A stretch of DNA of 64,000 nt from Ruania albidiflava DSM 18029 (GTDB lineage Bacteria > Actinomycetota > Actinomycetes > Actinomycetales > Beutenbergiaceae), in contig NZ_ATWL01000005.1 of the NCBI RefSeq assembly GCF_000421225.1, positions 1 through 64,000 of the forward strand, in the 5' to 3' direction. The position numbers and the translations under genes are program-made. Each line of letters opens with the position of its first letter. Position 1 is the stretch's first letter. This document shows, piece after piece, positions 1-64,000 of this stretch. The notes below the pieces were generated by a model, which saw only the letters and a list, made by a program, of their open reading frames with translations, had not been told where the DNA came from and searched no databases.

Positions 1-211
1 AGTGACTCTTCGACAAGCCACACCTCACCCGGAGGTCCTCCTCACGTCAACGAACCACCGCGAGTGTCACCAACGTCCTGGCCGGGTACACCTAGAGCCG
101 GTGATGCGCCGCGCCATCGGGCGCGGCTGCACCGTGGCACGTACCCTCGAAGCCGGGCTGGAGGTCAGCCTGACGATCCGTGCTGAGAAGCACGAGGGAG
201 AAGGATGAGCT
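1..211. other. left-edge noncoding stretch
   Basis: No gene is supported here. A 68-codon open frame on the plus strand has no homology that I recognise and no ribosome binding site. The last bases carry a plausible Shine-Dalgarno (aagga) for the gene starting at 212. No terminator or promoter stands out. Confidence 0.5.
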
Positions 212-964
212 GTGCCGCGTCAGCGTTCCCGCACCGAGCAGCTGATCGATGCTGCGGTGACCATCCCGAGCCCACGGATCCGCGGCTACGTCGACTCCCT
301 GCGCCGTGACCACCCAGACGCGGACCCGGAGGAGATCATCGAGATCCTGGCCAGCCGGTACCTGTGGGCCGTCTCCGGTTCCGGCGGTGCGGTCGGCGCG
401 GCCGCAGCGTTCCCGGTGGTGGGCACCACCGCCGCGCTGGCTCTCACCGCTGGTCAGGTCGCCACGTTCGTGGCTGCCTCCAGCGTGCTGTGCCTGGCAG
501 TGGCCGAGGTGCACGGCATCGCCACCGACGACGCCACCCGCCGGCGCGCACTGCTGCTGACCACCCTGCTCGGGGAGCGCGGACCACAGCTGCTGGAACA
601 ACAGCTCGGCCTGACCTCGGCCACCTGGGCCAAGGTGCTGCTCACCCGACTGCCGGTGGCCACGGTCAAGACCGTGAACCGCACGCTGCGGCACCGGATG
701 ACCAAGGTGGTCCTCACCAAGGGCTCGACCGTGTTCATCGGCCGGCTGCTGCCGTTCGGGATCGGCGCCGTGGTCGGGTTCGCCGGCTCCCGGGCGATGG
801 GTAAGAACCTCATCCTCGGGCTGAACCAGGCGTTCGGCGCACCGCCGGTGACGTTCCCGCCCGCGATCGGTGACCCGCCGGCGCCAGCAGAGCTCGAGGG
901 CGACCTCTTCGCCCATGCCGGCGAGCTGATCGCGTCCCGCACCGACGACCCGGACGCGCGTTGA
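212..964 (+). CDS. EcsC-like membrane-associated protein
   Basis: This 250-residue protein resembles the EcsC family, whose biochemical role is unknown. A hydrophobic Gly/Ala-rich segment at about residues 55-100 and a second at 180-200 look membrane-active. The central part (residues 110-160) is basic and helical, and the tail is acidic. The GTG at 212 is chosen because aagga lies about 7 bases upstream; an ATG at 205 is in another frame and closes quickly. The stop touches the thyA promoter region. Family assignment rests on overall composition and pattern, so it is moderate. Confidence 0.7.
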
Positions 965-1000
965 CCGGGCAGCTGACCCGATGGAGAGGTGCTCTCGACC

Positions 1001-1006
1001 TACACT
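1001..1006 (+). promoter_or_regulatory. -10 element (TACACT) of leaderless thyA
   Basis: TACACT ends 7 bases before the thyA ATG at 1014, so the transcript would start at or next to the start codon. No Shine-Dalgarno is present in the gap. Confidence 0.6.
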
Positions 1007-1013
1007 GCACGGT

Positions 1014-1811
1014 ATGCCGGACGCTCAGTACGAAGACCTGCTCGCCCGCGTGCTCGCCCACGGCACGCCGAAGTCCGACCGGACCGGCACGGGCACCCGG
1101 TCGGTGTTCGGCCACCAGCTGCGCTACGACCTCCGGCAGGGTTTCCCGCTGATCACCACCAAGCGGGTGCACCTGAAGTCGATCGTCTACGAGCTGCTGT
1201 GGTTCCTGCGCGGGGAGTCCAACATCAGCTACCTGCGCGAGCACGGGGTACGGATCTGGGACGAGTGGGCCGATGCCGACGGTGACCTCGGACCGGTGTA
1301 CGGGGTGCAGTGGCGCTCCTGGCCCACTCCGGACGGTGGGCACATCGACCAGCTCGCCGGGGTGCTGCGCCAGCTGCGGGAGCAGCCGGACTCGCGCCGG
1401 ATCCTGGTCTCGGCCTGGAACGTGGCCGAGCTGGACCAGATGGCCCTGGCCCCCTGCCACGCGTTCTTCCAGTTCTACGTGGCCGAAGGCCGGCTGTCCT
1501 GCCAGCTCTACCAGCGCAGCGCCGACCTGTTCCTGGGGGTGCCGTTCAACATCGCTTCCTACGCGCTGCTCACCCACATGGTCGCCCAGCAGACCGACCT
1601 GGAGGTGGGCGACTTCATCTGGACCGGCGGCGACTGCCACATCTACGACAACCACACCGACCAGGTGCGCACCCAGCTGGAACGCGAACCGTATGCCTTC
1701 CCGACGCTCGAGCTGCGCAGGGCGGCGGACCTGTTCTCCTACGACTACCCCGACGTGCAGGTGCTCGGCTACACCCACCACCCCGGGATCAAGGCACCGG
1801 TGGCCGTCTGA
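1014..1811 (+). CDS. thyA: thymidylate synthase
   Basis: Makes dTMP from dUMP using methylene-tetrahydrofolate and releases dihydrofolate, the substrate of the next gene product. The 265-residue length matches the classical ThyA family (E. coli 264). Visible motifs include the folate/phosphate-binding start ([10 protein letters not shown]-type), the long WFLRGESNI element, the catalytic Cys at about residue 148 in [12 protein letters not shown], and the [14 protein letters not shown] signature. The ATG at 1014 is preferred over an upstream one at 981 because family members begin just before YEDLLARV, and because TACACT lies 7 bases upstream, giving a leaderless mRNA. It is the first gene of a run reaching 6645. 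Confidence 0.97.
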
Positions 1812-1812
1812 G

Positions 1813-2295
1813 ATGTTGGGAATGATCTGGGCGCAGGCCCACGACCGGGTGATCGGGCGGGACAACGACCTGCCCTGGCACCTGCCGGAGGACCTCAAGC
1901 ACTTCCGCACCACCACCGCAGGGGACGCTGTGGTGATGGGCCGCAGGCAGTGGGAGTCGTTGCCCCCGAAGGTGCGCCCGCTGCCAGGCCGCCGCAACGT
2001 GGTGCTCACCCGCAACCCGGACTACGAGGCCCCCGGTGCCGAGGTGGTCTCCTGCCTGGCGGACGCGTTGGCGCTGGTGGCCGAGGAGGACGCCTGGATC
2101 TGCGGCGGCGGCCAGGTGTACGAGGAGGCGCTGCCGTATGCGGACGTCCTGGTGGTCACCGAGATCGACCTGACGGTGCCCGGGGACACCTACGCCCCGC
2201 CGATCACCTCGGAGTGGGTGCGCGCTGAGGTCACCGACTGGCAGGAGGCCGCCAGCGGGCTGCGGTTCCGGATCGTCACCTACCGGAGGCGTTGA
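1813..2295 (+). CDS. folA: dihydrofolate reductase
   Basis: Reduces dihydrofolate to tetrahydrofolate with NADPH and closes the thymidylate cycle with ThyA one base upstream. The 160-residue length is typical. Seen: IWAQAHDRVIGRDNDLPWHLPEDLKHFR (substrate loop and catalytic acidic residue near residue 28), VVMGRRQWESLP (NADPH-binding), and WICGGGQVYEEAL. A much longer open frame in the same phase begins at 1273, but it lies inside thyA and is spurious. ATG 1813 is used; ATG 1822 (MIWAQ) is an alternative. Its stop overlaps a possible TTG start of the next gene. Confidence 0.96.
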   Translation: MLGMIWAQAHDRVIGRDNDLPWHLPEDLKHFRTTTAGDAVVMGRRQWESLPPKVRPLPGRRNVVLTRNPDYEAPGAEVVSCLADALALVAEEDAWICGGGQVYEEALPYADVLVVTEIDLTVPGDTYAPPITSEWVRAEVTDWQEAASGLRFRIVTYRRR

Positions 2296-3095
2296 CCGTA
2301 GTGCCGCCTGAAGATCCGTCGAGGCCGGAGGAGCCGCAGACCCACGGCGCTGCCCGCCGGGACCAGCTGCAGGCGATCACCCAGATCGTGGCGGTCGGTT
2401 TCGTGCTGCTGCTGGTCGTCGTGGCTGCCAACGTGATCGGCCCGTGGCAGGTGAACCCGCCGTTCGAGCTGGAGGCACCACCTACCACCGACGTGACCCC
2501 GCCACCGGCTACCGGTACCGCCAGCTCCACCGTCACCCCGGGTGAGCAGATGGAGTGGGAGGACGTCCCCGGCCCGGACCTGTCCTGGCTGGCGATCGTG
2601 ATCACGGTGATCGGAGCGGCGGCAGTGGTGCTGGTGCTGCTCCGGGTGCTCGCCTACCTGCGCCGGCCGCGGGAGAAGGAGCCGGACGAACCCGGTACCA
2701 CCGCAGACTACGGTGAGGTAGAGCCTGAACCGGACCTGCCGGTGCTGCGGGACGGGGTGCGCACCGCAGTGGAGCAGCTGCGGGCGGTCGGCCCGCCGCG
2801 GGACGCGATCGTCGCTGCTTGGTTGGCGATGGAGGATGCCGCGAACCGGTCCGGGGTACCGCGCAGACCCGCGCAGACGCCGACCGAGCACGCCACGGCC
2901 GTGCTCGACCGCACCGCGGCTGATCGGCGCGCCACCGAGCGGCTGCTGCACCTGTACCACCGGGCGCGGTTCTCCACCCAGGACCCGCAGCCGGCCGACG
3001 TGGAGGACGCTGCCGCCGCCCTGGAAGAGCTGGCCGCCTCCTGGCCCGAGCTCGCCCACGGCCCGGGCACCGGAGAAGGGACCGCGTCCGGATGA
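2292..3095 (+). CDS. DUF4129 domain membrane protein
   Basis: A 267-residue protein with two membrane segments (about residues 30-53 and 97-120), a Pro/Thr-rich linker between them, and a C-terminal cytoplasmic DUF4129-type helical domain (about 150-235, containing AWLAMEDAA and LYHRARFS). DUF4129 proteins commonly sit beside MoxR ATPases and DUF58 proteins; their function is unknown. The start is uncertain: a TTG at 2292 overlaps the folA stop, while a GTG at 2301 lies 11 bases after GGAGG. Either way it is translationally close-coupled to folA. It overlaps the next gene by 4 bases. Confidence 0.85.
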   Translation: MTVVPPEDPSRPEEPQTHGAARRDQLQAITQIVAVGFVLLLVVVAANVIGPWQVNPPFELEAPPTTDVTPPPATGTASSTVTPGEQMEWEDVPGPDLSWLAIVITVIGAAAVVLVLLRVLAYLRRPREKEPDEPGTTADYGEVEPEPDLPVLRDGVRTAVEQLRAVGPPRDAIVAAWLAMEDAANRSGVPRRPAQTPTEHATAVLDRTAADRRATERLLHLYHRARFSTQDPQPADVEDAAAALEELAASWPELAHGPGTGEGTASG

Positions 3096-3604
3096 GCCAC
3101 CCGCCCCAGTTCCGCCAGGCCCGCACCAGCGGCTTCGCCCACCGCTGGTCCCCGCTGCTGGCGGCGGTCGCTGGCCCTGGGCTGGCGCTGCTGGTGGGCA
3201 CGGACCTGCCGCACGCTCTGCTCATCGGCGGCACGCTGGCCACGGCGACGCTGGTGGTCCGGGCACTCCCGTTCGGATCCCGCGCCACCTGGCCGGTGCT
3301 GCCCTACGGCCGGCGGGACGGCGCCCGGCGGGACGTCTCCTCCCTCACCTGGACGATGATCGACCGCGGCGGGCAGATCTCCTCCACCGGACAGAAGCGG
3401 CTGCGTGCCGTGCTCACCGCTGCCCTGGAGCTGCGCGGCACCGACCTGACCACCACGACCGGGCGAGAGCGGGCCAGCACCCTGGTGGGCGCGGACGTGG
3501 CACGCTGGCTCACCGACCCTGAGGCACCTGCCCCCGACCCGCGCGCGGTGCGGCGCATCATCGCCCGCGTGCAGGAGACCGACCACACGAAAGGCACCCT
3601 GTGA
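3092..3604 (+). CDS. hypothetical membrane protein of the MoxR cluster
   Basis: A 170-residue protein I cannot assign to a named family. Two short hydrophobic segments (about residues 21-36 and 40-58) suggest membrane insertion, followed by a cytoplasmic basic, helical region. ATG overlaps the upstream stop (ATGA) and the stop overlaps the GTG of the MoxR gene, so it is embedded in the operon and probably works with the ATPase. No catalytic motif is visible. Confidence 0.75.
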   Translation: MSHPPQFRQARTSGFAHRWSPLLAAVAGPGLALLVGTDLPHALLIGGTLATATLVVRALPFGSRATWPVLPYGRRDGARRDVSSLTWTMIDRGGQISSTGQKRLRAVLTAALELRGTDLTTTTGRERASTLVGADVARWLTDPEAPAPDPRAVRRIIARVQETDHTKGTL

Positions 3605-4599
3605 CAGACTCCTCCATCGCCCCGCTGCCCGCCGCCGAGGTCGCCCGACTGGGCGAGCAGGTGCTGACCGAGGTGAGCTCCGTCGTCGTGGGCATGACCG
3701 AGCCGCTGCGCACGGCGCTGGCTGCGATCTGCGCCAGCGGGCACGTGCTGTTCGAGGACGTGCCCGGGCTGGGCAAGACGCTCGCCGCCCGGTGCCTGTC
3801 CACAGCACTGGGGCTGGAGTTCCGGCGGCTGCAGTGCACCCCGGACCTGCTGCCGGCAGACATCACCGGCTCGTTCGTCTACGACCCGACCGCCTCGGAG
3901 TTCACCTTCCGACCCGGACCGGTGTTCACCGGGTTGTTCCTCGCCGACGAGATCAACCGCACCCCGCCGAAGACACAGTCAGCGCTGCTGGAGGCGATGG
4001 CCGAGCGGCAGGTGACCGTGGAGGGCACCAGCTATGTGCTGCCGCGGCCGTTCCACGTGCTGGCCACCTCCAACCCGGTGGAGTACGAGGGCACCTACCC
4101 GTTGCCGGAGGCCCAGCTGGACCGGTTCATGGTGCGCCTGTCCGTCGGCTACCCGGACGCCTCCGGGGAGACCGACGTGCTGCTGCGGCGCATCGCCCGG
4201 CGGCAGGAGGCAGCCACGGTCGCCCAGGTCACCGATGCGCACACGCTGCGGGCGATACAGGCCGGGGTGGAGGCGGTGGACGCCGACCCGGACGTGGCGC
4301 GCTACTGCGTGGACCTGGCGGTGGCCACCCGTTCGCACCCGGCGGTGGAGGTCGGCGCCTCCCCGCGTGGGTCGCAGGCGCTGCTGCTGGTCGCCCGCGC
4401 GCGGGCGGTGCTGGACGGCCGGGAGTTCGTCACCCCGGAGGACGTGAAGGCGATCGCGGTACCGGCGCTGGCGCACCGGCTGGTGCTCACCCCGGCCGCC
4501 TGGGCACAGGGCACCACACCGGAAGCGGTCGTCGCCCAGCTGCTGGACGAGGTGCCCGGACCGGCGACCACCGCGAGCGCAGGTGCCCGGCAGCAGTGA
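3601..4599 (+). CDS. MoxR-family AAA+ ATPase
   Basis: A 332-residue MoxR/RavA-like AAA+ chaperone-type ATPase. Walker A is VPGLGKT (about residues 55-61), Walker B is LFLADEIN (about 112-119), followed by the family hallmark RTPPKTQSALLEAM and sensor 1 in HVLATSNPVEYEGTYPLPEAQLDRF. The C-terminal lid ends with VLTPAAW. MoxR proteins remodel or mature partner proteins, often with VWA or DUF58 partners. GTG start overlaps the preceding gene by 4 bases, and its stop overlaps the DUF58 start. Substrate unknown. Confidence 0.95.
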   Translation: MTDSSIAPLPAAEVARLGEQVLTEVSSVVVGMTEPLRTALAAICASGHVLFEDVPGLGKTLAARCLSTALGLEFRRLQCTPDLLPADITGSFVYDPTASEFTFRPGPVFTGLFLADEINRTPPKTQSALLEAMAERQVTVEGTSYVLPRPFHVLATSNPVEYEGTYPLPEAQLDRFMVRLSVGYPDASGETDVLLRRIARRQEAATVAQVTDAHTLRAIQAGVEAVDADPDVARYCVDLAVATRSHPAVEVGASPRGSQALLLVARARAVLDGREFVTPEDVKAIAVPALAHRLVLTPAAWAQGTTPEAVVAQLLDEVPGPATTASAGARQQ

Positions 4600-5948
4600 C
4601 CTCACCGCGCTGGTACATCGGGCTGGAGTCGCTGACCCTGGCCGTGGTCGGTGTGCTCGCCCTCGCCGTGGGGGCGCTGTTCTCCCGTCCGGACGTGGCG
4701 CTGATCGGTTCGGTCTTCGTGCTCACCTTCGCCTGGGGCTGGATCACCCGCCCGACGGCGCAGCCTGGGGTGGTCGTGCGCCGCACCTCGGCCCGGGCCC
4801 GGGCGGGCGCGGTGGCCGCCGAGGTGCACGTGCCGCCGATCGCCGGGGTGGAGACCGTGCGCCTGCGGGTCTCCTCGGCCGGGTTCCGCCCGGTGGAGGG
4901 GCTGGTGGATGCGCGGACCGAGCGGGTGCTGCCCACCGAGCTGGCCACGGCCCGCACCGGTGTGCAGGACATGTTCCGGCTGGACCACCTGAGCGCCTCG
5001 TTCGACTCCGCGGTGCTGTCCCCGGTGGCGAGGACCGGGCCGCTGCAGGTGACGGTGCACCCGCCGTTGGTGACGTTGCAGGGCACCCCGGTGCCGCCGC
5101 AGCTGGCCGGGCTGACCGGGAACCACACCTCCCGCCGGGTGGGCGATGGCACCGCGTTCCGGGACGTGCACCTGTTCACCCCCGGGGACCGGTTGCGCCG
5201 GATCGACTGGCGGGTCAGTGCCCGGCGGTCCTTGGACGTGCGCACCAGGCGGCTGACCGAGCTGTACGTGCGCCGCACGTACGCCACAGCGGACGCCACT
5301 GTGATGCTCGTGGTCGACTCCCGGGATGCCGTCGGGCCGGACGTGGCCAGCTGGGGTGGCGGTCAAGCCGCGGCGGTGGACGAGCCGATCTCCCTGGACC
5401 TCGCGCGGGAAGCGGCCACGGCGATCGCGCACGTGGTGCTCGCCGCCGGCGACCGGGTCGGGCTGGACGACCTGGGGCTGCGGCGCCGGCCGGTGGCGCC
5501 CGCGGCGGGGCGCGGCCAGTTCGAGCGGATCTCCCGGCGGCTGGCAGCGCTGTCCCCGGACAGCTTCCCGAGCCCCCGCAAACGTGCCCCACAAGTTCCC
5601 ACGAGCGCACTGCTGGTGGTGTTCTCCACGTTCCTGGACGACGAGGCGGCCCGGATGGCCCGGACCTGGCGGGGACAGGGGCACCGGGTGATCGCCGTGG
5701 ACACCCTGCCGCCGGTGCGCACCACCGGGCTGGACTCTCTCGGGGACTTCGCCTACCAGGTGGTGAAGCTGGAGCGGCAGGTGCGCTTGGACCAGCTGCG
5801 CCGCTCCGGTGTGGAGGTGCTGCGCTGGATCGACCCGGACTCCCCCAACGGGGCCGGTGCGGTCAACGTGGCCTGGCGGCTGCTCACCCGCGGCCATCGA
5901 CATCGAGGCACCGGGGTGCCGGGGCGACCGGGAGCGGGGGTCAGGTGA
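4596..5948 (+). CDS. DUF58 domain-containing protein
   Basis: A 450-residue DUF58 protein, the usual partner of MoxR ATPases. Two membrane segments occur at about residues 8-45, then a beta-rich region, then the DUF58 hallmark GDRLRRIDWRVSARR at about residues 195-210, followed by a VWA-like Rossmann half with VMLVVDSRD. GTG at 4596 overlaps the MoxR stop (GTGA). A longer open frame from 3792 is an artefact running through moxR. Function is inferred only from partnership. Confidence 0.9.
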   Translation: MTSPRWYIGLESLTLAVVGVLALAVGALFSRPDVALIGSVFVLTFAWGWITRPTAQPGVVVRRTSARARAGAVAAEVHVPPIAGVETVRLRVSSAGFRPVEGLVDARTERVLPTELATARTGVQDMFRLDHLSASFDSAVLSPVARTGPLQVTVHPPLVTLQGTPVPPQLAGLTGNHTSRRVGDGTAFRDVHLFTPGDRLRRIDWRVSARRSLDVRTRRLTELYVRRTYATADATVMLVVDSRDAVGPDVASWGGGQAAAVDEPISLDLAREAATAIAHVVLAAGDRVGLDDLGLRRRPVAPAAGRGQFERISRRLAALSPDSFPSPRKRAPQVPTSALLVVFSTFLDDEAARMARTWRGQGHRVIAVDTLPPVRTTGLDSLGDFAYQVVKLERQVRLDQLRRSGVEVLRWIDPDSPNGAGAVNVAWRLLTRGHRHRGTGVPGRPGAGVR

Positions 5949-6003
5949 TGGGGGTCGGCCCGCGTGCGCACAGCTGCCGCACAGCCGGAGGGGAGGAGCA
6001 GCG

Positions 6004-6645
6004 ATGAGCGAGTCCTACGGCGACCCGGGCCGCGCGCCTGGGGTGCGCGAGCAGATCCGGTCCATGTGGGGCGACTGGGACGTGTCCACACCGCGGCCCC
6101 GGCGGATGCCGCAGGTGGGGCTGCAGGTCGGTCGGTCCGTTCCGGCCTGGCTGGTGCGGGTGGTGGCCGGGCTGCTCGTGCTGGCCGCGGGTGCACTGGT
6201 GGCCACCGGTGTGGTGCAGCTGGTGGCGGCCGGGGTGCTGGCGGTGGCAGTGGCAGTGAGCCGCAGCGGCGCGATGCCGGGAGCGAGCGTGGCGCTGCTG
6301 CTGGTGGCGATGGTCACCCACCCGCCCGGAGAACCGGGCCTGCTGACTGTCTCTGCCGACCCGGTGGTCACCGCTGCTCTGCTGGTGCTGCTGCAGCTGA
6401 TGGTGTTCCTCAGCCGGAAGGTGACCGAGCTGGGCCACGGCGCCCGGATCGAGCTGGCCGCGCTGGCGGCGGGCTGGCCGGCGGCCCTGGCGATCCAGGC
6501 GTTCGTGCAGCTGCTCGGGGTGCTGGTGGCCCTGGCCGGCGGCACCCAGGTCGGGCTGACCTGGCTGGCGGTGGTGGCCCTGGCCGCCCTGGTCGCGCTG
6601 GTCTGGGTCGGCCTGAAGGCACTGCGCCCCCACGACCCCAACTGA
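6004..6645 (+). CDS. hypothetical polytopic membrane protein
   Basis: A 213-residue protein with five or six hydrophobic segments between about residues 45 and 205 and a polar N-terminus carrying RSMWGDWD. No family is recognised. ATG 6004 follows a strong ggaggggagga site. A 55-base gap separates it from the DUF58 gene, and an ATG at 5948 in another frame closes after 19 codons. It is the last gene of the thyA-led run and probably belongs to the MoxR/DUF58 membrane complex. Confidence 0.75.
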   Translation: MSESYGDPGRAPGVREQIRSMWGDWDVSTPRPRRMPQVGLQVGRSVPAWLVRVVAGLLVLAAGALVATGVVQLVAAGVLAVAVAVSRSGAMPGASVALLLVAMVTHPPGEPGLLTVSADPVVTAALLVLLQLMVFLSRKVTELGHGARIELAALAAGWPAALAIQAFVQLLGVLVALAGGTQVGLTWLAVVALAALVALVWVGLKALRPHDPN

Positions 6646-6673
6646 CCCCGCACCCCCCACCCCTCCACGCGCT

Positions 6674-6743
6674 GAATCGATTCTGGCGATACGTGGCCCG
6701 TGGAGTCGTGCTCTGCGGTATCGCCCCGACGTCCGCGGTATCG
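6674..6743. repeat. palindrome and 20-bp-spaced direct repeats upstream of alditol oxidase
   Basis: GAATCGATTC (6674-6683) is a perfect palindrome. GCGGTATCG occurs at 6715-6723 and again at 6735-6743, a spacing of two helical turns. More ATCGAT-like words follow up to 6795. A -10-like TAGATT lies at 6809-6814, so these could be operators for the alditol oxidase gene. This 6646-6843 gap holds no gene. Confidence 0.45.
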
Positions 6744-6843
6744 ATCTCGCACCGCGCCCTCTGCGGGGCCGGAAGCATCGATCGCGGCGCATCGAGGAGC
6801 TCGGGCACTAGATTGTTGCCCACCACGACAGAAGGATCAGGCG

Positions 6844-8079
6844 ATGACGGAGACGAACTGGGCCGGCTGCTACACCTACACCGCGCAGCGCCTGCACCAG
6901 CCGGACACCGTGTCTGCAGCCCAACGGATCATCGCTGAGGCGACCCGGATCCGGGCGTTGGGCTCCCGGCACTCCTTCAACGACCTGGCCGACTCCGACG
7001 GAGACCTGATCAGCCTGGCGGCGCTGCCCGCGGACATCCATGTAGACGCCGACGCCCAGGTGGTCAGCGTGGCCGGCGGGGTGCGCTACGGCGACCTGGC
7101 CGCTGCACTGGACCGGTCCGGCTGGGCCCTGGCCGCGATGGCCTCGCTCCCGCACATCGCCGTGGCCGGCGCGATCGCCACGGCGACCCACGGCTCAGGT
7201 GACCGGGTGGGGAACCTGGCGAGCGCCGTCGTCGGCCTGGAGCTGATCTCCGCGGAGGGGGATCTCCTCACGCTCGACGAAGACCACCCGGACCTGCCCG
7301 GGGCAGTTGTGCACCTGGGCGCGCTCGGCGTGGTCACCCGGGTGCGGCTGCGCATCGAGCCGAGCTACCAGGTGGCCCAGTATGTGATCAACGACGTGCC
7401 CTGGGAGCACGCGCTCGGCCACTTCGACGAGCTCACCGCGGCTGCCTACAGCGTGAGCCTGTTCACCCGGTGGGACGCGGACGTGGTGGACCAGGTGTGG
7501 TTGAAGAGCCGCACCGGGCAGGTGAGCCTGCCGGTCGGGGTGGCCGCCACGGCCGCGCAGCACCCGATCCGTGGGATCGACCCCACGTTCGCCACCGACC
7601 AGCTAGGTGTGGCCGGGCCGTGGTTCGACCGGCTGCCGCACTTCCGGCTGCAGTTCACCCCGAGCGCGGGTGAGGAGATCCAGGCCGAGTACCTGGTACC
7701 ACGCAAGCATGCCGTGGCTGCGATCGACGCGCTGCGCGGGGTTGCGGCGCAGCTCGCACCGCTGCTGCAGGTGTGCGAGGTGCGCACGATCGCTGCGGAC
7801 GAGCTGTGGCTGTCGATGGCCCAGGGGCAGGACACGGTCGCCCTGCACTTCACCTTCGACCGTCGCCCGGAGGAGGTCCGCGCACTGCTGCCGCTGCTGG
7901 AGGAGACGCTGCATCGCTTCCAGGCACGCCCGCACTGGGGCAAGTGGTTCACCGTCGGCGCAGACCGGCTCGTCGAGCTCTACCCGCGGATCGAGGACTT
8001 TCGTGACCTGGCCCGCCGCTACGACTCCGGCGGCAAGTTCCACAACACCTTCCTGCAGCGCACAGTGCTGCCGCGCTGA
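6844..8079 (+). CDS. alditol oxidase-type FAD-linked oxidoreductase
   Basis: A 411-residue VAO-family flavoprotein very close in pattern to Streptomyces alditol oxidase (AldO/XyoA), which oxidises xylitol or sorbitol at C1 with oxygen and makes hydrogen peroxide. Seen: NWAGCYTYTA at the N-terminus, RALGSRHSFNDLADS with His at about residue 43 in the position that carries covalent FAD, the SVAGGVRYGDLA and SLPHIAVAGAIATATHGSG FAD-binding segments, and a C-terminal HWGKWFTV. ATG 6844 follows gaaggatcag. Related L-gulono- or arabinono-lactone oxidases are possible but match less well. Stands alone behind its own promoter. Confidence 0.88.
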   Translation: MTETNWAGCYTYTAQRLHQPDTVSAAQRIIAEATRIRALGSRHSFNDLADSDGDLISLAALPADIHVDADAQVVSVAGGVRYGDLAAALDRSGWALAAMASLPHIAVAGAIATATHGSGDRVGNLASAVVGLELISAEGDLLTLDEDHPDLPGAVVHLGALGVVTRVRLRIEPSYQVAQYVINDVPWEHALGHFDELTAAAYSVSLFTRWDADVVDQVWLKSRTGQVSLPVGVAATAAQHPIRGIDPTFATDQLGVAGPWFDRLPHFRLQFTPSAGEEIQAEYLVPRKHAVAAIDALRGVAAQLAPLLQVCEVRTIAADELWLSMAQGQDTVALHFTFDRRPEEVRALLPLLEETLHRFQARPHWGKWFTVGADRLVELYPRIEDFRDLARRYDSGGKFHNTFLQRTVLPR

Positions 8080-8159
8080 GCCGCCCGGGCGTCCTCGTCT
8101 TCCCAGTACGGGCGCTCCCGCAACTGAGCGCTGCGGGCCCGGCGGCGCAGATGAGCGTT

Positions 8160-8176
8160 CTCTCATCGACCTCTCA
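8160..8176 (+). promoter_or_regulatory. CTCTCA direct repeat upstream of DUF4956 gene
   Basis: CTCTCA occurs at 8160-8165 and 8171-8176, an 11-bp period like that of OmpR/PhoB-type response-regulator sites. The arm ATGAG (8151-8155) is also complementary to CTCAT (8162-8166). The role is inferred. Confidence 0.3.
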
Positions 8177-8238
8177 CCGCCACATCATGACCGCCACGCA
8201 GACTCTTGGGTCATACCCCGAAAGAGAAAGAGGACGTC

Positions 8239-8982
8239 ATGTGGAACATCGCCTTGCCGCTCCTGGCAGACCTGGTCGCCATCACGCTCGTTGTCGCGGC
8301 CTACTTCCGTCGACACCAGCGCCGTGACCTGGTGCTCGCCTATGTCGCACTGAACATCGGCGTGCTGGCGGTGACGATGATGCTCTCCTCGGCACCGGTG
8401 GGTGCGGGTCTGGGGCTGGGCCTGTTCGGCATCCTGTCGATCATCCGGCTGCGGTCGGACTCGATCACCCAGGAGGAGATCGCCTACTACTTCGTGGCCC
8501 TGGCGCTCGGCCTGCTAGCCGGGCTGCACCCCGGGCCGCTGTGGGTGACCCCCGCGCTGTCCGCGCTGCTCGTGGTGGCGATGCTGACCGTCGACCACCC
8601 GCGGGTGCTGCCGCGTGCCCGCCGTCAGCTGCTCACCTTGGACCGCGCCGTCCCGGCTGAGTCCGAGCTGCGCGCGCTGATCGAGCAGCGGCTGGACGTG
8701 GACGTGAAGCACCTGATCGTCGAGGAGGTCGACTTCGTCCGCGACGTGACCGTGGTGGACGTGCGGTTCCGGCGGCGTCCGGAGCAGGAGACCACCGCAG
8801 CGACTTCGGCTGCTGCGACCGACCAGTGGCAGCAGTGGCCGGCCGGTGCTGCTGCCGGCCAGTCGGCCCCGAGCTGGCCGAGCCCGGCCCGCCCGGTGGC
8901 CGACCGGGTCGGTCCAGCAGTGAGCAACCCGACCGCACCAGCGATGGATCCCTCGAACAGCTACGCAGGTGGGCAGCGATGA
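8239..8982 (+). CDS. DUF4956 membrane protein
   Basis: A 247-residue protein with four or five membrane segments in the first 125 residues (including the conserved GLFGILSIIRLRSDSITQEEIAYYF element), a small cytoplasmic domain at about 130-185, and an Ala/Pro-rich low-complexity tail. DUF4956 genes are regularly paired with VTC-domain polyphosphate-polymerase-like genes, as here, where the two overlap by 4 bases (ATGA). ATG 8239 follows aaagagga; an upstream TTG at 8206 has no such site. Function unknown; a role in handling or exporting the partner's product is plausible. Confidence 0.85.
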   Translation: MWNIALPLLADLVAITLVVAAYFRRHQRRDLVLAYVALNIGVLAVTMMLSSAPVGAGLGLGLFGILSIIRLRSDSITQEEIAYYFVALALGLLAGLHPGPLWVTPALSALLVVAMLTVDHPRVLPRARRQLLTLDRAVPAESELRALIEQRLDVDVKHLIVEEVDFVRDVTVVDVRFRRRPEQETTAATSAAATDQWQQWPAGAAAGQSAPSWPSPARPVADRVGPAVSNPTAPAMDPSNSYAGGQR

Positions 8983-9773
8983 CGACCAGCACACTCACCT
9001 CGGCGCGGGAGGCGGTGGACCGCGCATTGGGGCTGATGCCCACCCTGGACCTCGCCGAGGTCACCGCCGCGGCTGATCTGCAGACCCGCACCGACCGCAA
9101 GTACCTGGTACCGGCAGCAGACTTCCTGGCGCTCACCCGGGAGCTGGACGGCACCCTGGCGGTGCTCGAGATCGAGGGCAGGCGCACATTCGACTACGAG
9201 TCGGTGTACTTCGACACCCCCGAGCTGCTCGCCTACCATGCCCACGCCCGGGGTCGGCGCCGCCGGTTCAAGGTCCGCACCCGCACCTACCTGAACTCGG
9301 GCCAGTGCGCACTGGAGATCAAGACCGAGGGTGGCCGCGGCGAGACGGTCAAGGACCGCCACCCCTATGCCGCCGCCCAGCGGTACGACCTGGATCGCAG
9401 TGCCCGGGAGCTGGTCGGCACTGCGGTCGGGAGCCGGCCGCTGGCCCAGCGGTTGCAGACCTCGTTGGTCACCCGGTACTCGCGCACCACGATCGTGGAC
9501 ACCCACACCCGTAGTCGGATGACCTGCGACGTGGACCTGGCCTTCAGCGACGACTCCCGCCGGCTCACCGGCCCGGGCGGCCTGGTGCTGGTGGAGTCCA
9601 AGACGGTCGGTGCCGCTGGACGGGTGGACGCGATCCTCTGGCGGCTCGGGCACCGCCCGGTGGCGCTGAGCAAGTACTGCGCCGGCCTGGCGCTGCTGGA
9701 TCCGCGGCTGCCGGCGAACCGCTGGAACCGGACGCTGCGCCGAGGCTTCGACTGGCTGCCGGCAGCCAGCTGA
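8979..9773 (+). CDS. VTC-domain polyphosphate polymerase-like protein
   Basis: A 264-residue protein of the CYTH/TTM superfamily, VTC branch, whose yeast relatives polymerise polyphosphate from ATP inside a tunnel. The expected basic and acidic tunnel elements are visible in order: RTDRKYLVP (about residue 38), YESVYFDTPE, RRRRFKVRTRTY, CALEIKTE, TRYSR, CDVDLAF, LVESKT and LSKYC near the end. It lacks the yeast SPX domain, and membrane anchoring may come from the DUF4956 partner it overlaps. Whether it makes polyphosphate is inference. Confidence 0.85.
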   Translation: MTTSTLTSAREAVDRALGLMPTLDLAEVTAAADLQTRTDRKYLVPAADFLALTRELDGTLAVLEIEGRRTFDYESVYFDTPELLAYHAHARGRRRRFKVRTRTYLNSGQCALEIKTEGGRGETVKDRHPYAAAQRYDLDRSARELVGTAVGSRPLAQRLQTSLVTRYSRTTIVDTHTRSRMTCDVDLAFSDDSRRLTGPGGLVLVESKTVGAAGRVDAILWRLGHRPVALSKYCAGLALLDPRLPANRWNRTLRRGFDWLPAAS

Positions 9774-9799
9774 CCAGCACGCTGCCACCCGCAACCTGG

Positions 9800-9819
9800 C
9801 CGAGCGCCGCGCGGCTCGG
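9800..9819 (+). terminator. possible hairpin after the VTC gene
   Basis: CCGAGC (9800-9805) and GCTCGG (9814-9819) form a 6-bp GC stem with an 8-base loop 27 bases after the VTC stop. There is no T-run. Weak support. Confidence 0.3.
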
Positions 9820-9851
9820 ACCACCGGCTGCGGCAGGCCATACTTGTACTT

Positions 9852-11093
9852 GTGAACAATCGCAGGCCCGGGCGGCGCGGCTGGGGTCCGTGGATCGTCG
9901 CCGGCATCCTCGTGCTGCTGCTGGCCGGTCTCGACCAGGGTGGTGTGCTGGTCGCGCTCGCCCTGGTCACCGGCGTGCTCGGGATCGCTCTGCTCTTCTG
10001 GCGCAGCCAGCGCCGCCGCGGCGCCGGGATGGTGGCCACTGCGCTGGTGGCGCTGCTGGTCGGCGGTGCGGTGCTCGATGCGCCAGCCGAGCAACCGCCC
10101 GCGGCGAGCACCACCGCCCCGGCTGCGACCCCGTCTGCCGCAGCCCCCACTGCGGCCACCCCGAGCCCGACCGAGCAGACCCAGGAGTCGCCGTCCCCCG
10201 CCACCGAGACGTCCCCCTCGGCGAGCGCCGCCAGCGACTCTCCCTCCGCCGCGCCAAGCCCCGACCGGGGCGAGGACGCCCCCGACGAGGCCCGCTCCGC
10301 CGTCGACGTGCTGGCGCTGCTGGAGGTCAAGGGCCGGGCAGCGAAGACCGGCTACGACCGGGACGCCTTCGCCTACCGTGAGGTGGATGTGGACCGCAAC
10401 GGCTGCGACACCCGCAACGACGTGCTGAATCGCGACCTGCAGGCCCGCACCCACCGGTCGGGCACCGGCGGCTGCGTGGTGCTCACGGGCATGCTGGCCG
10501 ACCCCTACAGCGGGGAGTGGATCGCCTTCGTGCGTGGTACCGGCACCTCCAGCGAGGTGCAGATCGACCATGTGGTGGCGCTCTCGGACGCGTGGCAGAA
10601 GGGGGCGCAGGGGTGGGATGCGGCCACCCTGGCACAGTTCGGGAACGACCCGCTGAACCTGCTTGCTGTCTCCGGGCCGCTGAACGCACAGAAGGGGGAT
10701 GGCGATGCGGCCACCTGGCTGCCACCGGACCGGTCCTACTGGTGCCCCTACGTGGCCCGCCAGGTCGCGGTCAAGCACGCCTACGACCTGTGGGTCACCA
10801 AGGCCGAGCACGATGCGATGGCCCGCGTGCTGGCTTCCTGCCCGGAGCAGCCACTGCCCAGCGGGAGCGAGCCCGGCCAACCACCTGCCACGAACGTGCC
10901 GACGCCACCGCCGGCCGAGCCTGCCACCCAGGCTCCGCCGTCACCCTCCTCCCCGGGCGCTGAGGTACCCGGTGAGCCGTACTACGCGAACTGCACTGAG
11001 GTGCGGGCCGCTGGTGCCGCGCCGATCCGTGCGGGAGACCCGGGCTGGAGTCCCCGGTTCGACGGCGACGGGGACGGTGTGGGCTGCGAGTAG
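9852..11093 (+). CDS. membrane-tethered HNH (DUF1524-type) nuclease with excalibur domain
   Basis: A 413-residue protein. Three hydrophobic segments occupy about residues 12-75, then a Pro/Ser/Thr/Ala low-complexity linker (78-140), then a GmrSD C-terminal/DUF1524-type HNH nuclease domain (about 150-330) with QIDHVVALSDAW near residue 237 and FGNDPLNLLAV as the Asn-containing metal motif. A second Pro-rich linker leads to a C-terminal excalibur domain ending DGDGDGVGCE, with an acidic calcium-binding loop and two Cys. The nuclease probably faces the outside, so DNA scavenging or competition is plausible. GTG start; a TACTTG tandem lies directly upstream. Confidence 0.85.
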   Translation: MNNRRPGRRGWGPWIVAGILVLLLAGLDQGGVLVALALVTGVLGIALLFWRSQRRRGAGMVATALVALLVGGAVLDAPAEQPPAASTTAPAATPSAAAPTAATPSPTEQTQESPSPATETSPSASAASDSPSAAPSPDRGEDAPDEARSAVDVLALLEVKGRAAKTGYDRDAFAYREVDVDRNGCDTRNDVLNRDLQARTHRSGTGGCVVLTGMLADPYSGEWIAFVRGTGTSSEVQIDHVVALSDAWQKGAQGWDAATLAQFGNDPLNLLAVSGPLNAQKGDGDAATWLPPDRSYWCPYVARQVAVKHAYDLWVTKAEHDAMARVLASCPEQPLPSGSEPGQPPATNVPTPPPAEPATQAPPSPSSPGAEVPGEPYYANCTEVRAAGAAPIRAGDPGWSPRFDGDGDGVGCE

Positions 11094-11129
11094 CCGGTCG
11101 GTCTCGCTGTGCTGGTGACTGCGCCGCGG

Positions 11130-11336
11130 TCAGCGACGGCGGCAGCCGAGGCCGCCGGACTCGCCACCGAGGGCCAGGCCCAGCGAGATCCCGATGGCCA
11201 CCCCGATGCCGATCCCAGTCACGATGTTGTCCAGCGCGATGCCGATGCCCACGCCGATCGTCGCCCCGAAGACGATCCACGGGATGGAGAACAGCTCGCG
11301 TGGTCGGGGTCCCGGCTCGTGGTTCTCCTCGTCCAT
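11130..11336 (-). CDS. small glycine-zipper membrane protein
   Basis: A 68-residue protein: a charged N-terminus (MDEENHEPGPRPRE), then a hydrophobic half made of alternating Gly and Ile/Val (IGVGIGIAL, then IGIGVAIGISLGLALGG), and a basic end. Such Gly-every-other-residue stretches resemble glycine zippers. No family recognised. It is supported as real by a TAACCT -10 element 6 bases before its ATG (leaderless pattern) and by its position convergent to the nuclease gene with no overlap. Confidence 0.65.
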   Translation of the reverse strand: MDEENHEPGPRPRELFSIPWIVFGATIGVGIGIALDNIVTGIGIGVAIGISLGLALGGESGGLGCRRR

Positions 11337-11342
11337 GGGTGC

Positions 11343-11348
11343 AGGTTA
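11343..11348 (-). promoter_or_regulatory. -10 element (TAACCT) of leaderless small membrane gene
   Basis: Read on the minus strand, TAACCT ends 6 bases before the ATG at 11336. No ribosome binding site lies between them. Confidence 0.5.
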
Positions 11349-11414
11349 TGCCCGTGGCTCCGGCGAGCGGATCCCCCGTAGGGGGAGATCGGGCCTCCCT
11401 CCCACGGGGAGCGC

Positions 11415-12143
11415 TCAGGCGGTCGCCTGCCGGATGAAGTCGAGCTGTTCGGGGCTGGGGCCGCCGTGCTCACGCTGGATCTGCTCGGCGTTGTCCGCCT
11501 GCATCGCGTACAGCGACTCGCGCAGGCCCTCGTCACCGCGGTGGAACTGAGCGAGCAGCTCCTGCCACTCCCGGCCCAGAGCGCGACCCTCCGTGCTGGT
11601 GGGGTCCACCCCGTTCTCGACGGCGGAGCTCACTCGACCGATCAGGTCCGGCCAGGCATTCTGCACCTGGGCGATCTGGTCCGCCTCGGCCTCCTGCCGT
11701 TGCGCCAGCTCGGCGAGCTGTTCGGGGGTGAAGTACTTCTCGACGGTCTTGTCCACGACGATCACCTTTCTGATCAGGGTCAAGAAGTCGGCGGGAGTGC
11801 GGTCCTCGGCCGCCTCCAGGGTGGCCTGCAGGCTGGCCCGCAGCCGGTCCAGCTCGGTGAGCTGGGCCTGCACTGCGGTCAGGTGCTGGGTGAGCACCGG
11901 CCGCAGCGGTACCTCCTCGGCCAGGACCTGCCCGATGGTCGCCAGCGGCACGCCGAGACGGCGCAGCGCCAGCACCCGGTACACCTGCTCCACGTCGGAG
12001 CCGGTGTAGTAGCGGTGCCCGGAGAAGGGGTCCCGGGTCGGCGAGACCAGGCCGAGGTCGTCCCAGTGGTGCAGGGTGCGCACGGTCAGCCCGGTGGCTC
12101 GGGCGAGCTCACCGACCTTCCAGGCTTCCTCGTCGCTGGTCAC
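11415..12143 (-). CDS. MerR-family regulator with TipAS-type ligand domain
   Basis: A 242-residue regulator. The N-terminus is a MerR DNA-binding domain (WKVGELARATGLTVRTLHHWDDLGLVSP, then RYYTGSDVEQ). A coiled-coil dimerisation helix spans about residues 75-115. The C-terminal 120 residues match the TipAS antibiotic-binding domain that in Streptomyces TipA senses thiopeptides (YFTPEQLAEL through WQELLAQFHRG). GTG start at 12143 is 6 bases after ggaggg. Its target is not obvious; it may regulate itself. No resistance gene is adjacent. Confidence 0.9.
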   Translation of the reverse strand: MTSDEEAWKVGELARATGLTVRTLHHWDDLGLVSPTRDPFSGHRYYTGSDVEQVYRVLALRRLGVPLATIGQVLAEEVPLRPVLTQHLTAVQAQLTELDRLRASLQATLEAAEDRTPADFLTLIRKVIVVDKTVEKYFTPEQLAELAQRQEAEADQIAQVQNAWPDLIGRVSSAVENGVDPTSTEGRALGREWQELLAQFHRGDEGLRESLYAMQADNAEQIQREHGGPSPEQLDFIRQATA

Positions 12144-12230
12144 GAGTGTCCCTCCGTCGACTTCACCGACCGCCCGGTGCGGCCGGCGTCATGGACGCTA
12201 GGACCTGACGTCGCGTGAGGTGCAAGGGCC

Positions 12231-12632
12231 TCACGTCCTCGGCTCACCACGGTAGGCCCCGAACGACCAGAGGTTGCCCTCCGGGTCGGCGGCGACGAAC
12301 TCGTAGTTGCCGTAGTCCTGCTGTGCCGGTTCACACACGATCGTCGCCCCGGCGGTGCGGGCACGCTGGTAGATCTCGTCGACGTGGTCGGTGACCACGT
12401 AGCCGCCGAAGGTGCCGGGCTGGCGGGACCACTGCCCGTCCGGCTTGTGCGAGCCGAGCATGATGCCGCCACCCTCGGGCCAGTCGAGCTGGGCGTGGGC
12501 GATCCGGTCGCCGTCGCGGTACACCGCGGTCTTGACGAAACCGAACGCCTCGACGAGGAAGGCGATCAGGGCCGGGCAGTCCCGGGCTTGCAGAGTGGGC
12601 CAGACAGTGGGCGCGGGGGTGTTGGTGTCCAT
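12231..12632 (-). CDS. VOC (glyoxalase/bleomycin-resistance superfamily) protein
   Basis: A 133-residue single-unit vicinal-oxygen-chelate protein. Seen: a beta-alpha-beta start with LQARDCPALIAFLVEAFGF, an internal AQLDWPEGGGIMLGS, and the second repeat ending in YEFVAADPEGNLWSFG with the usual acidic metal ligand region. Substrate unknown. ATG 12632 is used; a GTG at 12641 overlaps the stop of the upstream AraC gene (GTGA) and could be the coupled start. Likely co-transcribed with, and controlled by, that AraC protein. Confidence 0.88.
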   Translation of the reverse strand: MDTNTPAPTVWPTLQARDCPALIAFLVEAFGFVKTAVYRDGDRIAHAQLDWPEGGGIMLGSHKPDGQWSRQPGTFGGYVVTDHVDEIYQRARTAGATIVCEPAQQDYGNYEFVAADPEGNLWSFGAYRGEPRT

Positions 12633-12637
12633 AGCTG

Positions 12638-13501
12638 TCACTCTGGCCCGTTCCGGTGCCCGCCGGCTTGGATGTTTCGGCGCTCCTCGGCGACCCATCC
12701 GCTGGGGGCGATACCGGCAAGGTCGTGGAACTCGCGCACCAGGTGCGGCTGGTCGTAGTAGCCGCACTGCTGTGCGACCTGCGCGAGCGACTGCTCCTGG
12801 CCGGTGCGCACCCCGGCGGCAATCTGCGCGGAGGCGTGCTGGAACCGCATCAACCGAGCCACGCCCTTGGGACCCAGACCCAGCTCCCGGTCGAAGAGGG
12901 TGCGCAGCTGGCGCTCACTGAGCGCTACGTGCTCCGCGAGCCCGCCGACCGTGCCGGCGCCGCGCCGGCGGGCAAGCCACCGCCAGGCCTCGGTGAGCTC
13001 CGGGCGCACCGCAGTCTCGGCTCGCTGGGCGCGGCAGCGCAGGTAGGCCTCGAGCAGCGCGAACCTGCGCTGCCAGTCGGGTTCCTCCAGCAGACGCTCG
13101 CGCAGGTGGTCGACCGCTGGTCCGAGCAGATCCGCACCCTCGATGGTGAGCAGGTCCAGCTCGCGGGCCGGGACTCCGAACAGTGCCGGTGCGGCCAGCG
13201 GGTGCACTGCGACCTGGATACCGGCCTCGTGGACGGGTTGGTGCACGTAGGCGGGTGCGCTGTGCAGACCGGCCACCAGCACGTCGTTGCAGTGCGCGGC
13301 CGTCGACGCCAGGTGCTCAGGGCTACGTCCGGTGGTGATCGGTTCGTCCAGGGACAGGATGAACGTGAGGTAGGGCGAGGGCAGGCCGCGGTGCACGCCC
13401 GGGGTCCGGCCGGTGGAGTGGTAGCCGACCACGGAGGCGACCATCCCGGGCAGCGCAGGTGCGGCGCGCAGGAAGGTGGTCTGTCCTCCGGGCTCGGCCA
13501 T
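12638..13501 (-). CDS. AraC-family transcriptional regulator
   Basis: A 287-residue regulator. The N-terminal ~180 residues form a DUF6597-like effector domain. The C-terminal ~100 residues form an AraC double helix-turn-helix with SERQLRTLFDRELGLGPKGVARLMRFQ and LAQVAQQCGYYDQPHLVREFHDLAGIAPS. It lies 5 bases upstream of the VOC gene in an apparent two-gene unit. A TACCGT -10 element ends 6 bases before its ATG, which predicts a leaderless mRNA. It is divergent from the nitric-oxide-type module. Confidence 0.92.
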   Translation of the reverse strand: MAEPGGQTTFLRAAPALPGMVASVVGYHSTGRTPGVHRGLPSPYLTFILSLDEPITTGRSPEHLASTAAHCNDVLVAGLHSAPAYVHQPVHEAGIQVAVHPLAAPALFGVPARELDLLTIEGADLLGPAVDHLRERLLEEPDWQRRFALLEAYLRCRAQRAETAVRPELTEAWRWLARRRGAGTVGGLAEHVALSERQLRTLFDRELGLGPKGVARLMRFQHASAQIAAGVRTGQEQSLAQVAQQCGYYDQPHLVREFHDLAGIAPSGWVAEERRNIQAGGHRNGPE

Positions 13502-13507
13502 GCCACC

Positions 13508-13513
13508 ACGGTA
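13508..13513 (-). promoter_or_regulatory. -10 element (TACCGT) of leaderless araC-type gene
   Basis: On the minus strand TACCGT ends 6 bases before the ATG at 13501. Confidence 0.55.
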
Positions 13514-13620
13514 ACGACGTGGCTGCGTGACGGCGAGAGTACGCCCAGGGGCGCGGGAGTGGGCCGACGAACAGCGAGAGAACCGGCAAACCGGTGCCGG
13601 TGTGGCCGCCGATGGGTTTA

Positions 13621-13660
13621 TTCACAGTGAACTGGTAACAATTAGGTGTCCGATCACCTA
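13621..13660. promoter_or_regulatory. two palindromic operator candidates before the DUF2249-NnrS module
   Basis: TTCACAGTGAA (13621-13631) is a perfect palindrome with a one-base centre. TAGGTG (13643-13648) and CACCTA (13655-13660) form a perfect 6-bp inverted repeat around tccgat. Both sit in a locally AT-richer island 18-57 bases before the DUF2249 ATG. They fit neither the CRP (GTG-N8-CAC) nor the FNR spacing exactly. They could bind an NO- or oxygen-sensing regulator; this is inference. Confidence 0.5.
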
Positions 13661-13677
13661 CCGAAAGAGGCCATCTG

Positions 13678-13923
13678 ATGACCGACGAGCAGACTCTGGA
13701 CGTCCGCAACGAGATCCCGAAGCGTCGGCACGAGCTGATCTTCGAGCACTACTTCGCTCTGGCCGCCGGGGAGTCGTTCCTGCTGGTCAACGACCATGAC
13801 CCGAAGCCGCTGTACTACCAGTTCGCCGCAGAGCACGAGGGGCAGTTCAGCTGGGAGCCGGTGGACCAGGGCCCCGAGGTGTGGAGCGTGCGCATCGGCC
13901 GCACCGCCGCGCCGTCGGCCTGA
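13678..13923 (+). CDS. DUF2249 domain protein
   Basis: An 81-residue DUF2249 protein with the family core IPKRRHELIFEHYFALAAGESFLLVNDHDPKPLYYQF and a closing WSVRI strand. DUF2249 proteins accompany nitrite and nitric-oxide genes in many bacteria; their biochemical role is not established. gagg lies 8 bases before ATG 13678. It is the first gene of a four-gene module ending with an NnrS-like protein. Confidence 0.88.
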   Translation: MTDEQTLDVRNEIPKRRHELIFEHYFALAAGESFLLVNDHDPKPLYYQFAAEHEGQFSWEPVDQGPEVWSVRIGRTAAPSA

Positions 13924-13925
13924 GC

Positions 13926-14231
13926 ATGTCTGCTACGACCGAGAACCAGGCCGGACAGGCTGGACCGGCCGGACAGGCTGGCCACGCCGACCCGGTACTG
14001 GTCGGCGACCTGACCACAGTGCTGGTGAAGACGCTGCGCGCCCTCGGTCAGGCCGGGCAGCCGGACCAGGCGCTGCCGCTCGCGGCTACCGCCTGGTCCC
14101 GGCTGCGGGCCGCGCACCCGGAGCAGGCAGAACGGATCAACGGCACGATGCACTACCTGGCCCGCAGGCCGGACTCCGCGCCGGTCACCGGGCATCCCGC
14201 ACCGCCCCAGGGCGCTGACGGAAAGGGGTGA
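13926..14231 (+). CDS. hypothetical small protein of the NnrS module
   Basis: A 101-residue protein: a Gln/Gly/Ala repetitive start (AGQAGPAGQAGHA), then a helical body resembling a four-helix segment (VLVKTLRALGQAG, QALPLAATAWSRLR, ERINGTMHYLARR). Not assigned to a named family. It starts 2 bases after the DUF2249 stop, and its stop overlaps the next GTG, so co-translation is likely. It may be an accessory factor to DUF2249. Confidence 0.7.
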   Translation: MSATTENQAGQAGPAGQAGHADPVLVGDLTTVLVKTLRALGQAGQPDQALPLAATAWSRLRAAHPEQAERINGTMHYLARRPDSAPVTGHPAPPQGADGKG

Positions 14232-14578
14232 GCACCACGTCCGACCCGTTGCTGCCCCTGGCGGGCTGGCTCACCGACGGCATCGGCAGCGAAGAGGTGG
14301 TCGGTGACCTGCTGCGCGAGGTGATCGATCCCGAGCTCGGCCTGAACATCGTCGACCTGGGCCTGGTGTACGAGGTGACCGTGACCGACGGCACCGCTCG
14401 TGTGGTGATGACGCTCACCACGCCCGGCTGCCCGTTGAGCGCCTACTTCGAGGACACCATCGCCGAGTGCCTGTGGGGCGCTCCCGGGGTGGAACGCGTG
14501 GATCTGCAGATCGTCTGGGAGCCGCGGTGGGAGCCGTCGATGATGAGCGCAGCGGCGAAGAAGGCCTTGGGATGGTGA
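14228..14578 (+). CDS. MIP18/DUF59 family (PaaD-like) metal-sulfur cluster protein
   Basis: A 116-residue protein with the DUF59 hallmark EVIDPELGLNIVDLGLVYEV and a TTPGCPLSAYFEDTI segment carrying the conserved Cys. The family acts in Fe-S cluster assembly or delivery (SufT, PaaD). Here it probably serves Fe-S or haem-copper metabolism of the NO module. GTG start overlaps the previous stop; its own stop lies within the start of the NnrS-like gene. Confidence 0.9.
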   Translation: MSTTSDPLLPLAGWLTDGIGSEEVVGDLLREVIDPELGLNIVDLGLVYEVTVTDGTARVVMTLTTPGCPLSAYFEDTIAECLWGAPGVERVDLQIVWEPRWEPSMMSAAAKKALGW

Positions 14579-15711
14579 CCCAGCGCCCGATCTCCTTGGG
14601 CACCCCGCGTGGGCGGCGCACCCGGTGGACGCCACCGCTGATGGCGTGCGCCGCTGCCGTGGTGATCGGTGCGCTCTGGTCGGGGCTGGTGCACCTGGGG
14701 CTCCCGCTGCCCGAAGGGGGCACGAGCCTGCACGAGGGGCACGGGCCGATGATGATCCTGGGCTTCCTCGGCACGGTGATCACCCTGGAGCGGGCGGTCG
14801 CGCTCGGCCGGGCGTGGGCCTATCTGGGTCCGGCCACAGCCGGCCTGGGCGGAGTGGCGGTGCTGGTCGGTGGCCCGTCGTCGATCGGCCCGGTGCTACT
14901 GACCGTGGCGGGTGTGGTGCTCCTGGCGGTGTTCGTGGCGGTGCACCGGATCCAGCCGTCGGTGCACAACGCGGTGATGGCTGCCGGGGCGCTGTGCTGG
15001 ATCGCCGCCGGCGGGCTGTGGCTGGCGGGCTGGGACGTGGAGCGGTTCGTCCCGCACCTGGCCGGGTTCCTGGTACTCACCATCGCCGGGGAACGCCTCG
15101 AGCTCTCCCGGCTGGTCGGTGCCACCGGGCGGTCGCGGGCGGTGTTCGTGGCGATCGTCGCAGTGCTGCTGGTCGGGCTGGTGCTCGCCGCCGTGGCGCC
15201 GCCTGTGGGGATCCGCACAACCGGCGCTGCGCTGCTGGGGCTGGCGGTGTGGTTGGCCCGCAACGATGTGGCCCGCCGCACGGTGCGGATGACCGGTGCG
15301 GCCCGGTACATGGCGGTGGCGCTGCTCGCCGGCTACCTGTGGATGGCGGTCACCGGGGTGCTGTGGCTGTGGATCGGGCGTCTGCACGAGGGCGGTCCGC
15401 ACCAGCCGTACGACGCGATGCTGCACGCGCTCTTCCTCGGGTTCGTGATCTCGATGATCTTCGCGCACGCGCCGGTGGTCATCCCCGCCGTGCTCGGTCG
15501 CCCGCTCCCCTACCGGCCGGCCTTCTACCTGCCGTTGCTACTGCTGCACAGCTCCCTGCTGCTGCGTCTGGTCGGCGGGGTGGCCGGGCAGCACCTGGTG
15601 CTCTGGCAGTGGGGTGGGGTGCTCAACGAAGTTGCGCTGCTGATGTTCATCGCGATGGTGACGATCACCCTGGTGCGGTCCCGGCGCCGACGCACCGCCG
15701 CTGCCCGGTAA
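14572..15711 (+). CDS. NnrS-like polytopic membrane protein
   Basis: A 379-residue protein with about eleven membrane segments, matching NnrS in pattern: LHEGHGPMMILGFLGTVITLERAVAL near residues 45-70 and MLHALFLGFVISMIFAHAPVVIPAVLG near residue 290, with membrane-embedded His and Met that may bind haem or metal. NnrS proteins protect against nitrosative stress in denitrifiers. ATG 14572 overlaps the previous gene by 7 bases. Last gene of the module; mycothione reductase follows 76 bases later. Confidence 0.85.
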   Translation: MVTQRPISLGTPRGRRTRWTPPLMACAAAVVIGALWSGLVHLGLPLPEGGTSLHEGHGPMMILGFLGTVITLERAVALGRAWAYLGPATAGLGGVAVLVGGPSSIGPVLLTVAGVVLLAVFVAVHRIQPSVHNAVMAAGALCWIAAGGLWLAGWDVERFVPHLAGFLVLTIAGERLELSRLVGATGRSRAVFVAIVAVLLVGLVLAAVAPPVGIRTTGAALLGLAVWLARNDVARRTVRMTGAARYMAVALLAGYLWMAVTGVLWLWIGRLHEGGPHQPYDAMLHALFLGFVISMIFAHAPVVIPAVLGRPLPYRPAFYLPLLLLHSSLLLRLVGGVAGQHLVLWQWGGVLNEVALLMFIAMVTITLVRSRRRRTAAAR

Positions 15712-15787
15712 CCTCGTACTGTCGCGGCGGGGCCGCGCCACGCCGGTGGCGCCAGACGGCAGTCCCCGCCGGCGGAGAGGAGCTCGG

Positions 15788-17197
15788 ATGCACAGCCCTG
15801 CCCACGAGGTCGCGGTGGACCGGCACTATGACCTGATCATCATCGGCACCGGGTCGGGCAACTCGATCCCCGGCCCGGAGCTGGACGAAAAGTCGATCGC
15901 GATCATCGAGGCGGGCACGTTCGGTGGCACCTGCCTGAACGTCGGCTGCATCCCGACGAAGATGTACGTCTACGCCGCTGACGTGGCGCTGGAGACCGCC
16001 CGGTCCGGGCGACTGGGTCTGGACGCCCACGTGGACGCCGTCGACTGGCCGGGCATCGTCTCCCGCATCTTCGAACGCCGCATCGACCCCATCGCCGAGG
16101 GCGGTGAGGCCTACCGGCGCGGACCGGAGACCCCGAATATCGACGTATACGATCAGCACGCGGTGTTCGTCGCCGAGCGTACGCTGCGCACCGGCCAGGG
16201 CGACCGGCAGGCGATCATCTCCGCCGACGAGGTGGTGATCGCGGCCGGGTCGCGCCCGTTCGTGCCGGAGGCGATCACAGCCTCCGGGGTGCGGTACCAC
16301 ACCAACGAGGACATCATGCGGCTGCCCACGCAGCCCCGGTCGATCGTGATCGTGGGCGGTGGGTTCATCGCGATGGAGTTCGCACACGTCTTCGACGCGC
16401 TGGGCACCGAGGTCACCATCGTGTCCCGCTCCTCGCTGCTGCGCCGGCTCGATGCCGACCTGCACGAACGGTTCAACACCCTCGCCGTCGAACGTTTCGA
16501 CGTGCGCGAGGGCCGCACAGCCATCGGCGCTGAGGAGGACGAGGACGGGGTGACCGTCCGGCTCGACGACGGGTCGACCGCGACCGGTGAGGTGCTGCTG
16601 GTGGCCACCGGCCGGGTGCCGAACGGTGACCGGCTGGACCTGGGCTCGGCCGGGATCGAGATGACCGAGGACGGTCGCGTCGCTGTGGACCGCTACGGGC
16701 GCTCGACCAGCGCGGAGGGCGTGTGGGCGCTGGGTGACGTGTCCTCCCCGTACATGCTCAAGCACGTGGCCAACGCCGAGATGCGCACGATCAAGCACAA
16801 CCTGCTGCATCCGCAGGACCTGCGGGCACTGCCGCACGAGCACGTGCCGTCGGCGGTGTTCACCCACCCGCAGATCGCCACAGTCGGACTGACCGAGGCA
16901 GAGGCGCGGGCCCACGGCCACGAAGTCACGGTGAAGGTGCAGGCCTACGGGGACGTCGCCTACGGCTGGGCGATGGAGGAGGAGACCGGTATCTGCAAGC
17001 TGGTCGCCGACCGGTCCACCGGCCAGCTGCTCGGGGCGCACTACCTGGGTCCGCAGGCGGCCACACTGATCCAGCAGATGATCACTGTGCTGACCTTCGG
17101 GCTGGACGTGCGCGAGGTCGCCACGCAGCAGTACTGGATCCACCCGGCGCTGCCGGAGGTCACCGAGAACGCACTGCTCGGCCTGGACTTCGGCTGA
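15788..17197 (+). CDS. mtr: mycothione reductase
   Basis: A 469-residue pyridine nucleotide-disulfide oxidoreductase that regenerates mycothiol from mycothione with NADPH, keeping the cytosolic redox buffer reduced. Seen: the FAD motif LIIIGTGSGNS, the redox pair in GGTCLNVGCIPTK (about residues 48 and 53), the NAD(P)H motif VIVGGGFIAMEFAHVF, ALGDVSSPYMLKHVAN, and the C-terminal His-Glu motif WIHPALPEVTENAL. Length matches the family. ATG 15788 follows ggagagga; an upstream ATG 14 codons earlier is not needed. Confidence 0.95.
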   Translation: MHSPAHEVAVDRHYDLIIIGTGSGNSIPGPELDEKSIAIIEAGTFGGTCLNVGCIPTKMYVYAADVALETARSGRLGLDAHVDAVDWPGIVSRIFERRIDPIAEGGEAYRRGPETPNIDVYDQHAVFVAERTLRTGQGDRQAIISADEVVIAAGSRPFVPEAITASGVRYHTNEDIMRLPTQPRSIVIVGGGFIAMEFAHVFDALGTEVTIVSRSSLLRRLDADLHERFNTLAVERFDVREGRTAIGAEEDEDGVTVRLDDGSTATGEVLLVATGRVPNGDRLDLGSAGIEMTEDGRVAVDRYGRSTSAEGVWALGDVSSPYMLKHVANAEMRTIKHNLLHPQDLRALPHEHVPSAVFTHPQIATVGLTEAEARAHGHEVTVKVQAYGDVAYGWAMEEETGICKLVADRSTGQLLGAHYLGPQAATLIQQMITVLTFGLDVREVATQQYWIHPALPEVTENALLGLDFG

Positions 17198-17300
17198 CCA
17201 GGACCGCAGCAGCCAGGCACACGAGCCTCATTGCCGTGGGTGAGTCGTGATCGTTTCAGGTGAGTTTCCGTGGGGCCGACAGAATAGGGCCCGAAATGAC

Positions 17301-17341
17301 GAACGGCGCGACCCCAACTTTTCGTTGGAATCGCGCCGTTC
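17301..17341 (-). terminator. hairpin downstream of tRNA-fMet
   Basis: An 11-bp perfect outer stem (17301-17311 with 17331-17341) and an inner CCAAC/GTTGG stem (17314-17318 with 17324-17328) around a ttttc loop, separated by a CC/AA internal loop. It begins 2 bases past the tRNA CCA on the minus strand. There is no strong T-run. It could also stop transcription arriving from mtr. Confidence 0.7.
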
Positions 17342-17343
17342 CT

Positions 17344-17420
17344 TGGTGGCGGGGGAGGGATTTGAACCCTCGACCTCCGGGTTATGAGCCCGGCGAGCTA
17401 CCGAACTGCTCCACCCCGCG
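17344..17420 (-). tRNA. initiator tRNA-fMet (CAT anticodon)
   Basis: Minus strand, 77 bases including encoded CCA. The 5' end is CGCGGGG, and the anticodon arm has the three consecutive G:C pairs (GGG/CCC) around a CTCATAA loop that mark initiator tRNA. The T-arm contains GGTTCAAATCC. Position 1 is C and position 72 is also C, giving an unpaired 1-72 end as required for formylation, although E. coli has A72. Confidence 0.97.
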
Positions 17421-17432
17421 TCGGTAGCCACT

Positions 17433-17461
17433 ACTCTACGGAACGCGCCCCGCTGGAGCAA
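17433..17461 (-). promoter_or_regulatory. tRNA-fMet promoter
   Basis: On the minus strand, TTGCTC (17461-17456) and TAGAGT (17438-17433) are separated by exactly 17 bp. The -10 ends 12 bases before the tRNA 5' end. A good housekeeping sigma-70 promoter. Confidence 0.75.
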
Positions 17462-17532
17462 ATCCACTGTCGGTGGCTCCAGTCACACTCTGCGAGGCAC
17501 CGTTCTCGGCGGGCAGGTGCCGACCGGCTGAC

Positions 17533-17561
17533 GGTCCCGGGGCGGTGATCGCCCCGGGACC
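17533..17561 (-). terminator. terminator hairpin of the UPF0182 gene
   Basis: A perfect 12-bp inverted repeat (17533-17544 with 17550-17561) with a 5-base gtgat loop, 12 bases past the stop at 17574. No T-run follows, as is common in high-GC actinobacteria. Confidence 0.75.
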
Positions 17562-17573
17562 CTCAGCAGTGGC

Positions 17574-20500
17574 TCAGCCGTCGGTCGGCTCCTCGGTCGC
17601 ACCGTCACCGGAGCCACCGTCGGCACCATCGCCCGCACCGGCCACCGGCTCCCCGGTCAGCTCGGACTCAGCCTCCAACGCTCTGGCCAGTGCTGCGTTC
17701 AGGCGCTCCTGCGCCTCCCCGTAGGCGGCCCAGTCGCCGTCTGCCATCGCCTGCGAGGAGTCCTCCATCGCCGCCGACGCCTCCTGCAGAGCCTCGTTCA
17801 GCTGCTGCTGGGCATCGGCGTCGGCGGAGCCGGTGTCCCCGCTGTCCGCAGAGTCATCGGTGCCTTCACCGTCGTCGGTGCCCTCGTCGTCAGCCGGTTC
17901 GTTCCCGGCGTCCCCGGCATTGGCACCGGAGTCACCCTGGAACACCTGGTCGAGAGCCTCGTCCAGGGTGTGCGCGAAGCCGATCTCGTCACCGAAGGCC
18001 ACCAGCACCCGCCGCAGCAGCGGGAACTGGGTGCTGCCGGAGGACTGCACGTACACCGGTTGCACGTACAGCACACCACTGCCGGCCGGCAGGGTCAGCA
18101 GGTTCCCGGGCACCACTGTCGAACCGCCGCGGGCGAGGATGTTCAGCTCGTTGGCCGCATCGGTGTCGGAGTCGAAGTTGTTCTGCACCTGACCGGGTCC
18201 GGGCACAGTGATGTCCCGGGGCAGCTCGAGCAGAGTGATCGTGCCGTAGTCCTCGGAGATCTGGCCCGCTTGGTCCCCCGGTTCGGCGTTCACCGACATG
18301 TAGCCGGTGAGCACGTTCCGGGTGTCGTCGTCCAGGATGAACTGGGAGGTCAGCGAGAAGTTCACGTCCTCCTCGTTCCCCGGCATCGCCAGAGACAGGT
18401 AGTACGGCGGCTGCGGCACCGGGTTGGACGACGTCGGATCGTTCGGCACCCGCCAGAAGTCACTGGTGGTGTAGAACGTGGCCGCGTCGGTGACGTGGTA
18501 CTTGCTGAGCAGCTCACGCTGCACCTTGAACAGGTCCTCGGGGTAGCGCAGGTGGCTCATCAGGTCGCCGCTGATCTCCGAGACCGGACGGACCGTGTCG
18601 GGATAGACGTCCATCCAGGTCTGCAGCACCGGGTCCTCGGGGATGAACTCCTCCCCCTCGCTGCTCCCCTGGCCCCAGGCGTACAGGGTGACCGAGCCGT
18701 CGTAGGCGTTCACCACGGCCTTGACCGAGTTGCGGATGTAGTTGATGTACTCCGGCAGCTCGGCGATTTGCTGCTGGCCGTTGGACAGCGAGTCGATGAT
18801 CGCCGACTCCAGCTCCTGCCGCGCGGAGTACGGGTACTCGTTGGAGGTGGTGTAGGCGTCCACCACCCAGACGACCTCCTTGGTGCCGTCCCCGTCGGTG
18901 TCCACCACGGCCGGGTAGCTGGTGCCGTCGGTGGTCAGGAACGGTGCCACCCGGTTCACCCGCTCGATCGGGTCGCGGTAGTACAGGATCTGCGACTCGT
19001 CGGTGACCCGGTCGGAGAAGATGATCTGCTCGCTGCCGAACCTGGCCGCGTACAGCAGCTGGTTCCACCAGTTGCCCACAGAAGGACCGCCGTCACCGGT
19101 GTAGGTGTTGTTCACCACGCCGTTCGGGGCGCTGTCGTCCGGGTAGTCCAGCTCCCACGGCTCGGTGCCCTCCGGAGCACCGACGATCGAGTAGTCCGGG
19201 GCGTTCGGGCTGAAGTAGATCCGTGGCTCGTAGTCGCCCAGGTCGCCGACACTGGGGATGCCCCGCTCGATGAACTGCGGGCGGCCGTCGGCGGTGACAG
19301 TGTTGCCGCGTGCGGCGACCACGCCGAACCCGTGGGTGAACACGGTGTGGTCGTTGACCCAGCTGCGCTCACCGGAGCCGCTCAGGTCCAGCTCGCGCAC
19401 CGCGACCACCGTGTCGGTGCTCTGCCCGTCGATGTCGTAGCGGTCCACTGCCAGCGTGTTCGGGAAGGTGTAGTACTGCTTGTTCTGCTGCAGCTGGCGG
19501 AAGGTGGGCGAGACGATGTTCGGGTCGAGCAGCCGGATGCTGGCCGTGGACCGTGCGTCCGCCTGCAGCGCGCCCTCCTCGGCGACCGTCTCCGCCTCGT
19601 AGCGTTCCACCTCCACCCGGTTCAGGCCGTAGGCGTCATAGGTGGCGTCGATGTTCCGTTGGATGAACTCGGCCTCCAGCGCCTGGGCGTTCGGGTTCAC
19701 CCGCACTGCCTGCACGATCGCCGGGTACGCCCCGCCGACCAGGATCGCCGAGACCACCATCAGAGCCACTCCGACCGCCGGCAGGCGCCAGTTGCCACGC
19801 GCACCGGTCCACACGAACAGCAGGGCCACGAACACCCCGATGACGGCGAGGATCGCCTTGGCGGGCAGCACCGCGTTCACGTCGGTGTACGAGGCGCCGT
19901 CGAACCGGTCACCCACCTGGGAGAGCAACGAGTACCGGTCCAGCCAGTAGTTGACGGCGATCAGCAAGGTGATCAGGGCCGCCAGGATCGCCGTGTGCAC
20001 CCGGGCGGCGCGGGAGATCCGCTGCCCCTGGTTCATCGGCTGCAGCGCCCCGTAGAGGTAGTGGGTGAACACCGCCGCCACCGCGCTCAGGATCGCGGTG
20101 GCCATCAGGAAGGACACCACGAACCGCAGGAACGGCAGGGTGAACATGAAGAAGGACAGGTCGATGCCGAACTGCGGGTCGGTCTCTCCCCAGTGCTCCC
20201 CGTGCAGCGCCAGGAGGGCATTCTGCCACTGCGCGGTGGCTGTGGAGCCGGCGAAGAAGGCGGCCACGATCGGCGCACCGATGAACACCGCACGGCGCAG
20301 CGGCTCGAACGCCTCCCGGTACCGGTCCAGGTCCTGCTGCTGCGTGGTGGTGGGCACGTACATCGGCCGGTTCCGGTACGCCAGGTGCAGGTTCAACCAG
20401 ACCGCCCCGCCCATCACCGCGGCACCGAGCACGAACAGCACCGCACGGGTGATCCACTCGGTGCGGATCACCTGCGTGTATCCGATCTGGGAGTACCAGA

Positions 20501-20636
20501 GCCACTCGGTCCAGAACCGGGACATGATCAGGAACAAGACGACCAGCCCACCGATCACCAGCAGGGTGGGCAGCAGCGGACCCCGGCGTCGGCGCCCAGT
20601 CGGGCCTGATGCTGGTCGGCTGGCGGCGAATGACAC
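17574..20636 (-). CDS. UPF0182 family large membrane protein
   Basis: A 1020-residue UPF0182 protein. Seven membrane segments lie in the first ~320 residues, starting after a basic RRRRG stretch, followed by a large extracytoplasmic region with conserved blocks such as FTHGFGVVAARGN, YYRDPIERVNRVAPFL and PYYLSLAMPG. The last ~120 residues are very acidic and low complexity (Asp/Glu/Gly/Ala). Actinobacteria-wide, function unknown. GTG 20636 has aggtg 9 bases upstream. Divergent from the PPA1309 gene. Confidence 0.95.
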   Translation of the reverse strand: MSFAASRPASGPTGRRRRGPLLPTLLVIGGLVVLFLIMSRFWTEWLWYSQIGYTQVIRTEWITRAVLFVLGAAVMGGAVWLNLHLAYRNRPMYVPTTTQQQDLDRYREAFEPLRRAVFIGAPIVAAFFAGSTATAQWQNALLALHGEHWGETDPQFGIDLSFFMFTLPFLRFVVSFLMATAILSAVAAVFTHYLYGALQPMNQGQRISRAARVHTAILAALITLLIAVNYWLDRYSLLSQVGDRFDGASYTDVNAVLPAKAILAVIGVFVALLFVWTGARGNWRLPAVGVALMVVSAILVGGAYPAIVQAVRVNPNAQALEAEFIQRNIDATYDAYGLNRVEVERYEAETVAEEGALQADARSTASIRLLDPNIVSPTFRQLQQNKQYYTFPNTLAVDRYDIDGQSTDTVVAVRELDLSGSGERSWVNDHTVFTHGFGVVAARGNTVTADGRPQFIERGIPSVGDLGDYEPRIYFSPNAPDYSIVGAPEGTEPWELDYPDDSAPNGVVNNTYTGDGGPSVGNWWNQLLYAARFGSEQIIFSDRVTDESQILYYRDPIERVNRVAPFLTTDGTSYPAVVDTDGDGTKEVVWVVDAYTTSNEYPYSARQELESAIIDSLSNGQQQIAELPEYINYIRNSVKAVVNAYDGSVTLYAWGQGSSEGEEFIPEDPVLQTWMDVYPDTVRPVSEISGDLMSHLRYPEDLFKVQRELLSKYHVTDAATFYTTSDFWRVPNDPTSSNPVPQPPYYLSLAMPGNEEDVNFSLTSQFILDDDTRNVLTGYMSVNAEPGDQAGQISEDYGTITLLELPRDITVPGPGQVQNNFDSDTDAANELNILARGGSTVVPGNLLTLPAGSGVLYVQPVYVQSSGSTQFPLLRRVLVAFGDEIGFAHTLDEALDQVFQGDSGANAGDAGNEPADDEGTDDGEGTDDSADSGDTGSADADAQQQLNEALQEASAAMEDSSQAMADGDWAAYGEAQERLNAALARALEAESELTGEPVAGAGDGADGGSGDGATEEPTDG

Positions 20637-20764
20637 GAAAAAGCACCTCGGTGGGAATGTGGTCGGAACGTGACAGGCCCGGCACTCGCCGGGGCTCTAC
20701 TGCCACAACGCATGGGCCTACAGGAAAGTTTCGCACACCCGGGGGCGCCTGCGACCATAGACGC

Positions 20765-21301
20765 ATGGACTCCGAGCTCTCCGCACGCACTGCTGCTCTG
20801 TCCGAGGTCGTCCGGGAGGTGGAGCGGCACGTGTCCGCCCAGGGCTGGGACGGTCCGGTCGTGGTCTATGCGTTGGTCCGCTCGGCTGACCTGCTCGCGT
20901 CCAGCCCAGAGATGGCTGCCGAGCTCCCCGACGACGCAGCCACCGATCCTGAGCACCTCACCGCGATCATCCAGGAGGGGCTGCCGGAGGCGGACACGCT
21001 CGAGGACCTGCTCGCCCAGCTCGCCTGGCCGCAGACCGTGGACGGCACTGCGATCGTGGTGGAGCGCATCGTGGTGCCACCGGAGGCGGAGGCGGGCATG
21101 CCCACGGACTCCGATGCCGCCGTCGAGTACCTGATGAGCCACCCGGACCGGCAGGACGTGCGGATCGCCGCCGGGGTGCTGCGCAGCGGTGAGTCCTGGT
21201 GCGCGCTACGTTCCCGCACCAACGACACCGACGACGCCGTCGGCGGCGGACCGGAAGCCGTGCCCGGCCTGGTCGACGCGCTGGCCGCCACCCTGCGCTG
21301 A
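20765..21301 (+). CDS. PPA1309 family protein
   Basis: A 178-residue cytoplasmic protein of the actinobacterial PPA1309 family, of unknown function. Recognisable blocks are REVERHVSAQGWDGPVVVYALVRSADLLA near the start, LAWPQTVDGTAIVVERIVVPP in the middle and RIAAGVLRSGESWCALR near the end. Its place between UPF0182 and the Lon-like PDZ protease is conserved. ATG 20765 is the only start fitting the family; a longer frame from 20609 runs over the divergent promoter region. Confidence 0.85.
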   Translation: MDSELSARTAALSEVVREVERHVSAQGWDGPVVVYALVRSADLLASSPEMAAELPDDAATDPEHLTAIIQEGLPEADTLEDLLAQLAWPQTVDGTAIVVERIVVPPEAEAGMPTDSDAAVEYLMSHPDRQDVRIAAGVLRSGESWCALRSRTNDTDDAVGGGPEAVPGLVDALAATLR

Positions 21302-21306
21302 GGGCC

Positions 21307-21366
21307 CGCGAACACCCTGTTTCGCGGCCGCCGACCGGCGTGTCGCCGCGAAGCAGGGCGTTCGCG
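21307..21366. terminator. 22-bp-arm bidirectional hairpin between convergent genes
   Basis: Arms 21307-21328 and 21345-21366 are complementary at 20 of 22 positions, plus one possible G:U pair, around a 16-base loop. It fills almost all of the gap between the PPA1309 stop (21301) and the Lon-like protease stop (21379), so it can end both transcripts. Confidence 0.7.
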
Positions 21367-21378
21367 ACTGTGTGTGGG

Positions 21379-22509
21379 TCAGTCGGCGCAGCTGGGCAGG
21401 TCGGCTGCGGTGCCATCGGCGATCGCGTGCATCGCCTGCTCGGCCTCGTCGAGCGTGGCCACCTGGATCACCTGGAGCCCGTCCGGCACGTGCCCGACGA
21501 CTTCCCCGCAGTTGGCGGCCGGGGCGAGGAAGTACTCGGCGCCGTCACGCTGCGCACCGAGCATCTTCAGCCGGACGCCGCCGATCGGGCCGACCTGGCC
21601 GTCCGGGCTGATCGTTCCGGTACCGGCGACCACGTGCCCGCCGGCCAGCGGTTCCGGGTTGAGCAGGTCGAGGATGCCGAGGGCGAACATGGTGCCGGCG
21701 CTGGGACCGCCGACGTTGTCGATCTCGATGTGCACGTCGATCGGGTAGTCGTACTCGGCGCTGAGGAAGACGCCGAGGACGCTACCGCCGCTGCCGTCGG
21801 GGCCGGTGGTGATCTCCAGGTCGGTAGCGACACCGTCCCGGTCCACGGTGAGCGTGACAGTGCTCCCCGGCGCGGTGGCGGCCAGTGCGTCCGACAGGTC
21901 CTGGTAGGTCTCGATCTGGTGCGCACCGCTGGGAGTGGTCAGCGCGGTGACCACGTCCTCGGCCTCGACCACCCCGTCGGCGTCGCTGTCCGGGACCGCA
22001 CCCGCCACGGTCAGCGTGGCCGGCACTTCGTACCCCTGCTGGGTCAGCGCCGCCACAGTGGCGTTCTGCTGCGAGGAGGCCATCTGCTGGGCGGCGACCT
22101 CGCTGCGTTGCTCTTCGGTCACGTCCGGGCGGAACACGGCCTCCGCCGGCTGCACCAGCATGTGGCCGGACAGCCAGCCACGGATCACGCTCCCGGCGGT
22201 GACCGGGAACCCGGGGCCCCCGGCGGTGGTCACCGTGGTCAACCTGAGCTCACCCTCGTCGTCCGGGTAGGTGTCCGCCCCGTCGATGGTGATCAGCGGG
22301 TGGTCGGCGACCTCGCCGAGGGTGTTGAACGTCGGCCCCGAGGCCTCGACAGCGTACGGCACCGGGACCAGCAGCATGGGCACCAGCAGCCCGAAGGAGA
22401 CCAGGCCGGCAGCGGTCATCGTGATCGCCCGGGTGCTGATGCGGTACCGCTGCCGGACCCGCTGCCACCGGGAGGTGGGTGGCTGGGGCACGCTGTGCTC
22501 GGACGTCAT
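21379..22509 (-). CDS. Lon-type (S16) serine protease with PDZ domain, membrane-anchored
   Basis: A 376-residue protein. A basic N-terminus and one membrane helix (about residues 32-55) anchor it with the rest outside. A PDZ region lies at about 160-240. The S16 protease domain has Ser at about residue 270 in GGPSAGTMFALG and Lys at about 315 in GGVRLKMLGA, the Ser-Lys dyad of Lon. It lacks any ATPase domain. Substrates unknown; its neighbours suggest envelope quality control. ATG 22509 is favoured over long upstream extensions that run over the divergent gene. Confidence 0.93.
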   Translation of the reverse strand: MTSEHSVPQPPTSRWQRVRQRYRISTRAITMTAAGLVSFGLLVPMLLVPVPYAVEASGPTFNTLGEVADHPLITIDGADTYPDDEGELRLTTVTTAGGPGFPVTAGSVIRGWLSGHMLVQPAEAVFRPDVTEEQRSEVAAQQMASSQQNATVAALTQQGYEVPATLTVAGAVPDSDADGVVEAEDVVTALTTPSGAHQIETYQDLSDALAATAPGSTVTLTVDRDGVATDLEITTGPDGSGGSVLGVFLSAEYDYPIDVHIEIDNVGGPSAGTMFALGILDLLNPEPLAGGHVVAGTGTISPDGQVGPIGGVRLKMLGAQRDGAEYFLAPAANCGEVVGHVPDGLQVIQVATLDEAEQAMHAIADGTAADLPSCAD

Positions 22510-22631
22510 GGCTCCATCATCGCGCGCCTGGCGCTGTGCTGAGGTCAATCCTGTCGCGGCGCACCGGCTGCTGCCGGTGCGCCGAGAGCGAAAGCGGCCT
22601 GCAGCTGCTGGTCCCACCAGGTCGGTGTGGT

Positions 22632-22637
22632 TACCGT
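22632..22637 (+). promoter_or_regulatory. -10 element (TACCGT) of leaderless DUF2342 gene
   Basis: TACCGT ends 5 bases before ATG 22643, and no ribosome binding site intervenes. Confidence 0.55.
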
Positions 22638-22642
22638 GAAGC

Positions 22643-24139
22643 ATGACCGAGGACGACCCGCGCGAGCAGATGCGCCGGATGCTGGAGCAGATGCTCGGCC
22701 CCGAGGCGGCCGAGGAGGCGTTGCGCGCCCTGGAGGCCAGCGGGATGGACCCTGCCGCCTGGTCATCTGCTGGGATGCCGGTCAACCCGGAGCAGCTGCA
22801 GGCAGCGATGGCGCAGATGCGACAGGTGATGGCCGCCGGTGATGACGACGAGTCCCGCTGGCGGATGGCCCATGACGTGGCCCGCCAGGTGGCCCACAGC
22901 GGCGGCGACCCGTCGGTGACCGCCGCGGAGGCGGATCGGGCCCGCTCGATCCTGTCCGTGGCCGACCTGTGGCTGGATGCTGCCACCGAGCTGCCCCCCT
23001 CTGGCGGGCAGCACCTGGCGGTCTCCCGGGCGGAGTGGGTGGAGCGCACGCTACCCACCTGGCGCACAGTGGCCGAACCGGTGGGGTCCTCCGTGGCCGA
23101 GGCGCTCTCCGAGCTCGTCGACCCCGAGCAGCTGGCCGAGCAGGGCCTGAACGTGCCGGAGATACCGATGCTGGCCGGTCTGGACATCGGCTCGATGATG
23201 CGCACCATGGGCTCGCTGAGCTTCGCGATGCAGGTGGGCCAGGCGGCCGGCACCCTCTCCCGGGAGGTGTTCGGCGGTACCGACGTAGGCCTGCCGCTGC
23301 TCGCGGAGCCGGCGCTGCTGCTGGTGCCGGCGAACGTGGCGGAGTTCGCCGAGGGGCTGGACGCCCCGGCCGAGGAGGTGTGGCACTTCCTCGCGGTGCG
23401 CGAGGCCGCCCACGCCCGGCTGTTCACGCACGTGCCGTGGCTGCGAGCGCACCTGCTCGGTGCGGTGGAGGACTACGCGCGCGGCATCGAGATCGACCTG
23501 GGGCAGATGGAGGAGTCGATGCGCGGCATCGACCCCACGAACATGGACCAGCTGCGCTCGGCGATGGCCGGGGGCATCTTCGCCCCGCACCACACGGAGG
23601 CGCAGACCCGGGCGCTGACCCGGTTGGAGACGGCTCTGGCGCTCGTGGAGGGCTGGGTGGAGGAGGTCACCGCCCGCGCAGTTGCCCCGCACCTGCCGCA
23701 CGCAGTGCCGCTGCGGGAGATGTTGCGCCGCCGGCGGGCCGCCGGCGGCCCGGCCGAGGACACCTTCCGCACCCTGGTGGGCCTGGAGCTGCGCCCCCGG
23801 CGCGCCCGGGACGCGGCGACGTTGTGGGCGCTGGTGGGCACCAAGCAGGGGTCGGAGGCCCGGGACGCACTCTGGTCGCACCCGGACGTGTTCCCCAGCA
23901 CCGCAGACCTGGACTCCCCCACCGACTTCCTGCAGCGGCGGGCGGCGAGCGCCGAGGAGACCTCGGAGATCGACGCCGCCCTGGAGGCGCTGCTGGACGG
24001 CACCCTGGGTACCGAAACCTCACCGGCGGACGGCCCCGACGCCACCGAGAGCGCACCGAGCCCGGAGGAGGGCGGCAGCACCGGGACGGACGAGGATCCG
24101 GGACCCGGCGGCGACGACCCCGACCGCCAGCCGCACTGA
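22643..24139 (+). CDS. DUF2342 zinc-dependent metalloprotease-like protein
   Basis: A 498-residue protein of the DUF2342 family (once called F420-biosynthesis-associated). Seen: an N-terminal charged helix with repeated MLEQMLGPEAAEEALRALEASG, LSFAMQVGQAAGTLSREVFGGTD, the family hallmark HFLAVREAAHARLFTHVPWLRAHL at about residue 250, and FAPHHTEAQTRALTRLETALALVEGWVE. The C-terminus is acidic and disordered. It is divergent from the Lon-like protease, a conserved pairing (Rv3194c-Rv3195 in M. tuberculosis). Catalytic activity is inferred. Confidence 0.9.
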   Translation: MTEDDPREQMRRMLEQMLGPEAAEEALRALEASGMDPAAWSSAGMPVNPEQLQAAMAQMRQVMAAGDDDESRWRMAHDVARQVAHSGGDPSVTAAEADRARSILSVADLWLDAATELPPSGGQHLAVSRAEWVERTLPTWRTVAEPVGSSVAEALSELVDPEQLAEQGLNVPEIPMLAGLDIGSMMRTMGSLSFAMQVGQAAGTLSREVFGGTDVGLPLLAEPALLLVPANVAEFAEGLDAPAEEVWHFLAVREAAHARLFTHVPWLRAHLLGAVEDYARGIEIDLGQMEESMRGIDPTNMDQLRSAMAGGIFAPHHTEAQTRALTRLETALALVEGWVEEVTARAVAPHLPHAVPLREMLRRRRAAGGPAEDTFRTLVGLELRPRRARDAATLWALVGTKQGSEARDALWSHPDVFPSTADLDSPTDFLQRRAASAEETSEIDAALEALLDGTLGTETSPADGPDATESAPSPEEGGSTGTDEDPGPGGDDPDRQPH

Positions 24140-24154
24140 CCCCCAGCTCCCGGC

Positions 24155-24682
24155 TCAGCTGTCCCAGGCGTGGCTGACACCGAGGAGGAAGCCGCGGGCC
24201 CGCTCGGTGTGCGGGTAGGCGGCCAGCAGCGCCCAGAAGTCCTCGCCGTGTCCAGGTTCGATCAGGTGCGCGAGCTCGTGCAGCAGCACGTAGTCGATCA
24301 CCCAGCCGGGCATCCCCTGCACCCGGTCGGAGATGCGCACTGTCCCACGCCCCGGGGTGCACGACCCCCAGCGCGTGTTCTGGTCCGCGGTCCACCGGAT
24401 GGAGACCGGTATCGCCCGCTCGTCCAGGTACTGGCGAGCCAACCGCTCCGCCCGGCGGGCCAGCTCGGTCCCGTCGGGGCTGCGGCGCCGGTCTGAGTCC
24501 GCCAGCCGGGTGAGCATCCGGCGCACCCAGGTGTCCTCTTCGGCTCGGCTGAACCCGCTCGGGATGGCCACGACGGTACGACCAGCCTCCCGGTAGGCGG
24601 ACACGGTCTTGCGGCGGCGGCTGCTGCGCCGGACCACCACCCGCTGACCGTCCACCCGACGCTGGGAGTCGCCTGTCCTCAC
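24155..24682 (-). CDS. YgjP-like (M48/DUF45) metallopeptidase
   Basis: A 175-residue zinc peptidase of the YgjP/SprT-like group. Seen: RRSSRRRKTVSAYREAGRTVVAIP near the start, the family motif NTRWGSCTPGRGTVRIS, and the zinc site LLHELAHLIEPGHGEDFW (HExxH plus downstream His/Glu). Start uncertain: GTG 24682 is chosen because the preceding 15 codons up to a GTG at 24727 are Cys-rich and atypical. It is convergent with the DUF2342 gene and divergent from the ThiF-like gene. Confidence 0.88.
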   Translation of the reverse strand: MRTGDSQRRVDGQRVVVRRSSRRRKTVSAYREAGRTVVAIPSGFSRAEEDTWVRRMLTRLADSDRRRSPDGTELARRAERLARQYLDERAIPVSIRWTADQNTRWGSCTPGRGTVRISDRVQGMPGWVIDYVLLHELAHLIEPGHGEDFWALLAAYPHTERARGFLLGVSHAWDS

Positions 24683-24780
24683 CCGGCCAGCCTGGCACAC
24701 CGCACAGCAGTTATCCACAGCCTGCACCGGTGGTGAGCACGGGCGGACCGGATGTGCCAGCCTCGCTGCAGGAGGGAGCG

Positions 24781-25806
24781 ATGATGCGGTTACGTCCTGG
24801 CTACGAGGTGTACTGGCGCGGCCCCGGGTCGACCCAGATCGGCGTCGACCCGCGGTGTGCCGTGGTGCTGGACGACTTGAGCGACGCGGAGCAGCAGCTG
24901 TTGGCCGAGCTGCCGCAGATGATGGATGTCGACTGGTTGCAGGCGCGCGGGAACGAGCTGGGCATGCGCCCGGCGCAGGTGCGGAGGTTGCAGCGTCGAC
25001 TGGCTCGGGCCGGCGTGCTGGTCGACCTGCCGGTCGCCGCGGCCACGGGCCCGGACGACCAGTACTGGCGGCTGGCGCACGTCGCCGGGGCGAAGCGTCC
25101 TCGGGATCGCAGCCGGGCGGTGGTGGAGATCTGCCGTGCGGACCCGATCGGCCTGCGCACCGGGCTGCTGCTGGCGCAGGCGGGTGTGGGCGCGATCGTG
25201 GTCAACGACCCGGGGCCGGTGCTGGCCACGGACGTGGTGGCTGGGCCGTACCGCGGGGACGACGTCGGTGAACCCCGGCAGCGGGCAGCGCTCGGGCTGC
25301 TCCGCGCGGTGGCACCGCACCTGCGCACCAGCGTGCCGACTGGCACGTCGCCGGACGTACTGCTGCTGGTCGACCACCACGTGGTGGACCCGGTGCCGGT
25401 ACGGCGGCTGCGGCGCGAGCGTCGCCCGCACCTGAGCGTGCTGGCGACGGAGGTGGCGGTGCGGGTCGGCCCGATGGTCACCCCGGGTGGTGCCTGCACC
25501 ACCTGCCTGGAGCACTACCGCAGGGAGAAGGATGACCGCTGGCCTGCGGTGGCAGCGCAGGCTGCGCTCCGCCCACCGGCGGCGGTGGAGACCAGCCTGG
25601 TGTGGTGGGGTGCGGTCGCCGCGTCGCAGCAGCTGCTGGCGCAGGTGGACGGACGTGCGGTAGCGACCCGCTCCGCGACGCTGGAGCTCACCGGGTGGCA
25701 GGAGGTGCCGACCCGCACCAGCTGGTCACCGCACCCGGACTGCGAGTGCAGCTCGGCGCACCGGCGCCGGGCACGGCCACCCTCACGCAGCTCCGCGGCT
25801 GCGTGA
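24781..25806 (+). CDS. ThiF/TOMM-cyclodehydratase-like protein
   Basis: A 341-residue protein with the layout of the E1-like/leader-binding component of azole (TOMM) peptide cyclodehydratases: an N-terminal winged-helix-like region (FRPGYEVYWRG-type to residue 85), a degenerate Rossmann core (AVVEICRADPIGLRTGLLLAQAGVGAIVVND), and a zinc site from CTTCLEHY and CEC near the C-terminus. No precursor peptide, YcaO or oxidase gene is nearby, and a homologue sits at the same place in M. tuberculosis (Rv3196), so a housekeeping role is more likely than RiPP synthesis. ATG 24781 follows ggaggg. The last 24 bases overlap whiB7 tail to tail. Confidence 0.75.
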   Translation: MMRLRPGYEVYWRGPGSTQIGVDPRCAVVLDDLSDAEQQLLAELPQMMDVDWLQARGNELGMRPAQVRRLQRRLARAGVLVDLPVAAATGPDDQYWRLAHVAGAKRPRDRSRAVVEICRADPIGLRTGLLLAQAGVGAIVVNDPGPVLATDVVAGPYRGDDVGEPRQRAALGLLRAVAPHLRTSVPTGTSPDVLLLVDHHVVDPVPVRRLRRERRPHLSVLATEVAVRVGPMVTPGGACTTCLEHYRREKDDRWPAVAAQAALRPPAAVETSLVWWGAVAASQQLLAQVDGRAVATRSATLELTGWQEVPTRTSWSPHPDCECSSAHRRRARPPSRSSAAA

Positions 25807-26148
25807 GGGGGCCGGTGCGTACGGGTCGTCCTTGCGGGGCCGGCCGCGACCGCGCTTGCGGGCGACCACTGCGCCGTCGACGAACACCTCACCGCCCCAG
25901 ACGCCCCATGGTTCGCGACGCTCGACGGCGCCGGCGAGGCACTCGGCCTTCAGCGGGCAGGAGGCGCAGAGCGCCTTGGCCGCCTCGACCTCGTCGGTGC
26001 GTTCGGCGAACCAGAGGTCCTGGGTGCTGGTGTCCTGACATGGCAGCTGGGTCTCGAGGGTGTCAGCCGGCTCCGGCAGTGCCGGGAAGGTCCAGCTGGT
26101 GGCCGAGCCTCCGCGGGACAGCTGATCGAGTACGGAGGTGTACTGCAC
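25783..26148 (-). CDS. whiB7: WhiB7-type Fe-S transcriptional regulator
   Basis: A 121-residue WhiB protein binding a 4Fe-4S cluster through Cys37, Cys61, Cys64 and Cys70 (CxxCxxxxxC). GVWGGE (about 82-87) is the sigma-contact turn, and the C-terminal AT-hook RGRGRPRK (about 99-106) is the mark of WhiB7. WhiB7 turns on intrinsic resistance genes when ribosome-targeting antibiotics are present. GTG 26148 follows aggag by 6 bases. It is preceded by a leader with a uORF and attenuator, and lies downstream of uvrD2 as in mycobacteria. Confidence 0.93.
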   Translation of the reverse strand: MQYTSVLDQLSRGGSATSWTFPALPEPADTLETQLPCQDTSTQDLWFAERTDEVEAAKALCASCPLKAECLAGAVERREPWGVWGGEVFVDGAVVARKRGRGRPRKDDPYAPAPSRSRGAA

Positions 26149-26220
26149 GACGTGCTCCTGGTGCGAGTTCTGGATGGTCTGCCAGGTGAGCCCGTGCCGC
26201 CGGGGATGCTTCCCGGGATG

Positions 26221-26253
26221 AAGAAGGCCACGGACCCGTGGGGTTCCGTGGCC
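26221..26253 (-). terminator. whiB7 attenuator (rho-independent terminator in the leader)
   Basis: A perfect 9-bp stem (26245-26253 with 26226-26234) with a 10-base loop, followed on the minus strand by TTCTT. It lies 23 bases beyond the uORF stop and 72 bases before the whiB7 start, the position of the known whiB7 antibiotic-responsive attenuator. Confidence 0.8.
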
Positions 26254-26276
26254 GCTGTGCAGCAGAGGTGATCTGC

Positions 26277-26450
26277 TCAGAGCAGTCCAGGTTCGGAACC
26301 CGGTGCGAGAGTGCCGGTGGGCACACCGGTGCCGCTGGTAGCGGTGGCGCGCCCCAGACCGGCGGTGCGAACGATGCGCGGGTAGGTGAACACCCGGGCA
26401 GCACGCTCACGCATGCCGGTCCTCGACAGGCTGATCGTGTTCATCTCCAC
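26277..26450 (-). CDS. whiB7 leader peptide (uORF)
   Basis: A 57-codon upstream reading frame beginning MEMNTISLSRTGMRERAARV. GTG 26450 is chosen because AGGAGG (26464-26459) ends 8 bases upstream; ATG 26474 or ATG 26444 are alternatives. In known whiB7 leaders, slow translation of the uORF under antibiotic stress prevents terminator formation. The stop codon itself sits in the loop of a small hairpin (26273-26285). Peptide composition (many Arg, Thr, Gly) may matter for drug-specific stalling. A function of the peptide itself is not implied. Confidence 0.7.
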   Translation of the reverse strand: MEMNTISLSRTGMRERAARVFTYPRIVRTAGLGRATATSGTGVPTGTLAPGSEPGLL

Positions 26451-26526
26451 AGTGCTCACCTCCTCATCACTCATCGAACCGCTGGCGCTGGCTAGGCACG
26501 GCTCGTACCGAACAGGAACGTCACCT

Positions 26527-26580
26527 ACCTTATGGGTGCACGCCGCGGATACCCAAGTCTTTTTCCGGATTATTTTTCGG
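26527..26580 (-). promoter_or_regulatory. whiB7 promoter with AT-rich WhiB7 box
   Basis: Minus strand: -35 TTGGGT (26556-26551), 18-bp spacer, -10 TAAGGT (26532-26527). Directly upstream of the -35 is an A-rich stretch (26580-26557, including GGAAAAAGAC), as WhiB7's AT-hook requires at its autoregulated promoters. This is the most AT-rich spot in the neighbourhood. Confidence 0.7.
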
Positions 26581-26673
26581 TTTCTTCCTCTGACGTCCCT
26601 TTTCGGCGTGATGTTGCGGAAAAGTCGTACTGTCGACGGCGGTGCGCTGGTCGGTCCGGACGCTCCCCTCGGT

Positions 26674-26709
26674 GCACCGGCCTCAGCGGTGGGGCCGCTG
26701 CACCGGTGC
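26674..26709 (-). terminator. terminator hairpin of uvrD2
   Basis: GCACCGG (26674-26680) pairs with CCGGTGC (26703-26709), and CAGCGG (26684-26689) with CCGCTG (26695-26700), around a 5-base loop. It starts 5 bases after the uvrD2 stop. It separates uvrD2 from the whiB7 promoter. Confidence 0.6.
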
Positions 26710-26714
26710 CCCGG

Positions 26715-28757
26715 TCAGTTCGCCGCGAGGTCCGGTTCTTCGCCCCGCACGACGGCGAGGATCTGCGGTCCGTAGGCCTCGAGCTTCGTCGGGCCGATGC
26801 CGCGCAGCAGGGCCAGCTGGCGCAGCTGGGTGGGCTGGGCGGCGGCGATCGCCACCAGGGTGGAGTCGTGCAGCACGGTGAAGGCCGGCTTGTCGATCTG
26901 CTGGGCGGTGGCGGCCCGCCAGGCACGCAACCGTTCGAACACCTCTGGGTCGGCATCGTTGTCGGTGAGTGCGGCGGCCAGGGCGTCAGCGCGGCCGGCC
27001 CGGGACCGACGGCGCTGCGGGGTGGGCGTGTGCTCCACCGGCCACAGGCCGTCGAGGAACCGGGAGTGGCGGCGGGTACCGCGACCACCGACGTTGCGGG
27101 CACGGGCGTAGGACAGGTGCAGGTGCTCCCGGGCACGGGTGATACCCACGTACAGCAGGCGTCGTTCCTCGGCGATCGCCTCGTCGGTCTCTGCCATCGA
27201 GATCGGCAGCAGCCCGTCGCTCACCCCGACCAGGAACACCGCGTCCCACTCCAGGCCCTTGGCGGCATGCAGGGAGGCGAGGGTGACGCCGTCGACCGTG
27301 GGCGCGTGCTGGGCGGAGGCACGCTCGAGGAGCTCGGCGACCAGGTCGGGCAGCTGCGCCCCGCGGCTGGCGTGCAGGTCGTCGGCGAGCTGGACGAGCG
27401 CGTTCAGCGACTCCCAGCGTTCCCGGACCGCGCCACGTGCCGCAGGTGGTTCGGGCGCCCAGCCGGCGCCGGTGAGCACGTCCCGGACTGCATCCGGCAG
27501 TGGTACGTCGGCCTGGCTGCGCGCGGCACCACGGAGCAGCACCACCGCGTCCTTGACCTCCTTGCGGGAGAAGAACCGCTCCCCGCCGCGCACCAGGTAG
27601 CCGATACCTGCGGCGCTGAGCGCCTGCTCGAACCCTTCGGACTGGGCGTTGGTGCGGTAGAGCACGGCGATCTCGCTGGCCGGCACACCGCTGTCGATCA
27701 GTCGCCGCGCCTGGGCCGCTACTCCGGTGGCCTCGGCCTGGTCGTCGTCGTAGGCGGTGTAGGCGGCTGCTGGTCCGGAGGGACGTTGCGCCTGCAGCTC
27801 GACGGTCGAGGCAGACCGGTGCCGACCGGCGCGAGCGAGCACCGCGTTGGCCAGGGACACCACCTGCGGGGTGGACCGGTAGTCGCGCACCAGGTGGATC
27901 ACCGGTGCCTCCGGGTAGCTGCGGGAAAAGGTGGTCAGGTAGCGGGAGGTGGCGCCGGTGAAGGAGTAGATGGTCTGGGCGGCGTCCCCGACCACGCACA
28001 GCTCCTTGCGGTCCCCCAGCCACAGGGACAGCAGACGGTGCTGCAGCGGGGAGACGTCCTGGAACTCGTCCACCACGAAGTGCCGGTACTGGCGGCGTAC
28101 CGTGTCTGCCACGTCGTCACGTTCGGCGAGGATGCCCACCATCAGCAGCAGCACGTCCTCGAAGTCGATCACGTGCCGGTCGGTCTTGACGTCCTCGTAG
28201 ACCGACAGCAACCGGGCGATGGTGGTGGCGTCGAACCCGGCGACCCCCTCCCGGCCGGAGCGGGCGCTGGCGCGGGCGTAGTCGTCCGGGGTGATGAGGG
28301 AGACCTTGGCCCACTCCACCTCGGCAGCCAGGTCCCGGATGGCCAACCGGTCCACGGACATGCCGAGCCGGCCGGCGGCCTCCCCGATCAGCGGTGCCTT
28401 GTGCTCCATGATCCGGGGCACGTTGCCGCCGATGGTGGTCGGCCAGAAGTAGGACAGCTGGCGCAGTGCCGCGGCGTGGAAGGTGCGTGCCTGCACCCCG
28501 CCCACGCCCAGGTCGCGCAGCCGCGAGCGCATCTCCCCGGCGGCGCGGGCGGTGAAGGTGACCGCGAGCACGGTGGTCGGGTTGTACACCCCGGCGGCCA
28601 CACCGTGGGCGATCCGGTAGGTGATCGCGCGGGTCTTGCCGGTACCGGCGCCGGCGAGCACGCACACCGGTCCGGTGAGCTGCTCAGCGACAGCGCGCTG
28701 GTCCTCGTCCAGGGCAGCCAGGAGGGCGTCGGCATCGGGCGGTGCTGGAGTGGTCAT
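26715..28757 (-). CDS. uvrD2: ATP-dependent DNA helicase UvrD2
   Basis: A 680-residue superfamily 1A (UvrD/PcrA) 3'-5' helicase. Seen: motif I LAGAGTGKTRAI (about residue 35), motif II VVDEFQDVSP, motif III GDAAQTIYSFTGA, motif IV YRST, motif V LHAAKGLEWDAVFLVG and motif VI YVGITRARE. The C-terminal ~80 residues form an HRDC domain (FTVLHDSTLVAIAAAQPTQLRQLALLRGIGPTKLEAYG), the feature that separates UvrD2 from UvrD1. The family's zinc-finger-like Cys linker is not evident here. ATG 28757; longer upstream frames run into mrx1. Confidence 0.94.
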   Translation of the reverse strand: MTTPAPPDADALLAALDEDQRAVAEQLTGPVCVLAGAGTGKTRAITYRIAHGVAAGVYNPTTVLAVTFTARAAGEMRSRLRDLGVGGVQARTFHAAALRQLSYFWPTTIGGNVPRIMEHKAPLIGEAAGRLGMSVDRLAIRDLAAEVEWAKVSLITPDDYARASARSGREGVAGFDATTIARLLSVYEDVKTDRHVIDFEDVLLLMVGILAERDDVADTVRRQYRHFVVDEFQDVSPLQHRLLSLWLGDRKELCVVGDAAQTIYSFTGATSRYLTTFSRSYPEAPVIHLVRDYRSTPQVVSLANAVLARAGRHRSASTVELQAQRPSGPAAAYTAYDDDQAEATGVAAQARRLIDSGVPASEIAVLYRTNAQSEGFEQALSAAGIGYLVRGGERFFSRKEVKDAVVLLRGAARSQADVPLPDAVRDVLTGAGWAPEPPAARGAVRERWESLNALVQLADDLHASRGAQLPDLVAELLERASAQHAPTVDGVTLASLHAAKGLEWDAVFLVGVSDGLLPISMAETDEAIAEERRLLYVGITRAREHLHLSYARARNVGGRGTRRHSRFLDGLWPVEHTPTPQRRRSRAGRADALAAALTDNDADPEVFERLRAWRAATAQQIDKPAFTVLHDSTLVAIAAAQPTQLRQLALLRGIGPTKLEAYGPQILAVVRGEEPDLAAN

Positions 28758-28846
28758 CGTCTGACGATTCTCGCAGGGACCGCTGACAGTGCGGTGCCCG
28801 GCTGTGCACGACGCACCCCGGGGCCTCGGCCAGCGCGGAATACCCC

Positions 28847-28890
28847 ACCAGCGGACACCGTTTCTGACCAGCGGACACCGTTTCCGCTGG
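28847..28890. repeat. 18-bp tandem direct repeat with internal palindrome between uvrD2 and mrx1
   Basis: ACCAGCGGACACCGTTTC occurs at 28847-28864 and 28867-28884, perfect copies with a 20-bp period. The second copy also forms a perfect inverted repeat, CCAGCGGA (28868-28875) with TCCGCTGG (28883-28890). It lies in the 186-bp gap between divergent uvrD2 and mycoredoxin genes. It could be an operator or the scar of an insertion sequence end. Confidence 0.75.
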
Positions 28891-28943
28891 AGAGAGATGA
28901 GTGGGGCGGCCACGCTGGTCGCGCCCCAGGACGGAGGGCACCT

Positions 28944-29207
28944 GTGAGCAGCGCCGAGGCACCTGAGGCTGGCAGCGTCGTCATGTACAGCACCACCTGG
29001 TGCGGGTACTGCCGCCGGTTGAAGACCCAGCTGACCAGAGCCGGGATCCCGTTCACCGAGGTGAACATCGAGGAGGTTCCGGGGGCCGCGATGTTCGTGG
29101 CGCAGGTCAACGACGGCAACCAGACGGTGCCCACGCTGCTGTTCCCCGACGGGTCCGCGGCGACCAATCCCTCGCTCGCCCAGGTACAGGAGCGCCTCGC
29201 CGGCTGA
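28944..29207 (+). CDS. mrx1: mycoredoxin (glutaredoxin-like)
   Basis: An 87-residue glutaredoxin-fold protein that reduces mycothiol-protein mixed disulfides. Seen: MYSTTWCGYCRRLKTQL with the CGYC active site at about residues 20-23, the cis-Pro segment NQTVPTLLFPDG, and a C-terminal helix. GTG 28944 follows ggaggg by 6 bases. The neighbours uvrD2 and nudC are the same in mycobacteria. It works together with mycothione reductase encoded at 15.8-17.2 kb. Confidence 0.92.
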   Translation: MSSAEAPEAGSVVMYSTTWCGYCRRLKTQLTRAGIPFTEVNIEEVPGAAMFVAQVNDGNQTVPTLLFPDGSAATNPSLAQVQERLAG

Positions 29208-29287
29208 GCAGCCGCAACGCTGGTGTGGCGGTCCACTGGGGTGATAGCACCAGTACGCTTCCACACCAGGTCGGCAGTGGGAGCGGT

Positions 29288-30268
29288 TCAGCGTGGCAGC
29301 GGCAGCGGCCGGGCGAACCAGTCCTCGATCAGCGCCCGGGCCACGGACGTGGGCCGCGGTGGGCGGATGCTGCCGTCAGCCCACGCCGCAGCGATCTGCT
29401 CCCGGTCCACGAACCGCGCATCGACCACCTCGTCGCCGTCCGGCACCGGGTGCCGGTCCGCGGTACGGCCGGTGAAGGCGCACATCAGCGAGGCCGGGAA
29501 GGGCCAGGGCTGGCTCGCGCCGTAGCGCACCTCACCGACCCGCACCCGGGTCTCCTCGAGGACCTCGCGGCGTACCGCCGCCTCCAGGGACTCCCCCGGT
29601 TCGACGAACCCGGCCGGGACCGAGTACTGGTTGCTCGGCCAGCGTGCCGAACGGGCGATCAGCAGCCGGTCCTGCGGGTCGGTGATCGCCATGATCACCG
29701 CCGGGTCGGTACGCGGGAAGTGCTGGGACCGGTCCACCGGGCACCGGCGCACCCAGCCGGCGGCCTCCACCTCGGTGATCGCACCGCACCGGGGACAGTG
29801 CGTGTGCCCGTGGTGCCAGTTCGCCAGTGCGAGCGCCCCGGTGGCCAGCCCGGCGTCCACCTCACCGAGCAGGGCGCCGATGTCCCGCAGGTTGACCGCT
29901 CGCAGCCCGTCGGTGCTCAGGTCGGCGGGTCCGTCTCCGGCGGGCCAGCGCTGCCCGGAGTCCTCACCGGCACCGACCTCGGGCTGCAGGACTGCCAGGT
30001 AGGGCTGCCCGTCAGCAGTGCCCAGGTAGGCCCAGATGGGGGCACCGGAGGCGGTGCCTGCGGCAGCTGCGGCCTCGGCCTCGGCGGCAGCTGTGGTGAC
30101 CAGCGCGGGGTGCCCCTCGGAGAAGTCGGCGAGCACCCGTCCACCACGCACGCTCAGCACCCGGGTGGCCGGGTCGGCGGCCAGCTCCTGGAGCAGGCCC
30201 GGTTCGGTCCGCCGCGCAGTGTCCCGGTCCAGGCCCAGGCGGGAGAGGGGCAGATCGTCCGAGTTCAC
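29288..30268 (-). CDS. nudC: NAD(+) diphosphatase / deNADding Nudix hydrolase
   Basis: A 326-residue NudC that cleaves NADH or NAD caps to NMNH and AMP. Seen: a zinc-ribbon start CPRCGAITEVEAAGWVRRC, the HFPRTDPAVIM block, and a complete Nudix box GFVEPGESLEAAVRREVLEETRVRVG, followed by SQPWPFPASLM. Only three of the four expected ribbon cysteines are found; the fourth position is Asp. GTG 30268 follows TACGGT by 6 bases, consistent with a leaderless mRNA. It is divergent from the phosphotransferase gene. Confidence 0.93.
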   Translation of the reverse strand: MNSDDLPLSRLGLDRDTARRTEPGLLQELAADPATRVLSVRGGRVLADFSEGHPALVTTAAAEAEAAAAAGTASGAPIWAYLGTADGQPYLAVLQPEVGAGEDSGQRWPAGDGPADLSTDGLRAVNLRDIGALLGEVDAGLATGALALANWHHGHTHCPRCGAITEVEAAGWVRRCPVDRSQHFPRTDPAVIMAITDPQDRLLIARSARWPSNQYSVPAGFVEPGESLEAAVRREVLEETRVRVGEVRYGASQPWPFPASLMCAFTGRTADRHPVPDGDEVVDARFVDREQIAAAWADGSIRPPRPTSVARALIEDWFARPLPLPR

Positions 30269-30274
30269 TGCTCC

Positions 30275-30280
30275 ACCGTA
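30275..30280 (-). promoter_or_regulatory. -10 element (TACGGT) of leaderless nudC
   Basis: Minus strand TACGGT ends 6 bases before GTG 30268. A ggag in the gap is too close (2 bases) to act as a normal ribosome site. Confidence 0.5.
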
Positions 30281-30328
30281 GATCAGACGCGCCGCAACCT
30301 GCGCCGCACCCCTGCCACCACCCTGGCC

Positions 30329-30334
30329 TACCGT
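30329..30334 (+). promoter_or_regulatory. -10 element (TACCGT) of leaderless phosphotransferase gene
   Basis: TACCGT ends 6 bases before GTG 30341. It faces the nudC -10 about 50 bases away. Confidence 0.55.
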
Positions 30335-30340
30335 GGGGTC

Positions 30341-31576
30341 GTGCCCGAGAACACCCGTTCCCCTCTCGCCCTGGCCGCGCTGGCCACGGTCGCGATCCGC
30401 GGTCTGGACGTGATCGCCACCCGACCCCCGCGCCAGCCCGGGACCGACTTCGACGTGGTCGGGGTGATGGACGCCGAGCGGCGCCGATGGATCGTCCGAG
30501 CGCCACGCACCGCGGCAGCCGGTGCCGCACTGGAGGGTGAGGTCGCCCTGCTGGAGGTGCTCGGCAGGGAGGTGGACGGCGGAGCTCTCCGGTTCCAGGT
30601 CCCTCGCCCGGGCGGCTTCGCCCCGCTGCCGGAGGGCGGGCGGGCGATGGTCTACCGGGAGCTGCCCGGCACACCGGTGCAGGTGGGCAGCCTGCAGCCC
30701 GGCCCGGGCCTGGCGGCGCGGCTGGGCCGGGCACTGGCCTCGGTGCACGAGCTGGACCCGGGTCTGGTGGCCGACGCCGGGCTGCCGACGTATGACGCGG
30801 AGTCCTACCGGCAGCGGCGGCTGACCGAGGTGGACGAGGCGGCCCGCACCGGGCACGTGCCGGCGGGACTGCTGCGCCGCTGGGAGCACGCGCTGGAGAA
30901 CGTGGCACTGTGGCGCTTCGGCGCCACCCCGGTGCACGGCGACCTGGCAGCTGAGCACGTCTTGGTCGAGGACGGGGACGTGGCCGCGATCCTGGACTGG
31001 TCCGAGGCGCGGGTGGCAGACCCCGCCGACGACCTGTCCTGGCTGTTCGCCGAGGCCGGGGACGAGGCGCTGGAGTCGATCCTGGAGGCCTACGCCCTGG
31101 CCCGCACAGAGAGCACGGACGACCACCTCGGCGACCGGGCGCTGCTGGCCGGAGAGCTGGCGCTGGCGCGGTGGCTGATGCACGGGGTACGTGCCCGGGA
31201 CGGGCAGATCATCGACGATGCGATCGCCATGCTGGGCCAGCTCGAGGTAGACCTGGCCGGGGCCACCCCGATCGGGCACGTGGAACCGGTGGTGGAACCA
31301 GTGGGTGCTGCCGAGGACTACGCAGAGGTCTACGTCGAGGACGACCCCGATGGTGCGGACGACCCGACCACGGACGGTGTCCGGGACCAGCGGGCCAGCA
31401 CCGGCGGTGCAACCCAGTCCATCCCGGGCGACGACTCCGACACTGCCGAGCTGCGTGCCGCCGAGCTGCGTGCCGACGAGCTGCGCGTCCCGGACTACCA
31501 GCGTCGTGCCGTGCCCCGCGGGCACGACGACACCCCGACGGTGCAGCTGCCACCCCAGTCCCCCGAGGAGAACTGA
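30341..31576 (+). CDS. aminoglycoside/macrolide phosphotransferase-family protein
   Basis: A 411-residue protein of the APH kinase-like fold. Seen: a nucleotide-binding N-lobe (WIVRAPRTAAAGAALEGEVALLEVL), the Brenner motif VHGDLAAEHVLVEDG with catalytic Asp at about residue 201, and ILDWSEARVADPADDLSWLF with the metal-binding Asp. The last ~110 residues are an acidic tail with a short repeat (ELRAAELRADELR). It resembles macrolide 2'-phosphotransferases in pattern, but the substrate cannot be told from sequence and it need not confer resistance. The gene is behind a leaderless promoter divergent from nudC. Confidence 0.82.
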   Translation: MPENTRSPLALAALATVAIRGLDVIATRPPRQPGTDFDVVGVMDAERRRWIVRAPRTAAAGAALEGEVALLEVLGREVDGGALRFQVPRPGGFAPLPEGGRAMVYRELPGTPVQVGSLQPGPGLAARLGRALASVHELDPGLVADAGLPTYDAESYRQRRLTEVDEAARTGHVPAGLLRRWEHALENVALWRFGATPVHGDLAAEHVLVEDGDVAAILDWSEARVADPADDLSWLFAEAGDEALESILEAYALARTESTDDHLGDRALLAGELALARWLMHGVRARDGQIIDDAIAMLGQLEVDLAGATPIGHVEPVVEPVGAAEDYAEVYVEDDPDGADDPTTDGVRDQRASTGGATQSIPGDDSDTAELRAAELRADELRVPDYQRRAVPRGHDDTPTVQLPPQSPEEN

Positions 31577-31635
31577 CCCGCTGGCGGCATCCTTGCCCGG
31601 ACGGGGCTACGCCGTCGACCCCGGGGAGGTCACGC

Positions 31636-33504
31636 TCAGGCCGCCGCACCGGCGAACTGCGACCGGTACAGCTCTGCGTAGCGTCCACCTGCGGCACGCA
31701 GCTTCGCGTGCGACCCGGACTCCACGATCCGGCCGTCCTCGACCACCAGGATGGTATCGGCGGCACGCACAGTGGACAGCCGGTGGGCGATGACTATCGC
31801 GGTGCGTCCGGCCAGTGCCTCGCTCAGTGCCTCCTGCACTGCGGTCTCCGAGGTGGAGTCCAGGTGCGCGGTGGCCTCGTCCAGGATGATCACGGGGGAG
31901 GCTGCGAGCAGCACGCGGGCGATGGTCAGCCGCTGCCGCTCGCCACCGGAGAGGCGGTAGCCTCGCTCCCCGGCCACCGTGTCCAACCCGTCCGGCAGTC
32001 CGCGGACCAGGTCTGCCAGCCGCGCCCGGCCGAGGGCGTCCCAGAGCTGCTCGTCGCTCGCGTCCGGCCGGGCCAGCAGCAGGTTCGCCCGGATCGTGTC
32101 GTGGAACAGGTGACCGTCCTGGGTGACCATCCCGACGGCGGAGCGCAGCGTGGCGCTGCTCAGCTCCCGCACGTCCACACCGCCGAGGCGCACCGCACCG
32201 ACGTCCACGTCGTACAACCGCGGCAACAGGGCTGCGATGGTGGACTTGCCGGCACCAGAGGACCCGACCAGGGCCACCATCTGCCCGGGTTCGGCGCGGA
32301 AGGACACCTCGTGCAGCACGTCCACCCCGCCGCGGTCGTCCAGGGTGGCGACCTCTTCCAGGGATGCCAGCGATACCCGGTCGGCAGCCGGGTAGGCGAA
32401 GGTGACCTGGTCCAGCTCCACCGAGAGCGGCCCGGCGGGCAGCTCGCGGGCCTCGGCTGGCTCGGCCACCAGCGGCTGCAGGTCGAGGACCTCGAAGACC
32501 CGCTCGAAGCTGACCATCGCGCTCATCACCTCCACCCGAGCATTGGCCAGTGCGGTCAGCGGGGCGTACAGCCGGGTGAGCAGCAGGGCAAGGGCGACCA
32601 CATCTCCGGCGGCCAGGCCACCACTGAGGGCGAGCACACCACCGACCCCGTACACGACCGCCAGCGCGAGCGCCGAGACCAGGGTGAGGGCGATCAGGAA
32701 CACCTGCTGCAGCATCGCGCTGCGGATGCCGATGTCCCGTACCCGCGCGGCCCGTTCGGCGAACTCCGCCGACTCCTGCTCCGGGCGGCCGAACAGCTTC
32801 ACCAGCGTGGCCCCCGGTGCGGAGAACCGTTCGGTCATCCGGGAGGTCATCGTGGCGTTGTGGTTGGCCGCCTCTCGGCGCAGCCGGGCCAGCCGGGCGC
32901 CGAGCAGCCGGGCGGGCAGCACGAACACCGGCAGCAGCACCAGTGTCAGCAGCGTCACCTGCCAGGACAGGCTGACCATCGCCAGGAACGCCAGCAGCAG
33001 CGTCACGGAATTGCTCACCACTCCGGAGAGGGTGTCGCTGAACGCGCGCTGGGCACCGAGCACGTCACTGTTCAGCCGGCTGACCAGCGCTCCGGTGCGG
33101 GTGCGGTTGAAGAATGCCACCGGCATCTGCTGCACATGGTCGAAGACGCTGGTGCGCAGGTCGAGGATGAGGCCCTCGCCGATCGTGGCGGACAACCACC
33201 GCTGCACCAGGCTCAACCCCGCCTCGGCAAGCGCGACCAGGGCGATCACCCCGGCCAGAGTGAGCACCACCCGCGCAGCGGCGCCACCGACGATGGCGTC
33301 CACCACCCGCCCGGCGAGCAGCGGGGTGGCGACGGTGACCACGGCTACGGCCACGCCCACGCTCACGAACACGGTGATGCGCCGCCGGTGCGGGCGGGCG
33401 AAGGCGCCGATCCGGCGCAGCGTGCGCCTGGAGAACGGGCGCCGATCGGCGTCGGCCTGCATCGACGTGTACATCGAGTGCCACGCCACAGATTCCATGC
33501 TCAT
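31636..33504 (-). CDS. ABC exporter (fused permease-ATPase), SoxR-controlled
   Basis: A 622-residue type I half-transporter: six membrane helices in residues ~30-330, then a nucleotide-binding domain with Walker [11 protein letters not shown]-loop MVTQDGHLF, signature LSGGERQRL, Walker [13 protein letters not shown] and H-loop IAHRLST. An insertion of ~20 residues ([16 protein letters not shown]) lies between the A-loop Tyr and Walker A, seen in related actinobacterial exporters. ATG 33504 follows aggag. A SoxR box lies in its promoter, so it probably exports redox-active small molecules. Substrate unknown. Confidence 0.9.
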
Positions 33505-33542
33505 CGCGCTGCTCCTGGGTCGAAGTGCCTCTTGCCCGACCC

Positions 33543-33573
33543 ACCCTTGTACCTCAACAATGGTTGAGGTCAA
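33543..33573 (-). promoter_or_regulatory. SoxR operator within the exporter promoter
   Basis: CCTCAACAATGGTTGAGG (33552-33569) is an 18-bp box with the CCTCAA-N6-TTGAGG symmetry of known SoxR sites. On the minus strand it is preceded by -35 TTGACC (33573-33568). A -10 may be TACAAG (16-bp spacer) or AAGGGT (19-bp spacer, as MerR-family promoters use). Confidence 0.85.
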
Positions 33574-33587
33574 CGGAGGGTGGAGAG

Positions 33588-34046
33588 ATGCCTGTCACAC
33601 CGGCCTGGCACCAGGGCGAGCTGACGGTCGGGGAGGTGGCCGCGCGCAGCGGGGTGAGCGTCTCCGCACTGCACTTCTACGAGCGCAGCGGGTTGATCGC
33701 TGCCCGACGCACCTCGGGGAACCAGCGTCGGTACCGGCGGGACGTACTGCGCCGGGTGGCGCTGATCCGGGTCGCGCAGCGGGTGGGGATCCCGTTGGCG
33801 GACATCCGCAGTGCCCTGGCGGGGCTGCCGGACGGGCGCACCCCGACCCGGCGGGACTGGCAGCAGCTCTCCGAGCGCTGGCGGGCGGAGCTGGACGAGC
33901 GGATCCACCGGCTGCAGCAGCTGCGGGACAGCTTCACCGACTGCATCGGCTGCGGCTGCCTGTCCATCGACCGGTGCGGCCTGGCCAACCCGCGGGACGC
34001 GCTGGCTGCCCGCGGCCCGGGGCCACGGCGGCTGCTGGAGTCCTGA
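33588..34046 (+). CDS. soxR: redox-sensing regulator SoxR
   Basis: A 152-residue MerR-family activator with a 2Fe-2S cluster. Seen: [50 protein letters not shown], a dimerisation helix, and the cluster-binding [12 protein letters not shown] (four Cys) near residues 123-134. ATG 33588 follows ggagggtggaga. It is divergent from the ABC exporter with the SoxR box between them. In non-enteric bacteria SoxR directly controls exporters and oxidoreductases rather than soxS, and the adjacent nitroreductase may share this function. Confidence 0.95.
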
Positions 34047-34079
34047 CCGAGCAGCCTCCGCGGCGGCGCAGCGACCGCC

Positions 34080-34697
34080 TCAGAGAACGGTTGCGGCGTC
34101 GGCGAACTCCAGCCGGGGCAGCCGCGGCAGCGGCGTGCCAGCACCCACGACATGCCCGACGTTGACCACCATCAGCGAACGCCAGCCGCACTCCGCGAAG
34201 AACTCGGCGTCCACGGCCGCGAAGTCCATCCCGTTCATCGGCCCCGCGCCCAGGCCAGCGGCGCGCAGTCCGACGATCAGGTATCCGGCCTGGATCAGCG
34301 CGTTGGTCCGGGCCATCGGGTCGCGAGCCTCCGGCGACCGGCCGAGCTGCTCCTTGATCTGCGGAGCGTGCGGGAACAGCGTGCCCAGGTGTTGGTGGAA
34401 GTCCGGGTCGTAGGCGAGGACGAGGCTCAGCGGTGCGGTAGCGACCCGTTCCTGGTTCCCCTCGGCCATCAGCGGCACCAGCCGGTCCCGGGCCTCGCCG
34501 CGGCGCAGCACGAGCAGCCGCAGCGGGAGGATGTTCATCGCCGTCGGACCCCACTTGATCAGGTCGTAGACCGCTTCGATCTGGGCCACGTCCACGCTTT
34601 CGTCGGTGAACTCACGTGCGGTCCGAGCGGTGCGGAACAGCCGGTCCGCGACCTCTGGGGCGATCTGCAGGTCATGGGCGAGAGTGTCGATGCTCAT
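34080..34697 (-). CDS. nitroreductase-family protein (RutE-like malonic semialdehyde reductase)
   Basis: A 205-residue FMN-dependent oxidoreductase of the nitroreductase fold, closest in pattern to the RutE/HadB group: FRTARTAREFTDESV near the start, IKWGPTAMNILPLRLLVLR, NALIQAGYLIVGLRAAGLGAGPMNGMD, and VNVGH near the end. RutE reduces malonic semialdehyde, but no other rut genes are present, so the natural substrate here is open. It is convergent with soxR. The promoter region upstream (34698-34735) is locally AT-rich, so it probably has its own promoter. Confidence 0.85.
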   Translation of the reverse strand: MSIDTLAHDLQIAPEVADRLFRTARTAREFTDESVDVAQIEAVYDLIKWGPTAMNILPLRLLVLRRGEARDRLVPLMAEGNQERVATAPLSLVLAYDPDFHQHLGTLFPHAPQIKEQLGRSPEARDPMARTNALIQAGYLIVGLRAAGLGAGPMNGMDFAAVDAEFFAECGWRSLMVVNVGHVVGAGTPLPRLPRLEFADAATVL

Positions 34698-34787
34698 GAC
34701 CTAAAGAACCATCAAGTTTTCAACTATCTTCCGTGCGCCGGTGTGTTCTGCGTCACGGTCAGCCCATCCCGAGCCCGACGGCGGAGC

Positions 34788-37700
34788 TCACCGAGCACCG
34801 ACGGTCACCGTGGCGAGCACCTCGTCGATCTCGGCCTCGGTGATCTCCCCGGAGCTGATCGTCTCCCTCGCGCCGACGTAGACGAACGAGGCCTGGATGT
34901 TCTCCAGCGGCACCTGGTGCAGCCGGGACCAGGCGAGCCGGTAGAGCGCGAGCTGCATCCGCCGGCTGCGCAGCGTGCGAGCGTCCTGCGGCGGCGCGCC
35001 GGTCTTCCAGTCGACGATGTGCACCCCGTCGTCGGTGGCGAACACCGCGTCGATGCGGCAGCGGACCATCACCGAGCGCACCGGGGTCTCGATGTCCACC
35101 TCCACCCCGATCGGGTGGGCGTGGGCCCACTCGCTGGCCAGGAACGCCTGCTGCAGCTCGGCCAGAGCGGCGTCCTCCCCGGCCAGGTCATCGTCCGCAC
35201 CGGGCAGTGCCTCCCAGTCCAGCAGGGCACGCGAACCGAAGTACTGCTCCAGCCAGGCGTGGAACCGGGTGCCGCGGCGGGCCTGCACACTGGGCTGGCG
35301 TGGCACCGGTCGGCGCCGGTTCCTGCGGAACGCGGCCGGGTCCTCGGCCAGGGCGACCACAGCGGAGGCGGACAGGTGCGCGGGTCGGTCCGTGGTCTGC
35401 GCTGCGGCCCGGTCACGTTCGGCGAGCAGCAGCTCGGCGTCCTGCCACCACTGCTGCGCCTGGGCGCTGACCCCGGGAAGCACACCGGCACCGGCGTCCT
35501 GCCAGACCCGGTCCCACTGCTGCCCGACCGCCGCTGCTGGTTCTGGCCAGGTGGCGTTCTGCCCGGCCGGCCCGGCGGGGTTCTGCTCGTGCTCGGAGGC
35601 GTCCGGGAGCCCGGCGGTCTCCACCAGGTCGGCGCGGACCAGCTCGGTCAGGAACGGGGAGGGCCGCTTCGGGCGGGTCTGCGCGGCCCAGAAGGAGCCG
35701 GTGAGCAGCAGCTCGTGCCGCGCTCGGGTGAGCGCCACGTAGGCGAGGCGGCGTTCTTCCTGCAGCAGCCGCTGTCCCTCCTCGAGACGGAACTGCGCCA
35801 GGGCGGACTCCATCTCGGTGTGGGTCGCTGCTTCTTCGGCCTGCAGCTCCGGCAGGGAGGCGGCGTCGCCGCGCAGCGGGTAGGGCAGGGTACCGATCGG
35901 GGTGAGCCAGCCGCCGCTGGTCACAGGCTTGTCCTCGGCGGGAGTGTGCTGCAGGGCCGGGAAGTCGCCCATGTTCAGCCCTGCCACCACCACGCAGTCC
36001 CACTCCAGCCCCTTCGCGGCGTGCACGGTCATGATCTGGATCGCCTGCGGGTCCGGTTCGGCCTCGAGCACCTCCAGGCCACGTTCCTCGTCCTCGGCGA
36101 CGTCCAGGTAGGCCAGGAACGCGCCGAGCGTGGGGGCACCGGAGCCGTCGGCGAAGTCGGCGCCTGCGGCGGTGAAAGCATCGAGGTGCCGGCGGGCGTG
36201 CCCGGCGCTGCCGGGGGTGGCGGCGAGCACCTCGATGTCCAGCTCGAGCGCCTGCTCGGTGGCGGTGATCAGCTCGGGTACGGACAGGTGGGTCAGTGCG
36301 CGGACCGTGCGGATGGCCTCGGCGAGGCGCTGCAGCCGGGCACGTGCCGCCTCGCTGAGGGAGCGGCCGCGGGGGCTGTGCCACTCTGGCCGGGGCAACC
36401 GGTCGACGGCTTCGACGAGGCTGGCCTCCTCCACCGCCTCCCGGACCTGGGGAAGCTCCTCGGCGCCGGAGCCCTCGGCGTCCTCGCGGTTCGCCGTGCT
36501 CTCGTCTGCCCCTGGGCGGGTCCAGGCGCTGGCCTGGGTGCGGGACCAGTCGGCGAGCACCTGCAGGTCCACCGCGCCCAGGTGCACGCTCGGACCGGTG
36601 AGCAGCCGCATCATCGCATCGCCGCGGGAGGGGTCGTGCGCCACCTGCAGCGCGGCACGCACGTCGGCCACCTCTGGGGTGGACAGCAGCCCGGCCAGCC
36701 CGACCACCTGGCAGGGCAGGCCGGCAGCGGTCAGCGCCTGCTCGATCGCGACGAACTGGGCACGCCTGCGGCACAGCACCGCCGCAGAGGCGCCGCTGGC
36801 CCACCGCTGACCGAGGTAGACGGCGATCTGCTCGGCCTCCTCCAGGTGGGTCTCGGTGTACCGCGCCTGCACGCTGCCGCCGCCGGCGTCCGGACGCGCA
36901 GCCAGCTCCGCGACCGCCTCGGTGCGCAGCGGCGCGGCCAGGTGGTTCGCGGCTCGCAGGATCGCCAGGTCGTTGCGCCAGGCGGTGCTCAGGTTCACAG
37001 TGCGTGCCGGTCCGTCGGGTCCGGGGAAGGCGTCCGGGAAGTCCAGCAGGGTGCCGGCGGCGGCACCGCGCCAGCCGTAGATCGCCTGGTTCGGGTCACC
37101 GACCGCGGTCACCGGGTGGCCGTCGCCGAACAGGGCGCGCAGCATCTGCACCTGGGCGATCGAGGTGTCCTGGTACTCGTCCAGCAGCACCGCCCGGTAC
37201 CGGGTCTGCTCCCCCGCACCGACGTCGTCCACCTGGGCGGCGATCGTGGCGGCCAGGCGCACCTGGTCGCCGAAGTCCACCACCCCGTCGGTCTGCTTGC
37301 GGGCGGTGAACGCCGCGACCAGGTCCATCAGCGCGCGTCGCGTGCTCAGCGACTCGACCACCCGGCGCACCGCGGCGCGCATCCCGGGCTTCTTCCCCGG
37401 TTCGTCCTCCTTCTCGGTCAGCGAGCGGATCAGCCGGTCGATCTCAGCGGCCGCCTCCCCGGGGCTGCGGCCGTGCTCGGAGAGCTCAGCAGCCAGAGCG
37501 GCGACGGCGTCCACCACTGTGCTCACCGCGGCGGTCGTGTCCAGGTCGTCCGGCCAGGTGCGGACCACGTCATCGGCGAGCTGGTAACGGCCGGCGTCCC
37601 CGATCAGGGTGGCATCCGGGTCGACGCCGATGCGCAGGGCGTGGTCGGTGACGATGCCGGCGGCATAGGAGTTGTAGGTGGCGATCCGGGGCTGGTCCTC

Positions 37701-38039
37701 GACAGCGTCCGGTCTGCTCACCCCGGCGCGGGCAAGCCGGCGCAGCCGGGAGCGGATCCGTACGGACAGCTCCGAGGCTGCCTTCCGGGTGAACGTCAGG
37801 CCGAGGATCTCGCTGGGGCGGACCAGCTGGTTGGCGACCAGGTAGACCACCCGGGCGGCCATCGTCTCGGTCTTGCCCGAGCCGGCACCAGCCACCACGA
37901 GCATCGGCTCCAGGTCCGCCTCGATCACCGCGGTCTGCTCCGGGGTGGGGCGGGGCTGGCCGAGGGCGTCGGCGATGGCGTCCGCGCTCCAGGTGGTGGT
38001 CGCCGGTCTCCCGGCAGTCTCTTCGCTCCTCGTGCTCAT
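34788..38039 (-). CDS. adnB: AdnB-type helicase-nuclease subunit
   Basis: A 1083-residue protein: a UvrD/RecB-type SF1A motor (motif I VVAGAGSGKTETM at about residue 48; motif II LLDEYQDTS; motif III GDPNQAIYGWRGA; AAKGLEWD; ALTRARHEL) followed by a RecB-family nuclease domain with the catalytic IDAVFATDDGVHIVDWKTG about 80 residues from the C-terminus. With AdnA it forms the actinobacterial RecBCD/AddAB analogue that resects double-strand breaks. ATG overlaps the adnA stop by 4 bases. Order matches M. tuberculosis Rv3201c-Rv3202c. Confidence 0.92.
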   Translation of the reverse strand: MSTRSEETAGRPATTTWSADAIADALGQPRPTPEQTAVIEADLEPMLVVAGAGSGKTETMAARVVYLVANQLVRPSEILGLTFTRKAASELSVRIRSRLRRLARAGVSRPDAVEDQPRIATYNSYAAGIVTDHALRIGVDPDATLIGDAGRYQLADDVVRTWPDDLDTTAAVSTVVDAVAALAAELSEHGRSPGEAAAEIDRLIRSLTEKEDEPGKKPGMRAAVRRVVESLSTRRALMDLVAAFTARKQTDGVVDFGDQVRLAATIAAQVDDVGAGEQTRYRAVLLDEYQDTSIAQVQMLRALFGDGHPVTAVGDPNQAIYGWRGAAAGTLLDFPDAFPGPDGPARTVNLSTAWRNDLAILRAANHLAAPLRTEAVAELAARPDAGGGSVQARYTETHLEEAEQIAVYLGQRWASGASAAVLCRRRAQFVAIEQALTAAGLPCQVVGLAGLLSTPEVADVRAALQVAHDPSRGDAMMRLLTGPSVHLGAVDLQVLADWSRTQASAWTRPGADESTANREDAEGSGAEELPQVREAVEEASLVEAVDRLPRPEWHSPRGRSLSEAARARLQRLAEAIRTVRALTHLSVPELITATEQALELDIEVLAATPGSAGHARRHLDAFTAAGADFADGSGAPTLGAFLAYLDVAEDEERGLEVLEAEPDPQAIQIMTVHAAKGLEWDCVVVAGLNMGDFPALQHTPAEDKPVTSGGWLTPIGTLPYPLRGDAASLPELQAEEAATHTEMESALAQFRLEEGQRLLQEERRLAYVALTRARHELLLTGSFWAAQTRPKRPSPFLTELVRADLVETAGLPDASEHEQNPAGPAGQNATWPEPAAAVGQQWDRVWQDAGAGVLPGVSAQAQQWWQDAELLLAERDRAAAQTTDRPAHLSASAVVALAEDPAAFRRNRRRPVPRQPSVQARRGTRFHAWLEQYFGSRALLDWEALPGADDDLAGEDAALAELQQAFLASEWAHAHPIGVEVDIETPVRSVMVRCRIDAVFATDDGVHIVDWKTGAPPQDARTLRSRRMQLALYRLAWSRLHQVPLENIQASFVYVGARETISSGEITEAEIDEVLATVTVGAR

Positions 38040-41000
38040 CGGGCCACCCGCGCACCCTCGGGCTGCGCCGGGCAGGAGGTGCGCACCGGGCAGGTGCGGC
38101 AGGTCTCGTTCGGCCGGGCCTCGAAGTGGTCTGCAGCCATCGTCTGCGCCCCGTCCTGGACGAGCTCCTCGGCCCAGGTGGGTGCGGCGTCCTCGGCCAG
38201 AGGCAGCTGGTCGCGCTGCGCGGCGTTCTTCGCTTTGGTACCCACATAGAGCAGAGCGGCGCCACCGCTGCGGTCCAGCCGCTCTCCGCCGGCCTCTCCA
38301 GCATCGAACGCGGCGGCGAACCCGCCCCGCTCTGCGGCCACCTGGTAGCTGCCCAGCTGCGGGTGCCGCGCGGCGTCCGCCGTGCTGACCGGCGTGGTGC
38401 CGGTCTTCAGGTCCACCACGCGCACGCCCTCGGAGGTGAGCTCCACCCGGTCCACCCGGCCGCGGAGCACCGCCCGGCCCAGGTCCACCTCGAAGGGCAC
38501 CTCAGTGGCCACCGGCCCGGGGTGGGCAGCGAGATAGCTGGCGAGCTTGTCCACCATCTCCTCGGCGCGGCGGCGCTGCACCGCACCCACCCAGCCGGCG
38601 GGCAGGTCGAGCTCGTGCCAGCGCGCGTCCAGGTCCGCACGCAGCTGCTCGCGCGTGCCGTGCGGGTGGCTAGCGGCGATCTCGTGGATCAGGTTGCCCA
38701 GGCTCTGCGCAGCGCTGTCCGCGGGTCGGCCACCGGAGCGGGTGAGCATCCAGCGCAGCGGGCAGGTGGCGACCAGCTCCATCGTGGACGGGCTCACCAC
38801 CACCTGCTCCTGCGGTCCGGCGAGCATGGCTGTGCTGGTGGCTGGCAGCAGCGGCGGCCACTGGCTCGCGTCCGCCCCGGGGACGTCCCGCTCGGCCAGG
38901 TAGGTCAGCAGCGCTGCGGCCTCGGACGCCAGCGCCAGCTCCTCAGCGGGCACCGGTCGGTCCTGCAGCACCGGGCGGAGCTGGGCGCGTAGCCGGCCGA
39001 CGAGCCCGCGCAGGTCCAGCGGGTGCGACACCTGCGCGATCGTGGGCGCCTCCTGCCCCTCGGGCAGCAGCATCTCCACGAACACCGACGGGCGGGCGTC
39101 CGTGTTCAGCACCGCGGTGACCAGCACCTCCCGGCGGGCGCGGGAGCACGCGGCCACAAAAGCACGCAGCTCCCCCTCGTACACCTCCCGCCGGGCTCGA
39201 CGGAACCGGTCGGTCTCGGCACCGGCCTGGTCGCGGGAGGTGGCCACGTGCCGGGCGGTGGCGATGTCGGCCAGCTCGGCGGCGCCGAGCAGCGAGTCCC
39301 GGATGCGCAGGTCCGGCCAGACCTCCTCCTGCACACCGGCCACCACCACCACCTCCCACTCGCCACCGGCAGCTCCGGCCGGCGTGTGCACCGCGACCGC
39401 ATCACCGAGGCGGCCCTGCTCGGCGAGGGTGTCCGCCGGGAAGTCCTGCGCCTCCAGGTGGGCCAGGAACCCCTCCGGAGAGGCCATCGTGGCTCGGTCG
39501 GTGAACTGCTCGGCTGCGCGGAACAGCGCCATCACCGCGTCCAGGTCCTCATCAGCCCGGTCGGCGCCGACACCACCGGCCAGCGCCCGCCGCTGCCAGG
39601 CCCCGGCCAGGCCGGTGGCCGACCAGATCGCCCAAAGCACCGTCTCCACTGTGGCGGCCTGCGCGGCTAGCGCCTCCCGACCGGCGGCCAGCACCGCCAG
39701 CAGCTGGTGCACCCCGCGAGCCAGACGACCGGGCAGCTCCACCTCGGCCAGCTCCGCAGCACCGGAGAGCAGAGCAGCGAGCAGCTCCTCGGAGCGCCGC
39801 GTGCCACCGGCGTCCCGCTCCGCCTGCCGCAGCCGACGGCGCAGCGCCCGCACGGTCACCGCATCCATCCCACCCACCGGTGAGCACAGCAGCGCCACCG
39901 CGTCCTCGGGATCCAGCCGGTCAGCCAGCACCGCCCGCAGGGCGAGCAGCAGAGCCGCCACCGCCGGCTCTTCCCGCAGCGGACGGTCCGGCAACGCCAT
40001 CTCCAGCGGCACACCGGCGCTGCGCAGCCCGCGGCGGATCGCCCCGGCCAACCCGCCGGAACGCACCACCACCGCCATCTGCGACCAGGGCACCTGCTCG
40101 TGCACGTGCTGCTCGCGCAGGTACCGCGCAACGTAAGCCACCTGCTGCGCATCGCTGGCCAGCAGCGCAGTGCGCAGCTGCGACTCCTCGGCCACCGGCT
40201 CAGCCCGCCGGCGCCGGGCCTCCTGCAGCGTCGGCAGCCCGCCGCTGAGCTCGGCGACCGGTCCGCGCAGCCCAGGGCCGTGCCGCCACACGCGGGTGAG
40301 CACGTGCGTGCGGGCCCCCCAGGCGCCGGCCTGCCCGGGTGGGAGGGAGGCAGTGTGCAGCAGGGCGGGGAGCCCGCCGCGGAACTGCTGGACCGCCACG
40401 TCCGCGTCCCCGAAGACTGCCAGCCGGGCACCGTCACCGGCCAGCGCATCCAGCAACCGGGCCGTGGCCAGGGTGGCGTCCTGGTAGTCGTCGTGCAGCA
40501 CCAGGTCCCAGCGGGGCCGCTCAGTGCCCGGGACGTCCTGCTCCCAGCTGTGCAGGGCGTGGGTGGCCTCATCGACGATCGTGGCGGCGTCGTAGCGGGC
40601 GCCACGGTCTGGGGTGGTCTGGCTCAGCGCCATCACCTGGGTGTACTCGGTCAGCAGCGCACCGGCGGCCACCCACTCCGGCCGGTGGTGACGCTCCCCC
40701 CACGCAGCCAGGCCCTGTCCGTCCAGACCGGCTTCGGCCGCGCGCATGTGCAGGTCCCGCAGCTCGTCCCGGAACGCCCGCAGGCTCAGTGCTTGCGCAG
40801 GTACCGTGGCTGGCCAGTCGATCACCACCCCCTCCCCAGCCGCATGACCGGCGAGCAGCTCGGCCAAGATCTGGTCCTGCTCCGGTCCGCTCACCAGGGT
40901 CGGTGGTGGTTCCCCGCGCAGCGTCGCCCGGAGCCGCAGCACGGCGAAGGCGAGCGACGCGGGGGTACGCACCAGCACCGAGGAGGTGGTCCGTGCCAGC

Positions 41001-41209
41001 TGTGCGGCCACCTGGTCACGCACCACGGCAGCCCGGCGGCGGGTGGGCACGAGCAGCACCCCAGCACCACCGGTGGCGGTGAGCCAGCGGGTGAAGGTGA
41101 GGACCGCCGTCGTGCTCTTGCCCGTGCCGGGCGCACCGTGCACCACGTGGTGCCCACCGGCCAGGATCGCGTCCTGCACGGCGCGTGAGACGTCCTGCGG
41201 GGTGCTCAT
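38036..41209 (-). CDS. adnA: AdnA-type helicase-nuclease subunit
   Basis: A 1057-residue partner of AdnB. The motor has motif I HGAPGTGKSTTAV near residue 25 and a motif II DDYQDA, with further SF1 motifs less conserved. The C-terminal nuclease domain contains RVDRVELTSEGVRVVDLKTG. Cysteines in ATCPLRW and the C-terminal CRTCPVRTSCP can form the AddB-like 4Fe-4S staple. A 4-base overlap with adnB ensures co-translation. ATG 41209; no strong ribosome site is evident. Confidence 0.9.
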   Translation of the reverse strand: MSTPQDVSRAVQDAILAGGHHVVHGAPGTGKSTTAVLTFTRWLTATGGAGVLLVPTRRRAAVVRDQVAAQLARTTSSVLVRTPASLAFAVLRLRATLRGEPPPTLVSGPEQDQILAELLAGHAAGEGVVIDWPATVPAQALSLRAFRDELRDLHMRAAEAGLDGQGLAAWGERHHRPEWVAAGALLTEYTQVMALSQTTPDRGARYDAATIVDEATHALHSWEQDVPGTERPRWDLVLHDDYQDATLATARLLDALAGDGARLAVFGDADVAVQQFRGGLPALLHTASLPPGQAGAWGARTHVLTRVWRHGPGLRGPVAELSGGLPTLQEARRRRAEPVAEESQLRTALLASDAQQVAYVARYLREQHVHEQVPWSQMAVVVRSGGLAGAIRRGLRSAGVPLEMALPDRPLREEPAVAALLLALRAVLADRLDPEDAVALLCSPVGGMDAVTVRALRRRLRQAERDAGGTRRSEELLAALLSGAAELAEVELPGRLARGVHQLLAVLAAGREALAAQAATVETVLWAIWSATGLAGAWQRRALAGGVGADRADEDLDAVMALFRAAEQFTDRATMASPEGFLAHLEAQDFPADTLAEQGRLGDAVAVHTPAGAAGGEWEVVVVAGVQEEVWPDLRIRDSLLGAAELADIATARHVATSRDQAGAETDRFRRARREVYEGELRAFVAACSRARREVLVTAVLNTDARPSVFVEMLLPEGQEAPTIAQVSHPLDLRGLVGRLRAQLRPVLQDRPVPAEELALASEAAALLTYLAERDVPGADASQWPPLLPATSTAMLAGPQEQVVVSPSTMELVATCPLRWMLTRSGGRPADSAAQSLGNLIHEIAASHPHGTREQLRADLDARWHELDLPAGWVGAVQRRRAEEMVDKLASYLAAHPGPVATEVPFEVDLGRAVLRGRVDRVELTSEGVRVVDLKTGTTPVSTADAARHPQLGSYQVAAERGGFAAAFDAGEAGGERLDRSGGAALLYVGTKAKNAAQRDQLPLAEDAAPTWAEELVQDGAQTMAADHFEARPNETCRTCPVRTSCPAQPEGARVAR

Positions 41210-41261
41210 GTGCCGATCTCACCATCCCACACCGACATCGAGGAGCGCACGGGCCGCACGG

Positions 41262-42140
41262 TCAGTGCAGCGGCCAGCCGTTCGGGGTGCAGCGGTCCAA
41301 GGAGATCGTCTGCTGCTGCATCACCGGGGCCACCTCACCAGGACCTGGGCACTCCCGGTGGTGGTGACCCAGCAGGTGGCCCACCTCATGGTTGATCAGG
41401 TACTGCCGGTAGGCGGTGATCGAACCCTGTTCGAGGAACTCGTCGGTCGCCTGCGCATAGCGCATCGCGTTCAGCACAGCGTGCCCGTTCCAGCCGCAGG
41501 AGTACAGCCCCAGGGTGCGCAACGGGGCACACATCTCGTCCACCTGGTCCGGGGAGGCGAGCACCACCCGGATGTCCGCCTCGGCGTCGGTACGGGCGAA
41601 GGAGACCGAGCCGTCGTGGCCCCAGCCGCGGCGGTCGTTGAGGGTCTCCATCACGAATGTGGTGAACTCGTCGGTGTCGATGGGCAACCCGTCCTCGACC
41701 TCCACCCGGATCTGCAGGACCTGGTCGGCGTCGGGGGCCGGGGCGTCCTGCTCGCCAGGGACGACGGTCAGTGTGCCGTCCGCGGCGTCCGGGATGTCCC
41801 GGTCGCGTACACCGGCGCGGGCGTCGGCACGCTCTGCCGGGGACAGCGTCGGTTCCTCCGTCGGTTCTTCGGTGGGGTCCTGGGTGGACTCCTCGGTGGC
41901 CTCGTCTGCGGGCTCCTCGGCAGCCATCGCGCTGGCATCCTCCGGTGCTGCCGCAGCGGTGGCGTCCGCCGTGCCGCCCGCGTCGCGCTCGGAGTTCCGG
42001 CTGACCGCGTCCTGGCTGCGGGCGTCGACGGCCGTAGGGCGGGGTTCTCCGGTCTCGGAGGACAGCACGAGCGGGGCGAGCAGGACCCCGAGCAGCACTC
42101 CTAGGCCTACTGCTGCCACGGCGAGCAAGAACCGACGCAT
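41262..42140 (-). CDS. DUF3152 secreted metzincin-like metalloprotease
   Basis: A 292-residue protein. One N-terminal membrane/signal helix (RRFLLAVAAVGLGVLLGVLLAPLVL) is followed by a low-complexity Glu/Pro/Ala/Thr linker with EEPTEEPT repeats, then the DUF3152 domain from about residue 120. The zinc motif HEVGHLLGHHH (HExxHxxGxxH) is complete, with CPGPGEVAPVMQQQT as a likely Met-turn region, and paired Cys. Conserved actinobacterial gene (Rv3207c); substrate unknown. ATG 42140; divergent from the DUF3107 gene. Confidence 0.9.
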   Translation of the reverse strand: MRRFLLAVAAVGLGVLLGVLLAPLVLSSETGEPRPTAVDARSQDAVSRNSERDAGGTADATAAAAPEDASAMAAEEPADEATEESTQDPTEEPTEEPTLSPAERADARAGVRDRDIPDAADGTLTVVPGEQDAPAPDADQVLQIRVEVEDGLPIDTDEFTTFVMETLNDRRGWGHDGSVSFARTDAEADIRVVLASPDQVDEMCAPLRTLGLYSCGWNGHAVLNAMRYAQATDEFLEQGSITAYRQYLINHEVGHLLGHHHRECPGPGEVAPVMQQQTISLDRCTPNGWPLH

Positions 42141-42229
42141 GGGTCCATCGTGTCACTCCAGGGACATACGATGGGACACAGCAGCGGTACCGATGGTCGT
42201 CGGTACCGGTTCCGACCTGAGGAGCAGTA

Positions 42230-42472
42230 GTGGAGATCACCATCGGGGTGAAGCACGTCAGCCGAGAGCTGAGCCTGGAGTTCGACGGCGAAGCGGAGGC
42301 CGTGCACAAGGCGGTCACCGAGGCGCTGGCAGAGCAGGCGAAGGGCAACGGCGCTGCCGTGCTCGCGCTCACCGACGAGAAGGGCCGCCAGGTGGTGGTC
42401 CCGGCCGCAGCGCTGGCGTACGTGGAGATCGGAGCACAGACGCCCCGGCCCGTGGGCTTCGGCACGATCTGA
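42230..42472 (+). CDS. DUF3107 small protein
   Basis: An 80-residue protein of the DUF3107 family (TB9.4/Rv3208A-like), widespread and syntenic in actinobacteria with unknown function. Blocks: MEITIGVKHVSRELSLEFDG, a central helix, LALTDEKGRQVVVPAAALAYVEIG and a short GFGTI tail. GTG 42230 is preceded by aggagcagta. It sits between the DUF3152 protease and a DEAD-box helicase. Confidence 0.92.
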   Translation: MEITIGVKHVSRELSLEFDGEAEAVHKAVTEALAEQAKGNGAAVLALTDEKGRQVVVPAAALAYVEIGAQTPRPVGFGTI

Positions 42473-42488
42473 GCATCCGCACCTCGTC

Positions 42489-42521
42489 CTAGCGGGTCTG
42501 TGGCAGTGGACCCGCTAGACT
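42489..42521 (+). promoter_or_regulatory. 10-bp inverted repeat overlapping a TAGACT -10 before the DEAD-box gene
   Basis: CTAGCGGGTC (42489-42498) and GACCCGCTAG (42509-42518) are perfect complements around a 10-base loop, 16 bases past the DUF3107 stop. TAGACT (42516-42521) overlaps the right arm and fits a -10. It could be a terminator for DUF3107, an operator, or both. Confidence 0.55.
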
Positions 42522-42528
42522 CGACCCG

Positions 42529-42697
42529 TACACGGTTGCCCGGTCGCCCGAAGGAACGGTAGATCACGCGGTACTCGTCGGCTCGCGCCGGCAACGACAT
42601 CTCTGCGATCGGCTACCACGACCAGGCGAGCTGTCCTGCCCCGCTCCGCGTGCGCGGGAGCCGCACGGCAGCATCGCCGCAACCGAACAGGGATTCA
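42529..42697 (+). promoter_or_regulatory. long 5' leader of the DEAD-box helicase gene
   Basis: If transcription starts after TAGACT, about 170 bases of untranslated leader precede the GTG at 42698. No reading frame or recognised riboswitch is seen. DEAD-box genes are often controlled through structured leaders. Confidence 0.35.
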
Positions 42698-44296
<1,599 letters not shown>

Positions 44297-44419
44297 CCGC
44301 AGCGGCACGATCATCTCAGGTAGCGCAGGCGTTCTGAGCAGTGGGCTCGGCTGTCGCTGAGGCCCTCAGACCGCGCCGCCGACCTCAGACAGGCCTCTGC
44401 CGGTGCGGTGCGGTGCGCC

Positions 44420-45037
44420 TCAGCCGCCGAGGATGAAGGCGCGCACCGCGTCGGCGATGAGCTGCACCGCGATCGCAGCCAGCAGCAGACCAGCGATCCG
44501 GGTGACCAGCGTGGTGCCACCCTCCCCGAGCACCCGGTGCACGATCACCGAGAACCGCATCGCCAGGAACAGGCACACGTGCACCGCCACGATCGCCAGG
44601 ATGATCGCCACCCAGCCCGCCACGGTGCCGCCGGAGGACTGCACGGCGAGCATCGCGGCCACGATCGCACCTGGCCCGGCGAGCAGCGGTGTGCCCAGCG
44701 GTACCAGCGCCACGTTCACCTTCCCGCTCGCGGAGGGCTCTTCGGCCTTGCCGGTGAGCAGGTCCATGGCCACCAGCAGCAGGAGCAGACCGCCGGAGGC
44801 CTGCAGCGCCGGTACGGAGATGCCGAGGAAGGTCAGGATGTACTTCCCGAACAGCACGAAGGCGACGATCACCCCGAACGCCACCGCGACCGCCTGGATC
44901 GCCGCCCGGGCCCGCTGCTTGGCGGTCATCGTGGAGGTCAGCGCCAGGAACACCGGTACCGTGCCTGCCGGATCCATGATCACGAACAAGGTGAGGAACG
45001 TGGTCAGGAACAGGGTGCCGTCGATCACCGCCGCCAT
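44420..45037 (-). CDS. MarC-family membrane protein
   Basis: A 205-residue MarC/UPF0056 protein with six membrane helices, including FLTLFVIMDPAGTVPVFLALT near the start, GGLLLLLVAMDLLTG and PLGTPLLAGPGAIVAAML. MarC was once linked to multiple antibiotic resistance, but its transport substrate is not established. It overlaps the stop of the PHP gene by one base, so the two are co-transcribed. Confidence 0.92.
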   Translation of the reverse strand: MAAVIDGTLFLTTFLTLFVIMDPAGTVPVFLALTSTMTAKQRARAAIQAVAVAFGVIVAFVLFGKYILTFLGISVPALQASGGLLLLLVAMDLLTGKAEEPSASGKVNVALVPLGTPLLAGPGAIVAAMLAVQSSGGTVAGWVAIILAIVAVHVCLFLAMRFSVIVHRVLGEGGTTLVTRIAGLLLAAIAVQLIADAVRAFILGG

Positions 45038-45876
45038 CAGCGCACCACCTCGATCCGACCCCGGTCGGCGATCTCGGCCAGCACCTCCGGCGTGGTGGTG
45101 TATTCCCCGAGCCGGTTCGGCTTGCCGGCACCGTGATAGTCGCTGGAGCCGGTGACCAGCAGCCCGAGCCCGGCCGCCAGGTCCCGCAGCCAGGCCTTGT
45201 CCGCCTCGGTGTGGTCCCGGTGGTCCACCTCCAGGCCGACCAGCCCAGCGTCGGCCAGGTCACGGATCACCTGCTCGCTGACCACCCGGCCCCGGGAGCT
45301 GGCGCGCGGGTGCGCGAACACCGGCACTCCGCCGGCAGCCAGCACCAGTCCCACCGCCTCGGCCACCTCCGGGGCGTGGTAGCGCACGTAGTAGGGCCCG
45401 GTAGGGGCGAGCATGGTGGCGAACGCACCCGCCCGGTCTGCGGCGTACCCGCGGGCCACCAGCACGTCGGCGATGTGCGGGCGCCCGATCGTGGCCCCCG
45501 CACCGGCCTGCGCAGCGACCTCCGCCCAGGTGACGTCGAAGTCGACCGCCAGCCGGTCCACCATCGCCCGGGCACGCCCGTCCCGGGAGGTCCGCGACCG
45601 GGTGAGCAGCTCCGCCAGGGCAGCATCGTGGGGGTCGTGCAGATAGCTGAGCAGGTGCACGCTGATCCCGCTGGCGGTGCAGGACACCTCGGTGCCGCGC
45701 ACCAGCGCCACACCCTCGCTGCGGGCAGCGGCCGCCGCCTCTGCCCAGCCGGCGGTGGTGTCGTGGTCGGTGAGGGCCAGCACGTCCAGGCCCGCGCGGC
45801 GTGCCTCGGCCACCAGCTCGGCCGGCGTCTGGGTTCCGTCGGACACGCGCGAGTGCGTGTGCAGGTCGATGCGCAC
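45037..45876 (-). CDS. PHP-domain phosphoesterase (RNase AM/YciV-like)
   Basis: A 279-residue PHP metal-dependent phosphoesterase. Seen: MRIDLHTHSRVSDGTQTPAEL, LALTDHDTTAGW, RGTEVSCTASGISVHLL, an insertion with TIGRPHIADVLV, VFAHPRASSRG and GSSDYHGAGKPNRLG, the full set of His/Asp/Glu metal ligands. The group includes 5'-3' exoribonucleases and 3',5'-bisphosphate phosphatases. GTG 45876 is chosen because the family starts here and TACCCT lies 8 bases upstream; a GTG 6 bases earlier is also possible. Confidence 0.92.
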   Translation of the reverse strand: MRIDLHTHSRVSDGTQTPAELVAEARRAGLDVLALTDHDTTAGWAEAAAAARSEGVALVRGTEVSCTASGISVHLLSYLHDPHDAALAELLTRSRTSRDGRARAMVDRLAVDFDVTWAEVAAQAGAGATIGRPHIADVLVARGYAADRAGAFATMLAPTGPYYVRYHAPEVAEAVGLVLAAGGVPVFAHPRASSRGRVVSEQVIRDLADAGLVGLEVDHRDHTEADKAWLRDLAAGLGLLVTGSSDYHGAGKPNRLGEYTTTPEVLAEIADRGRIEVVR

Positions 45877-45884
45877 GATCACCC

Positions 45885-45890
45885 AGGGTA
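45885..45890 (-). promoter_or_regulatory. -10 element (TACCCT) of PHP gene
   Basis: Minus strand TACCCT ends 8 bases before GTG 45876, near the upper limit for a leaderless start. Confidence 0.4.
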
Positions 45891-45909
45891 TCGGGCAGTG
45901 TCCGGTTCC

Positions 45910-45934
45910 TGAGACGATCAGCGTTTGAGACGAT
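45910..45934 (+). repeat. TGAGACGAT direct repeat upstream of aminopeptidase P gene
   Basis: TGAGACGAT occurs at 45910-45918 and 45926-45934, a 16-bp period, ending 6 bases before the ATG. It may be a regulator site between the divergent PHP and aminopeptidase genes. Confidence 0.4.
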
Positions 45935-45940
45935 AGGACC

Positions 45941-47473
45941 ATGGTGACCACTGCATCTGAGCCTCCTGCACCCCGCGATCCCGCCGCCGGCGCGGCCGGA
46001 GGTGCCGAGGACACCCAGGACCTGGCCGACCGCGGTTCGAACCGCTCCCAGCGCCCGGACTCCCAGGCGTTCCGGGACTTCATCGCCGCCGACTGGGCCC
46101 CGCGCAGCGGCCCAGCAGCCACCCGTGAGCCGGTCGCCGACCACACCGAGCGCCGCCGGGCCGCGATCAGCGCCGCTTTCGCCGGGGAGCGGCTGGTGGT
46201 CCCGGCGGGTCCGCTGAAGGTGCGTTCCAACGACACCGACTACCGGTTCCGCCCGCACTCGGCGTTCGCTCACCTGACCGGGCTGGGTACCGACGAGGAG
46301 CCGGACGCGGTGCTGGTGCTGCACCCGGTCGAGGACGGCGGGCACGAGGCAGTGCTGTACTTCCGGCCCCTGGCCGGCCGGGACACCGAGGAGTTCTACG
46401 CCGACGCCCGGTACGGGGAGTTCTGGGTGGGCGCCCGACCCACGCTGGAGGAGATCGAGACCCGCACCGGGCTGCGCTGTGCGCACATCGACTCGCTGCG
46501 CGACGAGCTCGCCAAGGACGCTCCCCAGGTTCCCCTACGGGTGGTGCGGGAGGCGGACGAGGCGATCTGCGCCGTCGTGGACGAGATCCGCCAGGGTGCC
46601 CGCGAGGAGGAGGACGCAGCCCTGGCCGAGGCCCTCTCGGAGCTGCGCCTGGTGAAGGACGACTGGGAGGTGGCCCAGCTGCGGGAGGCGGTGGCGGCCA
46701 CGATCGCCGGGTTCGCCGACGTCGTGCGCGAGCTGGACCGCGCCGCCGACCATCCCCGGGGAGAACGCGTGATCGAGGGAGCGTTCGGCGCCCGCGCCCG
46801 GGAGGAGGGCAATGGCATCGGCTACGACACCATCGCCGCTGCCGGCGACCACGCCACCACGCTGCACTGGATCCGCAACGACGGGCAGGTGCACCGCGGT
46901 GAGCTGGTGCTGCTGGACGCCGGGGTGGAGGTGGACTCGCTGTACACCGCGGACGTCACCCGCACCCTGCCGGTCGACGGCACGTTCACCGAGGTGCAGC
47001 GGCGGGTGTACACCGCCGTGCTGGACGCCGCCGACGCCGCATTCGCCTTCGCCCGCCCGGGCGTGCGGTTCCGGGAGGTGCACACCACAGCGCTGCGGGT
47101 GCTCGCCGAGCGGTTGCACTCCTGGGGGCTGCTGCCGGTGAGCGTCGAGGAGGCGGTCTCCCCCGAGGGACAGCAGCACCGCCGGTGGATGCCGCACGGC
47201 ACCAGCCACCACCTCGGCCTGGACGTGCACGACTGCGCCCAGGCGCGCCGGGAGATGTACCTGGACGCCGAGCTGGTGCCCGGGATGGTGTTCACCATCG
47301 AGCCAGGCCTGTACTTCAAGGCCGACGACCTGGCCGTACCGGAGGAGTACCGGGGCATCGGGGTACGGATCGAGGACGACGTGCTGGTCACCGCGACCGG
47401 GGTGGAGAACCTGTCGGCTGCACTCCCCCGCCGCCCGGAGGACGTGGAGGCGTGGATGGCCTCGCTCCGGTGA
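45941..47473 (+). CDS. pepP: Xaa-Pro aminopeptidase (aminopeptidase P)
   Basis: A 510-residue M24B metallopeptidase that removes N-terminal residues before proline. An N-terminal creatinase-type domain (RRAAISAAFAGERLVVPAG, YRFRPHSAFAHLTGL) is followed by the pita-bread domain with metal ligands in LLDAGVEVDSLYTADVTRT (two Asp), HGTSHHLGLDVHD (His), FTIEPGLYF (Glu) and GVRIEDDVLVT (Glu). The first ~55 residues are a variable disordered extension. ATG 45941 has no ribosome site; GTG 45944 directly follows it. It is coupled to the next gene (GTGA). Confidence 0.95.
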   Translation: MVTTASEPPAPRDPAAGAAGGAEDTQDLADRGSNRSQRPDSQAFRDFIAADWAPRSGPAATREPVADHTERRRAAISAAFAGERLVVPAGPLKVRSNDTDYRFRPHSAFAHLTGLGTDEEPDAVLVLHPVEDGGHEAVLYFRPLAGRDTEEFYADARYGEFWVGARPTLEEIETRTGLRCAHIDSLRDELAKDAPQVPLRVVREADEAICAVVDEIRQGAREEEDAALAEALSELRLVKDDWEVAQLREAVAATIAGFADVVRELDRAADHPRGERVIEGAFGARAREEGNGIGYDTIAAAGDHATTLHWIRNDGQVHRGELVLLDAGVEVDSLYTADVTRTLPVDGTFTEVQRRVYTAVLDAADAAFAFARPGVRFREVHTTALRVLAERLHSWGLLPVSVEEAVSPEGQQHRRWMPHGTSHHLGLDVHDCAQARREMYLDAELVPGMVFTIEPGLYFKADDLAVPEEYRGIGVRIEDDVLVTATGVENLSAALPRRPEDVEAWMASLR

Positions 47474-48897
47474 CCCGGTCCGGGTCACCGACCGTCGGGT
47501 CTGCGGCCGCTGGGTGGCAAGCACCTGAGGGGGACCGGCGCACCCGGCTGGTGGTCGCTGGTGCGGTCGGGGCGCTGGTGACCGCCCTGTACACGGTGTT
47601 CTCGCTGCGGCAGTGGCACCGGTTCGAGGTGCCGTCCTGGGACCTGGGCATCTTCACCCAGGTGCTGCGCAGGTACTCCGAGCTGCAGGCGCCGGTGGTG
47701 ACGATCAAGGGCGAGGGCTTCATGATCCTCGGCGACCACTTCCACCCGCTGCTGGCGGTGCTGGCGCCGGTGTACCGGCTGTTTCCCTCGGGGCTGACCC
47801 TGCTGGTGGTCCAGGACGTGCTGGTGGGCATCAGCGTGGTGATCGTGACCGCCTGCGCGGCCCGGCACCTGAGTACGGTCACCGGGGCGGGCATCGGGCT
47901 GGCGTACGGGCTGTCCTGGGGGTTGCAGTCGGCGGTGGCCGCGCAGTTCCACGAGGTTGCGCTGGCGGTGCCGCTGCTGGCCGCCTGCTGTGCTGCGCTG
48001 GTGCGCCACGACCACCGGGCAGCGGCACTGTGGGTGGCACCGACCGTGTTGGTCAAGGAGACGATGGGGCTGACCGTCGCCGCCGTCGGGGTGGTGCTGC
48101 TGGTCCGCGGCAGCCGGCGGCTCGGCGGCAGCCTGGTAGCCGGTGGGCTGGTCGCTTTCTGGCTCACCACGAACGTCATCCTGCCGGCGTTGAACCCGGA
48201 CGGGGTGTGGGCGTACGCGGACGACTCGATCCTGGCTGTGCTGCTCAGCGACCCGGGACAGGCGGTGAACGTGCTGCTCGCCGGGGCCGGGGCGAAGCTG
48301 CTGCTGGTGCTGGCGGTGCTTGCGATCACCGGGTTCCTCGCGCTGCGCAGCCCGATCGAGCTGATCACCGTGCCCACGTTCGCCTGGCGGCTCACCTCGG
48401 ACGTGCCCTACCACTGGTCGCTGCAGTGGCACTACTCAGCCGTACTGATGCCGGTGGTGTTCCTCGCGCTCGTGGACGCACTGCGGCTGCTGCCGGTCCT
48501 GCGGGCGCGGTCGCGTTGGGTGGCCGCCGGTCTGGTCGCGACGAGTCTCGCGGTGAGCACGCACTTCCCGCTGGCGGACCTGGCCGAGGCGCGCAGCTAT
48601 CGTCCGTCCGCGCAGGACGGCGGAGCGCACGCGGCGTTGGCCCTCGTCCCCGAGGGCGGGGTGGTCGCCACGGACATCACGTTGATGGCGTACCTGGCAC
48701 CGCGGGCGCAGGTGTACTGGGTGGGCAACGAGGGCAACCCGGTCCCGGACTACGTGGTGGTCAACCGCCACTCTGGTGTGTACGGCGGGAACCCGCCACA
48801 GGACGTGGTCGACTACGCAACGGACAAGTTCCCCGGAGCACAGTTCATCGAGGTGCTCGACGAGGACGGGTTCGCCGTGGCCGAACGGACCGGCTGA
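47470..48897 (+). CDS. DUF2079 polytopic membrane protein
   Basis: A 475-residue membrane protein with about ten hydrophobic segments and the DUF2079 pattern: WDLGIFTQVLRRYS near residue 55, ILGDHFHPLLAVLAPVYRL, FHEVALAVPLLA, KETMGLTVAAVGVVL, and a soluble C-terminal end. DUF2079 resembles GT-C-type glycosyltransferases in topology, with conserved Asp and His in the first loops, but activity is unproven. GTG 47470 overlaps the pepP stop; an earlier GTG at 47452 is possible. Confidence 0.87.
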   Translation: MTRSGSPTVGSAAAGWQAPEGDRRTRLVVAGAVGALVTALYTVFSLRQWHRFEVPSWDLGIFTQVLRRYSELQAPVVTIKGEGFMILGDHFHPLLAVLAPVYRLFPSGLTLLVVQDVLVGISVVIVTACAARHLSTVTGAGIGLAYGLSWGLQSAVAAQFHEVALAVPLLAACCAALVRHDHRAAALWVAPTVLVKETMGLTVAAVGVVLLVRGSRRLGGSLVAGGLVAFWLTTNVILPALNPDGVWAYADDSILAVLLSDPGQAVNVLLAGAGAKLLLVLAVLAITGFLALRSPIELITVPTFAWRLTSDVPYHWSLQWHYSAVLMPVVFLALVDALRLLPVLRARSRWVAAGLVATSLAVSTHFPLADLAEARSYRPSAQDGGAHAALALVPEGGVVATDITLMAYLAPRAQVYWVGNEGNPVPDYVVVNRHSGVYGGNPPQDVVDYATDKFPGAQFIEVLDEDGFAVAERTG

Positions 48898-48903
48898 CCG
48901 GGA

Positions 48904-49428
48904 TCAGCGGCCGAACCCGCCGAAGCCGCCGGAGCCCTCCGGCTGGCTCGGGCCGCCCGGCAGCTCGGTGAGCAACCGCCGGGCCTCGTCGGCCTTCTCG
49001 GTCAGGCAGAGCACGGAGAAAGCCCCGGCCACCACCTGGGAGGTGGAGGTGAAGTCCCGCTTGCCGCCGCTCATCGCATAGGCGATCACCGCGAACAGCA
49101 TGCCGGCGCCAGCACCGACGAGCAGCGCCGGCAGCAGCACCTCGAGCAGCGTGCCGCCCATCAGGAACAGCAGCAGCCCGATGAAGAACCCGAAATAGGC
49201 CCCGGAGGCCGCGCCGCGACCGGCGACGCTGGGATAGGTGCGCCGACCGGTGATCCGTTCCACCATCTTCAGCTCGGTCCCCACGATGGTCACGGCGTTC
49301 ACCTCGAACTCCTTGTCGGCGAGGAAGTCCACCGCACGCTGCGCCTCCAGGTAGGTGCGGTAGGAGGCGATCTCATCACCGCGGGGCTGCAGCCCCGCGC
49401 GCGGGTCGGTCGGGCGCATCGCTGACAT
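48904..49428 (-). CDS. general stress protein 17M-like (YflT) membrane protein
   Basis: A 174-residue protein. The N-terminal half carries the GSP17M/YflT-type fold (SYRTYLEAQRAVDFLADKEFEVNAVTIVGTELKMVERITGR), then two membrane segments at about 80-125 and a Gly-rich end (GGFGGFGR). In Bacillus related proteins belong to the general stress regulon; a direct function is unknown. ATG 49428; convergent with the DUF2079 gene at 6 bases. Confidence 0.8.
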   Translation of the reverse strand: MSAMRPTDPRAGLQPRGDEIASYRTYLEAQRAVDFLADKEFEVNAVTIVGTELKMVERITGRRTYPSVAGRGAASGAYFGFFIGLLLFLMGGTLLEVLLPALLVGAGAGMLFAVIAYAMSGGKRDFTSTSQVVAGAFSVLCLTEKADEARRLLTELPGGPSQPEGSGGFGGFGR

Positions 49429-49503
49429 GGCTCCATTCTTGCCTACCGCTGGGGTGGTGTCATCCCGCCGCCCGGTGCCCGGGTGCGGGCCGGGCTGCTG
49501 GCA

Positions 49504-49509
49504 TAGGCT
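49504..49509 (+). promoter_or_regulatory. -10 element (TAGGCT) of leaderless MgtE-N/CBS gene
   Basis: TAGGCT ends 6 bases before GTG 49516. Confidence 0.6.
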
Positions 49510-49515
49510 GACCAG

Positions 49516-50793
49516 GTGAGCTCTGCGACCGGCCGGATCTACGTGGCCCGCCTCGCCGGCACCGGGGTCTTCGACCCGCTCGGTGACCAGGTGGGCCGGG
49601 TGCACGACGTGGTGGTGCTGCTCCGGGTGCGGCAGGCACCACGGGCTGTGGGCCTGGTGGTGGAGGTACCGGGCCGGCGCCGGGTGTTCCTGCCGCTGTC
49701 CCGGGTGACGTCGATCGACGCCGGTGCGGTGATCACCACCGGTCTGATGAACATCCGCCGGTTCTCCCAGCGGGCCGCCGAGACGCTGGTGCTCGGCGAG
49801 CTGCTGGACCGGGAGGTCCGGTTGCGGGAGGACGGCAGCACAGCGACGATCCAGGACGTCGCGCTGGAGCAGCAGCGCAACCGGGACTGGTTGGTGACCA
49901 AGCTGTTCGTGCGCCGCACCGGCACCCGTGCCGGGCTGCTGCGCCGCGGCGAGCACCTGACCATCGACGTCAGCGAGGCGCTCGGGTTGGCACCGACCAC
50001 CGCCCAACAGGGAGCGACCGCGCTGCTGGCCACGATGACCGACCTGAAACCGGCGGACCTGGCCGACGTGCTGCACGACCTGCCCGCCCAACGACGGGTG
50101 GAGGTGGCGGCTGCGCTGCGGGACGAACGCCTGGCCGACGTGCTCGAGGAGCTCGGTGAGGAGGACCGGGTGATGATCGTCTCCTCGCTGGACACCGAGC
50201 GGGCCGCGCGGGTGCTGGACGTGATGCAGCCGGACGACGCCGCCGACCTGGTCTCCGAGCTACCGGTGCAGCGGGCCTCCGAGCTGCTCGCGCAGATGGA
50301 GCCGGAGGAGGCCGAGGACGTGCGCCGGCTGCTGGTCTACGACGAGCACACCGCCGGCGGGCTGATGACCACCGAACCGGTCATCCTGCCGCCGGAGGCC
50401 ACGGTGGCCACCGCACTGGCGCACGCCCGGCGCAAGGACGTGACCCCGGCGCTCGCGGCGATGGTGTTCGTGGTGCGCCCACCGCTGGAGACCCCCACCG
50501 GCCGGTTGCTGGGTGTGGTGCACCTGCAGCGGATGCTGCGCGAACCACCGCACGAGGCGATCGGCACGCTGCTGGACTCCGGTGTGGAACCAGTGGACCC
50601 GCACGACGTGATCGGCAAGGTCACCCGGCTGCTGGCCACCTACAACCTCACCGCGCTGCCGGTGGTGGACACCGAGCGCCGGCTGCTGGGGGCGGTGAGC
50701 GTGGACGACGTGCTCGACCACCTGCTGCCGGAGGACTGGCGGGAGGCGGACGACGAGGTGACCGACCAGGCGATGGGAGCACAGCGTGTCTGA
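49516..50793 (+). CDS. PRC-barrel / MgtE N-terminal / CBS domain protein
   Basis: A 425-residue cytoplasmic protein. A PRC-barrel-like start (RIYVARLAGTGVFDPLGDQVGRVHDVVVLL) is followed by a linker, the MgtE N superhelical domain (LADVLHDLPAQRRVEVAAAL through AADLVSELPVQRASELLAQMEPEEAEDVRRLL), and two CBS motifs (YDEHTAGGLMTTEP and ATYNLTALPVVDTERRLLGAVSVDDVLDHLLP). It has no transmembrane transport domain, so it is a regulator-like relative of MgtE, perhaps sensing magnesium. It overlaps the DUF1003 gene by 8 bases, a conserved pair (Rv1232c region). Confidence 0.93.
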   Translation: MSSATGRIYVARLAGTGVFDPLGDQVGRVHDVVVLLRVRQAPRAVGLVVEVPGRRRVFLPLSRVTSIDAGAVITTGLMNIRRFSQRAAETLVLGELLDREVRLREDGSTATIQDVALEQQRNRDWLVTKLFVRRTGTRAGLLRRGEHLTIDVSEALGLAPTTAQQGATALLATMTDLKPADLADVLHDLPAQRRVEVAAALRDERLADVLEELGEEDRVMIVSSLDTERAARVLDVMQPDDAADLVSELPVQRASELLAQMEPEEAEDVRRLLVYDEHTAGGLMTTEPVILPPEATVATALAHARRKDVTPALAAMVFVVRPPLETPTGRLLGVVHLQRMLREPPHEAIGTLLDSGVEPVDPHDVIGKVTRLLATYNLTALPVVDTERRLLGAVSVDDVLDHLLPEDWREADDEVTDQAMGAQRV

Positions 50794-51295
50794 CCGGCTC
50801 GACACCCCCCTGCGCAGCCGCCGCCGATGGCTGCCCCGCAGGCCGAGGAACAAGGATGCCTTCGGCAAGCTCGCCGAGGCGATCGCCCGGTTCATCGGCA
50901 CGCCCCGGTTCCTCATCTACATGACCATCTTCTGCGCCGTCTGGCTCGCCTGGAACACGCTCGCCCCTCAGGAGGTGCAGTTCGACCCGCGGGCGCTGAA
51001 CTTCACGTTGCTCACGTTGATGCTGTCGCTGCAGGCGTCCTACTCGGCACCGCTGATCCTGCTCGCCCAGGACCGGCAGGCCGACCGGGACCGGGTGGCG
51101 GCCGAGCAGGACCGGCAGCGGGCGGAGCGCAACCTCGCCGACACCGAGTACCTGGCCCGGGAGGTCGCGGCGCTACGGTTGGCGATCGGGGACGTGGCCA
51201 CCCGCGACTTCGTGCGCAGCGAGCTGCGGTCCCTGCTGGAGGAGCTGCAGGCCGACCGGGCGGAGGAGCCGGCCACCACGACCAGCCAGTCGTAG
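50786..51295 (+). CDS. DUF1003 membrane protein
   Basis: A 169-residue DUF1003 protein with two membrane helices (FLIYMTIFCAVWLAWNTLAP and LNFTLLTLMLSLQASYSAPLILLAQDRQ) and a C-terminal coiled coil (residues ~95-150, heptad-rich with Arg and Asp). Function unknown. GTG start lies inside the end of the MgtE-N/CBS gene, so the proteins probably form one complex in which this protein gives the membrane anchor. Confidence 0.92.
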   Translation: MSDRLDTPLRSRRRWLPRRPRNKDAFGKLAEAIARFIGTPRFLIYMTIFCAVWLAWNTLAPQEVQFDPRALNFTLLTLMLSLQASYSAPLILLAQDRQADRDRVAAEQDRQRAERNLADTEYLAREVAALRLAIGDVATRDFVRSELRSLLEELQADRAEEPATTTSQS

Positions 51296-51343
51296 GTGTC
51301 CGAGGCCACAACCCCCGCCCGGCCCGCGCCTGGCCGCTCGGCT

Positions 51344-51349
51344 TAGACT
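51344..51349 (+). promoter_or_regulatory. -10 element (TAGACT) of leaderless mrp
   Basis: TAGACT ends 6 bases before ATG 51356. Confidence 0.6.
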
Positions 51350-51355
51350 CGGAAC

Positions 51356-52495
51356 ATGGCTGAGTTGATCGATCGTGTGCACGAAGCGCTGACCGCAGTG
51401 CTCGACCCGGAGATCAGGCGGCCGATCACCGACCTGGACATGGTCCGCGGTGTGGAGGCCGCCGACTCTCCGGACGGCGCCGTGGTGACCGTGAACATCG
51501 CCCTGACCACTGCTGGCTGTCCGTTGAAGGACACGATCACCCGGGACGTGACCAAGGCCGCCGAGGGGGTCGAGGGAGTGGCCCGCGCGTCAGTCTCGAT
51601 GACGGTGATGACCGATGAGGAGCGTACAGCGCTGCGCACCAAGCTGCGCGGCGGCATCGCCGAACCGGTGATCCCGTTCACCCAGCCGGACAACCTCACC
51701 CGGGTGTTCGCCGTCGCCTCCGGCAAGGGGGGTGTGGGCAAGTCCAGCGTCACCGCGAACCTGGCCGCGGCGATGGCCGCCGACGGTCTGAAGGTCGGTG
51801 TGGTGGACGCGGACGTGTACGGCTTCTCCCTGCCCCGGATGCTCGGGGTCACCCTGCCGCCGACCAAGGTGGACGACATGATCCTCCCGCCGGTCGCCGG
51901 TGAGGTGAAGGTGATCTCTATCGGGATGTTCACCGATCCGGGCCGGGCTGTGGTGTGGCGGGGACCGATGCTGCACCGCGCGCTGCAGCAGTTCCTCGCC
52001 GACGTGTTCTGGGGCGACCTGGACGTGCTGCTGCTGGACCTGCCGCCGGGCACCGGGGACATCGCGATCTCCGTGGCGCAGATGCTCCCGGACGCGGAGC
52101 TGCTGGTGGTCACCACCCCGCAGCTGGCGGCCGCCGAGGTGGCCGAGCGGGCCGGGTCGATGTCCAAGGCCACGAACCAGAAGGTCGCCGGGGTGATCGA
52201 GAACATGTCCTGGCTCACCCAGCCGGACGGGTCCCGGCTGGAGCTGTTCGGCTCCGGCGGCGGGCAGCGGGTGGCCGATGCTCTCACCGAGGCGCTGGGT
52301 ACCCCGGTGCCGCTGCTCGGGCAGGTGCCGCTGGAGGTGGCGCTGCGCGAGGGTTCGGACGCCGGTGAGCCGCTGGTCAGCACGGCCGACGAGACCTCGG
52401 AGGCGGCGCGGGTGCTGCGTTCGGTGGCCAGCACGCTCGGCCACCGGTCCCGCGGGCTGGCGGGCAAGAAGCTGGCGATCTCCCCGGTCGGCTGA
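51356..52495 (+). CDS. mrp: Mrp/NBP35-family Fe-S carrier ATPase
   Basis: A 379-residue iron-sulfur cluster carrier. N-terminal MIP18/DUF59 domain (VLDPEIRRPITDLDMVRG, TAGCPLKDTI) is fused to a deviant-Walker P-loop domain: ASGKGGVGKSSVTANLA, VVDADVYGFSLPRMLG, LLLDLPPGTGDIAISVAQ. The C-terminal CxxC found in many Mrp proteins is absent (ENMSWLTQPDGSRLELFGSGGG instead), as in several actinobacterial forms. It is convergent with tatB. Confidence 0.95.
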   Translation: MAELIDRVHEALTAVLDPEIRRPITDLDMVRGVEAADSPDGAVVTVNIALTTAGCPLKDTITRDVTKAAEGVEGVARASVSMTVMTDEERTALRTKLRGGIAEPVIPFTQPDNLTRVFAVASGKGGVGKSSVTANLAAAMAADGLKVGVVDADVYGFSLPRMLGVTLPPTKVDDMILPPVAGEVKVISIGMFTDPGRAVVWRGPMLHRALQQFLADVFWGDLDVLLLDLPPGTGDIAISVAQMLPDAELLVVTTPQLAAAEVAERAGSMSKATNQKVAGVIENMSWLTQPDGSRLELFGSGGGQRVADALTEALGTPVPLLGQVPLEVALREGSDAGEPLVSTADETSEAARVLRSVASTLGHRSRGLAGKKLAISPVG

Positions 52496-52534
52496 GCGGC
52501 GCCGCCGCACCGGCGCCGGTTCGACGGCGGAGCC

Positions 52535-53011
52535 TCAGGTGGCCTCGTCGTCGAACGGGGCGCCGTGGGCCAGCGGGTCCTCCTCGATGGCTGGCGTGTC
52601 CTCCGCGCTGGCCGCTACATCCTGCGCACCGCTCGTCTGCCCGGAGGCGGCTGCGGCAGCAGTACCGGCCGCTGCGGCACCGACGGCACCCGCACCCGAG
52701 GCGCTGCTGCTGGTCTTCGTGCTGCTGCTGCGTCTGGAAGAACCGGCGGACTTGCTCGTCGGGGACAGGTCTTCCATGAGCGCGTCGCGCACGATGCGGC
52801 GCGGGTCGTACTGGCGCGGGTCCAGCTTGGAGAAGTCCAGGTCGGCAGCCTCCGGGCCGAGCTCGTCCTTGATCGTCTGGGTGGCGCCGCGGGCCATGTC
52901 CCGCAGGGTGCGCACCAGCCGGGCCAGCTGTTCGGCGTACTCGGGCAGCCGCTGCGGACCGACGACGATGGTGATCAGCACCAGGATGATGATGATCTCA
53001 GCGCCGTTCAT
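52535..53011 (-). CDS. tatB: Sec-independent translocase subunit TatB
   Basis: A 158-residue Tat component. One N-terminal membrane helix (NGAEIIIILVLITIVVGPQRLPEYAEQLARLVRTLRDMA) with the Gly-Pro hinge and amphipathic helix, then an acidic region and a Ser/Ala-rich disordered tail. It pairs with TatC (not in this window) to bind twin-arginine precursors. Located downstream of the sigE-rseA-htrA genes as in mycobacteria. TAGGCT lies 7 bases before its ATG. Confidence 0.93.
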   Translation of the reverse strand: MNGAEIIIILVLITIVVGPQRLPEYAEQLARLVRTLRDMARGATQTIKDELGPEAADLDFSKLDPRQYDPRRIVRDALMEDLSPTSKSAGSSRRSSSTKTSSSASGAGAVGAAAAGTAAAAASGQTSGAQDVAASAEDTPAIEEDPLAHGAPFDDEAT

Positions 53012-53018
53012 GCGCCCC

Positions 53019-53024
53019 AGCCTA
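53019..53024 (-). promoter_or_regulatory. -10 element (TAGGCT) of leaderless tatB
   Basis: Minus strand TAGGCT ends 7 bases before ATG 53011, so tatB can be transcribed apart from htrA. Confidence 0.55.
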
Positions 53025-53051
53025 ATCTGAGCCGGGGTGTGCCGGGGACCG

Positions 53052-54338
53052 TCACCGGCTCTCGGACTCCCCCAGGGTGACCGGCACGTCGGTGTCCTCG
53101 TCCCCGTCCCGCACGGTCAACGTGACCACGTCCCCCGGTGAGTGGGCCCGGATCCGCACGATCAGCTCGTCCGGGTTGGTGACCGGGTCACCGTCGATCG
53201 CCACGATCACGTCCCCCGGTTGCAGGCCGGCCGCCTCGGCCGGGCCTCCCGGGGTGATCGCCGGGGTGTCGGTGGCGTCGTCCGCGGTGACCACCTGCAC
53301 CCCTTCTCCGGTGTAGCTGCCGTCCAACAGCGCACCGATCACCGGATAGGTGGCCTGACCGGTCTCGATCAGCTGCTCGCTGGTGCGGCGCACCTGGCTG
53401 CTCGGGATCGCGAACCCCAGCCCCACGCTGCCGGCCTGCCCGGCGGTGGCGAGGCTGGCGATCGCGGAGTTCACGCCGATCACCTCGCCGGCCGCGTTCA
53501 CGAGCGGGCCGCCGGAGTTGCCGGGGTTGATCGCCGCATCGGTCTGGATGGCGTTGATGAAGGTGCTGCCGGCCTGGTCCGGGATGCTCACCGGCCGGTT
53601 CAGGGCGCTGACGATCCCGGAGGTGACGGTTCCCTCCAGGCCGAGCGGGGCACCGATCGCCACCACTGGTTCACCGACGACCAGGCCGTCGGAGTCGCCG
53701 AGCACCAGCGGGCGCAGCCCGTCGGCGTCCACCTTCAGCACGGCCAGGTCGTAGTCCATGCTGGCGCCGACGACCTCCGCCTCCACCTCGCTGCCGTCGG
53801 CCAGCACCACAGTGATCTGCCCACCATTGCCGCGCGCAGCGGCGATCACGTGCTGGTTGGTGACGATGTAGCCGTCCTCGCGGAGCACGAAGCCGCTCCC
53901 GCTGCCGCTCTGCTGGCCGGCGGCCACCTCGATGTAGACAGTGCTGGGCAGCACGTCCGCCGCGATCGCCGCCACCGAGTCCTCATCCAGGTCCGCCCCG
54001 GCGGAGCCGCCCGGTCCGGGGCTGACCTGGGTGGGCGGCAGCTCGGCGGACCGGTCCGTGGTGAGCAACGGCGAGCCGAGCACCCCGAGCAGCAGCCCGG
54101 CCAGCAGGCACACCACCATCAGTGGCACGGCCACGGCAAGCAGGATGCGGCGTGGTTCCCGGCCGGTCTGGTGCACCTGGCCGGCCGGACCGGGCACGGG
54201 AGGGGTGCTGCCCGGGTGGGTTCCACCGTCCGGCGACGGCGCAGCCTCCTGGGCAGGTGCGCTCACCTGAGGCGGGTGGCTGGGTACCTGGTAGGGCGGG
54301 GCGAACGGGCCCTGGCCCGGGTCGGTCGGAGTACTCAC
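53052..54338 (-). CDS. htrA: HtrA-family PDZ serine protease
   Basis: A 428-residue DegP/HtrA protease. A Pro-rich cytoplasmic N-terminus (~65 residues), a membrane helix, then a trypsin-like domain with the triad His in YIVTNQHVIAA, Asp in MDYDLAVLKVD and Ser in INPGNSGGPLVN, and one C-terminal PDZ domain (EAAGLQPGDVIVAIDGDPVTNPDELI). GTG 54338 follows gaggagg; a GTG at 54365 would overlap the anti-sigma stop. It acts in envelope stress with SigE and the anti-sigma factor upstream. Confidence 0.93.
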   Translation of the reverse strand: MSTPTDPGQGPFAPPYQVPSHPPQVSAPAQEAAPSPDGGTHPGSTPPVPGPAGQVHQTGREPRRILLAVAVPLMVVCLLAGLLLGVLGSPLLTTDRSAELPPTQVSPGPGGSAGADLDEDSVAAIAADVLPSTVYIEVAAGQQSGSGSGFVLREDGYIVTNQHVIAAARGNGGQITVVLADGSEVEAEVVGASMDYDLAVLKVDADGLRPLVLGDSDGLVVGEPVVAIGAPLGLEGTVTSGIVSALNRPVSIPDQAGSTFINAIQTDAAINPGNSGGPLVNAAGEVIGVNSAIASLATAGQAGSVGLGFAIPSSQVRRTSEQLIETGQATYPVIGALLDGSYTGEGVQVVTADDATDTPAITPGGPAEAAGLQPGDVIVAIDGDPVTNPDELIVRIRAHSPGDVVTLTVRDGDEDTDVPVTLGESESR

Positions 54339-54354
54339 TGCGCTACCAGCCTCC

Positions 54355-55236
54355 TCAGCCGCCACCGAGGAGCACGTCCAGGCCGTGCGCGAACCGGTCC
54401 ACCACGCCGTCCTCCACCCCGGCCGGCATCTGGGCGATCAGCTCGTGCGCCGCCGTGGGATCCGCACCGGAGGAGACGGCGACCACCGAGGTGCCGCACT
54501 GGGACACCCACCAGTGGTCGGCCACCCGGTACACATCGTGCCCGGCGACCCGCACCGCCTCCAACGGGGCAGTGGTCGACTCGTCCAGCACGCCGTGGGC
54601 CTCCATCACCTGCACGCTGCCGCTGCTGCCGGCCAGGTCGACCTGCAGGATCGGGCCTGCGGGGTCGTCCAGCACCAGCACGTCCCGCACGGACAACCCG
54701 GCGGGCAGCTGCGCCGGGGCAGTCCAGCCGCTGCTGCTCATCCAGTCCAGCACGGTCGCGGAGAGGTCCTCACCACCGGTGGATGCCGGGGTGATCACCG
54801 CACTGGGGGCGACCGCACCCTCCGCCGTCCCACCGAGAGCGACCAGCGGGGTGAGGTCGTCCACCTCGCGCTGCTGCCCACCGAGCACGAACAGCGCCAC
54901 GGCGAACACCCCCATCGAGGCCACCGCCCCGGAGAGCACCCGCAACCGGGTGCTGCGCAGCGGGCGGGGCCGGGTGGTCTCCTCTGGCAGGTAGCCGCTG
55001 GACAGCGGCCCGGAGGACTGGCCCGGCATGTTCAGCGCAAGCAGCCGGCGGGTGAGGTCATCGCTGGCGCGCACCTGCCCGGTGGACCGGGCAGCGGCGG
55101 CCCGCAGCGCCCGCTCGGCCTGCACCTGGGCACGGCACCCGGCACAGTGCACCAGGTGAGCACGGGCACGCTCAGCCTTGGCCGGCGACAGGTGGCCGTC
55201 CACGAGCGGGGAGACGAGCGGTCCGAGATGGCTCAC
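54355..55236 (-). CDS. rseA: anti-sigma factor (RseA-like) with zinc-finger domain
   Basis: A 293-residue anti-sigma factor. The N-terminal ~80 residues form a ZAS domain with the H-x3-C-x2-C zinc motif in [16 protein letters not shown], binding and silencing SigE. One membrane helix follows at about 96-115 ([20 protein letters not shown]), then an extracytoplasmic domain. It overlaps sigE by 4 bases. The membrane span suggests release by regulated proteolysis, though the mycobacterial RseA is shorter. Confidence 0.9.
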
Positions 55237-55871
55237 CCGGCGACCTCCGCAGACGCGGCGGCGGACCCGCGGGCCTCGATGACCCGCGGGGAACGGTGCG
55301 CCAGCCTGGTGCGCAGCTGGGCCCGCCCGCGGTGGATGCGGGAGCGCACAGTGCCCATCGAGATGCCGAGCACCTCGGCGATCTCCTCGTACGAGAGGCC
55401 CTCGATGTCGCAGAGCACCACAGCGGCCCGGTACTGCGGCTTGAGCGAGTCCAGCGCCTCCTGGATGTCCCGGTCCAGGTTGTCGTGCTCGTAGCGCCGC
55501 TCCGGGGAGCTGGTGTCGGTGGTGGCCGCGATCCGTTCCACCGCCGGGCCGAGCGCGTCGAACCGGATCCGCTTCTTCCGCCGCTGCCCGTCCAGGAACA
55601 GGTTGGTGGTGATCCGGTGCAACCAGCCGGCGAACGTGCCCGGGCTGTAGGAGTCCAAAGATCGGAACACCCGCACGAACACCTCCTGGGTGAGGTCCTC
55701 AGCATCGGCCCGGTTGCCGGTGAGACGGTAGGCGAGCCGGTACACCCGGTCGGTGTTCTCCCGGACGATCTGCTCCCAGCTGGGCGGCTGCCAGTCCCGG
55801 TCGCCCGCGACCGGATCCCCGGCCGAGGTCGGGGCGGCAGACGGGTGGTTCGCAGCGGCAGAGGTAGTCAT
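55233..55871 (-). CDS. sigE: ECF sigma factor, SigE-like
   Basis: A 212-residue group IV sigma factor. Region 2 ([52 protein letters not shown]) is joined by a linker to region 4 ([51 protein letters not shown]). It sits upstream of an anti-sigma factor, htrA and tatB, the conserved SigE stress block. ATG 55871; a TACGAT element (55886-55881) lies 9 bases upstream on the minus strand. Divergent from the O-methyltransferase. Confidence 0.94.
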
Positions 55872-55955
55872 CAGGTCTTCATCGTAGGCGGCGCACCTGG
55901 GAGGTTGCTGGGAGTCGTGCGACCTCTCCTGCCCCCGGTGCGGCGCCCTGGGCGC

Positions 55956-55961
55956 TAGCAT
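55956..55961 (+). promoter_or_regulatory. -10 element (TAGCAT) of the O-methyltransferase gene
   Basis: TAGCAT would start transcription near 55968, giving a short leader that includes GGAGG at 55993-55997. It shows that this gene, unlike many neighbours, is translated from a leadered mRNA. Confidence 0.5.
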
Positions 55962-56003
55962 CGGAGCAGTCCCGCCGTCTGCGAGCCGACCTGGAGGCCC
56001 ACC

Positions 56004-56636
56004 ATCGCTGCCGACAAGGCCCTGAGCTGGGCGTACACCGAAGAGTTCCTCACCGAACCGGACGCCCTGCGCACCGCCCGTGCCCGCGCCGAGGAGTTCG
56101 GCATCGATGCTGTCTCGGTCGGTGTGGGTGCCGCACTGCGGATGCTCACCGCCGCGAGCAACGCCCGGGCGGTGGCCGAGGTCGGCACCGGCACCGGCGT
56201 CTCCGCGCTGTGGCTGCTGGAGGGGATGGCCCCCGACGGGGTGCTCACCACGATCGACGTGGAGGTGGAGCACCAGCGGGCGGCGAAGGAGGCGTTCGCC
56301 GACGCAGGGATCCGTTCCACCCGCACGCGCACCATCTCCGGTCGAGCGCTGGACGTGCTGCCGCGGCTGGCCGACTCCGCCTACGACCTGGTGTTCCTGG
56401 ACGCCGAGCCGAGCGAGACCAGCGACTACGCCGAGCAGGCGGTGCGGATGCTGCGCCGTGGTGGGATGCTGGTGGTCGCCGAGGCGCTCTGGCACGACCG
56501 GGTGGCCGATCCCGCGCGCCGGGACGAGCTCACCGTGGCCATGCGCGAGCTGGGCCGCAGCGTGCGCGAGGACGAGAACCTGGTGCCGTCGCTGCTACCG
56601 GTGGGCGGCGGGCTGCTGGTGGCCATCACCCGCTGA
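56004..56636 (+). CDS. SAM-dependent O-methyltransferase (class I) with apparent ATC start
   Basis: A methyltransferase of about 210 residues, Rv1220c-like. Seen: the N-terminal family block [18 protein letters not shown], the SAM motif [35 protein letters not shown], and [15 protein letters not shown]. No ATG, GTG or TTG exists in frame between the TAG at 55956 and a GTG at 56124, which would remove the conserved first 40 residues. GGAGG (55993-55997) lies 6 bases before ATC 56004, so translation may begin at ATC, or the reference carries an ATG-to-ATC change. CTG 56022 is another option. Confidence 0.85.
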
Positions 56637-56642
56637 CCGGCG

Positions 56643-58088
56643 ATGTCAGCTGCCGACGTCGCCCTCGCCGCGCTGTACCTCGTGCACGTGGTGCTGGTCG
56701 CGGCGATGGCGGTGTCCGTCTCTGTAGGCCGCAAGCCGACGGCGGCGCTGGCGTGGTTGCTGGTGATGATCTTCGTGCCGCTGCTGGGGGTGGTGGCCTA
56801 CCTGCTGATCGGCACCGCCCGGCTGCCCGCCGACCGCCGGGCCAAGCAGCAGTTCGTCACCGACCACCTGCTCGACCGCAAGGACCTGGCCGCCGTACCG
56901 GACCGGGACAGCTGGCCGGGTTGGTTGCCCACGCTGGTGCGGATGAACCGGCAGCTGGGGGCGTTGCCGATGGTGCCGGGAAACACCGTCGAGCTGCTGC
57001 TCTCCTACGAGGAGATGATCGCCCGGATGGCCGCTGACGTGGACCGGGCCCACAGCTACGTGCACGTGGAGTTCTTCATCCTGGTGCACGACGAGACCAC
57101 CGCCCCGTTCTTCGCCGCCCTGGCCCGGGCCCGCCAGCGGGGGGTGACCGTCCGGGTGCTGGTCGACCACCTGTCCCAGCTCACCTACCCGCGCCGCCGG
57201 GAGACGGCCGCCGTGCTGGCGCAGATGGGTGCCGAGCTGCGCGCCATGCTGCCGCTCAGCCCGGTCCGCGCCGGTCGGCGGCTAGACCTGCGCAACCACC
57301 GCAAGCTGGTCGTGGTGGACGGGCGGATCGGGCACACCGGGTCGATGAACCTGATCGCCGAGCACTACCACAAGCGCAAGGCGCTGCGGCAGGGGTTGCA
57401 CTGGCGGGAGCTGATGATGCGGGTGCAAGGGCCGGTGGTGCGGGAGCTGGACGCTGTGTTCGTCACCGACTGGTACAGCGAGACCGACGAGCTCCTCAGC
57501 CTGGCCCCGCCGGCGGTGCCCGCACCGGCCGACGGCCTGTTGGACGCGCAGGTGCTGCCCAGCGGGCCGAGCTTCGAGAACGACAACAACCTCAAGCTGT
57601 TCACCGCGGCGATCCACAACGCCCGCCGCCGGGTGAGCGTGACCAGCCCGTACTACGTGCCGGACGAGACCGTGCAGAAGGCGCTGGTCACGGCCGCGTC
57701 CCGGGGGCTGGACGTGGAGCTGTTCGTGGCCGAGGCCAGCGACCAGCTCATGGTCTACCACGCGCAGCGTTCCTACTACGAGGAGCTGCTGCGTGCCGGG
57801 GTGAAGATCTACCTGTACCGGGCACCCACGGTGCTGCACGCCAAGCACCTGAGCCTGGACGAGGACGTGGCGATCATCGGCACCAGCAACATGGACGTGC
57901 GCTCCTTGAGCCTGCACATGGAGCTGATGGTGCTGGTGGTCGGGCGGTCGCTCGTGGACGACCTGCGCCGGGTGGAGGACGACTACCGTGCCTCCTCCCG
58001 GCTGCTCGGTCTGCAGGAGTGGCTGGACCGGCCCCGCCGGGAACAGTGGTTGGACAACCTGATGCGGTTGACCTCGTCCCTGATGTGA
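56643..58088 (+). CDS. cls: cardiolipin synthase (phospholipase D family)
   Basis: A 481-residue membrane enzyme that joins two phosphatidylglycerols or related lipids into cardiolipin. Two N-terminal membrane helices (about 5-60) are followed by two PLD domains with HKD motifs: NHRKLVVVDGRIGHTGSMNL (about residue 220) and LHAKHLSLDEDVAIIGTSNMD (about residue 400). Length typical. ATG 56643 is 6 bases after the methyltransferase stop, so the two are co-transcribed. Confidence 0.94.
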   Translation: MSAADVALAALYLVHVVLVAAMAVSVSVGRKPTAALAWLLVMIFVPLLGVVAYLLIGTARLPADRRAKQQFVTDHLLDRKDLAAVPDRDSWPGWLPTLVRMNRQLGALPMVPGNTVELLLSYEEMIARMAADVDRAHSYVHVEFFILVHDETTAPFFAALARARQRGVTVRVLVDHLSQLTYPRRRETAAVLAQMGAELRAMLPLSPVRAGRRLDLRNHRKLVVVDGRIGHTGSMNLIAEHYHKRKALRQGLHWRELMMRVQGPVVRELDAVFVTDWYSETDELLSLAPPAVPAPADGLLDAQVLPSGPSFENDNNLKLFTAAIHNARRRVSVTSPYYVPDETVQKALVTAASRGLDVELFVAEASDQLMVYHAQRSYYEELLRAGVKIYLYRAPTVLHAKHLSLDEDVAIIGTSNMDVRSLSLHMELMVLVVGRSLVDDLRRVEDDYRASSRLLGLQEWLDRPRREQWLDNLMRLTSSLM

Positions 58089-58105
58089 GCCGGTCCGGCG
58101 GCCGG

Positions 58106-58273
58106 TCAGCCGGCGACGGCGTTCAGTGCAGTGCTCAGCTCGCTCGCCTCGTTCGGGTTCAGCTCGACGACCAGTCGTCCGCCACCTTCGAGCGGCACGC
58201 GCATGATGATCCCACGGCCCTCCTTGGTGACCTCGAGGGGTCCGTCACCCGTCCTGGGCTTCATGGCGGCCAT
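58106..58273 (-). CDS. DUF3117 small protein
   Basis: A 55-residue protein, MAAMKPRTGDGPLEVTKEGR at the N-terminus, then IIMRVPLEGGGRLVVELNPNEASEL. It belongs to the highly conserved actinobacterial DUF3117 family (Rv1211-like), of unknown function. ATG 58273 is chosen because aggga ends about 8 bases upstream; ATG 58279 adds two residues. It overlaps the 3' end of the upstream small membrane gene by 29 bases. Convergent with cls. Confidence 0.93.
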   Translation of the reverse strand: MAAMKPRTGDGPLEVTKEGRGIIMRVPLEGGGRLVVELNPNEASELSTALNAVAG

Positions 58274-58493
58274 GGGCATGCTCCCTGATCTGTTCGGTTG
58301 AGACGCTCTGCTCGCCCCATTCTATGCCAGAGCCGCGCGAGGGTTCCAAAGTCGCCTCCTCCCGCCGCGCCCGAGCGCGGCTGGGTGGTGGCAGATGAGC
58401 GCTGATGCGGCCGGTGGAGACCAGGCCGGCGACCAGCAGCACACCGGCCACCACCGCGAGCAGCATCCAGGTGACTTCGGTGACCCAGCCCAC
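58245..58493 (-). CDS. small single-pass membrane protein
   Basis: An 82-residue protein: one N-terminal membrane helix (TWMLLAVVAGVLLVAGLVSTG), then a basic then acidic tail with low complexity. No family recognised. GTG 58493 has ggag 7 bases upstream and lies 4 bases after the LOG-family stop, supporting translation as part of the dapE-LOG operon. Its 3' end overlaps DUF3117 by 29 bases, which is unusual, so the true stop region deserves care. Confidence 0.6.
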   Translation of the reverse strand: MGWVTEVTWMLLAVVAGVLLVAGLVSTGRISAHLPPPSRARARREEATLEPSRGSGIEWGEQSVSTEQIREHAHGRHEAQDG

Positions 58494-58497
58494 CGGT

Positions 58498-59322
58498 CTA
58501 CTCCGGTCCTCCGCGCCCAGCCTCGGCGGCGGCATCGGCAGCGGCAGCCATCTCCTCCCGACGTCGGGACCGGTTGGCCTCGATGACCACCTGCACCGCC
58601 TCGGCCGGGTCGTCGGTCAGGTGCACCAGGTCCAGGTCGTGCGGTGAGATGGTGCCACGACCGGCGAGCGTGCTGCGCAGCCAGTCCAGCAGGCCGCCCC
58701 AGAACTCGGTGCCCAGCAGCACGATCGGGAACTCCTTCACCTTCCGGGTCTGCACCAGGGTGAGCGCCTCGAACAGCTCGTCCAGGGTGCCGTACCCGCC
58801 GGGCAGCACGATGAACCCCTGGGCGTACTTGACGAACATCGTCTTCCGGGCGAAGAAGTAACGGAAGTTGACGCCCAGGTCCACGTACTCGTTCATGCCC
58901 TGCTCGAACGGCAGCTCGATGCCCAGGCCCACGGACACCCCGCCGCCCTCGGCGGCCCCCTTGTTCGCTGCCTCCATGATGCCCGGTCCGCCACCGGTGA
59001 TCACCGCGTGGTCGCGGGCGACGATGTGCCGGGCGACCTGCACGGCCTGCTCGTACTCCGGCTCGCCGGCGGTGATCCGGGCCGAGCCGAACACGCTGAT
59101 CGCCCGGCCGAGCTCGGCCAGGGCGCCGAAGCCTTCGACGAACTCCGACTGGATGCGCAGTACCCGCCACGGGTCGGAGTGCAGCCAGTCGGCCGCCTGC
59201 CCGGGCTCCAGAAGCTGCTCGTCGGTGGTCTTGTCCGGGATGAGCTTGCCGCGCAGGCGCACCGGTCCGCGCAGGTAGTCGGTGCGCCGGGCTGGCGGCC
59301 GGCCGTTCTCGTCAGCGGTCAT
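58498..59322 (-). CDS. LOG-family protein (TIGR00730, nucleotide 5'-monophosphate phosphoribohydrolase-like)
   Basis: A 274-residue lysine-decarboxylase-like/LOG protein that in characterised members cuts ribose-phosphate from cytokinin or purine nucleotides. Seen: ISVFGSARITAGEPEYEQA, ITGGGPGIMEAANKGAAEGGG, and the hallmark PGGYGTLDELFEALTLVQ. The N-terminal ~60 residues are an actinobacterial extension. ATG 59322 overlaps the dapE stop (59312) by 11 bases. The dapE-LOG order is conserved (Rv1202-Rv1205 region). Confidence 0.93.
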   Translation of the reverse strand: MTADENGRPPARRTDYLRGPVRLRGKLIPDKTTDEQLLEPGQAADWLHSDPWRVLRIQSEFVEGFGALAELGRAISVFGSARITAGEPEYEQAVQVARHIVARDHAVITGGGPGIMEAANKGAAEGGGVSVGLGIELPFEQGMNEYVDLGVNFRYFFARKTMFVKYAQGFIVLPGGYGTLDELFEALTLVQTRKVKEFPIVLLGTEFWGGLLDWLRSTLAGRGTISPHDLDLVHLTDDPAEAVQVVIEANRSRRREEMAAAADAAAEAGRGGPE

Positions 59323-60457
59323 CGCGTTCGCCTTCCTCGGTGGGTGCCTGCGGACGTGCTCCGGCCAGCCAGGCACGCAGGGCTGTCGTGCAGGAGCGGA
59401 TCTGTGCGGTGGGGACGCGTTCGTCGTCGGCGTGCGCCAGGGACGGGTCGCCGGGGCCGAAGTTCACCGCCGGGATGCCCAGCTCGGCGAACCGGGCCAC
59501 GTCGGTCCACCCGTACTTGGGGCCCGGCCGACCGCCGGTCACCGCGGTGACGGCGGCAGAGAACTCCTGGGCGAGCGGGTCGTCCAGCCCGGGCCGGGCG
59601 CCGGCAGCGGAGTCGATGAGGGTGACGTCGAAGCCGTGGCACACCTCGCGCACGTGCGCCAGCGCCTCGGCCACGCTGACCGAGGGGGCGAACCGGTAGT
59701 TCACGGTGACCACGCACTCGTCGGGGATCATGTTGGTGGCGATCCCGCCGGTGATGCCTACAGCGTTCAGCCCCTCGCGGTAGCCGAGGCCGTCCACGTG
59801 CACCTCGGCGGGGACGTAGCCGGCGAGCCGGGTGAGCACCTCGGCGGCGTCGTGGATGGCGTTGTGCCCCATCCAGGCGCGGGCGGAGTGGGCGGTGGTG
59901 CCGCAGGTGCGTACCTCGGCGCGCAGGGTGCCGTTGCAGCCGCCCTCGATCCCCCCGGCGGTGGGTTCACCGAGCACGGCGAAGTCGCCGGCGAGCCAGT
60001 CCGGATGGTTCCGGGCGATACGGCCCAGGCCGTTCTTGTCCGCCTCGACCTCCTCGTTGTCGTAGTACACCCAGGTGACGTCCACGGCCGGGTCGGGCAG
60101 GGTGATGGCGGTGTGCAACGCCATCGCCACCCCGCCCTTCATGTCCACGGTGCCCCGGCCGCACAGCACCTCGCCGTGCTCCTCGGTGCGCAGCCGGGTG
60201 GGCAGGTTGCCGGTCACCGGCACCGTGTCCAGGTGTCCGGCGACCACCACCCGACGGTCCCGGCCGAGCTCGGTGCGCGCCAGCACCGTGTCCCCGTCCC
60301 GGTGCACCTGCAGGTGCTCGGCGCTGCGCAGCAGCGCCTCCATCGCGTCGGCCAGCGTGCGCTCCTGCCCGCTGACGCTGGGCTGGTCGCACAGTGCCCG
60401 GGTGAGGGCGACGACGTCCACCGCACGCGGGTCAGGCAGCGTCGGGGGTCGGGGCAT
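59312..60457 (-). CDS. dapE: succinyl-diaminopimelate desuccinylase
   Basis: A 381-residue M20 metallohydrolase of the lysine/peptidoglycan precursor pathway, making LL-diaminopimelate. Seen: VVVAGHLDTVPV (metal His and Asp), CGRGTVDMKGGVAMAL (bridging Asp), VYYDNEEVEADKNGLG (catalytic Glu-Glu), a dimerisation domain starting GTTAHSARAWMG, and the final metal His region in VNFGPGDPSLAHADDE. ATG 60457 follows TACCCT by 6 bases (leaderless). Heads a run with the LOG gene and two small genes. Confidence 0.94.
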   Translation of the reverse strand: MPRPPTLPDPRAVDVVALTRALCDQPSVSGQERTLADAMEALLRSAEHLQVHRDGDTVLARTELGRDRRVVVAGHLDTVPVTGNLPTRLRTEEHGEVLCGRGTVDMKGGVAMALHTAITLPDPAVDVTWVYYDNEEVEADKNGLGRIARNHPDWLAGDFAVLGEPTAGGIEGGCNGTLRAEVRTCGTTAHSARAWMGHNAIHDAAEVLTRLAGYVPAEVHVDGLGYREGLNAVGITGGIATNMIPDECVVTVNYRFAPSVSVAEALAHVREVCHGFDVTLIDSAAGARPGLDDPLAQEFSAAVTAVTGGRPGPKYGWTDVARFAELGIPAVNFGPGDPSLAHADDERVPTAQIRSCTTALRAWLAGARPQAPTEEGERDDR

Positions 60458-60463
60458 CCTTAG

Positions 60464-60469
60464 AGGGTA
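60464..60469 (-). promoter_or_regulatory. -10 element (TACCCT) of leaderless dapE
   Basis: Minus strand TACCCT ends 6 bases before ATG 60457. Confidence 0.55.
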
Positions 60470-60496
60470 GCTGGCCGCACGGCTGCGCTGAGCGCC

Positions 60497-61984
60497 CTAC
60501 AGGTCGCCGAGCAGCAGCCAGCCGGCCTCGGTCCTGACCATCGGCACATCGCCCCAGAACGTGACCGGGGCCGGATCGGTGCACTCGCCCAGCCGGTGCT
60601 CGGTGATCGCCATCGTGCTCACCGCCAGTGCCCGCACCCGGCACTCGGTGCGCCCGAACGGTCGCTCCAGCACGTCGGTGTACAGCAGCACGCCGTCCTC
60701 GCCGCCGTAGAACGCGTCCGGGCGGTCGCTGCCGCCCAGCTCCGGCGGCACCGCCTGCACCTGCCCGGCGGCCAGGTCCAGCACGGCGAAGTAGCCGGAG
60801 TCGGTGACGGCGGTGGTCACCGCGTAGTGCGCGCCGACCAGGATGTCTTCGGTGCTGGCAGGTACCGCCCGCACCGGGTAGTCGACGATCTCGCCGGTGC
60901 GCAGGTCCAGGGCGGCACCGGCGTGGTCCAGCAGCACCCGCTCCCCCGCGGTGAGCACCGCTCCGGACAGGTGGGCATCCAGCCCCCTCAGGTCCGGGGC
61001 GTCACCGTCCACCTCGGTACGCCAGAGCTGCTGGCCGGTGGTGTCGTGACCGGTCACCTGGTAGCTGTCCGCCTGGTCGTGGACGAGCACCACCTGGTCG
61101 GCCAGCACCATGACTCGACCGGCAGCGGCGACCGGCAGCTGCGCGAGCCGTGCCCCGGTGGTCGGGTCGAGCAGCTGCGCACCCCGCTCGGGACCGTCGT
61201 CGGTGACCTCGCGCAGGGCGAGCAGCGGAAGGTCCGCCACCTCGACGTAGGCGCCCCAGCGGAACCCGTCGGAGCCGGTGGCGACCATCGGCACCCCCGC
61301 CGTGGGCAGCACCCCCTCCTCGGTCCAGAGCACCTCCCCGGTGCGGGCGTCCAGGCCACGGACCGTGCCCGGGCCCAGCTCGTCCATCATCTGCTCCGGT
61401 GTGGCCACCACCAGCACACCGGCGTGGTGGCCGAGCACCTGACCGGTCACCTCCGAGCGCCACAGCTGTGCCCCGGTGGTCAGGTCCACCGCCCCCAGCG
61501 TGGGCCAGCCGTCCACCCGGTTGGGTGCGCGCAGGTCCCCGACGATCACCAGCTCGTCGAGCACCAGCGGCAGCGGGAAGGAGCTGTCGGTGGGCTCGGC
61601 GGCCTCCTCGGTGAGCGTCCAGAGCTGCTGTCCGTCACTGCGCGACCAAGCGGTCAGGGTGCTCTCACCCCGGTCCTGCTCCAGGGTCACCAGTGCCTCG
61701 TCGGAGACGCTCACCCGCACATCACCGGTAGCCAGCTGCGGTCCGGCGTCGGACTGGGGGACCAGCAACGTGGGCACCGCCGCGAGCGCCACCACCAGCA
61801 CGAGCACCACCGGGTACAGCCACCGGCTCCACCGCGCCGCAGCGACCAGCCCCGCCAGGCCGACCAGCACAGCACCGAGGTACCACGGCACCACACCGTG
61901 CAGCCAGCCGACCACCAGACCGGCCACGCCGAGCAGCCCGAGCACCGGTACCGGCCACGGGAAGGGGTGTTCAGCCGCGGGCAT
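60497..61984 (-). CDS. membrane-anchored PQQ-like beta-propeller protein
   Basis: A 495-residue protein with three hydrophobic segments in the first ~75 residues, then an extracytoplasmic eight-bladed-type propeller of PQQ repeats: TAWSRSDGQQLWTLTEE, GAVDLTTGAQLWRSEVTGQ, RGLDARTGEVLWTEEG, TGHDTTGQQLWRTEVDG. No PQQ-enzyme catalytic residues are evident, so it is more likely a scaffold or sensor (BamB-like fold) than a dehydrogenase. ATG 61984 overlaps the lpdA-type stop by 14 bases, implying an operon with it. Confidence 0.85.
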   Translation of the reverse strand: MPAAEHPFPWPVPVLGLLGVAGLVVGWLHGVVPWYLGAVLVGLAGLVAAARWSRWLYPVVLVLVVALAAVPTLLVPQSDAGPQLATGDVRVSVSDEALVTLEQDRGESTLTAWSRSDGQQLWTLTEEAAEPTDSSFPLPLVLDELVIVGDLRAPNRVDGWPTLGAVDLTTGAQLWRSEVTGQVLGHHAGVLVVATPEQMMDELGPGTVRGLDARTGEVLWTEEGVLPTAGVPMVATGSDGFRWGAYVEVADLPLLALREVTDDGPERGAQLLDPTTGARLAQLPVAAAGRVMVLADQVVLVHDQADSYQVTGHDTTGQQLWRTEVDGDAPDLRGLDAHLSGAVLTAGERVLLDHAGAALDLRTGEIVDYPVRAVPASTEDILVGAHYAVTTAVTDSGYFAVLDLAAGQVQAVPPELGGSDRPDAFYGGEDGVLLYTDVLERPFGRTECRVRALAVSTMAITEHRLGECTDPAPVTFWGDVPMVRTEAGWLLLGDL

Positions 61985-63440
61985 CGTGCAGCAACCGGGA
62001 GGCTTCGGCGATCGACCCGGACAGCGACGGGTACACGGTGAACGCGTTCGACACCTGGTCCACGGTCAGCCGGTTGCTGATCGCCAGGGTGATCGGGAAG
62101 ATCAGCTCGCTGGCGCGCGGGGCCACCACCACCCCACCGAGCACCACCCCGGAGGCGCGGTGGGAGAACAGCTTGATGAACCCCTCCCGGATGCCGAGCA
62201 TCTTCGCCCGCGGGTTCCGCGCCAGCGGCAGGGTGACGACCTCACCGCGCACCTCCCCGGAGGTGATCTGTTGCTCCGAGATGCCCACTGTGGCGATCTC
62301 CGGGGCGGTGAACACGTTCGCCGACACCTGGCTCAGGTCCAGCGGGGCGACCGCGTCACCCAGGGCGTGCCACATCGCGATCCGGCCCTGCATCGCGGCC
62401 ACGGAGGCGAGTGCGTGCACCCCGGTGCAGTCGCCGGCGGCGTACACCCCGCGCACGGTGGTGCGGGAGACCCGGTCGGTGTGGATGTGCCCGGACTCCG
62501 TGGTGGCCACCCCGGCCTCGGCCAGGCCGAGGTCCTCGGTGTTCGGCACCCCACCGACCGCGATCAGGCAGTGCGAGCCGGTGACCACCCGCCCGTCGGT
62601 GAGCTCGACCTCCACCCCGGTCTCGGTGCGGCGGGCCGCTGCCGCCCGGGAGCGGGAGAGCACCTGCATGCCGCGGCGCTTGAACACTGCTTCGATCAGG
62701 TCGGCGGCGTCGGAGTCCTCCCCGGGCAGCACCCGGTCCCGGCTGGAGACCAGCACGACCTCGGCACCCAGGCCGCGGTAGGCGCCGGCGAACTCCGCCC
62801 CGGTCACCCCGGATCCGACCACGATCAGACGTTCCGGGATCTCGGTCAGCTCATACAGCTGGGTCCAGTTCAGGATGCGTTCACCGTCCGGCTGGGCGGT
62901 GGGGATCACCCGCGGGCGGGCGCCGGTGGCCAGCAGCACCACGTCCGCGTCCAGCGTCAGCTGCTGGCCGTCAGCGGTCTGCACGGCCACCTGCGCGGGG
63001 CTGGCCAGCCGGCCGGTGCCGTCGATCACCTGCACCCCTTCGCGCTCCAGCTTGGCATGGATGTCCCGGCTCTGCGCCCGGGCCAGGCGCAGCACCCGCG
63101 CGTCGACCGTGGCGAAGTCGGCCTCGAAGGAGGCGTCGGACTCCCCACGGGGCCGGATGCCCAGGTCGCCGGCGCTCTCCGTGAGCGTCATCCACTCGGC
63201 GGTGGCGATCAGCGTCTTGGACGGCACCACATCGGTGAGCACCGCGGAGCCGCCCACGCCTTGCCGCTCCACCACAGTGACGGCGGCACCGAGCTGGGCG
63301 GCGACCAGAGCGGCTTCGTACCCGCCGGGCCCGCCGCCGATGATCACCACGCGGGAGCCGCCGCGGGTGCTGGAAGCGCCGACGGTCGTGTGCTGGTCTG
63401 CGGTCACCGGAACTGAAGGAGTGCTGGTCACGGCTGCCAT
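61971..63440 (-). CDS. lpdA: NAD(P)H-quinone dehydrogenase (LpdA-type flavoprotein)
   Basis: A 489-residue flavoprotein disulfide-reductase homologue. FAD motif VVIIGGGPGGYEAALVAAQLGA and NAD(P)H motif LIVVGSGVTGAEFAGAYRGLG are present, but the redox-active CxxxxC is absent (VGGSAVLTDVVPSKT), as in M. tuberculosis LpdA (Rv3303c), a quinone reductase. GVYAAGDCTGVHALASVAA and the C-terminal dimer interface are normal. The first ~25 residues are a variable extension. ATG 63440; divergent from the purine nucleoside phosphorylase gene, as in mycobacteria. Confidence 0.92.
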   Translation of the reverse strand: MAAVTSTPSVPVTADQHTTVGASSTRGGSRVVIIGGGPGGYEAALVAAQLGAAVTVVERQGVGGSAVLTDVVPSKTLIATAEWMTLTESAGDLGIRPRGESDASFEADFATVDARVLRLARAQSRDIHAKLEREGVQVIDGTGRLASPAQVAVQTADGQQLTLDADVVLLATGARPRVIPTAQPDGERILNWTQLYELTEIPERLIVVGSGVTGAEFAGAYRGLGAEVVLVSSRDRVLPGEDSDAADLIEAVFKRRGMQVLSRSRAAAARRTETGVEVELTDGRVVTGSHCLIAVGGVPNTEDLGLAEAGVATTESGHIHTDRVSRTTVRGVYAAGDCTGVHALASVAAMQGRIAMWHALGDAVAPLDLSQVSANVFTAPEIATVGISEQQITSGEVRGEVVTLPLARNPRAKMLGIREGFIKLFSHRASGVVLGGVVVAPRASELIFPITLAISNRLTVDQVSNAFTVYPSLSGSIAEASRLLHDARG

Positions 63441-63477
63441 TGTGCCGGTCCCGTCCACATCGCAGCGAGTCCAGAGG

Positions 63478-63483
63478 TAGGTT
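63478..63483 (+). promoter_or_regulatory. -10 element (TAGGTT) of leaderless purine nucleoside phosphorylase gene
   Basis: TAGGTT ends 7 bases before GTG 63491. Confidence 0.55.
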
Positions 63484-63490
63484 CGCGGGT

Positions 63491-64000
63491 GTGAACACAT
63501 TGCTCGATGCTCCTGCTGACCCGTTCGACGCTGCCCGCGCGGCCGCCGCGACCATCGCAGAGCGCACCGGTGTGCCCCGGCACGACATCGCCCTGGTGCT
63601 CGGCTCCGGCTGGGGTGGGGCGGCCGACCTGCTCGGTGAGCAGGTGGGGCAGCTACCCGCCGACGATGTGCCCGGGTTCAGTGCCTCCGGTGTTCCTGGT
63701 CATGCGGGTACGCTCCGGTCGATCCGGATCGAGGTCGACGGCGGAGCTCGCCATGCGCTGATCATCGGCGCCCGGACGCACTACTACGAGGGCAAGGGCG
63801 TGCGCGCGGTCGCGCACGGGGTGCGCACCGCTGCCGCTGCCGGCGCCGGGGTCGTGGTGCTCACCAACGGCTGCGGCGGGCTGCGCACCGAGTGGCCGGC
63901 CGGCACACCGGTGCTGATCGGCGACCACCTCAACCTCACCGGCACCTCCCCGCTGGAGGGGGCCACGTTCGTGGACCTGACCGACCTGTACTCACCGCGG
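63491..64000 (+). CDS. punA: purine-nucleoside phosphorylase (3' part beyond window)
   Basis: The first 170 residues of a trimeric PNP of the PNP/MTAP family, which splits purine nucleosides with phosphate. Seen: IALVLGSGWGGAADLL, the phosphate-site loop VPGHAGTLRSI, ARTHYYEGKGVRAVAHGVRTAAAAG, VVLTNGCGGLR and GDHLNLTGTSPL. The frame is open to the window edge. GTG 63491 follows TAGGTT by 7 bases and has no ribosome site, so the mRNA is probably leaderless. Confidence 0.94.
   Translation, partial: MNTLLDAPADPFDAARAAAATIAERTGVPRHDIALVLGSGWGGAADLLGEQVGQLPADDVPGFSASGVPGHAGTLRSIRIEVDGGARHALIIGARTHYYEGKGVRAVAHGVRTAAAAGAGVVVLTNGCGGLRTEWPAGTPVLIGDHLNLTGTSPLEGATFVDLTDLYSPR

Follow-up and report, generated by a model that had tools for sequence, protein, structure and literature searches.

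A conserved AUC codon behind a strong Shine-Dalgarno sequence most likely starts an O-methyltransferase gene in Ruania and many of its relatives

Organization of the methyltransferase locus

The window analysed here is a 64,000-nucleotide stretch of a contig of Ruania albidiflava DSM 18029, and its forward strand carries an O-methyltransferase gene at positions 56004–56636, with a length of 210 codons plus the stop codon. The reading frame is closed upstream by a TAG at 55956–55958, 16 codons before an ATC at 56004–56006, which is most likely the initiation codon of the gene and would be a very unusual one. The original prediction that ATG, GTG and TTG are missing in frame from this TAG to the GTG at 56124–56126 agrees with the sequence and with an in-frame scan, which places this GTG, the first canonical codon of the frame and codon 41 of the gene, 40 codons downstream of the ATC. 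CTG is also absent in frame between the TAG and the ATC. The predicted Shine-Dalgarno sequence (SD) GGAGG at 55993–55997 was confirmed by direct reading and is separated from the ATC by a spacer of six nucleotides.

The hexamer TAGCAT at 55956–55961 has the form TANNNT, begins 48 nucleotides before the start, and may represent a -10 element, in which case the leader would have a length of roughly 35–40 nucleotides. A TANNNT sequence beginning 20–60 nucleotides upstream of the gene is present in 50 of the 86 non-AUG loci described below, but absent from L003 and L004, which are the closest relatives. Control of the gene by an upstream open reading frame was also considered. An ATG, GTG, or TTG occurs in one frame or another between positions -35 and -1 in 33 of the 86 non-AUG leaders, but the stretch of the window from approximately 55968 to the ATC lacks all three codons, and the idea was set aside.

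The conserved neighbour of the methyltransferase gene is a divergent ECF sigma factor gene, located on the reverse strand at 55233–55871. A homologue of it lies upstream on the opposite strand in 134 of the 136 loci with at least 600 nucleotides of upstream sequence, a set in which some genomes are counted twice. The hexamer GTTCCC is found in the stretch upstream of the methyltransferase in 77 of 171 genomes, but not in that stretch of the window. It is the reverse complement of GGGAAC, a -35 sequence of some ECF promoters.

The gene encodes an Rv1220c-type O-methyltransferase

The encoded protein matches the family Methyltransf_3 (PF01596) with an E-value of 2.5e-28 and a score of 99.2 bits, for a cut-off of 22. 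Its closest solved relative is the Rv1220c-type O-methyltransferase structure 5x7f (E-value 8.3e-60), to which residues 8–208 could be aligned. TrmR (8k1f) and YrrM (5zw3) belong to the same broad O-methyltransferase family, but match the protein far more weakly (E-values of 2.6e-8 and 1.3e-7, respectively). TrmR, a tRNA 5-hydroxyuridine (ho5U) methyltransferase, was considered as the closest solved relative and rejected, because 5x7f is far closer. The structure predicted by AlphaFold2 has a mean pLDDT of 90.2, with low confidence for residues 1–5, and contains helices formed by residues 20–31 and 39–51.

In metal-dependent catechol-type O-methyltransferases, an Asp-Asn pair following a core strand contributes to the metal site. 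In the window protein, Ala-Glu occupies this place, whereas a regular expression detected Asp-Asn in 69 of 171 orthologues (31 of 86 genomes with non-AUG and 38 of 85 with canonical starts; 14 of the 171 were unresolved). This difference from the orthologues indicates that the metal dependence of the window enzyme may have been lost.

Coding sequence extends upstream to the ATC

According to the standard rules for start codons, the protein would begin at GTG 56124 or at another canonical codon, leaving the part upstream of it untranslated, and the list of open reading frames contains a 170-codon frame starting from 56124. We consider such an internal start very improbable and reject GTG 56124 as the initiation codon. 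Codons 2–40 show a coding-type substitution pattern and encode conserved residues: initiation at GTG 56124 would delete Trp9, Tyr11, Glu13, Glu18, Ala25, Arg26, Gly33, and Gly40, all of which are invariant among 25 aligned proteins. In the AlphaFold2 model, it would remove the helix of residues 20–31 and cut that of residues 39–51, and the alignment to 5x7f starts from residue 8, far upstream of codon 41. Furthermore, the offset of the first canonical codon shifts between orthologous loci, from 40 in L002 to 38 in L003, 36 in L025, 43 in L037, and 59 in L022.

To locate the boundary of the coding sequence, substitutions at each of the three codon positions were counted in 21 loci of families f1 and f3 that have an ATC start. 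Upstream of the ATC, the substitutions are distributed evenly (2081/2209/2133), and a codon-like pattern begins downstream of it, with 1984/1763/2822 changes in codons 2–40 and 6365/5119/13791 beyond. The comparison of the window genome with L003 alone gives 9/8/9 upstream and 4/2/16 in codons 2–40. The ATC is invariant across the 21 loci, which were selected as ATC-start; for scale, third positions are invariant in 9 of 180 cases in codons 21–200 and in 7 of 19 in codons 2–20. Of the 122 loci that a script called as non-AUG, 36 have an in-frame stop within 45 codons upstream of the conserved tryptophan and no canonical codon between the two; those of the 36 loci that bear family labels span 13 families. 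The second residue is alanine, serine, or threonine in 112 of 120 loci, as expected if the initiator methionine is removed, and since it is often small in canonical-start orthologues too, this sign is supportive only.

Synonymous codons 2–20 (positions 56007–56063) are unusually conserved in the AUC-start group of families f1 and f3, in which 0.88 and 0.81 of them are identical, versus 0.52–0.69 later in the gene. Similar conservation early in the gene is seen in family f9. This signal raised the possibility of a conserved RNA hairpin spanning the start, which was rejected; no shared helix joining the SD region to the beginning of the coding sequence was found in 70 ungapped loci, and we therefore do not claim one. 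Among ATG-start control families, f17 also has 0.83 identical codons in codons 11–20, and f6 has 0.68 in codons 2–10 versus 0.37–0.55 later.

The ATC is shared by the genus and by many named relatives

The gene is present in all eight genomes of the genus, and in each of them the homologous position is occupied by an ATC that follows a GGAGG. The original prediction left open whether the codon is a natural AUC start or the product of a one-base error in the assembly that turned ATG or GTG into ATC, and named close relatives with ATG or GTG at 56004 as evidence against an AUC start; none of the eight genomes has either codon there. Because the assembly is still in draft form, with 60 contigs, an error has some initial plausibility. 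However, the same ATC in every genome of the genus and in dozens of independently sequenced species excludes a single-base error, the probability of which we regard as negligible, and the ATC behind an SD in these relatives bears out the natural start.

Among the best 80 of the 227 named relatives found, a set that overlaps the 171 genomes analysed below, the match starts at ATC in 37, at ATG in 24, and at some other codon in 19. Reading the N-termini of the latter revealed an ATC behind an SD further upstream in 17 and an ATG in two (L066 and L093), which brings the number of ATC starts to 54 of these 80. The genera with ATC starts include Ruania, Occultella, Georgenia, Cellulomonas, Cellulosimicrobium, Oerskovia, and Sanguibacter, and the 24 ATG records belong to Arthrobacter, Paenarthrobacter, and Pseudarthrobacter.

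Distribution of non-AUG starts in the class

The start region was read in 171 genomes from 37 families, sampled from the order and class. From the order, 110 higher-scoring genomes of the 270 with a match were read, and families f4, f7, f10–f13, and f18–f20 were left out. Of the 286 genomes with a match in the class, 30 belong to the same order; 61 genomes outside the order were read, with families such as f31, f40, and f46 left out. The counts thus describe the genomes read and not the whole class.

Start codons were called by a script in 234 distinct loci, resulting in 122 non-AUG starts, 111 canonical starts, and one locus with neither; L207, located near a contig end, was dropped. Reading of the sequences moved L096 (with its duplicate L175) and L224 to the canonical group. 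Five loci were moved to the non-AUG group. In L129, L131, and L153, the SD of the ATC is weaker and GTG codons occur further upstream; the start of L201 and L252 is CTG. The corrected total is 125 non-AUG starts in 234 loci.

The start is non-AUG in 86 of the 171 genomes: ATC in 80, including the three with a weaker SD, ATT in four, and CTG in two. These genomes represent 23 of the 37 families and 49 of the 101 genera. The ATT starts occur in the three genomes read from family f35 and in one genome of family f36. The apparent CTG starts of L201 and L252, the single genomes read from families f24 and f30, are positioned behind a GGAGG-type SD. The remaining 85 genomes use ATG, GTG, or TTG; since about half of the sampled orthologues thus manage with a canonical codon, the gene can do without a non-AUG start. 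Beyond the class, GTG or ATG was seen by eye near the expected N-terminus of seven orthologues with 43–51% identity (L422–L428).

Probable loss of the non-AUG start and of the leader

The history of the start codon was reconstructed on a FastTree tree of 171 proteins, aligned from the conserved tryptophan onward and rooted at the midpoint. By parsimony, the start type changes 24 times. In a two-state likelihood model, loss of the non-AUG start without gain (lnL -68.3, 26 losses) is much better than gain without loss (lnL -86.6, 31 gains), and the gain rate is practically zero, which places a non-AUG start at the root. Because of the midpoint root and many weak forks, the exact number of losses is soft. 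It is probable from this comparison of sequences that the non-AUG start predates the diversification of the class and was later replaced repeatedly by AUG or GUG. The sharing of such an odd start points to an old, selected translational control and not to a sequencing error.

An SD with at least five matching bases is found in 80 of the 86 non-AUG genomes, although SD strength was also used in assigning genomes to the non-AUG group. The count of TANNNT boxes located 4–10 nucleotides before the start is, unlike the SD count, independent of these calls. Such a box precedes none of the 86 non-AUG genes and 43 of the 83 canonical-start genes that could be scored (L191 and L193 of the 85 could not), against a background of 0.8%. 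In the 83 canonical-start genes, an SD of at least five bases is present in 20, both box and SD in two, and neither in 22. Judged by the box, 43 of these 83 orthologues look leaderless. Leaderless initiation favours AUG and GUG, which would explain why AUC was given up together with the leader.

AUC starts are probably rare in coding regions of the genome

If AUC starts were common in these genomes and simply missing from their annotation, there would be nothing special about the methyltransferase. The motif GGAGGN{5,6}ATC occurs at 541 places in this genome (269 + 272), compared with 77 + 61 for the reversed control, so the motif alone proves nothing and the case rests on comparison. The SD-plus-ATC sites of the genome include the ATC of infC. 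A catalogue of further AUC-start genes based on the motif was attempted and abandoned: of 30 places fetched from the 541, one precedes an open frame that spans 80 codons or more and lacks a canonical codon from the upstream stop to the ATC. With a GC3 of 0.52, this frame does not resemble coding sequence, and no convincing gene was obtained.

The rarity of such starts was surveyed in 224 kb of the genome by ungapped comparison with the nearest relative. The survey was limited in size, excluded genes with indels, and overlooks infC-like cases in which a chance GTG lies upstream; it comprised 167 non-overlapping open reading frames, 73 of them coding-like. In eight of the 73, the alignment continues for 12 codons or more ahead of the first ATG, GTG, or TTG, and the methyltransferase, with 6/4/17 changes by codon position, is the only one of the eight with a clear coding pattern there; three of the others show the pattern of a different frame, and in the remaining four the changes are too few for a judgement. 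Two frames outside the coding-like set also drew attention. The frame at 40848–42101 has a coding-type pattern of 0/4/16 before its first canonical codon and was rejected, since its pattern is explained by a 1057-codon frame on the opposite strand at 38036–41209. The frame at position 159206 of the contig has an upstream pattern of 17/13/25 at 37% identity. That infC also starts with AUC, and that annotation misses the starts of sigR and infC in Streptomyces (PMC5472188), speaks for common unannotated AUC starts; the outcome of the survey speaks against them, and we consider this explanation improbable.

A search of open-licence literature returned no report of an AUC start for this methyltransferase, and the papers on ATC starts dealt mostly with mitochondrial genomes. 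Annotation may misplace the N-terminus of the methyltransferase in many genomes.

Proposed mechanism of initiation

We propose, with a probability of approximately 0.8, that the gene encodes an Rv1220c-type O-methyltransferase whose start at AUC 56004 is set by the strong SD and is weak and discriminated against by IF3, the role of IF3 being deduced from infC and from sigR of Streptomyces. The 30S subunit would be retained at the site by the SD, which would position initiation at the AUC, where the initiator fMet-tRNA would mispair at the third base, while the codon would set the rate. The enzyme would remain at low abundance and be made in larger amounts when IF3 or the fidelity of start-codon selection falls. 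By analogy, discrimination of the start by IF3 is most likely.

Alternatively, the AUC may be the true start and only set a constant low expression, with IF3 having no regulatory use. The replacement of AUC by canonical codons about 26 times fits this alternative, as it implies that other expression settings are tolerated. Nevertheless, a strong SD beside a weak codon, as found in 80 of 86 genomes, is an odd way merely to lower expression, and infC combines the same two elements in the same taxa. We regard constant low expression as unlikely and favour regulated initiation at the AUC.

More tentatively, and with slightly less than even odds, the ancestor of the class may have had at least two genes that responded to start-codon fidelity, infC and the methyltransferase next to the ECF sigma gene, the enzyme being a translational output of falling fidelity. 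Lineages would have left this arrangement by loss of the SD or by leaderlessness, which forces AUG or GUG. If control by IF3 is true, the sigma factor and methyltransferase locus would be tied to the translation status of the cell. With a second gene besides infC that retains a non-AUG start in much of a bacterial class, it becomes possible to test whether start discrimination by IF3 serves more generally as a means of regulation. The orthologues also provide a natural series of replacements of AUC by AUG or GUG, many of them accompanied by promoters of the leaderless type.

Comparison with infC and sigR

Very few non-canonical starts have been studied by experiment (PMC5472188), and one switch to AUU has been counted among 61,358 ancestral AUG starts (PMC5622118). 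In Streptomyces, infC begins with ATC and is autoregulated by IF3, and the GTC start of sigR is repressed by IF3; the same study found this GTC to be conserved in Streptomyces and saw no sign of it in other genera of actinobacteria (PMC5472188).

In the taxa studied here, infC starts with ATC in 120 and ATT in five of 125 loci; the calls required at least four matching SD bases, and none of the loci failed. The codon is ATT in all five genomes read from family f6 (L301, L303, L304, L342, and L359). The starts of the two genes vary independently: in family f6, infC has ATT with a canonical methyltransferase start, and in family f35, infC has ATC while the methyltransferase has ATT. Both genes thus use AUC or AUU behind an SD in the same taxa. 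However, infC never has AUG in the sample, whereas the methyltransferase has AUG, GUG, or UUG in 85 of 171 genomes, which indicates a weaker constraint on the methyltransferase.

Like the methyltransferase, Streptomyces sigR combines a non-canonical start with an extensive SD, has a small residue next to the methionine that is removed, and belongs to a stress-sigma setting. It differs in codon and gene, and its GTC was found conserved in Streptomyces only (PMC5472188), in contrast to the 23 of 37 families with a non-AUG methyltransferase start. In addition, the odd start of sigR is on the sigma gene itself, whereas the sigma gene of the present locus lies divergently beside the gene with the odd start. 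As in infC and sigR, the methyltransferase has a start other than ATG, GTG, or TTG with no canonical alternative, kept in relatives and preceded by a strong SD. On the strength of these sequence comparisons, it is probably a new addition to the small set of non-AUG-start genes typified by infC.
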